Position numbers and translations under genes: made by a program. Below are positions 1-36,920 of a stretch of DNA of 36,920 nt, one piece after another. Source of the stretch: Candidatus Azobacteroides sp. GTDB lineage: Bacteria > Bacteroidota > Bacteroidia > Bacteroidales > Azobacteroidaceae. The DNA lies in the NCBI GenBank assembly GCA_009778655.1, contig WRFZ01000170.1, positions 1 through 36,920 of the forward strand, given 5' to 3'. Numbering within the stretch: the stretch's first letter is position 1; each line of letters opens with the position of its first letter. Below the pieces are notes generated by a model. That model made no database searches, was not told the DNA's origin, and saw only the letters and a list, made by a program, of their open reading frames with translations.

Positions 1-1
1 A

Positions 2-40
2 GGAAACGGAATTGAATTCGAAAATGAATGGACTATTTAA
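2..40 (+). CDS. 3' end of an upstream gene (partial)
   Basis: An open frame enters from the window's left edge and ends in TAA at 38-40; the visible residues are GNGIEFENEWTI. It stops 12 bp before the TssD start, which fits a preceding gene of the same operon. Twelve residues are too few to name a family. A T6SS component or another TssD copy is possible from position only. Confidence 0.3.
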   Translation, partial: GNGIEFENEWTI

Positions 41-52
41 ATTTAATTAATT

Positions 53-454
53 ATGAGTGCATTACAACCTTTAGCTCATCATGTGATTACTTTTATTTCG
101 GATGGGAAAAAATACGACGTGGAACGATTCGCTATAGAGTTTTCTCAACCCATAGACTACAAGGGTCAACCGCAGTCGAATGTCCGGGGCGGTCAAATAA
201 TGATTAATTTGACCCAACTGCCGGATGATAACCTCTATATTTGGGCAAAAAAATCAACCCTCAGGAAAGACGGCAAAGTTTTATTTCAAACAGACTTGGG
301 AATGACCGTGCTTGAAATTGACTTTAAAAATGCGTATTGCATTAATCTCACAATAAAAGTTAATGCTTTTAACGGGACTGAGACTTCTCTGACCATTTCG
401 CCGGAGATCATCATTATAGACGGTATTGAACATGATAACTTTTGGCCGAGTTAA
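53..454 (+). CDS. tssD: Type VI secretion system tube protein TssD (Hcp-like, Bacteroidetes type)
   Basis: A 133-residue protein with no signal peptide. Residues about 27-53 carry the pattern FSQPID..GQPQS..RGGQI.INL, which I recognise from Bacteroidetes TssD proteins (the Hcp tube subunit of T6SS subtype iii). In that family the subunits stack as hexameric rings inside the contractile sheath and are expelled into the target cell, often with effectors bound in or beside the ring. Length agrees with the family. The start is the ATG 12 bp after the previous frame's stop, so it is probably cotranscribed with it. The gene directly downstream begins 5 bp after its stop and is a candidate cargo effector. 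No sheath, baseplate or ClpV gene is in the window, so it may be an orphan effector locus or the end of the main cluster. Confidence 0.85.
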   Translation: MSALQPLAHHVITFISDGKKYDVERFAIEFSQPIDYKGQPQSNVRGGQIMINLTQLPDDNLYIWAKKSTLRKDGKVLFQTDLGMTVLEIDFKNAYCINLTIKVNAFNGTETSLTISPEIIIIDGIEHDNFWPS

Positions 455-458
455 GATT

Positions 459-1217
459 ATGAATGATGATATTATTTCTTTAAGCGATTTTATGAACCGA
501 TGCCGCCGGCATGAACGTTATATCGGGTATGTTTTGGATCTCGGTTATGTTTCGGGTTGGAGAACGGAACGGATTGTGACGGAACACCCCGTCAACAGTC
601 CCAAAGCATTAACGGGAGATGCTCAATTTATCCAGACGGTTGATGTTCCGATAATTAAAAATTCGGTATATTCCGGTTTACAGAATACGGAATACAGCGA
701 TGAGAGCCGGATGGCAAGCTGGGGCGGTATTGCAGCTACGGCAGGCACGATTATTGACCAAGCGCTGGTCATGGAACCCAAATACATCCAAATCAACCCG
801 CAAGGAACACGAATACTTAATCCGGATTACGGTAAAGTTAAACTGGGAACGGTAAAAATTGCCGGAGGATTAGGATTTGGACTACTTTTATTGTCTGCAG
901 GTTATGATTTAAAAGCCCATGATAATAACGAGATAACAAAAGATGAGATGCTGGTGGATATAGCTGTTAACGGAATAATTTATACTGTTGGATTATTAAA
1001 TCCGGTATTGGGAGTCGTTTTGGGGCTATTGTATATGTCATTTACCGCCCCTGTCGGACCGTCTATCGGCGCGACCTATGAAGAAATTCACGGAACGGTT
1101 ACTCCGGCAGACAAGACAAGAGTAGCGCCTAAGATTCCTAAGATTTCTCCGGAAGAATTACTTAACGGTAAAAAAACGCCGACGAAGGAATTTCCCGTTA
1201 TAACACGCGGACGTTAA
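459..1217 (+). CDS. Candidate T6SS effector with Gly-rich membrane segments
   Basis: A 252-residue protein read from the ATG at 459, 5 bp after the TssD stop; an in-frame TTG at 426 would overlap tssD and is less likely. I do not recognise a named domain. The first 125 residues are soluble and mixed (RCRRHERYIGYVLDLGY near the start). Residues about 127-150 form a Gly/Leu-rich hydrophobic segment, and about 163-195 form a second long one (GIIYTVGLLNPVLGVVLGLL). The C-terminal 55 residues are polar and Pro/Lys-rich. Hydrophobic Gly-rich hairpins of this kind occur in pore-forming toxins. Position directly behind a TssD gene and ahead of a small polytopic protein is the usual Bacteroidetes effector-immunity layout. 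Function is inference; it could also be a structural or chaperone-like protein. Confidence 0.7.
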   Translation: MNDDIISLSDFMNRCRRHERYIGYVLDLGYVSGWRTERIVTEHPVNSPKALTGDAQFIQTVDVPIIKNSVYSGLQNTEYSDESRMASWGGIAATAGTIIDQALVMEPKYIQINPQGTRILNPDYGKVKLGTVKIAGGLGFGLLLLSAGYDLKAHDNNEITKDEMLVDIAVNGIIYTVGLLNPVLGVVLGLLYMSFTAPVGPSIGATYEEIHGTVTPADKTRVAPKIPKISPEELLNGKKTPTKEFPVITRGR

Positions 1218-1244
1218 TAGTTAAAATATTCATTTTTCTATTGA

Positions 1245-1667
1245 ATGGAAAAAGCCGGAATATCTTTTTTTAAAGAACTGTATTATTGGATGTATATTTA
1301 TCTTTCAAAAACAATAGGAAAAATAAATAAATATCAAAATATACGATTCGGAGCGAGTGGATTTCTTTCAATACTAAGAGTCCTAAATGTTGTATCTTTA
1401 CAGATATTTATTGAATGGATATTAAATATAAATGAATTCGAATATGAAAATTATTATGCTAATAAAAAAATGCTTTCAAATTATATATTTATTATTATGA
1501 TATTTGACTGTATTTATTTCACAAGGAAGAGTAATTTTATTACTACAACTTGTGACCAATTTTCAAAAAAGAGACGAATCATCGGCCAAATAAAATTTTG
1601 GATTTATGTGGCATTAACTATTTTATTTTTTCAATATGTTGACGGATTAAGGAATAGCATGGGATAG
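1245..1667 (+). CDS. Small membrane protein, candidate immunity protein
   Basis: A 140-residue protein starting at ATG 1245, 27 bp after the preceding gene. It has three likely membrane segments, at about residues 40-60, 79-93 and 116-133, with Lys/Arg-rich loops and no signal peptide. I recognise no family. The gene is clearly more AT-rich than tssD and the gene before it, with many Asn, Ile, Tyr and Lys codons, which suggests separate acquisition. A polytopic protein behind a putative membrane-active T6SS effector fits an immunity role in the inner membrane. That is inference from order and topology only. Confidence 0.65.
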   Translation: MEKAGISFFKELYYWMYIYLSKTIGKINKYQNIRFGASGFLSILRVLNVVSLQIFIEWILNINEFEYENYYANKKMLSNYIFIIMIFDCIYFTRKSNFITTTCDQFSKKRRIIGQIKFWIYVALTILFFQYVDGLRNSMG

Positions 1668-2066
1668 CTGATGTCGCGTCATCAGTTGTCCCGCAGGGAC
1701 AGCATTTTATTAACCGCAGGTGAAGCGACAGCGTAACCTACGGATTACGGACTACGGACATGAGACGCGAGCAGTATGCACTATCATCGCCCCAAGTCCC
1801 GCAGGGACGGTGCTATAAAACGCAAAGTGTCGTCCAGACGGGACTTATCGGAGCCGGACGGGCTCTTGCCGCAGGTTACGCTGTCGCTTCACCTGCGGTT
1901 AATAAAGTGTCGTCACTGCGTGACTTTACCCCGGATAAAACGGAAGCGATATATTCATGGGATAGTTTCTATCGCGTCGCCAGTAATAAGGATAAGATCT
2001 GATAAAAGATTTAGAAAACCGATAATAACTGAATGTCGGTGTGATTTTAATCGGTCAATAAGGTAA
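1668..2066. repeat. Non-coding, repeat-rich GC-high stretch
   Basis: About 400 bp between the T6SS genes and the ferredoxin gene, higher in GC than the gene to its left. It contains two copies of the palindrome-like GTCCCGCAGGGAC (1688-1700 and 1796-1808), three tandem copies of YTACGGA (1738-1758) and the arms of a 33-bp inverted repeat. Two overlapping reading frames of 80 and 96 codons run through it, but both are built from the repeats and neither resembles a protein I know. It is best read as a decayed or non-autonomous repeat element. Confidence 0.6.
1707..1905. repeat. Perfect 33-bp inverted repeat with 133-bp spacer
   Basis: The left arm at 1707-1739 (starts TTATTAACCGCAGG) is the exact reverse complement of the right arm at 1873-1905 (ends CCTGCGGTTAATAA). 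The similarity continues imperfectly beyond the outer ends. Transcribed, it would form a long stem with a 133-nt loop. Confidence 0.85.
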
Positions 2067-2128
2067 ATGAATATAATTTTTTTTGAAAAATTATTATAAA
2101 AATGCAGCGCATATTTAGAAATTTATTT

Positions 2129-2136
2129 TACCTTTG
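2129..2136 (+). promoter_or_regulatory. -7 box for the ferredoxin gene
   Basis: TACCTTTG matches the Bacteroidetes -7 consensus TAnnTTTG, 43 bp before the ferredoxin ATG. No clear TTTG -33 box lies at the usual distance. Confidence 0.55.
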
Positions 2137-2167
2137 CGTAATATAATTACTAAATTACTAATTTTAA

Positions 2168-2347
<180 letters not shown>

Positions 2348-2377
2348 GTTGAATTTCCGGTGAATTTTTAAGCAAAG

Positions 2378-2411
2378 AGACTATCAACCGAAAAGGGAGG
2401 TAGTCTTTTTT
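2378..2411 (+). terminator. Rho-independent terminator of the ferredoxin gene
   Basis: An 8-bp stem (AGACTATC at 2378-2385 with GGTAGTCT at 2399-2406, one G-U pair) is followed at once by a T tract. Confidence 0.85.
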
Positions 2412-2451
2412 ATTTATATTGCACATTTTCTAATATATAGCACAAAAAATC

Positions 2452-2483
2452 TTTGTTTGTTTCAAACAATTTGCTTAATTTTG
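2452..2483 (+). promoter_or_regulatory. Promoter of the purH-mre-rod operon
   Basis: TTTG at 2452-2455 and TAATTTTG at 2476-2483 are separated by 20 bp, a full match to the Bacteroidetes -33/-7 promoter, 35 bp before the purH ATG. Confidence 0.75.
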
Positions 2484-2518
2484 CGTCTTCATAAGAACAA
2501 TCCGGGATTTATTTATAT

Positions 2519-4045
2519 ATGCCAAATACTAAGAAAAAAATTAATAACGCGCTGATATCCGTTTTCGATAAAACCGGACTTCATACCATTTTGGAAGAGT
2601 TGCACCGAGGAGAGGTTAATTTTTATTCGACGGGCGGCACCTTAAAATTCATAGAATCCTTGAATTACCCTTGCCAATCAGTGGAAAGCCTAACGGGTTA
2701 TCCTTCCATTTTGGGCGGTCGCGTAAAAACGTTGCATCCCAAAATCTTCGGCGGAATACTGAATCGAAGGGACAACGAACTTGATAAAGAACAAACGGCG
2801 CAATACGAAATTCCGGAAATTGATTTGGTCATCGTGGATTTATATCCTTTTCGAGAAACAGTCGCTTCCGGTGCAAACGACGAGGAAATTATTGAAAAAA
2901 TAGATATCGGAGGAATCTCGCTGATTCGGGCGGCAGCCAAAAATTTTAACGATGTGGTTGTCGTCGCCTCCAAAGAACAATATGCTCCTTTGGAAAGCTT
3001 ATTATCCGAAAACGGAGTTTATTCAACATTGGAGGAACGAAAATGGTTTGCTAAAGAAGCTTTTGCGATAACTTCCGCTTACGATACGGCTATTTTTAAT
3101 TATTTCGACAATACGGAAGGATCGTATTTCAGATTCTCCGAAGATAACGCCAAAATCTTACGCTACGGGGAAAACCCGCATCAAAGAGGCGTTTTTTACG
3201 GCAATTTCGAAGCTTTATTCGAACAACTGCAAGGGAAAGAAATTTCGTACAATAATTTGCTTGATATAGACGCCGCCCTTGCCTTGATTTCGGAATTTGA
3301 CGAGTTAACCTTTGCCATCCTTAAACACAACAATGCTTGCGGAATAGCTTCTCGTCCTACGGTAAAAGAAGCGTGGGAAGCGGCTTTGGCCGCCGACCCG
3401 GTTTCGGCTTACGGCGGTATCTTGATTTGCAATGCATCCGTTGACAAGGAAGCGGCAGAAGCCGTTAACAAAATTTTCTTCGAAGTAATCATCGCTCCCG
3501 ATTACGACACCGGCGCTCTTGAAATTCTTATGCAAAAGAAGAACCGGATTATTTTGATTCAGAAGGCAAACTCTCAACCGAAACTCCAATTCCGTTCTTT
3601 GTTGAACGGCGTCTTGACGCAAGACCGCGATGAAAGCATTCAAACGGAAAACGACTTGAAAACCGCAAGTCTGAAATCACCGGACAAGCGGGAAATCGCC
3701 GACTTGTTATTTGCCAATAAAATAGTAAAACATACCAAATCGAATGCCATTGTTTTAGTAAAAAACAAACAGCTCTGTGCAAGCGGAACCGGTCAGACCT
3801 CCCGAGTTGACGCTTTGAAACAAGCTGTTGAAAAAGCCAAATCATTCGGATTTAATTTGGAAGGAGCCGTAATGGCTTCCGATGCGTTTTTCCCTTTTCC
3901 CGATTGCGTGGAAATTGCAGGAAACGAAGGTATTACCGCCATTATCCAACCGGGCGGATCAATCAGAGATAATTTATCGGTAGAATATTGTAATACACAT
4001 AACATGGCGATGGTAATGACCGGAATTCGCCATTTTAAACATTAA
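2519..4045 (+). CDS. purH: Bifunctional AICAR formyltransferase / IMP cyclohydrolase
   Basis: This 508-residue enzyme catalyses the last two steps of de novo purine synthesis: formylation of AICAR with 10-formyl-THF, then cyclisation to IMP. The N-terminal MGS-like IMP cyclohydrolase domain covers about residues 1-130 (SVFDKTGL, STGGT, GGRVKTLHPKI near 70). The transformylase domain follows, with LRYGENPHQRG near 214, the catalytic KHNNACG near 268 and DAFFPFPD...IQPGGSIRD near the C-terminus. Length fits the family. The start is the ATG 35 bp after a good promoter. It lies only 8 bp upstream of mreB, the linkage common in Bacteroidales, so purine synthesis and cell-shape genes probably share a transcript. 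Confidence 0.97.
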   Translation: MPNTKKKINNALISVFDKTGLHTILEELHRGEVNFYSTGGTLKFIESLNYPCQSVESLTGYPSILGGRVKTLHPKIFGGILNRRDNELDKEQTAQYEIPEIDLVIVDLYPFRETVASGANDEEIIEKIDIGGISLIRAAAKNFNDVVVVASKEQYAPLESLLSENGVYSTLEERKWFAKEAFAITSAYDTAIFNYFDNTEGSYFRFSEDNAKILRYGENPHQRGVFYGNFEALFEQLQGKEISYNNLLDIDAALALISEFDELTFAILKHNNACGIASRPTVKEAWEAALAADPVSAYGGILICNASVDKEAAEAVNKIFFEVIIAPDYDTGALEILMQKKNRIILIQKANSQPKLQFRSLLNGVLTQDRDESIQTENDLKTASLKSPDKREIADLLFANKIVKHTKSNAIVLVKNKQLCASGTGQTSRVDALKQAVEKAKSFGFNLEGAVMASDAFFPFPDCVEIAGNEGITAIIQPGGSIRDNLSVEYCNTHNMAMVMTGIRHFKH

Positions 4046-4053
4046 AAAATTAT

Positions 4054-5073
4054 ATGGGATTTTTTTCATTTACGCAAGAAATAGCAATGGATTTAGGTAC
4101 GGCGAATACCATTATCATTTGCAACGGAAAAATAGTAGTGGACGAACCGTCGGTGGTAGCTATGGACGATCGCAGCGATAAAATATTGGCAATCGGAAAA
4201 GAGGCGCAACTGATGGAAGGAAAGACGCCGGCAAAAATCAAAACCATCCGACCGCTTCGCGACGGAGTTATTGCCGATTTTAATGCGGCGGAACAAATGA
4301 TTCGGGGATTAATCAAAATGGTAAATACGAAAAATCATTTTTTCTCTCCCTCGTTACGAATCGTGGTATGTATCCCGTCCGGAAGCACGGAAGTTGAGAT
4401 TCGCGCCGTCAGAGACTCGGCCGAACATGCCGGCGGAAGGGATGTATATATGATTTACGAACCCATGGCGGCGGCCATCGGAATCGGTCTCGATGTTGAA
4501 GCTCCGGACGGAAACATGGTGGTGGACATAGGAGGAGGAACCACCGAAATTGCCATTATTTCTTTAGGCGGCATTGTTTCCAATAAATCAATCCGGGTTG
4601 CCGGAGACGATTTGACTCAAGATATTATTGAATACATGGGACGTCAACACAATATGAAAGTCGGCGAACGAACGGCGGAATTAATCAAAATCAACGTCGG
4701 TTCGGCGCTTGTGAATCTGGAAGAGCCGCCCGAAGATCATATCGTATATGGTCCGAATCGTATGACTGCTTTACCGATGGAAGTGCCGGTATCCTATCAG
4801 GAAATTGCTCACTGTTTAGACAAATCCGTTTCAAAAATAGAAAATGCAGTTTTGAGCGCGTTAGAAAGTACGCCCCCCGAATTGTATGCAGACATTGTTC
4901 GCAACGGAATTTATTTGGCGGGCGGAGGCGCGTTGCTGAAAGGCTTGGATAAACGTTTGTCCGATAAAATCAACATTGCATTTCACATTGCGGACGATCC
5001 TTTGCATGCCGTCGCAAAAGGAACGGGAGTGGCGTTGAAAAACATTAACAAGTTTAATTTCCTTATTCGTTAA
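4054..5073 (+). CDS. mreB: Rod shape-determining protein MreB
   Basis: A bacterial actin of 339 residues that forms membrane-associated ATP-dependent filaments and guides lateral wall synthesis. Visible signatures are the phosphate-1 loop DLGTANT (residues 13-19), the phosphate-2 loop VDIGGGTTEIAI near 157 and the adenosine motif AGGGALLKGLD near 289. The N-terminal MGFFSFTQE is short and amphipathic as in other MreB proteins that bind the membrane directly. Length is standard. It starts 8 bp after purH and its TAA is directly followed by the TTG start of mreC. Its partners MreC, MreD, PBP2 and RodA follow in order. Confidence 0.97.
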   Translation: MGFFSFTQEIAMDLGTANTIIICNGKIVVDEPSVVAMDDRSDKILAIGKEAQLMEGKTPAKIKTIRPLRDGVIADFNAAEQMIRGLIKMVNTKNHFFSPSLRIVVCIPSGSTEVEIRAVRDSAEHAGGRDVYMIYEPMAAAIGIGLDVEAPDGNMVVDIGGGTTEIAIISLGGIVSNKSIRVAGDDLTQDIIEYMGRQHNMKVGERTAELIKINVGSALVNLEEPPEDHIVYGPNRMTALPMEVPVSYQEIAHCLDKSVSKIENAVLSALESTPPELYADIVRNGIYLAGGGALLKGLDKRLSDKINIAFHIADDPLHAVAKGTGVALKNINKFNFLIR

Positions 5074-5919
5074 TTGAAGAATTTATTCAATTTTATACTC
5101 AGGTATATACATTGGCTGCTGTTTTTTTCGCTAACCTTTTTTTCTTTGTTTTTATTGGTTCATAACAGTGAATTTCAACGAAGCAAATATTTATCGGTTT
5201 TTCAAGAAATAGCGGGGAGGGTGTATTTTGTCTCCAACAGTGTGCAATCCTACTTGAATCTGAAAAAGACCAACGCTGATTTAATGCAGCAAATTGTTAC
5301 TTTGGAAGAAGAAATTCAAGGATACAAAAAGAATCTGGAAAATCTTACCGACCGGATGCCGCCCGACTCGTTTAATATAGGCGTTGATTATCCCGTTTAT
5401 CAATACATTCATGCCCGAGTAGTTCATAACCAGATATGCGAAGCAAATAATTACATTTTATTGGACAAAGGTTCGAAAAACGGCATCACGGAAGATATGG
5501 CAGTCGTATCCGTAAAAGGAATCGTAGGGGTGGTTATGAATGTATCTTCTCACTTTTCGCGCGTAATTCCGGTTTTAAACTCCGGATTTCATCCGAGTTG
5601 CATGATAAAAAGCACGAGTTTTTTCGGTTCGCTGTTCTGGGACGGAAAAGATCCGCGTTACGTTCATCTGAGCCGTTTGCCCAGTCACACCTCTTGTGAG
5701 ATCGGCGATACGATTGTTACCAGCGGTTATTCGGCGACTTTTCCCCCGGGTGTCCTCGTCGGAACAATTGAAGGCGCTTTCAAACAAAAGAATGAGGAAA
5801 ATAATTCGCTTAAAGTCCGTTTATTCACGGATTTCAGTACGCTGAATGAAGTGTTCATTATCCGGAATCCGCTTCGGGAAGAACAAATAACAGTCGAGAA
5901 AGGAGTTAGTGAAGAATGA
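5074..5919 (+). CDS. mreC: Rod shape-determining protein MreC
   Basis: A 281-residue bitopic inner-membrane protein that links MreB to the periplasmic elongation machinery and activates PBP2. One membrane segment lies at about residues 11-30 (YIHWLLFFSLTFFSLFLLVH), followed by a coiled coil at about 60-95 (TLEEEIQGYKKNLENL). The periplasmic beta-rich domain has the family signatures LLDKGSKNGI and GDTIVTSGYSATFPPG. The start is TTG immediately after the mreB stop; no ATG near the N-terminus would keep the membrane segment. The stop overlaps the mreD start (ATGA), so translation is coupled. Confidence 0.93.
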   Translation: MKNLFNFILRYIHWLLFFSLTFFSLFLLVHNSEFQRSKYLSVFQEIAGRVYFVSNSVQSYLNLKKTNADLMQQIVTLEEEIQGYKKNLENLTDRMPPDSFNIGVDYPVYQYIHARVVHNQICEANNYILLDKGSKNGITEDMAVVSVKGIVGVVMNVSSHFSRVIPVLNSGFHPSCMIKSTSFFGSLFWDGKDPRYVHLSRLPSHTSCEIGDTIVTSGYSATFPPGVLVGTIEGAFKQKNEENNSLKVRLFTDFSTLNEVFIIRNPLREEQITVEKGVSEE

Positions 5920-6428
5920 AAAAAACGTCTTTTCAACTGATTTTATTATTTATCCTTTTGGTCTTTTTACAGATTTGGCTTTTCGACAACATCCATTTAT
6001 TCGGTTTTGCCACACCTTTACTTTATATCTATTTTCTGATCAAATTGCCGATCAGCATGAATCGGAACGTCGTAATACTTTTGTCCGCTTTATTGGGTTT
6101 TATCATTGATATTTTCGGCGGCACTTTAGGCTTGAGCATGACGGTGTTGGTAATTGTCGGCTTTCTCCGCTACTATTTATTGAAATTGTTTGCGCCGAGA
6201 GATGTTTTTGACGATTATTTCCCTTCTTTCAGCACTTTCGGAAAATTTTTGTTTATGCGATACGCCGTAATAATAACTTTAATTCATATATTCCTGCTGT
6301 ATATGATAGAATCATTTTCACTTTTTACTCCCGTCTTACTTCTTTTACGTATTGCGGGAAGTTTTACTTTAACAATTTTGCTTATCTTTGCCTTCGAATG
6401 CGTAACTATTGATGTATTTAAAAAGTGA
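5916..6428 (+). CDS. mreD: Rod shape-determining protein MreD
   Basis: A 170-residue polytopic membrane protein with about five hydrophobic segments, matching MreD in size and position. It has the semi-conserved LLSALLGFIIDIFGGTLGLS region near residue 60, the usual G-x-x-x-D segment. MreD binds MreC in the elongasome. Its ATG overlaps the mreC stop by 4 bp and its TGA overlaps the GTG of the PBP2 gene, so the block is tightly coupled. Sequence conservation in MreD is low; the call leans on topology and order. Confidence 0.9.
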   Translation: MKKTSFQLILLFILLVFLQIWLFDNIHLFGFATPLLYIYFLIKLPISMNRNVVILLSALLGFIIDIFGGTLGLSMTVLVIVGFLRYYLLKLFAPRDVFDDYFPSFSTFGKFLFMRYAVIITLIHIFLLYMIESFSLFTPVLLLLRIAGSFTLTILLIFAFECVTIDVFKK

Positions 6429-8284
6429 AAAAAGAAAATTTGAATTGGGAAAAAAGAAGAAAATACATTACTTACGCTGTCGTTCTGCTTACAGTGGTTT
6501 ATATTTTGCAATTATTTAAACTGCAAATCATTGATAAAGACTATAAACAATGGGCGGATAGCAATGCTTTTTTAAATAGGAAAATATATCCTCCGCGCGG
6601 CGTGATGTACGACCGGAACGAGAAATTATTGGTTTACAATCAGCCGGCGTATGACGTCATGGTCATATTCCGCGAAACAAAACCGATGGATACGCTTGCT
6701 TTTTGCCGTGCCGTTAATCTTCCCATTGATAAATTTCGTCAAAAATTAGCGGACGTAAAAAATCAAAAACTTAACCCCGGATATTCATCCTATACTCCGC
6801 AATCATTTCTTACCCAATTGGGAAATAAAGAATACGGCATCTTGCAGGAGTCCATTTATAAATTTCCCGGATTTTACATTCAAAACCGGACGGTTCGAGA
6901 ATACAATTATCCCAATGCCGCTCATGTCTTGGGATACATTGCGGAAGTTGACAAGCAAAATTTGGCGGACGACAACTACTATATACGCGGAGATTATATC
7001 GGTAAATCCGGTATTGAAAAACAATACGAATCCTACTTGAGAGGAACCAAAGGGGTGGAAGTTTTACTGAGAGACGCGCACGGACGTATCAAAGGAAAAT
7101 ATGAAAACGGTATTCACGACCAAGATCCGATTGCGGGAAAAGATTTAACCCTTTCTCTTGACGTTGATTTGCAGGCTTACGGAGAAGAGCTGATGAAAAA
7201 CAAATTGGGAAGCATTATCATGATTGAACCGAAAACCGGCGAAATTTTGTGTATGGTTTCCTCCCCCACTTATGATCCTTCTATTTTGGTAGGAGGAAGG
7301 CAATTCAGCGAAAATTTTACGGAATTGGCAAACGACCCCTATATACCGCTTTTAAATCGGGCGCTCAACGGCTCTTATCCTCCCGGCTCCACGTTCAAGC
7401 CGCTGCAAGCTTTGGCTTTTTTGGAAGAAGATATTATTCAACCGAGCACCGCTTACTCATGCGCCCACGGATTTCCTCCCGGAAACGGGCATCCGGCCTG
7501 CCATAGCCATCCGTCGCCTTTAACCTTAGTCCCGGCGATTGGAAATTCATGCAATTCATACTTTTGTTGGGGATTAAAGGCCATGCTTGAAAATAAAAAA
7601 TACGGAACGATTCAAAATGCGATGAACAAATGGCGGGATTTAATGGTTGCTCAAGGTTACGGTCGCTCGCTGGGAATTGATTTACCGGGAGAGAAAAGGG
7701 GAAGTATTCCCAACGGAGAATTTTACGACAAACGCTACAAACGGTGGAATTCATTTACGGTCATATCCATTGCCATCGGTCAAGGGGAAGTGGAAGCTAC
7801 TCCGCTTCAAATTTGTAACTTTGCCGCAACGGTGGCAAACCGAGGTTATTATATTCCCCCCCATATTGTCAGGAAAATAAAAGATACACCCGTAGATCCG
7901 TTTTATACCCAACCAATATATACCGGAATAAATGCCGCGCATTACGAAACGGTTGCCAACGGAATGCGATGGGCGGTAGATGGTCCGGGCGGAACCTGTC
8001 GGGGAGCTGATATACCGGATATTGAAGTTTGCGGAAAAACGGGAACTGCCGAGAATAAAGGGAAGAGTCATTCGCTGTTTATGGCTTTTGCTCCGAAAGA
8101 TGATCCTAAAGTCGCCGTGTCAATTATCATTGAAAATGGAGGATGGGGCGCTACTTATGCGGTTCCTATCGGACGGTTGATGATTGAAAAATACTTGAAC
8201 GGGGCCATTGCCGAATCTTCCCGATGGATGGAAGAAAATATGAAGAATGCTGTAGTTTTGCGCAATGCCCTACCGAAAAAGTAA
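6425..8284 (+). CDS. mrdA: Penicillin-binding protein 2 (elongation transpeptidase)
   Basis: A 619-residue class B PBP, anchored by one membrane segment at about residues 15-34, that cross-links peptidoglycan during rod elongation. The dimerisation/pedestal region (YPPRGVMYDRN near 55-65) is followed by the transpeptidase domain with all three active-site motifs: S322-T-F-K (nucleophile Ser322), S375-C-N and K538-T-G. The start is GTG at 6425, overlapping the mreD stop by 4 bp. A Cys/His-rich stretch (CAHGFPPGNGHPACHSH, from about 350) just before the SxN motif resembles a metal-ligand cluster known in some PBP2 proteins. RodA, its glycosyltransferase partner, overlaps it downstream. Confidence 0.95.
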   Translation: MKKENLNWEKRRKYITYAVVLLTVVYILQLFKLQIIDKDYKQWADSNAFLNRKIYPPRGVMYDRNEKLLVYNQPAYDVMVIFRETKPMDTLAFCRAVNLPIDKFRQKLADVKNQKLNPGYSSYTPQSFLTQLGNKEYGILQESIYKFPGFYIQNRTVREYNYPNAAHVLGYIAEVDKQNLADDNYYIRGDYIGKSGIEKQYESYLRGTKGVEVLLRDAHGRIKGKYENGIHDQDPIAGKDLTLSLDVDLQAYGEELMKNKLGSIIMIEPKTGEILCMVSSPTYDPSILVGGRQFSENFTELANDPYIPLLNRALNGSYPPGSTFKPLQALAFLEEDIIQPSTAYSCAHGFPPGNGHPACHSHPSPLTLVPAIGNSCNSYFCWGLKAMLENKKYGTIQNAMNKWRDLMVAQGYGRSLGIDLPGEKRGSIPNGEFYDKRYKRWNSFTVISIAIGQGEVEATPLQICNFAATVANRGYYIPPHIVRKIKDTPVDPFYTQPIYTGINAAHYETVANGMRWAVDGPGGTCRGADIPDIEVCGKTGTAENKGKSHSLFMAFAPKDDPKVAVSIIIENGGWGATYAVPIGRLMIEKYLNGAIAESSRWMEENMKNAVVLRNALPKK

Positions 8285-9713
8285 TATATGGCTCAGTCTT
8301 GACTGGTGGACCGCAGCAATTTATCTGATAATGGTTATTGCCGGATGGATTAATATTTATGCTTCCGGTTACGATTTCGATCAAGTATCCATTTTTAATT
8401 TATCGGGCCGGGCCGGAATGCAAATGGTCTGGATTCTCACTTCGCTTCTCATAGGCTTTTCCATCCTAATGATTGACAGCGATTGGTACGATATCTTTGC
8501 GTATTGGATTTATGCTTTGGTTATCCTTTTATTAATCGCCACCATCCTCTTTTCACACGATATTCGAGGATCCCGTTCGTGGTTGGTTCTGGGACCTGTT
8601 CGTATCCAATCGGCTGAATTTGCCAAATTTGCCACCGCATTAGCTGTCGCTCGCTTGGCAAGTAATTACAATTTCGACTTGATGCGGATGAGAGATTTCA
8701 TCAAAATCCTGCCGATATTTTTCTTGCCGATGGCATTAATCTTGTTGCAAAAAGAAACCGGCACCGCTTTGGTCTTTCTGGCTTTTTTCTTGGTCTTGTA
8801 TCGCGAAGGAATGTCGGGATTCATCCTCTTCTCCGGATTCTGCGCCGTTCTGTTTTTTGTCATAGAAATTCGTTACGGAGATGTTTTGTGGGGAGGAACT
8901 CCTTTGGGAAAATGGATCGTGCTCTTACTGATCATTCCCTGCATCAGCTTTATATTGTACGATTATGAAAAAGGACGACAGTATATAAGATATTTTTTGA
9001 TCGGTTCCGGCGTCTTGGTAGGACTTGCCGTGCTTGTTTCCTTATTTTTCATTTATGATTTATGCTTCGTGGTATTGGCAATCATCGCAATAATTACGGC
9101 GGTATTATTGTTTTTATTTCTTAAATACAGAGAAAAACATTACCTGTACATTGTCGCCTTTGCACTTCTTTCCGTCGTTTTCATATATTCCGTGGATTAT
9201 GTTTTCGACGACGTGTTAGAGCCGCATCAAAAAGTAAGGATAGAAGTCGCTTTAGGAACCATTGACGACCCCGGTGGAGCCGGATACAACGTCAATCAAT
9301 CGAAAATCGCCATCGGTTCGGGCGGACTGTGGGGAAAAGGGTATTTAAACGGAACCCAGACCAAATTGAAATACGTGCCGGAACAAGATACCGACTTTAT
9401 CTTCTGTACGGTGGGAGAAGAACACGGATTTGTCGGATCGGTTTTTATTTTACTTCTGTTTTTATTTTTAATCACCCGGCTCATTTTTTTAGCCGAAAGA
9501 CAACGTTCTACTTTTAAACGAATTTACGGTTACAGTGTAGCTGCGATTATCTTTTTCCATTTACTGATTAATATCGGAATGGTAATAGGACTCACGCCGG
9601 TGATCGGAATCCCGTTGCCTTTTTTCAGCTACGGAGGGTCTTCTTTGTGGGGTTTTACCATACTTTTATTTATCTTCCTTCGTTTGGACGCATCAAGAAA
9701 TGAACGATTATAA
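8265..9713 (+). CDS. rodA: Rod shape-determining protein RodA (SEDS glycosyltransferase)
   Basis: A 482-residue polytopic SEDS-family membrane protein that polymerises lipid II into glycan strands with PBP2. Conserved features include GPVRIQSAEFAKFATAL (the family's Q-P/S-S/A-E-x-x-K region), the loop GSGGLWGKGYLNGTQTKLKYVPEQDTDFIF with the PEQ.TDFIF signature, and TPVIGIPLPFFSYGGSS near the C-terminus. At least ten hydrophobic segments are visible. It is somewhat longer than enterobacterial RodA because of an extra hydrophobic region at about 215-320, as I would expect in Bacteroidetes. The start ATG at 8265 lies 20 bp inside mrdA. It is the last gene of the operon; a 94-bp gap follows. Confidence 0.95.
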   Translation: MPYRKSNIWLSLDWWTAAIYLIMVIAGWINIYASGYDFDQVSIFNLSGRAGMQMVWILTSLLIGFSILMIDSDWYDIFAYWIYALVILLLIATILFSHDIRGSRSWLVLGPVRIQSAEFAKFATALAVARLASNYNFDLMRMRDFIKILPIFFLPMALILLQKETGTALVFLAFFLVLYREGMSGFILFSGFCAVLFFVIEIRYGDVLWGGTPLGKWIVLLLIIPCISFILYDYEKGRQYIRYFLIGSGVLVGLAVLVSLFFIYDLCFVVLAIIAIITAVLLFLFLKYREKHYLYIVAFALLSVVFIYSVDYVFDDVLEPHQKVRIEVALGTIDDPGGAGYNVNQSKIAIGSGGLWGKGYLNGTQTKLKYVPEQDTDFIFCTVGEEHGFVGSVFILLLFLFLITRLIFLAERQRSTFKRIYGYSVAAIIFFHLLINIGMVIGLTPVIGIPLPFFSYGGSSLWGFTILLFIFLRLDASRNERL

Positions 9714-9807
9714 CATTATTTAACTAATATTTTTTGTTATTCTTAATATTATTCCTTTTCTTTGTAGTCTTGAAAATGTACATAACATAAATTTTTATTG
9801 ATTTTTC

Positions 9808-10272
9808 ATGTTAGACAGAACACTTGTTATCCTTAAACCGTCTGCAATTCAAAGGGGGTTAATCGGCGAAATCATCCGTCGTTTCGAAAGAAAAGGTTTA
9901 TTACTCGCCGGACTGAAGATGGTTTGGTTAAACGATGAAATTTTGAGTGAACATTACGCACATCTGAAAGAGAAGCCTTTTTTCCAAAGGGTAAAAGATT
10001 CGATGAGAGTGTGTCCCGTTATTGTTTGCTGTTGGAAAGGAAAAGATGCTGCTCAGGTAGTCCGGACGCTTACGGGCATAACCAACAGTCGTGAAGCGTT
10101 GCCCGGAACTATTCGCGGCGACTTCAGTATGAGTATGCAGGAAAATATTTTACATGCATCAGATTCACCGGAAACGGCAGTTGTAGAATTACAACGGTTT
10201 TTCAATGAAGATGAATTGTTTGATTACAACATGAGCTTAATTTCAAATTTATACGCTAATAATGAAATATGA
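9808..10272 (+). CDS. ndk: Nucleoside diphosphate kinase
   Basis: A 154-residue kinase that transfers the gamma-phosphate from ATP to other (d)NDPs. It shows RTLVILKPSAIQRGLIGEII at the N-terminus, PGTIRGDF near 105 and the catalytic His116 in NILHASDSPE. Length is typical of the Bacteroidetes form. It follows a 94-bp AT-rich gap after rodA in which I see no exact promoter box. The M23 peptidase gene starts 27 bp downstream and may be cotranscribed. Confidence 0.96.
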   Translation: MLDRTLVILKPSAIQRGLIGEIIRRFERKGLLLAGLKMVWLNDEILSEHYAHLKEKPFFQRVKDSMRVCPVIVCCWKGKDAAQVVRTLTGITNSREALPGTIRGDFSMSMQENILHASDSPETAVVELQRFFNEDELFDYNMSLISNLYANNEI

Positions 10273-10299
10273 TTTTTATCGTATAGAAACAACAAATTA

Positions 10300-11241
10300 A
10301 TGAAACACATAAAAAACATTCGATTAGGAATTATACTTACTGCCCTGCTGACGTTCACTTTGAATACAACGTTTGCGCAAACTCACTCCGAAAGAGATTT
10401 AACTTCCGATGAAATAAAACGATTAACTACCGATCGTAAGTTGACGGCTGATAAAGTCACCACAAAAATGGAACTCGCCGTTATTGATTCAATACAAATG
10501 CAATATGAGCTGAATGAAGAAGCGGATGAGTTGTCTCCCGCCGACGAATTATATGATGGCGCTTGGAACAATCGGTATGTAAAAGCATACGCCAATATCT
10601 CGATTCCGGATTCGTTCCGGATTGATCTATCCAATTTCGTGATGCCGGTAGAAGGAAAAATAACATCGCCCTTCGGCCCTCGCAGAAGAAGATTCCATTA
10701 CGGAACCGACATCAAATTGCAAACAGGCGATACCGTTTACGCCGCATTCGATGGAAAAGTAAGAGTAAAACAATACGAAAGAAAAGGATACGGTTATTAT
10801 TTGGTACTTCGTCACCCCAACGGTTTGGAAACCGTTTACGGACATTTATCCCGATTCTTAGTAGAAGAAGGAGAATCCGTTGGCGCCGGTCAACCGATTG
10901 CCTTGGGCGGAAATACCGGACGTTCCACCGGTCCGCACTTGCATTTCGAATGCCGCTTCCTCGGACAAGCCATTGACCCGGCCGATATTGTTGACTTTGA
11001 TAATTTCTGCACTTTCGACGACTCGTATGTTTTCCAAAAATACAGAGTCAACGAAATCAGCATGCATAATAACAAATATACCGCATACGATCGAACCGTT
11101 CAATATCATCGCATACGGTCGGGCGATACATTGTCAATAATAGCCGGAAAATACGGAGTGTCGGTTAATCAGCTTTGTCGTTTGAACGGTCTTCGGCCGA
11201 CAAGTACTTTGAAAGTCGGAAGAGTTTTACGATGCTCATGA
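10300..11241 (+). CDS. Secreted M23 peptidase with LysM domain
   Basis: A 313-residue periplasmic peptidoglycan hydrolase or hydrolase activator. A signal peptide covers residues 1-26 and ends ...TTFAQ. The LytM/M23 domain at about 110-225 keeps the zinc ligands H133 and D137 (HYGTD) and H215, and H213 (HLHFE), so it should be catalytically active. A C-terminal LysM domain at about 268-311 (HRIRSGDTLSIIAGKYGVS...LNGL) binds glycan. The family includes EnvC/NlpD-like cell-division factors and cross-link endopeptidases. Position after the elongasome operon and ndk fits a role in wall growth, but substrate is not evident. Confidence 0.93.
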   Translation: MKHIKNIRLGIILTALLTFTLNTTFAQTHSERDLTSDEIKRLTTDRKLTADKVTTKMELAVIDSIQMQYELNEEADELSPADELYDGAWNNRYVKAYANISIPDSFRIDLSNFVMPVEGKITSPFGPRRRRFHYGTDIKLQTGDTVYAAFDGKVRVKQYERKGYGYYLVLRHPNGLETVYGHLSRFLVEEGESVGAGQPIALGGNTGRSTGPHLHFECRFLGQAIDPADIVDFDNFCTFDDSYVFQKYRVNEISMHNNKYTAYDRTVQYHRIRSGDTLSIIAGKYGVSVNQLCRLNGLRPTSTLKVGRVLRCS

Positions 11242-11250
11242 TAATTTACA

Positions 11251-11285
11251 ATTCATAATTCATAATTCATAATTCATAATTCGTA
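11251..11285. repeat. Five tandem 7-bp repeats next to a promoter
   Basis: Four copies of ATTCATA and one ATTCGTA run head to tail, ending 10 bp before the -7 box at 11296. They occupy the place where a -33 box should be. Confidence 0.9.
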
Positions 11286-11295
11286 AATTATATTG

Positions 11296-11303
11296 TATCT
11301 TTG
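11296..11303 (+). promoter_or_regulatory. -7 box of the DUF1599-folE operon
   Basis: TATCTTTG matches TAnnTTTG exactly, 19 bp before the ATG at 11323. The -33 region is replaced by heptamer repeats. Confidence 0.65.
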
Positions 11304-11322
11304 CACCGTCTTATGCTAAAAG

Positions 11323-11868
11323 ATGGATACAAAAGAACAATTTGAACACGTGATAGCCATTTGTCGCAGCCTCTTTGAAAAAAAGCTCGAAGATTACGGC
11401 GCTTCATGGCGCATCTTGCGTACACAATCCGTTACCGATCAGATTTATATAAAAGCGTGTCGCATCCGTAATCTGGAAACGACGGGTACCTGCAAAATAG
11501 AGGAAGACATCCGTTCCGAATTTATTGCCATTGTCAATTACGGCGTTATCGGATTAATCCAGTTTCATCACGGATTTACTGATAGGGTTGATACAAACCC
11601 GGTCGAAGCATTGAAATTGTACGACCAATACCTTACCGAATCCAAAGAATTGATGTATAACAAAAATCATGATTATAACGAAGCATGGCGTAACATGCGT
11701 ATCAGCTCCTACACCGATTTGATTCTGATGAAAATCAATCGCACCAAACAAATCGAAAACAACCGTGGAAAAACGATTGTCTCCGAAGGAATTGACGCCA
11801 ATTATATGGACATGATTAATTATTCTTTATTTGCCTTGATAAAATTAGAATATGAAGACGAAGCATAA
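11323..11868 (+). CDS. DUF1599 protein (internal duplication)
   Basis: A 181-residue soluble protein of the DUF1599 family, common in Bacteroidetes and of unknown function. The sequence shows two copies of one motif: KKLEDYGASWRILR...TDQIYIKACRIRNLE in the N-terminal half and NKNHDYNEAWRNMR...TDLILMKINRTKQIE in the C-terminal half. The E/H-DY-x-x-(A/S)W pattern could place acidic residues around a metal, as in all-alpha NTP pyrophosphatases, but that is speculative. The stop overlaps the next gene by 17 bp. The neighbours (a BT_3928-type membrane protein, tpiA, SPOR, folE) form a conserved Bacteroidales block. Confidence 0.88.
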   Translation: MDTKEQFEHVIAICRSLFEKKLEDYGASWRILRTQSVTDQIYIKACRIRNLETTGTCKIEEDIRSEFIAIVNYGVIGLIQFHHGFTDRVDTNPVEALKLYDQYLTESKELMYNKNHDYNEAWRNMRISSYTDLILMKINRTKQIENNRGKTIVSEGIDANYMDMINYSLFALIKLEYEDEA

Positions 11869-13147
11869 AAAAATCGCCGTAGAAATTTCCCGTATTATCT
11901 TGGGCTTGGTGTTCATCTTTTCGGGCTTTGTAAAAGCGATAGATCCTTGGGGCGGCGCTTACAAGATTTCGGATTATTTTTCCGCGTTTCAATTTACGCA
12001 GTTTGATTTTTTGGCGCTTCCGCTTTCTTTTCTCCAAGCTGTCGTTGAATTTGGCGTAGGCGTCTGCTTGTTAGTCGGCATTTACAGACGAATCAATTCC
12101 ATTCTCGCTTTGCTTATCATGCTGTTTATGACGCCGCTGACGTTGTATCTTTCCATTGCTAACCCGGTTACGGACTGCGGATGTTTCGGCGATGCATTGG
12201 TCATTTCCAATTGGCAAACGTTTTATAAAAATATATTTTTGTTAATTGCAGCAGTCATTGTCTTTATTGGGTATCGGTTAATGACTCCCGTTTTCACTCG
12301 AAAAACCCGGTTTTCCGCCGGTCTGTGGATTTACTTATTTATTATCGGTCTCTCTTTCTATTGCTTTCATTATTTGCCGGTTCTTGATTTTCGTCCGTAT
12401 AAAATAGGAGCGAACATTCCGGAAAAAATGGAAGTTCCGGAAAATGCGGAACACGATATTTACGAAGTCCGGCTGATTTATTCGAAGAACGGGGAACAAA
12501 AAGAATTTACGGTTGAAAATTATCCCAAAGACGATAGCACGTGGACGTTTGTTGATTCCAAATCACGCTTAATCAAAACAGGCTATCAACCGCCCGTTCA
12601 CGATTTTTCCATCACGAATGCCGACGGAGACGATATTACCGAAGATGTGCTTTCCAATCCTTCTTATACTTTTCTGCTTATCGCGCATAAATTAGATAAA
12701 ACCAATGATGCAAATGTGGATAAAATCAACGACATCTATGATTTCTCGAAAACCGGGGAATATGATTTTTATGCGCTGACATCTTCTTTGTCGAACGAAA
12801 TACAAGATTGGATTGAAAATACCGGAGCGGAATATCCTTTTTGTACGATGGATGATATTACATTGAAAACGATCATCCGTTCCAACCCGGGCTTATTACT
12901 GATTAAAGGCGGAACAATTATCAATAAGTGGCCGAATACCCGTTTGCCGGACATTGAAGAATTGGCTCGGTTGACGAGTGAAAAAACGAACGAAAATCCG
13001 GCGGCGATTCATCGTTCCCATACCGTACCCCTTTTGGCATTAATATTACTTGTTCCTCTTATCGGATTATTTTTATTGGATTTGAATGTTTTCAAAAAAA
13101 CGACAAAAAACAACGAAAATTCGGATCCGTACCAAGAGAAAAATTAA
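11852..13147 (+). CDS. BT_3928-family membrane protein (DoxX/MauE-like N-terminus)
   Basis: A 431-residue inner-membrane protein. The N-terminal half has about five hydrophobic segments in a DoxX/MauE-like arrangement, starting [21 protein letters not shown] and including the motif DCGCFGDA near residue 110, whose two cysteines suggest a redox role. A periplasmic domain of about 200 residues follows, and a final membrane segment lies near residue 395-415 before a Lys/Asn-rich tail. NCBI uses the name BT_3928 family for such proteins. Biological function is not established. The gene starts inside the end of the DUF1599 gene and tpiA follows after 22 bp, so all are one operon. Confidence 0.85.
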
Positions 13148-13169
13148 AAACTATATAAACATCAAGAAT

Positions 13170-13919
13170 ATGAGAAAAAATATTGTTGCAGGAAACTGGA
13201 AAATGAATAATAACCTGCAAGAAGGATTGAATCTGGCAAAAGAATTACAACAAGCGTTAGCCGGAAAAACGGTTAATTGCGACGTGGTTATTTGTACGCC
13301 GTTTATTCATTTGGCTTCGATTGCCAAAGAAATTACAACCGTCGGCTTAGGAGCGCAAAATTGCGCCGATAAAGTTTCAGGCGCTTATACCGGCGAAGTT
13401 TCGGCGGCAATGATTGCCTCAACGGGCGCACAATACGTCATCATCGGTCATTCCGAACGCAGAGCGTATTACGGAGAAACCAACGCTATTCTGAAAGAAA
13501 AAGTACTGTTGGCTTTAGCCAATCATTTGACTCCGATTTTCTGTATCGGTGAAGTATTGGCCGAACGGGAAGCCGGAAAACAAAATAAAGTCGTTGAAAC
13601 GCAAATCCGGGAATCACTGTTCCATTTGAGCGCGAAAGATTTCGGTAAAATTGTATTGGCTTACGAACCGGTTTGGGCAATCGGAACCGGAGTTACGGCG
13701 ACTTCCGACCAAGCGCAAGAAATGCACGCTTTTATCCGGAAAACAATAGCCGAAAAATACGGATCGGCCGTTGCCGGCGAAACTTCCATTTTGTACGGCG
13801 GAAGCTGCAATGCAAGCAATGCAAAAGAATTATTTGCCAACCCCGATGTGGATGGCGGTCTGATCGGCGGCGCTTCATTGTCGGTTGATAAATTTATGCC
13901 GATTGTTGAAGCTTTCTGA
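13170..13919 (+). CDS. tpiA: Triosephosphate isomerase
   Basis: A 249-residue glycolytic enzyme that interconverts DHAP and glyceraldehyde-3-phosphate. Active-site residues are present: N9 and K11 (GNWKMN), His94 (IIGHSERR) and Glu166 ([11 protein letters not shown]), with the phosphate-binding LYGGSC and GLIGGASL loops at the C-terminus. The start is ATG 13170; the frame is open further upstream, to 13086, but this would overlap the preceding gene and add a low-complexity Lys/Arg stretch foreign to the family. It lies inside the DUF1599-folE operon. Confidence 0.97.
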
Positions 13920-13931
13920 TAGCGGTTGTTA

Positions 13932-13950
13932 TTGCGGGCTTGACCCGCAA
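13932..13950. repeat. Short hairpin between tpiA and the SPOR gene
   Basis: TTGCGGG and CCCGCAA pair perfectly around a 5-nt loop. No T tract follows, so it is more likely a small dispersed repeat or an mRNA-stabilising hairpin than a terminator. Confidence 0.6.
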
Positions 13951-13968
13951 TTCTCTAATAATTAAAAT

Positions 13969-14463
13969 ATGAAAAATAAATTCATCTTATTTTTTTTATT
14001 CATCACGGGAACCTGTTTTTCCGAAATTCAAGCGCAAGTAATAAAACAAGGCACTATTATTGATGAATTAGAAACGCCGGTTTCGAACGAAGGCGCTATT
14101 CAAATCGTTTCCGACCCGAAAATTACGGAATTAATCGGACAACTTTCTTTCGAGATAAACGCAAGTGAAAAAAATTATGTTGAAACAAGCGGTTTCAGAA
14201 TACAAGTATTTATGAGTAATGATTCTCGGACGGCAAGGAAGGAGATTTCAGACAAAGGGAATTTAATTAAAAGCGTCTTTCCCGATATTGCTATTTACCC
14301 CGGATATACAGCGCCCAATTGGAAACTGTTGGTCGGCGATTTCATGACCAAAGAAGAAGCGGAAGTTTTCAAACAGAAAATACAAAAATCCATTCCGGAA
14401 CTTGGAAAGGAAATGTACATCGTACCGGACAGAGTCAATATTTCGGTACAAAACGCCTATTAA
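13969..14463 (+). CDS. Secreted SPOR-domain protein
   Basis: A 164-residue exported protein. A signal peptide covers about residues 1-22 ([19 protein letters not shown]). A SPOR domain follows at about 80-155 ([18 protein letters not shown]...[25 protein letters not shown]), a fold that binds glycan strands lacking stem peptides at septa in known members. The protein is probably periplasmic or outer-membrane associated and may mark the division site. It sits between tpiA and folE (2-bp gap to folE), as in other Bacteroidales. Confidence 0.88.
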
Positions 14464-14465
14464 TC

Positions 14466-15050
14466 ATGGAAAGAACGCCGGAAGAAATCCAAAAAAAAGA
14501 AGCGATTGCATTTCACTATGCTAAAATCTTGGAGTTGCTGGGGGAAGATATTTCTCGCGAAGGCTTGCTTAAAACGCCGGAACGGGTAGCGAAAGCCTTG
14601 ATGTTCCTTACCAAAGGATATAATCAAGACCCGGCGCAAATTTTATCATCAGCGGTTTTTGCCGAAGATTATAAACAAATGGTTATCGTGAAAGATATTG
14701 ATTTTTTTTCGATGTGCGAACACCATGTTTTACCGTTTTTTGGGAAAGCGCATGTCGCTTATATTCCGAATAACGCCGTAACGGGATTAAGCAAAATCGC
14801 CCGAATTGTGGATGTTTTCGCTCATCGCTTGCAAATTCAAGAACGAATGACTACCCAGATCAAAAATTGTATTCAAAAGACATTGAATCCGTTGGGAGTT
14901 ATGGTCGTGATTGAGGCGCAACACATGTGCATGCAGATGCGCGGAGTCGAAAAACAAAACTCCATTACGACCACTTCCGACTTTACCGGAGTCTTCAATC
15001 AAGCGAAAACCCGAGAAGAATTTATAACATTAATTAAAAACGGACGCTGA
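14466..15050 (+). CDS. folE: GTP cyclohydrolase I
   Basis: A 194-residue enzyme that converts GTP to 7,8-dihydroneopterin triphosphate, the first step of tetrahydrofolate synthesis. The zinc-site motifs are intact: [19 protein letters not shown] and the later [10 protein letters not shown], with the [23 protein letters not shown] region between. The start ATG is 2 bp after the SPOR gene stop; the same frame is open upstream through the SPOR gene but that part is a shadow. Last gene of the operon; it converges on the DUF4834 gene. Confidence 0.96.
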
Positions 15051-15086
15051 TATTCCGAATAATATTTGTTTCGGAAACGGGTTGCA

Positions 15087-15338
15087 TTAATCTTTGATTT
15101 CTTCAAAATCAACATATTCTCCATCCTCGCGCGTAAATATTTTTTTGACGGAAGGGGAAGCGTTTGTTTGTTTTGTCGTTTGTTTCGCTTTTTGTTGATT
15201 CGAAGAAGCAGTATTGCGAGGATTAGGCCGGGTTCCGAAAAGGGCGTTAAGCAACATTCTTAAAACGGAAAATCCGAATAAGAGTACAAAAGCAACAGCT
15301 AATAAACCCATTATAATCAAAAAGCCTAATATTTTCAT
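15087..15338 (-). CDS. DUF4834-like small membrane protein
   Basis: An 83-residue protein with one hydrophobic segment at about residues 2-25 ([24 protein letters not shown]) followed by GTRPNPR, a Gln/Lys/Thr-rich linker and an acidic end ([13 protein letters not shown]). This layout matches DUF4834, a Bacteroidetes family of unknown function. ATG at 15338 is chosen because a longer frame would begin at a TTG lying inside the -7 box at 15363-15370. It is transcribed divergently from hisS and converges on folE. Confidence 0.75.
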
Positions 15339-15362
15339 AAATTTGTCAATCCTATTTGAACG

Positions 15363-15370
15363 CAAAGATA
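15363..15370 (-). promoter_or_regulatory. -7 box of the DUF4834 gene
   Basis: Read on the minus strand the sequence is TATCTTTG, an exact TAnnTTTG, 24 bp before the ATG at 15338. Confidence 0.6.
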
Positions 15371-15387
15371 ATAAAAATATATCGCTT

Positions 15388-16749
15388 ATGCAAAAACCGA
15401 CTATTCCGCAAGGAACAAGAGACTTTTCGCCGGAAGAAATGACGAAACGGGATTATATTTTCGACACGATTCGGGCCGTATTTCGCTTGTACGGATTTAA
15501 ACCGATCGAAACTCCGGCTGTAGAAAACCTGTCCACCCTCATGGGAAAATACGGGGAAGAAGGAGACAAGCTGCTTTTCAAGATTTTAAATTCCGGTGAT
15601 TTTCTGAATAAAACCACGGATGATGAGCTGCTTCTCCGAAATCCGGTTCGATTAATGAATAAAATCAGCGAAAAAGGCTTGCGTTACGATTTGACCGTAC
15701 CGTTTGCCCGTTTCGTAGTCATGCGCCGCAACGAAATCACGTTTCCGTTCCGGCGCTACCAAATACAGCCGGTTTGGCGTGCCGACCGTCCGCAAAAAGG
15801 TCGTTACCGCGAATTTTACCAATGCGACGCCGATGTAGTCGGTTCCGATTCATTATTAAATGAAGTCGAACTGATTCAAATGATGGATGAAGTCTTTAAG
15901 CGCTTCGGCATCCGCGTCTGCATCAAAATAAACAACCGTAAAATATTGAGCGGTATTGCCGAAATAATCGGAGAAGCGGACAAAATCACGGATATTACCG
16001 TCGCCATTGATAAATTTGATAAAATCGGCTTGGAAAAAGTCAATGAAGAATTGGCATCCAAAGGAATTGCCGCCGAAGCGATCGAGCAACTGCAACCTAT
16101 CATCGGTTTATCCGGCTCCAACCGGGAAAAATTAAAAACGCTGAAAATCCTTTTGAAAGCATCCGAAATCGGACTGCAAGGAGTTAAAGAAATTGAAACC
16201 ATTCTCGATAAAATCGAATTAACGCCGCTTGTTTCCGCTTTGGATTTGGATTTAACGTTGGCGCGGGGACTGAATTATTACACCGGCGCTATCTTCGAAG
16301 TAAAAGCCTTAGACGTCGCCATCGGAAGTATCACCGGCGGCGGACGATACGACAATCTGACAGGCGTTTTCGGAATGCCCGGCGTTTCGGGCGTCGGAAT
16401 TTCTTTTGGCGCAGACCGTATCTTCGACGTACTGAATCAATTGAATCTGTATCCGGAAAATTTAATCCGACAAACGCAAGTGTTGTTTACCAATTTCGGA
16501 GAAAAGGAAGAAAACTATGTATTTCCGATATTGATGCAATTGAGAAAAAAAGGAATCCGATGCGAAATCTATCCGGAAGCCGCCAAACTGAAAAAACAAC
16601 TTTCTTACGCCGACAACAATCAAATTCCGGTTGTCGTAATGGCAGGCGAAAATGAAATAACGACAGAAAAGTTGACAGTAAAGAAAATGTCCACCGGCGA
16701 ACAAGTTCAATGTACCGCCGAAGAACTCTGCAAAATTGTCAGTTCATAA
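15388..16749 (+). CDS. hisS: Histidyl-tRNA synthetase
   Basis: A class II aminoacyl-tRNA synthetase of 453 residues that charges tRNA-His. It has the N-terminal [11 protein letters not shown], motif 2 in [28 protein letters not shown] near 120-150, the histidine-specific [14 protein letters not shown] and GGGRYDNL, and motif 3 in [13 protein letters not shown]-terminal anticodon-binding domain covers about the last 95 residues. The start is ATG 15388; the frame is open further upstream but there it runs antisense to the DUF4834 gene. Confidence 0.96.
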
Positions 16750-16751
16750 CT

Positions 16752-16769
16752 TTGGCATAATCTTCGCAT
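16752..16769 (+). promoter_or_regulatory. Possible sigma-54-like -24/-12 element upstream of groES
   Basis: TTGGCATAATCTTCGCAT has GG at 16754-16755 and GC at 16766-16767, separated by 10 bp as in sigma-54 promoters, about 60 bp before groES. The match to TGGCAC-N5-TTGC is imperfect. No exact TAnnTTTG box or CIRCE repeat is seen here, so the groESL promoter is unassigned. Confidence 0.25.
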
Positions 16770-16829
16770 AAGAAGATACAAACAATTAATAATAATTAAA
16801 CAAAAAATAAACTAATTTATTAATTAATT

Positions 16830-17099
16830 ATGAGTATTAAACCATTAGCAGACAGAGTGCTGGTAAAACCGGCAACTGCGGAAGAAAAAACAGTCGGCGG
16901 AATCATTATTCCCGATTCGGCAAAAGAAAAACCCTTAAAAGGGGAAGTGATCGCAGCAGGTAACGGAACGAAAGATGAAGAAATGATCTTGAAACCGGGC
17001 GATAAAGTTCTTTACGGCAAATATGCCGGAACAGAAATCGAATGGAACGGAGAACAATACATCATCATGCGTCAATCGGATGTTTTAGCAGTAATATAA
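16830..17099 (+). CDS. groES: Co-chaperonin GroES
   Basis: An 89-residue co-chaperonin that forms the heptameric lid on GroEL. It begins [34 protein letters not shown], with the mobile loop ([14 protein letters not shown]), and ends [14 protein letters not shown], both typical. It is followed after 13 bp by groEL in the usual operon order. The 80-bp gap before it holds the probable stress promoter. Confidence 0.97.
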
Positions 17100-17103
17100 A
17101 TAA

Positions 17104-18747
<1,644 letters not shown>

Positions 18748-18776
18748 TCGCAATCCTTCATTTCTTAATAAATCAT

Positions 18777-18813
18777 AAAAACGGCTTTTCATAACAAAAA
18801 AGCCGTTTTTTTT
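18777..18813 (+). terminator. Terminator of groESL
   Basis: The arms AAAACGGCTTTT and AAAAGCCGTTTT pair around a short loop and run into a T8 tract. Being A/T flanked, it could also act on the opposite strand. Confidence 0.9.
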
Positions 18814-18815
18814 GC

Positions 18816-18823
18816 TATTTTTG
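18816..18823 (+). promoter_or_regulatory. -7 box of the ECF sigma gene
   Basis: TATTTTTG matches TAnnTTTG exactly, 20 bp before the ATG at 18844. Confidence 0.55.
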
Positions 18824-18843
18824 CATCGAAATAATTCGAACGT

Positions 18844-19398
18844 ATGAGAATCTATAACGAAGAAGATACACTGAAACAATTGCGAAGCGGCGATCTTGAT
18901 CTGCAAAAAAAAGCTTTTGAGCAAGTGGTTTCTTATTATGGTGAAAAATTATACTACCAAATTCGAAAAATGGTTATCTCGCACGATGATGCCAATGATT
19001 TGCTGCAAAACACTTTCTTAAAAGCTTGGGCGAATATCGGATTTTTCAGAGGAGACGCTCGCTTGTCCACTTGGTTGTATAAAATTGCATTCAACGAATC
19101 CATTACTTTTTTAAATAAGCAGCATGCCCAAAACAATATATCCATTGACGAAGCGGATACTTTTCTGATTGAAAAATTAGAAGGCGACGATTATTTCGAC
19201 GGAGACGCCATTCAACTGAAATTGCAAAAAGCCATTTTGTCATTACCCGATAAACAACGTGCCGTGTTCAATTTACGTTACTATGAAGAAATGCCCTATG
19301 AAGAAATGTCAGCTGTTACAGGTACTTCCGTAGGCGCTTTAAAAGCATCGTATCATCATGCGGTAAAAAAAATAGAAGATTTTTTAAATCGGGATTAA
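18844..19398 (+). CDS. ECF-type RNA polymerase sigma factor
   Basis: A 184-residue sigma-70 family factor. Region 2 lies at about residues 25-92 (DANDLLQNTFLKAWANIGFFRGDARLSTWLYKIAFNESI), and region 4 at about 125-178 (LPDKQRAVFNLRYYEEMPYEEMSAVTGTSVGALKASYHHAVKKIE), with no region 1 or 3, as in ECF factors. It likely directs RNA polymerase to envelope-stress genes. The next gene encodes a one-pass membrane protein that could be its anti-sigma factor, and the third a Spy/CpxP-like protein, so the three probably form one sensing unit. Confidence 0.92.
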   Translation: MRIYNEEDTLKQLRSGDLDLQKKAFEQVVSYYGEKLYYQIRKMVISHDDANDLLQNTFLKAWANIGFFRGDARLSTWLYKIAFNESITFLNKQHAQNNISIDEADTFLIEKLEGDDYFDGDAIQLKLQKAILSLPDKQRAVFNLRYYEEMPYEEMSAVTGTSVGALKASYHHAVKKIEDFLNRD

Positions 19399-19453
19399 AC
19401 TTTTCGTATTCTCAACTGTCAATAATTAAAAAGGTAAAGTATAAATAAAAATT

Positions 19454-19837
19454 ATGGACAAGAAAAAAATACTGTTAAAAGATATAGCCAAGGTTGATCC
19501 TTTTAAAACGCCGGAAGGATACTTTGAAAACTTTACAAATGGTATTATGTCTCAATTACCGGATGTTGTTCGAGAAGATTCTTTGATAAATGTTAATTGG
19601 TGGCAACGTGTACGTCCTTGGGTTTATATGGCGGCTATGTTCACGGGAATAGCCCTAATGATTCATATATTCGTCGGCTCCCCGACAGAAACAAAAAAAT
19701 ATGCTTTAGAGGGACTTAAATTATCTTCAGCGGCAGATATAGACGATTTTTACCATTATTATGACGACGGATTGGCTCGTCTGGCTTATGACGATACATT
19801 TTATTTGGCTGATGAGGCAGATTCTTCGTCGAAATAA
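19454..19837 (+). CDS. One-pass membrane protein, candidate anti-sigma factor
   Basis: A 127-residue protein with a soluble N-terminal part of about 55 residues containing FKTPEGYFENF near 18-28, one membrane segment at about 60-77 (WVYMAAMFTGIALMIHIFV), and an acidic, Tyr/Asp-rich tail facing the periplasm. The PEGYF motif recurs in Bacteroidetes proteins next to ECF sigma genes. No zinc-binding HxxxCxxC motif is present. An anti-sigma role is inferred from topology and from lying directly after the ECF sigma gene. Confidence 0.75.
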   Translation: MDKKKILLKDIAKVDPFKTPEGYFENFTNGIMSQLPDVVREDSLINVNWWQRVRPWVYMAAMFTGIALMIHIFVGSPTETKKYALEGLKLSSAADIDDFYHYYDDGLARLAYDDTFYLADEADSSSK

Positions 19838-19855
19838 TTTTAATCATTGCAAATC

Positions 19856-20323
19856 ATGAAAAAAAAATGGATATTTTTCCTTCTGTTGGGATTGACAAAC
19901 ATGAATGTACTCCTTTTCGGTCAACGCGACGATAAAAGAAAAGCGGAATTTGAAGAATTTAAAGAAAAAAGAGTCGCATTTATCACACAAGCGACGGATT
20001 TAGACGCTGAAGAAGCCAAAGTTTTTTGGCCGTTATATAATGAACTGCAAGAGAAGAAATTCGAATTAAATAAACAATTGAGAAAAACCTTATTCGAGTT
20101 TTCGGAAAACAAAAAGAACCATACGGAAAGCGATTATAAAGAAATCGTTGATTTATATACTCAATCCAGAATAAAAGAAGCGCAACTTGATGAAGAATAC
20201 ATCGCTAAATTTGCCAAAGTGATTTCTTACGAAAAAATCTACCTCTACCAACAAGCCGAACTTCAATTCGCGCGGCAAATGCTTGACCAACGACGCGAAC
20301 GCGATTTTCCAAAACCGAAATAG
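19856..20323 (+). CDS. Secreted Spy/CpxP-like protein (ECF sigma-associated sensor type)
   Basis: A 155-residue exported protein with a signal peptide at about residues 1-22 (MKKKWIFFLLLGLTNMNVLLFG). The mature part is charged and helical (KRVAFITQATDLDAEEAKVFWPLYNELQEKKFELNKQL), like periplasmic Spy/CpxP proteins that monitor envelope misfolding. Bacteroidetes homologues beside ECF sigma genes are often annotated as sensors of ECF-type sigma factors. ATG at 19856 is preferred over a TTG three codons upstream. Third gene of the sigma unit. Confidence 0.8.
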   Translation: MKKKWIFFLLLGLTNMNVLLFGQRDDKRKAEFEEFKEKRVAFITQATDLDAEEAKVFWPLYNELQEKKFELNKQLRKTLFEFSENKKNHTESDYKEIVDLYTQSRIKEAQLDEEYIAKFAKVISYEKIYLYQQAELQFARQMLDQRRERDFPKPK

Positions 20324-20390
20324 TTCATAATAATTCCCATTTATTTAAATTTGTAAGAAAAATTTTATTTTTTTTTAACAAAAAAAATAG

Positions 20391-20398
20391 TATATTTG
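20391..20398 (+). promoter_or_regulatory. -7 box of the cardiolipin synthase gene
   Basis: TATATTTG matches TAnnTTTG, 38 bp before the ATG at 20437, in an AT-rich leader. Confidence 0.6.
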
Positions 20399-20436
20399 CC
20401 CCTTGGAAATTTTCGAAGAGCGCAGTGATTGCCATA

Positions 20437-21852
20437 ATGAATTTTTTGTCCTCTTTGCACATTATTGTGTACCTTGTGTATATGGTCTTAATCGGGGGTA
20501 CGGTAAGTGTTGTAATTTCCGAGAACAGGAGTCCGATTAAAACGATAGCCTGGTTGCTGGTTCTAATCTTTGTTCCTTTGCTCGGACTTATTATCTATTA
20601 TTTTTTCGGACAAGAGACTCGACGAATGCGACAACTTTCGGAAAAAAACTCCCGAAAAATTAAAGATTTAAGTTTTAAAAACTTGACGCCGAATCGCAGC
20701 GTTAAAATATTACCCGAATATGCCAATTTAATCAATCTTTTGAAAAACAACAATTTTTCGCCGGTTTTACAAGGAAGCAAAGTAGAAATTATTACGGAAG
20801 GCGCCCGGATGTTTGAGATTTTATTGGAAGATATAGAAAGGGCCAAACACCACATTCATATCGAGTTTTTCATCTTCAAAAACGATCGAACGGGAAAAAT
20901 CGTCCGGGATTTACTGATGAAAAAAGCATCGGAAGGCGTCGAGGTTCGTTTTGTCTATGACAAAGTTGCCAATTGGCTGATTCCTAAAAAATTCTACAAT
21001 GAAATGAAAAAAAGCGGAGTGAAAATCGCTTCGCTGATGGATGCCAAGTTCGTTAAGCTCGGAGAAAAACTCAACTATCGAAATCATCGAAAAGTAATTG
21101 TTATTGACGGGGTTACATCTTATATAGGAGGGATGAATATTTCCAATAATTATTTTATTAATCCGAAATGGAGGGATACGCATTTGCGTATTCAAGGGCA
21201 AGGAGCTTTGGGCCTGCAAGCCTGCTTTCTGATTGATTGGTACAGTTCGGGTGAACCGCTCTTGGATGATAAAAACTATTTCCCCGAAGCAAAGGATTAT
21301 ACGCAAAATCTTATGCAAATAGCGACGGGAGGACCTTACAGTTTGTATCATAATTTATTACAAGCGACTGTAAATATCATAATCGGCGCGAAGAAATACA
21401 TTTATATGCAAACGCCTTATTTTTTGCCCAACGAATCGCTGTTTCAAGCATTGCAAATGGCGGCGCTCAGCGGTGTTGACGTGCGCTTAATGGTTTCCCG
21501 TAAATCCGATTCATCCTACGTTGACCCGGCTTCCCGTTCCTATTACGGCGATTTACTGGAAGCGGGAATGAAAATTTACGAACTGCAAGATAAATTTATT
21601 CACGCAAAAACTTTGGTTACCGATGATATGCTTTCGGTCATCGGTTCCGCCAATTTGGATTTCAGAAGTTTTGAAACTAATTTTGAAATCAATTGCTATT
21701 TATACGATCCGAATATTGCCCGGCGCAACAGAGAAATCTTTTTCTTGGATATGGAACATTGCAAAGAAATTCGTTACGAAGACTGGATCAAACGTCCCCG
21801 ATGGAAGAAATTTTTCGAATCGGTTATGCGACTTTTTGCACCGCTGATGTAG
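20437..21852 (+). CDS. cls: Cardiolipin synthase
   Basis: A 471-residue membrane phospholipase-D family enzyme that condenses two phosphatidylglycerols into cardiolipin and glycerol. Two N-terminal membrane segments (about residues 5-25 and 33-57) are followed by two PLD domains, each with an HKD motif: HRKVIVIDG...GGMN near residue 220 and HAKTLVTDD...GSANLD near 390. The length fits bacterial Cls. A GTG four codons earlier (20425) is an alternative start; ATG is preferred. Monocistronic by its own -7 box. Confidence 0.94.
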   Translation: MNFLSSLHIIVYLVYMVLIGGTVSVVISENRSPIKTIAWLLVLIFVPLLGLIIYYFFGQETRRMRQLSEKNSRKIKDLSFKNLTPNRSVKILPEYANLINLLKNNNFSPVLQGSKVEIITEGARMFEILLEDIERAKHHIHIEFFIFKNDRTGKIVRDLLMKKASEGVEVRFVYDKVANWLIPKKFYNEMKKSGVKIASLMDAKFVKLGEKLNYRNHRKVIVIDGVTSYIGGMNISNNYFINPKWRDTHLRIQGQGALGLQACFLIDWYSSGEPLLDDKNYFPEAKDYTQNLMQIATGGPYSLYHNLLQATVNIIIGAKKYIYMQTPYFLPNESLFQALQMAALSGVDVRLMVSRKSDSSYVDPASRSYYGDLLEAGMKIYELQDKFIHAKTLVTDDMLSVIGSANLDFRSFETNFEINCYLYDPNIARRNREIFFLDMEHCKEIRYEDWIKRPRWKKFFESVMRLFAPLM

Positions 21853-21895
21853 AAAAATTCCGATTCAATTATGGACTAATCCGAAAAAAAAGTAC

Positions 21896-21903
21896 TACCT
21901 TTG
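21896..21903 (+). promoter_or_regulatory. -7 box of the NagB/PIG-L fusion gene
   Basis: TACCTTTG matches TAnnTTTG, 22 bp before the ATG at 21926. Confidence 0.6.
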
Positions 21904-21925
21904 TTCCTCCAAACAATTAATTTTT

Positions 21926-23839
21926 ATGCAAAGTTTTGAAAAACGATACGAAAAGGTACCGGTATCCGTCTTTTCGGATGCCGAAATAGCTTCGGAGTTG
22001 GTAGCCAAACAAGTAGCCTCTCTCATCCGTGAAAAAGCGGCAAAAAACGAAATGTGCGTATTGGGATTTATTACCGGTGCCACCGCAGTCGGCATCTATG
22101 AACAGTTGACGTACTTACACAAAAATGAAGGATTAAGTTTCAAGAATGTAATCGCTTTTAATATTGATGAATATTATCCGTTGGATAAAACCGAATTGCA
22201 AAGCCGCCATAAATACCTGCATGAATATTTGTTTGACGAAACGGATATTCTTCCGGAAAACATTTATCTGATACCGGGTGATTTGAAAAAATCGGAAATT
22301 TCCAACTTTTGTCGAAATTATGAGGAAAAGATAAAAGACGTCGGCGGAATTGATTTACAGTTGTTGGGATTGGATAGTCGCGGACAAATCGGCGCCAACG
22401 AACCGGGTTCGATGTTCAATTCTCAAACGCGTTTGATTACGTTGGATTATGCTACGCGCATGAGTGCGGCAAGTAATTTCTTCGGTGAAGAAAACGTCCC
22501 CGACTATTGCATTACGATGGGTATTGAAACCATCATGAGCGCCAAACGAATCATTATGATGGCTTGGGGAGAAGGAAAAGCCAAAATCGTTTGTAAAATG
22601 GTGGAAGGGCCTGTCACCGAAATGATGCCGGCATCCATTCTCCAGAAACACCCGAATGCTTCGTTCATTTTCGATTCGGCTTCAGCCTCCGAATTAACGC
22701 GGATGAAGACGCCTTGGCTGACCGGTTCCGTCCGTTGGTCGAACAAACTCGTCCGTAAAGCGGTATTTTGGTTGTGTGAAAAATTGGATAAACCGATTCT
22801 GAAACTGACCGAACGGGATTACAACGACAGCGGTTTGGGCGAACTGATCGCCGAAATAGGAGCGGCTAATAAAATCAACATCAAAGTATTCAACGATCTG
22901 CAACATACGATTACCGGATGGCCGGGCGGAAAGCCCAATGCCGACGATACGACCCGCCCCGAACGCGCGACGCCTTATCCCAAACGTGTAGTGGTTTTTA
23001 GTCCTCATCCCGACGATGACGTCATTTCGATGGGAGGAACTTTGGCCCGCCTTTCCGACCACGGACATGAAGTGCATGTCGCCTATCAGGTTTCCGGAAA
23101 TATCGCCGTTTTTGACGATGAAGTAACCCGTTTTCTTGATTTTGTCCGAGACATAGCGCCTTTATATCAATGGGACGAACCGAAAGCGCAAAAAGCGTAT
23201 CAAGATACCTTGGAATTTTTTCACCGGAAACGTCCGGGTCAAACGGACCTTCCCGCGATTACGGCGGCAAAAACCGCCATTCGTCAAGGGGAAGCTCGCT
23301 CGGCCGGCCGTTACCTTGGGATTCCGGAAGACCGTATCCATTTCTTAAATATGCCTTTTTATGAAACGGGAACCATAAAGAAAAAACCGATCGGCCCGGA
23401 AGATCTGAAAATTGTCGCTGATTTATTACAAAAAGTCAAACCGCATCAAATCTTTGCCGCCGGCGATTTGTCCGATCCGCACGGTACCCATCGGGTTTGT
23501 TTCATGGCGATTCTCGAAGCTTTGAAGCAACTCAAAAACGAAGAATGGCTAAACGATTGTCGTTTGTGGCTGTATCGGGGCGCTTGGCAGGAATGGGACA
23601 TTGCCGAAGTGGATATGGCCGTACCGCTCAGTCCGGAAGAAAGCCGCATCAAGCGAATGGCTATTTTCAAGCATCAGTCGCAGAAAGACCGCCCGTTGTT
23701 TCCGGGTACCGATCCGCGCGAATTTTGGCAACGCGCCGAAGAACGAAATATAGCGACCGCCGTTCGCTATGATAAATTGGGAATGGCCGAATATCAAGCC
23801 ATTGAACTGTTCGTCCGCTATCATTTCGAAAAAGAATAA
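21926..23839 (+). CDS. nagB: NagB-like domain fused to a PIG-L deacetylase
   Basis: A 637-residue two-domain protein. Residues about 1-260 are of the glucosamine-6-phosphate deaminase/6-phosphogluconolactonase fold (GFITGATAVGIYEQL; FNIDEYYP with D81 matching E. coli NagB D72). Residues about 350-560 form a PIG-L/LmbE deacetylase with HPDDD at 361-365 and D-P-H519-G-T-H522, the usual zinc ligands. This fusion is widespread in Bacteroidales and fits amino-sugar metabolism: N-deacetylation plus deamination or isomerisation. In the NagB active-site loop the sequence is S-R152-G-Q154-I-G-A-N-E159, so residues equivalent to E. coli D141 and H143 are Arg and Gln while E148 is kept. Deaminase activity is therefore doubtful although the fold is clear. 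Confidence 0.9.
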   Translation: MQSFEKRYEKVPVSVFSDAEIASELVAKQVASLIREKAAKNEMCVLGFITGATAVGIYEQLTYLHKNEGLSFKNVIAFNIDEYYPLDKTELQSRHKYLHEYLFDETDILPENIYLIPGDLKKSEISNFCRNYEEKIKDVGGIDLQLLGLDSRGQIGANEPGSMFNSQTRLITLDYATRMSAASNFFGEENVPDYCITMGIETIMSAKRIIMMAWGEGKAKIVCKMVEGPVTEMMPASILQKHPNASFIFDSASASELTRMKTPWLTGSVRWSNKLVRKAVFWLCEKLDKPILKLTERDYNDSGLGELIAEIGAANKINIKVFNDLQHTITGWPGGKPNADDTTRPERATPYPKRVVVFSPHPDDDVISMGGTLARLSDHGHEVHVAYQVSGNIAVFDDEVTRFLDFVRDIAPLYQWDEPKAQKAYQDTLEFFHRKRPGQTDLPAITAAKTAIRQGEARSAGRYLGIPEDRIHFLNMPFYETGTIKKKPIGPEDLKIVADLLQKVKPHQIFAAGDLSDPHGTHRVCFMAILEALKQLKNEEWLNDCRLWLYRGAWQEWDIAEVDMAVPLSPEESRIKRMAIFKHQSQKDRPLFPGTDPREFWQRAEERNIATAVRYDKLGMAEYQAIELFVRYHFEKE

Positions 23840-23848
23840 TAAATTTGT

Positions 23849-23878
23849 TTTGAATTATTGAAAATAACGTTACCTTTG
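23849..23878 (+). promoter_or_regulatory. Promoter upstream of the lipoprotein gene
   Basis: TTTG at 23849-23852 and TACCTTTG at 23871-23878 are 18 bp apart. The leader to the lipoprotein ATG would be about 130 nt, long for this genome. Confidence 0.5.
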
Positions 23879-23882
23879 CAAT

Positions 23883-23910
23883 AATTATGAATTATAAATT
23901 ATAAATTATG
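23883..23910. repeat. Four tandem AT-rich 7-bp repeats at a transcription start
   Basis: Four copies of AATTATR run head to tail just downstream of the -7 box at 23871, where the start site should lie. Confidence 0.8.
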
Positions 23911-24016
23911 AATGGAGTGTCATTGCTGGCGCAGCGTAGTGAATATTCGTAATTTTCTTTATACGTAGGCAATTAAAAATTATTATTATAGTATTAATCA
24001 TTTAAAGATTTGATTT

Positions 24017-24559
24017 ATGAAAAAATTAGCTTTTTTTTCTTCGTTATTAGTAACGCTAATGGTTGTTTTAGGGGCTTGTTCAAGTGATGATAAGCCGTCT
24101 CCGGGTCAAGAGACAGTTACATATGATCTTGTTTCCAGTGGAATCAGTGTAAATACTAATACTACTGCACTTACGATAAATTTAGAAAAAAGTTTGACAG
24201 ATGTACTAGTTACAAATAAAGACAAAGCGTCTTATGTAAAAGAAGCCCAGACTCAACAGGGTTGTTCGCTTAAAATAGAAGGACAAGGATTCCAAACAAG
24301 CAAATCATTGGGAAGTGTCACGATTAATCTGATGGATGGACAAAAGGTAGCAAATAAATATAACGTAAATTTAAATTCAGTCAATGATTCTTCGGGTTTA
24401 ACGGACACATCTGTGGATTGTTTGAACTTTCTTGCCAGTGTAGCTAGTCGTTTGGCAACGAAAAAAAGTATATCACTTCAGATTGTATTTACGGGGGGGG
24501 ATCAAAATGTAACCGATTTGACTGTGACAATGACTACTAAAGCCACATTCAGCTGGTAA
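24017..24559 (+). CDS. Lipoprotein of unknown function with a G8 tract
   Basis: A 180-residue protein with a type II signal peptide: lipobox LGAC with the lipidated Cys21, followed by SSDD, which suits surface export signals in Bacteroidetes. The mature part is Ser/Thr/Asn-rich and probably beta-stranded; I recognise no family. Residues near 160 are encoded by a run of eight G (24493-24500), reading Thr-Gly-Gly-Asp; a change of one G would replace the last 20 or so residues. It has a long AT-rich leader with heptamer repeats and is followed by a strong terminator and the REP region. Confidence 0.8.
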   Translation: MKKLAFFSSLLVTLMVVLGACSSDDKPSPGQETVTYDLVSSGISVNTNTTALTINLEKSLTDVLVTNKDKASYVKEAQTQQGCSLKIEGQGFQTSKSLGSVTINLMDGQKVANKYNVNLNSVNDSSGLTDTSVDCLNFLASVASRLATKKSISLQIVFTGGDQNVTDLTVTMTTKATFSW

Positions 24560-24577
24560 GCATTCGTTTTCAAAAAT

Positions 24578-24627
24578 AAGATTTCCGTCATTGGCTGATT
24601 GGGTGCAATGGCGGAAATCTTGTTTTT
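24578..24627 (+). terminator. Terminator of the lipoprotein gene
   Basis: A 16-bp stem (24578-24593 with 24606-24621, one G-U pair) with a 12-nt loop is followed by GTTTTT. Confidence 0.9.
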
Positions 24628-24699
24628 AAATGGGTTTTTATCCGGTTATTTGACGAGGAAAATAAGGAAATAAGGGTGTTTGTTAGATATTATTTCTCT

Positions 24700-24774
24700 G
24701 CTACGAAGGGAACTTTTGAGGAATAAGGGTTTTTATTATTCATGCTACTAAGGGGGCTTTGAGAAAATAAAAGG
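24700..24774. repeat. REP-like repeats R1 and R2, forward
   Basis: R1 (24700-24729) and R2 (24744-24774) share the pattern GCTACGAAGGG-N-CTTTTGAG-AATAAGGG with small differences. They are the two outermost copies left of the transposase gene. Confidence 0.8.
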
Positions 24775-24782
24775 TTTCCTTG

Positions 24783-24973
24783 TTCGTTCATCTTCAGAAA
24801 ATCGTATTCCTTATCCTAACGTTTACAAACATTCCAATCCCTCTTCCCTTATTTCCAAAAGCCCCCTTCGTAGCATTTTATTCGTTCATACCCGGAAAAT
24901 TGCATTTCTTGTCCTAACCGTTTACAAACATTCCGATCCCTCCTCCCTTATTCCCCAAAGCCCCCTTCGTAGC
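24783..24973. repeat. Direct repeat of about 92 bp containing REP-like repeats R3 and R4, reverse
   Basis: Copies at 24783-24874 and 24881-24973 share TTCGTTCA, TTTACAAACATTCC and the terminal reverse repeat CCCTTATT..CAAAGCCCCCTTCGTAGC. R3 (24846-24874) and R4 (24945-24973) are inverted relative to R1 and R2, so R1-R4 can pair into long stems. Confidence 0.8.
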
Positions 24974-25021
24974 AAAAAAATAAACAAATATAAATAATTT
25001 CCCTTATTCCTTTATTTTTTG

Positions 25022-25029
25022 TACATTTG
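25022..25029 (+). promoter_or_regulatory. -7 box of the transposase-like gene
   Basis: TACATTTG matches TAnnTTTG, 31 bp before the ATG at 25061. Confidence 0.6.
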
Positions 25030-25060
25030 CAGACATTTAACCAATAATTCAATTAAAACT

Positions 25061-25498
25061 ATGGAAGTTCAATACAACAACCTTTATACGCATTTCGTTT
25101 TTACAACGAAAAACAGATTTCCTGCTATTGCTGAAATTCATCGTGAACGTATTGAAAAATACATCACAGGTATTGTAAACAATCATCAATGTAAAATGTA
25201 TGCCATATATGCTAATCCGGAACATGTTCATTTCTTGGTATCACGCGACCCGGTTATGAGTGAAAAGGAATTAGCCGATTTGATTGCGAATGCATCCGAA
25301 ATATTTATAAATAATAACAGTTTATGTAAAGGTAAATTTCATTGGCAGTCATCTTGTTCGGCATTTTCAGTTTCGAAAAGAGATATTGACAGAGTATGTA
25401 AGTATATTCTAAATCAACCCGAACACCATAAAAAACAAACGGTCATTCAAGAATATACCAAATTCTTAAAATTTTATCAAAGCGCCGGTCTAAAATAA
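25061..25498 (+). CDS. REP-associated tyrosine transposase (Y1/HUH family)
   Basis: A 145-residue protein of the IS200/IS605-like Y1 transposase family. The HUH metal-binding pair is H55-V-H57 in NPEHVHFLV, and the likely nucleophile is Tyr115 in VCKYILNQPEHH. HFVFTTKNRFPAI at the start and GKFHWQSSCSAFSVSK also match the family. The enzyme class nicks single-stranded DNA at hairpins. It is flanked by seven copies of a REP-like repeat in both orientations and lacks a TnpB partner, which points to a RAYT: a domesticated transposase that spreads or maintains the surrounding repeats. ATG 25061 is chosen because it follows the -7 box at a normal distance. Confidence 0.88.
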   Translation: MEVQYNNLYTHFVFTTKNRFPAIAEIHRERIEKYITGIVNNHQCKMYAIYANPEHVHFLVSRDPVMSEKELADLIANASEIFINNNSLCKGKFHWQSSCSAFSVSKRDIDRVCKYILNQPEHHKKQTVIQEYTKFLKFYQSAGLK

Positions 25499-25533
25499 GG
25501 GAATAAGAGTGGCTGTTTAGATATTATCTCTCT

Positions 25534-25615
25534 GCTACGAAGGGAGCTTTGAGGAATAAGGGCAGCGGATAGATACTATCTTTTTATTACGAAGGGAACT
25601 TTTGAAAAATAAGGG
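25534..25615. repeat. REP-like repeats R5 and R6, forward
   Basis: R5 (25534-25562) and R6 (25586-25615) match R1 and R2. The 20 bp before them (TAGATATTATCTCT type) also resemble the sequence before R1, so the full unit is nearer 50 bp. Confidence 0.8.
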
Positions 25616-25644
25616 TTTTCTCCATTCGGTCACGACCGTTAACT

Positions 25645-25672
25645 CCTTATTTCCGAAAGCCCCCTTCGTAGC
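25645..25672. repeat. REP-like repeat R7, reverse
   Basis: The sequence ends GCCCCCTTCGTAGC like R3 and R4 and pairs with R5/R6. It lies 18 bp from the stop codon of the minus-strand outer-membrane protein gene and could act as its 3' hairpin. Confidence 0.75.
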
Positions 25673-25689
25673 CAAATTAAATATTATTG

Positions 25690-26547
25690 TTAAAAATTGA
25701 AATCAATCGCAGCGGAAAGACCTAAACGATTTATTTTTCGCGATATTTCTGCGGTTTCATATTTTCCGCTTAAATCATTTTTATATTTCATTCTGGAGAC
25801 GGATGCAAAAAGTCCGCTTGCATCTATCCCTATTCCGATAAAGGGTGTAATCCGATAATGAATGCCTGCAGATAAAGAGAAGCCAACGGAAGTTCCGGTT
25901 AAATCGGAATAGCCACCTCTTTTATTTTGAGGGTATTGACTTGAGTCAATCAAAACGTCATTCGGAAAATGAATAATGTAGTCAATCTCTTGTTTTATCT
26001 CAGACAACTTATTATGCAAATACCCTACCCCTGCATTTGTTAAAAACATCCATCGGGATTCTCCTATTTGCCACCTTGCGAAAAAAGCGGGACCGACAAA
26101 ATGAGAAGTTTCATTAAAATTAACTTTTACATACTCATAAACAGGATATTCATACGTTTGTTCAGTATATTCGGAGTAGGAACTCTTTTCGTTACTATTT
26201 GTACTAAAGCGATACTTTACACCAATGCCATAGTTTTTTGTGAAGAACCAAGCGCCGTCAAAGCCGGGTACAAATATTCTTTTTGTAAAAGGGAGGGTAA
26301 GGTCTTCAGATAAAACGGTATTGGATGTTCCCAATGCGTAATTCAGCCCTCCCGATAAGGATAAATATAATTTTCGATATTCAGAACTGTTTTCCCTTGA
26401 TTGGCTGTATATCGGTAAAATAAAGAAGATGTTAAGCAGGATTAAGAATATTTGTTTTGCATTCATATTCGGCTTCTGTTCTAAAACTTCATTTTGTTTT
26501 TTTGCTTTTACAGTTTGTCTTTTGCTTCTTGTTTTCGTTGTTTCCAT
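25690..26547 (-). CDS. Outer-membrane beta-barrel protein
   Basis: A 285-residue protein read from ATG 26547. It ends SAAIDFNF with a terminal Phe and has alternating aromatic beta-strand patterns (GIGVKYRF, VGFSLSAGIHYRITPFIGIGIDASGLF), as in porin-family barrels. A signal peptide sits not at the N-terminus but at residues 28-49 (MNAKQIFLILLNIFFILPIYSQ), preceded by a Lys/Arg/Gln-rich 27-residue extension. ATG at 26466 gives a conventional protein. The -7 box at 26577-26570 lies 22 bp before the upstream ATG, so the longer form is possible. Function unknown. Confidence 0.8.
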   Translation of the reverse strand: METTKTRSKRQTVKAKKQNEVLEQKPNMNAKQIFLILLNIFFILPIYSQSRENSSEYRKLYLSLSGGLNYALGTSNTVLSEDLTLPFTKRIFVPGFDGAWFFTKNYGIGVKYRFSTNSNEKSSYSEYTEQTYEYPVYEYVKVNFNETSHFVGPAFFARWQIGESRWMFLTNAGVGYLHNKLSEIKQEIDYIIHFPNDVLIDSSQYPQNKRGGYSDLTGTSVGFSLSAGIHYRITPFIGIGIDASGLFASVSRMKYKNDLSGKYETAEISRKINRLGLSAAIDFNF

Positions 26548-26569
26548 AGCAAATTCTTTATTTTGCCGA

Positions 26570-26577
26570 CAAATTTA
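26570..26577 (-). promoter_or_regulatory. -7 box of the outer-membrane protein gene
   Basis: On the minus strand the sequence reads TAAATTTG, an exact TAnnTTTG, 22 bp before the ATG at 26547. Confidence 0.55.
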
Positions 26578-26622
26578 CGACTTATTTTTAAATTCCGCAA
26601 TTCTTTGAGTTTATACAATATA

Positions 26623-27546
26623 TTAATTGAAATAGAGTATAAGCCCCAACGAAACCGCCCTTACATCCGGTCCTTTGCCGGATTGAAAAATAGAGAACGG
26701 CGAATATTTTGCATAAACGCCCAACCAATCATATCCGGCTTGTACCATATAATCAAGAAAAAGCGGAGTTGTATTCAATCCCCTGCCTTCCACGACAGTA
26801 ACTTTCTTGCCGTCTTCGTTATTGTATTTCACTTTGTAGGATGAGAATGTTTTGATGCCGGCTACAACTCCGGCGGAAAGAAATGCTTTGTGATTTCCGC
26901 AGATGGTCGGTTGCCATTCGAGTAACAAAGGAATATTGATACGAACAATCATTAACCGACTTAACAAATAATGAATATCTTCCGGAGCCGGATAGACTCC
27001 GGTTACTCCATCTGCATCAACCAAGTGCGTATTCTTATCCAAACGAAGATTCAACCAACTCATTCCGGCGCCGGTGGTGATTCCCAAATTATTCCGGTAA
27101 AGAGGCAATGTTCCGTCCAACAGATTGAAAAACCATTCAAAAGAAGAGCCGGCGTTCACGCTCACGCCATTTACTTCGGTCATGTTAAACGATTGGTCTG
27201 CAATGTTGGCAAAACCCAGTCCTACTCCGCTCCAATGAGAAGACATCTGCATAGCATGTTTTTTCTTTTTTGTTAAAAAAGGAATGTCTAAACCGAACGC
27301 TTCTTGAACCGTCCATTTTTCATAACTTTTCTCATCACTAAAAATGCCTTCATACAGTTGTTTGTACTGAATCGTATCATTCGACTCGTCTGTTTCATAT
27401 ACCTTTACATTTATCCGGTCATTGCCTTCTTCTACCTTAATATACTTTCGATTAAATTGAAACGCAGTATCTGCCGGTAATTCTTCCGCTTTTATTAAAC
27501 ATGCGATAAGTAATACAAATGCTGAAGTTAAAATCGTTTTTTTCAT
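26623..27546 (-). CDS. Outer-membrane beta-barrel protein (PF13568-like)
   Basis: A 307-residue exported protein: signal peptide at about 1-20 (MKKTILTSAFVLLIACLIKA), a polar region to about 85, then a predicted eight-stranded barrel with GVGLGFANIAD, AGSSFEWFFNLL, NLGITTGAGMSWLNLRLD and a last strand ending AVSLGLILYFN. The pattern matches the outer-membrane beta-barrel family common in Bacteroidetes. The start ATG 27546 is preferred to a TTG three codons upstream. It is the last gene of the minus-strand ECF sigma unit and may be its target or a component of its signalling. Confidence 0.82.
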   Translation of the reverse strand: MKKTILTSAFVLLIACLIKAEELPADTAFQFNRKYIKVEEGNDRINVKVYETDESNDTIQYKQLYEGIFSDEKSYEKWTVQEAFGLDIPFLTKKKKHAMQMSSHWSGVGLGFANIADQSFNMTEVNGVSVNAGSSFEWFFNLLDGTLPLYRNNLGITTGAGMSWLNLRLDKNTHLVDADGVTGVYPAPEDIHYLLSRLMIVRINIPLLLEWQPTICGNHKAFLSAGVVAGIKTFSSYKVKYNNEDGKKVTVVEGRGLNTTPLFLDYMVQAGYDWLGVYAKYSPFSIFQSGKGPDVRAVSLGLILYFN

Positions 27547-27569
27547 TATTTTCAAATATTATCAGTTAT

Positions 27570-28025
27570 TTATTTCTTTTTTAATATCATGGTCATAATC
27601 TTTTCCGCATCCGATTTCGATTCTATATAAATAAGCGTCATTTCTTTCTCCTCTTCCGACGACTCGTTATAAAGAATCAAACGATTTTCTTCTCCCCGCG
27701 GGGCAAGCTGTAAAACGATAGAGATGACTTCTCCGTTCCGGACCACTTGCTTAATTTTCTTTGCTCCTTCCTGATCTTTCGCTATACATTCGCGAGTAAA
27801 ATAAACGGCGGAAGAATCATTTTTAATAACAATGCTTTTGAAGAAAGAGAAATCATATCCTTGCAGCATCTCCTTCGTCAATTGCACCATCACGACTCCT
27901 TTTTTCTTGCCGTATTGTTCAAAAACTTTGTTAATTTGCAAGTCCTGTTGGGCATTCAGTTGCTCGGAAGCTGCCAAAGCCGCTATGAGAAGCAACCATA
28001 ACCAAATTTTATTTAAAAGTGTCAT
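27570..28025 (-). CDS. Small secreted protein, DUF6108/DUF4252-like
   Basis: A 151-residue protein with a signal peptide at about residues 1-25 (LNKIWLWLLLIAALAASEQLNAQ). The mature part begins QDLQINKVFEQYGKKKGVVMVQLTKEML, which I associate with the Bacteroidetes DUF6108/DUF4252 families encoded next to ECF sigma genes. The rest is mixed charged sequence ending IMTMILKKK. Function unknown. It lies between the anti-sigma-like gene (6 bp) and the barrel gene (23 bp) in one operon. Confidence 0.75.
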   Translation of the reverse strand: MTLLNKIWLWLLLIAALAASEQLNAQQDLQINKVFEQYGKKKGVVMVQLTKEMLQGYDFSFFKSIVIKNDSSAVYFTRECIAKDQEGAKKIKQVVRNGEVISIVLQLAPRGEENRLILYNESSEEEKEMTLIYIESKSDAEKIMTMILKKK

Positions 28026-28031
28026 TCTGTT

Positions 28032-28460
28032 CTATTTTACAAATAATTGAAGTTGTTGATTGATTAATTCATCCGGATTCGTATCGCCGGCCGAATTATT
28101 CCACGATTGAATGGAGGCTAATGCCTGCTCCTTGATTTGTTCCTTATTCGTTACTTTTTTACCGTCAATATAGGCATAAGAACGAGGTTTGTCGAATATC
28201 AAAAAGTGAACGATTAACAATCCGATAACGATGGAAGCAGCGATGCTTGTCCGACGCAGTAAGGGAATAATCGAAATTCTACTTTTCTTTCTCTGCGAAG
28301 CAAAATAATTCAAGATGGCTTTATCGGCCATGAATTGCTCCGGCAAATGCTTTTGCGATAAAAAGGTACATAATCGTTTTTCCTCTTCTCCGGAAGTAAA
28401 ACCTTCGTAATACTTATGAAGTAAAACTTCGGCTTCTTGTATTGTAATTACTTTACGCAT
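28032..28460 (-). CDS. One-pass membrane protein, candidate anti-sigma factor
   Basis: A 142-residue protein with a cytoplasmic N-terminal helical region of about 70 residues (EAEVLLHKYYEGFTSGEEEKRLCTFL, a short zinc-finger-less anti-sigma-like start), one membrane segment at about 72-89 (IAASIVIGLLIVHFLIF) and a periplasmic tail. It follows the ECF sigma gene by 13 bp. Topology and order suggest it sequesters that sigma factor; no family match is certain. Confidence 0.75.
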   Translation of the reverse strand: MRKVITIQEAEVLLHKYYEGFTSGEEEKRLCTFLSQKHLPEQFMADKAILNYFASQRKKSRISIIPLLRRTSIAASIVIGLLIVHFLIFDKPRSYAYIDGKKVTNKEQIKEQALASIQSWNNSAGDTNPDELINQQLQLFVK

Positions 28461-28473
28461 GGTTTGTTTTCTT

Positions 28474-28971
28474 TTATTTTGACAATCGAATGTATTCTTC
28501 TCTTACTTTTTTTCGGGCTCGTGAAAGATTTACGCGAACAGCCTCCGGTTGTGTCCCTGTAATTTCGGCAATCTCCTCTACTTCGTATTCATCAATATCT
28601 TTCATCGTAATAATCGCTTTCTGCAACGGCGGTAAAGACCCGATAATCTTTTTCAGCAGTTGTTCCGTATCTAACCTTTCCAATCGCAGATAAGGGTTAT
28701 CCGGCGCTGTTCCGGAATCGTTATCCTGGTCTGAAGTCACTTCGCGGCCGCGTATCCGCAAGCGATCAATACAAAGATTTTTAATCATTGCAACCGCAAA
28801 AGCCGGAATGCTGTCATACCTGTAAAGCGTATCGCGTAAGTACCAAAGTTTCAGAAAAACCTCTTGTACTAAATCTTCTGCGTCGTTCGCATTTTCAAGC
28901 ATCTTTCTTGCTACATGCAAAAGATTCTCACGCAGCGGCGCCACCTCTTGCTTAAACTGTTGGGCATTCAT
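28474..28971 (-). CDS. ECF-type RNA polymerase sigma factor
   Basis: A 165-residue sigma-70 family ECF factor. Region 2 includes NANDAEDLVQEVFLKLWYLRDTLYRYDSIPAFAVAMIKNLCIDRLR (about residues 27-75), and region 4 LPPLQKAIITMKDIDEYEVEEIAEITGTQPEAVRVNLSRARKKVREEYIR (about 110-160). The start is ATG 28971, because a TTG nine codons upstream lies inside the -7 box. The operon continues with an anti-sigma-like protein, a small secreted protein and a barrel protein, so it is probably an envelope-responsive unit distinct from the one at 18844. Confidence 0.92.
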   Translation of the reverse strand: MNAQQFKQEVAPLRENLLHVARKMLENANDAEDLVQEVFLKLWYLRDTLYRYDSIPAFAVAMIKNLCIDRLRIRGREVTSDQDNDSGTAPDNPYLRLERLDTEQLLKKIIGSLPPLQKAIITMKDIDEYEVEEIAEITGTQPEAVRVNLSRARKKVREEYIRLSK

Positions 28972-28995
28972 CTGTTTATTATGACGAAGAAAATA

Positions 28996-29003
28996 CAAAA
29001 GTA
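28996..29003 (-). promoter_or_regulatory. -7 box of the minus-strand sigma operon
   Basis: The minus strand reads TACTTTTG, an exact TAnnTTTG, 24 bp before the ATG at 28971. Confidence 0.6.
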
Positions 29004-29028
29004 TAACATCAATAATACAAATTATTCA

Positions 29029-29036
29029 TATATTTG
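29029..29036 (+). promoter_or_regulatory. -7 box of the helicase-nuclease gene
   Basis: TATATTTG matches TAnnTTTG, 56 bp before the ATG at 29093 and divergent from the sigma operon promoter. Confidence 0.5.
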
Positions 29037-29092
29037 CAATTATTTTATCCGAATTCTAATAACGGGTATATATCACAGAACTGCGGAAAAAG

Positions 29093-31642
29093 ATGAATAC
29101 CGGCAATTATCAAATTATAGTAAAGGGTAAAGATAAAACAAAAGAAATAATATCGTTTGAACCAAACGGCAATAGATTTGATATTAAATATTTATCGGGA
29201 GACAAAACATATTCGTATCTTGCAAAAGACGTTAAAATAATAAAATCGGCTTTACTTGACAATGCTGCAAAAAACATCTTTGACTACTTAAAAGAAATCG
29301 CACAGGAAGTTGGTTTGAAAGACGAAAAAGGCGGAAACATACTGTCAAATCGTTATGCGAAAATTGATTTCGTTAGCGAAAACAGTATGTTATCTGCATT
29401 TCTTACAGGGCATTTAAAATCGGAAAACAATAAAGAATCTCGTATTCCTATCTATCCGTTTGGTTTTAATGCAAGCCAAAAAGATGCCGTAAATAAAGCG
29501 CTTAACCATTCATTGAGTATTATAGAAGGACCACCCGGAACAGGTAAAACACAAATAATTCTCAACATTATCGCTAATGCCGTGATGTATGGCGAAAGTG
29601 TTGCGGTGGTATCAAGCAATAATTCCGCTACTAAAAATGTACTCGAAAAATTAGAAAAGAACAAAGCTGATTTTATTGCCGCCTATCTTGGAAGTTCGCA
29701 AAATAAAACAGATTTTATCAACTCGCAAAAGTCATTACCCGATTTTACGGAGTGGAAATTAGAGGAAGAAAACAAGCAACGCATCACCAAGACTTTACAA
29801 ACGCTTTTTTCTTACTTAAATACAATGCTATCAAAAAAGAATTATTTATCTTCATTGAAACGGGAATTATCGTCTTTTGAACTTGAATACCGATATTTTA
29901 AACAATACTACGACACATTAAATATTTCTATTTTCGACAAGTCGCTAAAAATAAATAACCCTGATAAAATATTGGAATTATGGTTGTTGTGTGAAAATTT
30001 CGGGTCATTCAATCAATTACAAAAATGGATAAAATTGCTTACGGTTCGTTTTAAATACGGTAGCCAATGTAAAGCGCTATTTTTACATTCGCTTGAAATA
30101 CTGATTGCTTTGTGCCAAAAACAATATTACGAAAAGAAAATAGAAGAAATAAATAAATCCATAAAATATATTGAAAATGAACTGAACAAGTTTGATTTTA
30201 ATAGAAAGATGAATGAGTATTCGGAACTTTCCATGAAAATTTTCCATGATAAACTCGCAAAAAAATATTCCACTAAAGACCGTATTAAATTTACGATTGA
30301 TGATTTATGGAAAAATTCAGAAGATTTTATTGAGGAATACTCGGTTGTGTTAAGTACAACCTATTCTTTGCGAAGCAGTTTATCAAATAAAACAATGTAT
30401 GATTATGTGATCATAGACGAGGCGTCGCAGGTTGACATTGCTACGGGAGCGCTTGCATTATCCTGTGCCGAAAAAGCGGTAATAGTGGGCGATTTAAAGC
30501 AACTTCCAAATGTTGTAACCGATGAAACCGCCCGAGAAACAGACCGGATTTTCTTAAAGTATAATATTCCGGAAGTATATCTCTATTCAAGTTACAATCT
30601 TTTACTTTCTTTGACAAAAATATTTCCCGATGCACCCAAAACCATGCTATGCGAACATTATCGTTGCCATCCGAAAATAATAGAATTTTGCAATCAAAAA
30701 TTTTACAATAACCGGTTAATTGTACTTACAGAGCCGAAATCGAATAGTAAACCGTTAATTTTGTATAAAACGGCGGAAGGTAATCACGCCCGAAATCGCG
30801 TTAATCAACGACAGATAGATGTGATAAAAAATGAAATTATTCCTCAACAAAAACTGAATACAGAAAACGGTTCGGTTGGAATTGTAACACCCTATCGAAA
30901 TCAAACCAATGCGTTGCAAGAAGCGTTTAAGAATACGCATATTAAAGCGGATACTGTAGATAAATTTCAAGGACAGGAAAATGATGTAATTATTCTTTCT
31001 ACTGTTGACAACGAAATTTCGAATTTCACCGACAACGCCAATCGTCTGAATGTTGCTGTTTCACGAGCCATTAACCAACTTATAGTCGTGGTAAACGGCA
31101 ATGACATAAAACGCGATACAAATATCGGCGACCTTGTTCGTTATATTGAGTACAATAATTTTGAAATTATACAAAGCGAAATTTATTCGGTATTTGATTT
31201 TTTGTATAAAAATTACGCGGAAAAACGTAATCAATTGCTAAAAAACAAGAAACGCATATCAAAATTTGATAGTGAAAATTTAATGTATCATGAAGTGATT
31301 TTAAAAGTTTTACAAGATGAACCTTTCAACCAATTCGATGCAGTTGTGCATTTTCCGTTGAGAATGATTTTAAATAATACGAAAAAACTCAACAACGAAG
31401 AGGTAAAATATGCTCTTAATGCGCTCACGCATATTGATTTTTTGATTTTTGATAAAATAGGAAAAGCGCCCCGATTGGCAATAGAAGTAGATGGCGGCAC
31501 ACATGAACAGGAAAAGCAGAAAAAACGAGATGAAATGAAAGATGCAATTTTAGAAAAATATAATATTCCGATTATCCGATTTAAAACAAACGAAAGCGGA
31601 GAAAAAGAAAAACTGATTCAAAAATTAAAACTGATAATCTGA
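29093..31642 (+). CDS. SF1 (UPF1/DNA2-like) helicase with C-terminal nuclease-like domain
   Basis: An 849-residue protein. After an N-terminal region of about 120 residues with no known motif, the helicase core shows Walker A GPPGTGKT (146-153), motif II DEAS (442-445) followed by GDLKQLP, motif III-IV YRCHPKI, IVTPYRNQ, and motifs V-VI FQGQENDVIILSTV...NVAVSRA, the UPF1/DNA2 signature. Helix-rich sequence (about 210-420) is inserted between motifs I and II. The C-terminal part (about 740-849) has D782 in IDFLIFD, then AIEVDGGTHE with E798 and D800 and a later RFKT, resembling very-short-patch/DUF559/DUF2726-type PD-(D/E)xK nucleases. Proteins of this build often sit in phage-defence islands. 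Substrate (DNA or RNA) is unknown. The gene begins the AT-rich island. Confidence 0.85.
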   Translation: MNTGNYQIIVKGKDKTKEIISFEPNGNRFDIKYLSGDKTYSYLAKDVKIIKSALLDNAAKNIFDYLKEIAQEVGLKDEKGGNILSNRYAKIDFVSENSMLSAFLTGHLKSENNKESRIPIYPFGFNASQKDAVNKALNHSLSIIEGPPGTGKTQIILNIIANAVMYGESVAVVSSNNSATKNVLEKLEKNKADFIAAYLGSSQNKTDFINSQKSLPDFTEWKLEEENKQRITKTLQTLFSYLNTMLSKKNYLSSLKRELSSFELEYRYFKQYYDTLNISIFDKSLKINNPDKILELWLLCENFGSFNQLQKWIKLLTVRFKYGSQCKALFLHSLEILIALCQKQYYEKKIEEINKSIKYIENELNKFDFNRKMNEYSELSMKIFHDKLAKKYSTKDRIKFTIDDLWKNSEDFIEEYSVVLSTTYSLRSSLSNKTMYDYVIIDEASQVDIATGALALSCAEKAVIVGDLKQLPNVVTDETARETDRIFLKYNIPEVYLYSSYNLLLSLTKIFPDAPKTMLCEHYRCHPKIIEFCNQKFYNNRLIVLTEPKSNSKPLILYKTAEGNHARNRVNQRQIDVIKNEIIPQQKLNTENGSVGIVTPYRNQTNALQEAFKNTHIKADTVDKFQGQENDVIILSTVDNEISNFTDNANRLNVAVSRAINQLIVVVNGNDIKRDTNIGDLVRYIEYNNFEIIQSEIYSVFDFLYKNYAEKRNQLLKNKKRISKFDSENLMYHEVILKVLQDEPFNQFDAVVHFPLRMILNNTKKLNNEEVKYALNALTHIDFLIFDKIGKAPRLAIEVDGGTHEQEKQKKRDEMKDAILEKYNIPIIRFKTNESGEKEKLIQKLKLII

Positions 31643-31669
31643 CGATTTACCTGCAAATTTATATTTATC

Positions 31670-31846
31670 ATGTCCCACTCCATCCACCTCTATTATACTG
31701 AAGTCGAAAAACTGAAAGACTACGGCGGCACAAAGAAAGAAACCGCTATTCGCAACGCTTTCTACAATCTGCTGAACGATTATGCTCGTCAGCGCGGATT
31801 GATGATGGTTGCCGAGATCAGCCGGAAAAAACGCACAAGATATTAA
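31670..31846 (+). pseudogene. N-terminal remnant of a type ISP restriction-modification enzyme
   Basis: A 58-codon open frame beginning MSHSIHLYYTEVEKLKDYGG and continuing TKKETAIRNAFYNLLNDYARQRGL. This is the N-terminal start of large type ISP restriction-modification polypeptides (nuclease-helicase-methylase, LlaGI-like, well over 1000 residues), as I recognise it. The frame ends in TAA just after SRKKRTRY, and nothing downstream continues it. GC content is higher than in the genes on either side. It lies 27 bp after the helicase gene. Most likely a deletion remnant; a functional small protein is unlikely. Confidence 0.65.
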
Positions 31847-31945
31847 CCTTGATTTTTCGGTTTAACTCTTGGTTTAACTTTCTTGACTTCGATACTTTTA
31901 TTTTAATGATTCTATAATTTAATATATATCAAAAACATACAAATT

Positions 31946-31971
31946 TTGCGTCACCGATTTGGGTGACGCAA
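31946..31971. repeat. 10-bp perfect hairpin before the transposase remnant
   Basis: TTGCGTCACC (31946-31955) pairs with GGTGACGCAA (31962-31971) around a 6-nt loop, 24 bp before the transposase ATG. It may belong to the left end of the insertion element or regulate its translation. Confidence 0.75.
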
Positions 31972-31983
31972 GCCAAAATGATG

Positions 31984-31991
31984 TATTTTTG
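31984..31991 (+). promoter_or_regulatory. -7 box-like sequence before the transposase remnant
   Basis: TATTTTTG fits TAnnTTTG but ends only 4 bp before the ATG at 31996, so a transcript from it would have almost no leader. It may be coincidental. Confidence 0.3.
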
Positions 31992-31995
31992 CGAC

Positions 31996-32877
31996 ATGTT
32001 TGTACGTAAAAAGAAAAACAGGTCAAGAACAACAAGTGCTGTTATAACAGATAAAAGCGGAGGTCGCTTCCGCGAGTTGCAAACTATCGGGGTCAGTTCT
32101 GATGAAAAAGAGATATCTGATTTCTATCAACAAGGCAAAAAGTGGATTAGCCATCATCGTGGCGATCGCGATATGTTCGCTATTATGGAAAAGGAACGGG
32201 AAGAGAAAGAAGTTACTGAACATTTATTGAATACTGTAGAAAACATCCTGCTGAATGGCATACAATTAATATTAAATCAAGTATCTAATCTTATAGGCTT
32301 CGCGGCAATAGAAGATGATATTTTGAAACATTTGGTCATATCAAGATTGTGTCAGCCAACTGGCAAATCGGGTACGATGGATTATCTAAAGTCATATTTT
32401 GATGAAGATATAAAATTGCACAAGATTTACAGGTATTTAGACCGTCTTTACAATACACAGCAAGAAAGCATCCAACAAATCAGCTTAGCGCATACCCGAA
32501 AGATTTTAGGGGGTAAAATAAGCCTTTTATTTTGCGATGTAACCACACGGATTTTTTCCAAGGATGGTAAGCATGCACAGCTACAAGTTGTCTTAGGTCT
32601 TCCGGTAAGTCGGGACGGTTATCCGCTGTCTTACTCGCTTTTCAACGGTTCTCAGTGTGAAGGCAAAACGATGATACCTGTAGTTGAAGATTTTGTACGT
32701 CGCTTTAATTTGGACGATTTTGTCATTGTAGCGGATTCCGGATTAATGAACAAAATCAATATATCTCTATTAGAATTTGGGAGATATAAATATATTATCG
32801 GAGCAAGAATCAAAAACGAAACGGAAGAAATCAAACAATGGATACGCTCATTAGACAATGAAACCGGCAAAATCTGA
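31996..32877 (+). pseudogene. Truncated IS1634-like (IS4-group DDE) transposase
   Basis: A 293-residue open frame beginning MFVRKKKNRSRTTSAVITDKSGG, the typical start of IS1634-family transposases in Bacteroidetes. It contains SLLFCDVTTRIFS (first catalytic Asp region, about residue 180) and DDFVIVADSGLMNK (second Asp region, about 245-255), then IIGARIKNETEEIKQWI. The frame stops at DNETGKI, roughly half the usual 550-600 residues, and the third catalytic Glu region is absent. The element is therefore a remnant with a lost 3' half. The longer frame from 31963 passes through the hairpin and is not preferred. Confidence 0.8.
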
Positions 32878-33007
32878 AAAATGGTTTTACCGGTTTTGTG
32901 TTTATAACTATGGATTGATTCAAATATCCAACTTTCGGATCCGTAAGGTGGGGATAAAAGAGCAACTGGATAGTCAATCTTTTAAGCCGAAACATTCGCA
33001 AAATTAA

Positions 33008-33106
33008 TCTTCCGTTTTGGGAAACTCCACTTCGGCAGTAGGAGGATTGTTTGATATTCAACCAACAGGAACGGATTATGATGTAGTAGTATTTCAAAGA
33101 CAATAA
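33008..33106 (+). pseudogene. Probable C-terminal remnant of a MobB-type relaxase
   Basis: In the 446-bp gap 32878-33323 one frame reads SSVLGNSTSAVGGLFDIQP then TGTDYDVVVFQRQ and a stop. The GGLFDI...TDYD pattern resembles the extreme C-terminus of Bacteroidales mobilisation relaxases as I remember them. The same frame is open from 32858 to an in-frame TAA at 33005 and includes KEQLDSQSFKPKHSQN, so the remnant may begin earlier and carry a nonsense mutation. The assignment rests on about 30 residues and is uncertain. I see nothing else recognisable in this gap before the promoter at 33244. Confidence 0.3.
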
Positions 33107-33243
33107 AAGATTAAAGAAGAAAATAGGAAGGAGGTTATAGCCAATTGAGAGAAAACTATTAAGAATTATTATACTTAAAGTGCAAACTAATCGCTTTTAT
33201 AAAAATATTTTCAATGAATTGTGAAAAGCATTGAAATTTTGTG

Positions 33244-33251
33244 TATTTTTG
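33244..33251 (+). promoter_or_regulatory. -7 box upstream of the PRTase gene
   Basis: TATTTTTG matches TAnnTTTG, 72 bp before the ATG at 33324, in a very AT-rich stretch (33107-33323) with no other feature seen. Confidence 0.5.
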
Positions 33252-33323
33252 TGATGAATTTATGATGTATAAATAAAAAGTTTTTTCAAGAAAAAGCAAA
33301 CAGATATTATAAATAATAAATAT

Positions 33324-35347
33324 ATGAATAATTTAATTGAATTATTTCCTGCAGAATATCGAGACACAATTACTCGCTATAAAAACAATCTCTCTGATAT
33401 TTTTGACAAGTATGATGTGGCAATTTTTATGGCTCGCAAAGCAATATGTTTTTATAAAGCTCTTGTTTTAGAGAAATATTTGCAAAAGCCAACTCATTGC
33501 AAAGTTGTTTCAAGCCGTGTGCTTGATTATAACGTCTTTGATGACTTCAAAGGCAAAAAAATCATTGTTATTGATGATTTGTGGTACGCGGCGAGTCTCT
33601 GGCAAAAACCACGAAAATTTTGTCCGATAACAACATAAAAGCCGACGTGTATATTTTGGCATGCTCTGAAGATGCTTTCAACAATGGCACACTTGTTAAA
33701 CAAAACATAATTGAATCATATTCAATGTTGTCGGAAAATGATACATACATCCTGTCACAATATATAACAACTTTTATTGAAGCTGCAAAGTGTCCCTATA
33801 ATATAGATCAACCTATATACAGTTTAGAATATTCCACGGTTGAGGAGTTCGATATGCTTGTAAAAAATCTTAAAATGGTTGACATAACAAGTAATGTTCA
33901 GCGTGTGCATGGAATTGAAAGCTATGTGTTCAATGTTCCGAAAGAGGTAGTGCCGTGCGAAGATATTAAGTTAAAAATAGAATTGTGCAAAATTAGATTT
34001 TTATGCAAAAAAATAAATAATAAAGTATCTATTTTAGTTATTCCATTTGTGTTATTAAAGACATTAACATACAAGGAACTAGATACTTTTTTTGCTGCAC
34101 ATATACGAACGAAGAAGATTATTCAGTTTATTGATAATAAGAATAAGTATATCTTTAGCGAAAATAAATTAAAAGTTTTACATTTCATTCTTGCTGTGAA
34201 GTTAATGCGTTTATTTTCTAATGTTGCTAAAATAAGTGGACTGAATCGACTTTGTGGAAATGACGACTTCGTTTTTGCCACAAATATAGAGAAATTCTTT
34301 TCTGATTCAGAGGAGAAGTCCACACTAAATTTTAGCGACATAAAAGATCCTTCATTTGACTCGTTTTTGCAAAATGAGTATATTAGTCTAACTTATGATT
34401 TTCTTATTTCAGTTAAAGATGAAACAAAGTATAATGACGCAGAAGATAAGAAAATAAGGGGGCCATTGCTAATTTTAACAGAATTAAAAGATTTCATTGC
34501 ATCAAAAACCAAAACGAATGACATTGATATTTTAATGTTTTCTAATGTTATTGATATTTTTATTGACAGAGGATTAATTATTCCTTCTATTGTGCATTTT
34601 GAAAATACAATCGTTCGCGGATATAAATGTGGTGAAGTTTATCATATAGGAGAAGAACATTTTCGTCTTTTTGCTTTTGTCCTTAGCCAGTACTCCGGTT
34701 TCATTAATCGTGATTTGTATAAAACTGAAATGGAAAAGCTATGTGTACTTTTTTTTAGAGAGGCTGCACAAAAACGGTTAATTCCCTATGGGGAAGCGAG
34801 TGGAGGGGAAGATGAGTATAGCATTTGTTATTCTAAATTTGGTCCACGTGTTTCAACAAGTAAACCAATTTATAGTGCATCTGAAGATTCAGTTTTACTT
34901 TCCCAATTGTTTAATCTCCAATATATAAAAAAACCAGCAGGTAGAAATCCTAAAGTTTTAGGTGACAGGATTGAACCCGGCTATCAAATTTTGAATGAGG
35001 GTTTTTTGAAACCATTTGAATCTAATTGGCAAAATAGATCTACTATATTTGCACGCAAATATTCTGTATTACAGAAAGCTTACGACAAGGTACGCGAGTA
35101 TAGCGGATATCTTATAAGTTCATACATTAAATTACTTACAATGTTATCAATTGGTCTTAATCAAAGAGATCAATTGCTGTCATTACTGGCAGAAGTTTAC
35201 TTGTTTAAAACTGTACGAACCAATGATGACGATATAAGAAACATTTTGCGGGATTGTAATAGAATACTTGATGGCATTACAAGCGGAATGTGGAAGTATA
35301 TGTGCTATACTATAGTTCAAAGACACATCCCTTGGAAAAATTGCTAA
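33324..35347 (+). pseudogene. Phosphoribosyltransferase-type conflict protein, frameshifted near 33585-33590
   Basis: Two overlapping frames (33324-33638 and 33581-35347) make up one gene of about 674 codons. The first gives a PRTase-like start (VAIFMARKAICFYKALVLEKYL, then KIIVIDDLWY, the acidic PRPP loop). The loop continues only in the -1 frame as GESLAKTTKILSDNNIKADVYILAC. Restoring one base near TACGCGGC gives DDLWY-R/A-GESLAKT, a normal PRPP site. The remaining 490 or so residues are Lys/Ile/Phe-rich and helical; I recognise no domain. The layout resembles the PRTase-CE class of predicted prokaryotic conflict systems. The end (WKYMCYTIVQRHIPWKNC) overlaps the next gene by 58 bp and may mark a second frameshift. 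AT-rich, unlike the core genes. Confidence 0.7.
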
Positions 35348-36657
35348 ATGAACTTATATATAATGACGATGAAACTATCCGCGCGATAGATGTAATTGTT
35401 AGCGACATCATTGATGCAAACCCCAATATTGATAAAAACCCCAATATTAAAAAATTGATAGATGCAAGTGGAAATTTAATATTTGATGTAGCTTATGTTG
35501 TGCATTTTCTCTGCGAAAAGTACAACATAAGATGTGCGATTGATTACGAAAATTTTAATAAGCGCGAATTTTATGAGCATAGCATGCGACCAAAAAGGAA
35601 AAACTTTGAAGAACGACTTAGTGCAAGTACACACAATGATGACTTGATTTTGTTGCGAGATTTGCATCAATCTGCTACGCAATTACTCAAAGATTACGAA
35701 AAAAATGTTCAAAATGGTGCACCAAAAAATGAGAATGCCATAACAAGGGAAGCTCCGAGTCCGATTATGCCGCCTGCTAATGAGAATGCCATAACAATTG
35801 GGATCGTTACTGCGTTGCCAATTGAATTTGCAGCAATGGAAACAATGTTACAAAACCCAAAACTACCAAAAGAAATACCTGTTGGCGACCCAAATGATTA
35901 TAAAATTGGGACAATAGAAACAAAAAGAGGGAAAAATGTGAGTATAATACTTGCTTGTTTGAAAGAAATAGGAACAAACAACGCATCAAGTGTTACAATA
36001 CATATGTTACGTACTTTTCCTGAAATAGATGAAGTAGTCCTCGTTGGAATTGCGGGTGGAATTCCTTGTCCCACAGATTCAAAAAATCATGTAAGATTAG
36101 GAGACATTGTTTGCTCTGATAGCATCCTTCAGTATGATAATATTAAAGAAGAAGACGATGACGTAAAAATTAGAAGTAACGCAGATAAGCCATCGGCTCT
36201 AATGAAAGGCAAATATAATTTATTAGAAAGTGATGTTTATTACTTAGATAGATATCCATGGGAAGATTATATCGATGATACTATATCTTCACATGATATC
36301 TTTAAAAGGCCAAGTGAAACTAACGATATTTTAGAAATTAATGGAATTGAAACTACTCATCCTATAGATAAAAGGAGAAGAAATGGGAAACCACGTGTTT
36401 TTATGGGTAAAATTGGTTCGGCTAATACCCTCTTAAAGAATGAAACAAAAAGAGACTATTTAAGAGATAATTTTGGGTGTAGAGCTATAGAGATGGAGAG
36501 TGCTGGCGTTGCAGACGGTACTTGGAGTTGTAATAAATCGTATTTTGTTGTTAGAGGAATTGTTGATTATTGTAATCCATCAAAAGGGGATATTTGGCAT
36601 GGTTATGCTGCATTATGTGCCGCAGCTTATACCAAATCTTTGATAGAGTTATTTTAG
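35290..36657 (+). CDS. PNP/MTAN-type nucleosidase with N-terminal helical domain
   Basis: A 455-residue frame. Residues about 165-455 form a purine-nucleoside phosphorylase/MTA-SAH nucleosidase domain: IGIVTALPIEFAAM, VVLVGIAGGIP near 250-258, AIEMESAG with the ribose-binding Glu near 403, and VVRGIVDYCN with the catalytic-type Asp426. An insertion of about 80 residues follows LGDIV. Domains of this fold act as nucleotide-degrading effectors in defence, for example the ATP nucleosidase of Detocs. The first 140 residues are helical and unassigned, joined by a linker with a duplicated NENAIT. The only upstream start is GTG 35290 (or TTG codons later), 58 bp inside the previous gene; no ATG exists near the N-terminus. 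It may therefore be the C-terminal part of one PRTase-nucleosidase protein split by a frameshift. Confidence 0.8.
   Translation: MEVYVLYYSSKTHPLEKLLNELIYNDDETIRAIDVIVSDIIDANPNIDKNPNIKKLIDASGNLIFDVAYVVHFLCEKYNIRCAIDYENFNKREFYEHSMRPKRKNFEERLSASTHNDDLILLRDLHQSATQLLKDYEKNVQNGAPKNENAITREAPSPIMPPANENAITIGIVTALPIEFAAMETMLQNPKLPKEIPVGDPNDYKIGTIETKRGKNVSIILACLKEIGTNNASSVTIHMLRTFPEIDEVVLVGIAGGIPCPTDSKNHVRLGDIVCSDSILQYDNIKEEDDDVKIRSNADKPSALMKGKYNLLESDVYYLDRYPWEDYIDDTISSHDIFKRPSETNDILEINGIETTHPIDKRRRNGKPRVFMGKIGSANTLLKNETKRDYLRDNFGCRAIEMESAGVADGTWSCNKSYFVVRGIVDYCNPSKGDIWHGYAALCAAAYTKSLIELF
35728..35797 (+). repeat. 19-bp direct repeat in the linker of the nucleosidase gene
   Basis: AATGAGAATGCCATAACAA occurs at 35728-35746 and 35779-35797, 51 bp apart and in frame, encoding NENAIT twice around a Pro-rich linker just before the nucleosidase domain. 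Confidence 0.9.
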
Positions 36658-36700
36658 TATTTTCAAAGTTGTGTGCAAATTGTATGTACATATACATATA

Positions 36701-36732
36701 AAAGAAAAGGACTCACAATCTCTTGTAAGTCC
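36701..36732 (-). terminator. Terminator of the tRNA-Val gene
   Basis: On the minus strand GGACTTAC pairs with GTGAGTCC (8 bp, one G-U) and is followed by TTTTCTTT, 13 bp after the tRNA 3' end. Confidence 0.75.
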
Positions 36733-36744
36733 GTGATTTTCAAG

Positions 36745-36819
36745 TGGGCGTTGACGGATTCGAACCGCCGACCCTCTGCTTGTAAGGCAGATGCTCTGAA
36801 CCAGCTGAGCTAAACGCCC
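36745..36819 (-). tRNA. tRNA-Val (anticodon UAC)
   Basis: A 75-nt cloverleaf on the minus strand: acceptor GGGCGTT/AACGCCC, D-arm GCTC...GAGC, anticodon stem TCTGC/GCAGA around loop CTTACAA (anticodon TAC), T-arm GGCGG-TTCGAAT-CCGTC, discriminator A. CCA is not encoded. Its 3' end points towards the accessory island, as at many integration sites. Confidence 0.97.
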
Positions 36820-36833
36820 CGTTAAAAGTGATG

Positions 36834-36864
36834 CAAAAGTAATACTTATTTTTGAATGTGCAAA
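36834..36864 (-). promoter_or_regulatory. Promoter of the tRNA-Val gene
   Basis: On the minus strand TTTG (36864-36861) and TACTTTTG (36841-36834) are exactly 19 bp apart, the best promoter match in the window, 14 bp before the tRNA 5' end. Confidence 0.8.
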
Positions 36865-36920
36865 ATAATAAAAAGACTTTATTTTTAATAATTAGGTAAT
36901 TGTAATACAATCAATATATT

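Follow-up and report, generated by a model that had tools for sequence, protein, structure and literature searches.

One gene in three reading frames

We lean towards reading positions 33324–36657 of the window (the whole stretch of DNA analysed, 36,920 nt) as one gene, interrupted twice by frame breaks in the assembly, that encodes a single-chain sensor–effector conflict protein. Its product would most likely be a rare single-gene abortive-infection protein, with a defence activity that we infer.

ORF calling divides this region into three overlapping frames at 33324–33638 (104 aa), 33581–35347 (588 aa), and 35290–36657 (455 aa), which fit exactly the coordinates of the initial annotation. 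A phosphoribosyltransferase (PRTase) signature is spread over the first two ORFs, and a nucleosidase makes up the third. The former had been described as a PRTase start, 'IDDLWY...GESLAKT'. A PRPP loop and a PRTase-like start are indeed present, but not in one frame of the window: 'IDDLWY' belongs to the first ORF and 'GESLAKT' to the second. Joining the two across frames was nevertheless right, because in a relative, L003, IDDFVVRGES is read without a change of frame.

L003 was the sole match in a pattern scan of genome contigs with the 588-aa window piece and stems from a Paludibacter MAG (WQYU01000003.1). Its single 1090-aa ORF (7743–11015) covers all three window pieces, with identities of 94.0, 80.2, and 80.1% in piece order, and comprises a PRTase-like N-terminus, a middle region of about 500 aa without family, and a C-terminal PNP/MTAN-type nucleosidase. 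The blastn alignment of the two loci (84.6% identity, 3361 columns, window 33303–36656) runs from 21 bases before the start codon to inside the stop codon, and the flanking DNA is not common to both. A match that begins and ends with the gene is, judging from the alignment, not chance. As the homology is limited to the gene and L003 has one open frame, the window holds one gene with two frame breaks (Table 1).

Together with three further relatives the group has five members. L004 (genome G160, of the same phylum as the window genome and another order) is a 1319-aa ORF in which PNP was matched at profile positions 1–105 of 233 only. L016 (genome G928, same class) is a 1445-aa ORF with the order PRTase-middle-PNP. 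L009 (genome G427, same genus) is a 1120-aa ORF with PRTase and middle parts followed by another C-terminus without assigned family.

The initial annotation had proposed two adjacent genes acting as a working pair. ORF calling alone does give separate ORFs, but L003, L004, and L016, i.e., three of the four relatives, carry both parts in one frame (PNP being incomplete in L004), so that we are dealing with one protein; these fused relatives refute the gene pair, to which we assign a negligible probability. Likewise, the 'own N-terminal helical domain' ascribed to a separate nucleosidase gene corresponds to the linker of L003 and is part of the same polypeptide.

Table 1. Features of the window and of the split gene (positions in the window)
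Feature	Position	Strand	Remarks and evidence
SF1 helicase, 849 aa, C-terminal DUF2726	29093–31642	+	Neighbour; Pfam, PADLOC, NCBIfam
Truncated IS1634 family transposase	31963–32877	+	E 9.1e-41, model positions 4–257 of 483
Whole gene: PRTase-like/middle/linker/PNP nucleosidase	33324–36657	+	One ORF in L003, three frames here; ORFs, L003 ORF, alignment, blastn
PRTase-like part (L003 residues 1–170), PRPP-loop motif	33324–33832	+	First frame break ~33581–33590; ORFs, alignment; end from alignment arithmetic
Middle region (L003 residues 171 to ~663)	33833–35313	+	No family found; second frame break ~35288–35314; profile scans
Linker between middle and PNP	35314–35793	+	Alignment
PNP/MTAN-type nucleosidase domain	35794–36654	+	PF01048 E 1.1e-15; PDLC00759 E 7.7e-19; MTAN chains
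tRNA-Val (tac)	36744–36819	-	Neighbour

Programmed frameshifting is unlikely as an explanation for the three frames because L003 reads through in one uninterrupted frame. The full protein is probably not made from the window sequence unless the breaks are assembly errors, and the broken gene may have no product. The window contig is one of 182 contigs of a genome that is 89.6% complete.

Directly in front of the PNP domain, the linker contains an exact 19-base direct repeat (35728–35746 and 35779–35797, + strand), its copies 51 bases apart. The window exceeds L003 by 17 aa at this point, as if by an in-frame duplication.

Selection on the split gene

Between the window and L003 the three pieces have dN/dS values of 0.12, 0.36, and 0.175. 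When the changes were polarised with L009 or L016 as outgroup, 0, 7, and 10 changes were assigned to the window and 1, 15, and 15 to L003 (4, 84, and 33 unresolved), so that the window has not accumulated more changes than L003. Purifying selection in combination with the lacking excess argues that the frame breaks either arose very recently or are errors of assembly. We consider the chances even that the gene is no more than a dead remnant in this genome: two frame breaks occur within 3.3 kb and a truncated transposase adjoins the gene, but the pieces are otherwise open, and the dN/dS values and the distribution of the changes speak against decay.

The PRTase-like N-terminus

The PRPP-loop motif was found by pattern in all four relatives; in the window it is interrupted by the frame break. 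The identification as PRTase rests on this loop, and we infer the fold beyond it. Pieces of 201 aa from the N-termini gave matches below cut-off to Pfam Pribosyltran (L003 0.0011, L004 0.0054, L016 0.059) and to PRTase-CE, PF24390 (0.0024, 0.0022, and 0.015, respectively). With PADLOC, the retron model PRTase_III-A was matched by the same three of the four PRTase pieces (4.2e-5, 5.2e-4, and 7.9e-5) and ShosT by the L003 piece only (2.7e-4); these matches comprise 40–80 residues, little beyond the PRPP loop. The L009 piece matched neither Pribosyltran nor PRTase-CE in Pfam and nothing in PADLOC. With full-length queries PADLOC returned a PRTase match for L003 alone, no family for L004 and L009, and only PNP models for L016. 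Neither of the window's own two PRTase pieces matched a family in Pfam, PADLOC, or NCBIfam. Among PDB sequences, the PRPP loop of an amidophosphoribosyltransferase was matched best (E 0.026). A SAVED model matched residues 64–119 only of the L003 PRTase piece (E 0.008). The predicted structure of L003 with the window pieces had a mean pLDDT of 30.2, too low for use.

PRTase-CE was considered as the family of the N-terminus, given the Pfam matches in three of the four pieces, and was rejected. The best score was 18.4 bits compared with a cut-off of 27, and the profile–profile comparison (hhalign) gave a probability of 2.8%, under the values for comparison sequences that we take to be ComF-like (70%) and PyrR-like (37%). 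The PRTase-CE set in this comparison consisted of five of the six strong loci (L025, L026, L028, L029, and L030; L027 was left out), and L033, L035, L036, and L037 were also omitted. L031, L032, and L034, which score marginally over the PRTase-CE cut-off, were treated from their sequences as other PRTases; L031 reached 3.3%.

The PNP/MTAN-type nucleosidase

The nucleosidase named in the initial annotation was confirmed: PNP_UDP_1 (PF01048) matches residues 169–430 of the 455-aa ORF with 58.1 bits, above the curated cut-off of 25.1. The family was also matched in L003, L016, and, incompletely, L004, whereas no PNP was found in L009 by Pfam at E values up to 10. With E values up to 0.1 admitted, a profile of three PNP domains retrieved 40 sequences from the PDB, namely 38 of MTAN type (best 1.7e-6) and two of eIF3D. 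The EME (Glu) and Asp motifs, whose Glu and Asp we take to be the catalytic residues, align with MTAN chains in three printed alignments and are invariant in the window, L003, and L016. By its family membership the domain would cut N-glycosidic bonds. In PADLOC the PN-superfamily effector model PDLC00759 scored about equally well (Table 1) as general MTAN models (1.1e-16).

An ordinary housekeeping MTAN was rejected, in keeping with the first reading of the sequence: the domain scored 61.1 bits versus an NCBIfam equivalog cut-off of 169, and the genome contains two other, higher-scoring PF01048 matches, one of them with an internal stop.

PNP effectors of the Cap17 type are listed for CBASS, Detocs, pAgo, DRT8, and NLR-like systems with (d)ATP degradation and cell death (PMC10952713), and synthesis of second messengers has been predicted for PNP (PMC7159879). 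The protein described here resembles CBASS SAVED-PNP, Detocs, and NLR-like PNP proteins in that a PNP-superfamily nucleosidase is fused to a sensor part; the comparison also draws on the match to the PN-superfamily model and on a Nostoc plasmid relative, a SAVED protein adjoining a CBASS cyclase (tblastn 8e-11). It differs from them in its sensor, which would consist of the PRTase-like part and a middle without assigned family, and in the C-terminal position of the PNP. By eye, no cyclase was seen next to the window gene or among the ORFs listed for the four relatives.

The middle region

No family was found for the middle region (~500 aa) in profile scans of the window and its relatives. A conserved stretch, D...DxGxIxP...RxYxxGE, could represent a winged helix, for which no library match gave support.

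STAND/Avs-like NTPases are large single chains with exchangeable effectors. Those with a PNP effector are similar to our protein in just these two respects, but a Walker A motif was found by pattern in none of the four relatives, on which ground a STAND NTPase was rejected, and no NTPase family was matched in the relatives' proteins in Pfam. A tentative extension of our reading is that these proteins form a rare, NTPase-free class of bacterial immune receptors, in which the PRTase-like part and a dedicated middle would replace the STAND-type switch, sense that PRPP or nucleotides change during infection, and drive exchangeable C-terminal effectors including PNP.

Distribution of the gene

Genomes with a match were rare: 2 of 395 in the phylum (searched with a single protein), 2 of 395 in the class, 2 of 340 in a second search of the phylum, 1 of 393 in the order, 2 of 58 among relatives, 2 of 38 in the genus, 1 of 123 in the order of G160, and 1 of 1 in the order of G928. 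The window's own genome is counted in all samples except the last two; the samples overlap, and the counts are not additive. Relatives of the PRTase part were found neither in plasmids (queries: window piece, L004, L009) nor in phages (queries: L003, PNP part). L016 as query matched 30 plasmid records, and among the 20 matches listed all were to its PNP part. Viral contigs yielded no relatives in short-pattern scans, which are suited to close relatives.

This rarity bears on a possible role as bifunctional nucleotide-salvage enzyme, in which the PNP would free a base and the PRTase would put it on PRPP, as the two enzyme families are generally known to do in metabolism. Salvage enzymes are seldom so rare, and further points against this role are the middle of 500 aa without assigned family, the absence of PNP from L009, the other PNP genes in the window genome, and the differing surroundings of the window gene and L003. 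We regard salvage as improbable.

A proposed constant sensor and exchangeable effector

The putative sensor is preserved between L003 and L009 (31.7% identity, 755 columns), which have different C-termini. Between L003 and L016 the PNP is 52% identical and the sensor 26% over 522 columns, a difference that could be caused by slower evolution of the PNP. The synonymous divergence (dS) between the window and L003 is 0.27 (0.22–0.34) for residues 1–665 and 0.77 (0.57–1.05) for residues 801–1090. This almost threefold rise is situated near the middle/effector border: in bins of 75 residues dS goes from 0.29 (601–675) to 0.59 (676–750). The jump suggests a boundary of recombination that separates sensor from effector and lies near the second frame break; another possible cause is codon constraint. 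The C-terminus of L009 and the dS jump are what one would expect if a constant sensor were combined with exchangeable effectors. As there are five members only, the case for effector exchange is based on L009 as single example and on this one jump.

The sensing role is given to the PRTase-like part because it is the constant part. The reverse assignment, according to which the PRTase-like part would be the toxic effector and the PNP would supply a free base or a signal in a cycle wasting PRPP and nucleotides, appears unlikely to us, if less so than salvage; a toxic role has been proposed for the PRTases of retrons and DprA-PRTase systems. It draws on the PRTase_III-A and ShosT models, which PADLOC matched best to the PRTase piece, and on the second-messenger synthesis predicted for PNP. 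Furthermore, a DprA-PRTase system is described as protective against the phages T7 and lambda, and PRTases of retrons are regarded as probable effectors, their mode of action and that of the PRTase in the DprA system being given as not established (PMC9122126); PRTase/WH effectors are mentioned for type III retrons (PMC12548924). Against it, the PADLOC matches span little more than the PRPP loop, and a constant PRTase-like part with a variable C-terminus is the arrangement usual for sensor and effector, respectively. While type III retron PRTases and ShosT/DprA-PRTase share with our protein the matches in the PRPP-loop region and are PRTases in phage defence, the PRTase here is the N-terminus of a chain of 1090–1445 aa with PNP. 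Neither a reverse transcriptase nor DprA was seen by eye beside the gene in the ORF lists of the window and the four relatives.

Genomic neighbourhood

The initial annotation had placed the gene in an AT-rich island beside a tRNA, and both statements were borne out: the GC content in 1-kb bins is 0.304–0.341 at 33–36 kb compared with 0.347–0.458 in the first 29 kb, and the tRNA-Val gene lies downstream (Table 1). Of the 'restriction and mobility remnants' the mobility part stands with the truncated IS1634 transposase; the upstream gene turned out to be an SF1 helicase with DUF2726 and is not a recognised restriction–modification gene. The best PADLOC match of the helicase was MkoA (4e-55), several NCBIfam anti-phage helicases matched below cut-off, and it is possibly a separate defence gene. 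A tRNA-borne element was considered and rejected: the 20-base tRNA end occurs once in the window, and no integrase was seen by eye.

Downstream of L016 lies a PDC-S42 gene, a PADLOC defence candidate (2.9e-122). Upstream of L004 a transposase-like gene was seen by eye; the L004 locus also gave a weak HamA match (4.7e-4). Three genes precede the PRTase relative at L009 (L009:45–3826, + strand); two encode proteins of 638 and 246 aa without family, and the third, about 1 kb upstream, belongs to DUF2971 (3.9e-7) with a weak PDC-S31 match (1.1e-4). A methylase-like gene, read from its NPPY motif, lies further away from L003; Pfam found no family there. No companion gene common to the loci was seen. 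From these neighbours the defence context appears clear at one of the five loci (L016), suggestive in the window, and weak at the others. By eye, no metabolic operon surrounds any of the four relatives, as expected from the initial annotation, with the reservation that the neighbours of L003 are housekeeping-like and that purH/purN-like genes lie about 4 kb from L016.

Proposed mode of action

In the single-chain sensor–effector protein that we favour, the PRTase-like part, which would probably bind PRPP or a nucleotide, and the middle region would act as sensor and switch, keeping the effector off. Upon infection, a trigger assumed by analogy, the PNP domain would remove the base of purine nucleotides in the manner of the Cap17-type effectors, which are listed as degrading (d)ATP, so that the infected cell would no longer support the phage. 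If the defence reading is true, nucleotide destruction may in this way protect the bacterial population from viruses.

PNP nucleosidases serve repeatedly as effectors of diverse sensors. In the present case the sensing role would fall to a PRTase-like module, encoded in one gene with the nucleosidase and scoring above no Pfam or NCBIfam cut-off (NCBIfam: window pieces). A PRTase-like part and a nucleosidase in one chain would make the role of PRTases in defence directly testable in one protein. Read as a fused protein instead of a gene pair, the feature is real and would add a further form to the PNP-effector conflict systems. A recognisable description of a PRTase-PNP fusion protein was not found in the open-licence literature; DefensePredictor, as excerpted, contains a predicted, unvalidated purine phosphorylase domain and mentions PRTase in a legend (PMC13092281), and an overlap with these predictions is possible.

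PNP relatives on plasmids

A tblastn search of plasmids with the PNP part matched seven records, of which five were examined (Sinorhizobium, Nostoc, Calothrix, Mycetohabitans, and Leptolyngbya). On the Sinorhizobium plasmid (L020:5752–6841, + strand) the PNP domain is divided between two frames and shares 33% identity with that of the window; an IS110 transposase immediately precedes it, and no PRTase match was obtained. The Leptolyngbya plasmid (L024:4158–7055, + strand) encodes a protein with two PNP-matching stretches followed by genes annotated as TPR proteins. Finally, the PNP domain of L016 is matched by the Agrobacterium plasmid proteins H10–H22, most of which carry the annotation HNH endonuclease; they possibly represent another PNP fusion.
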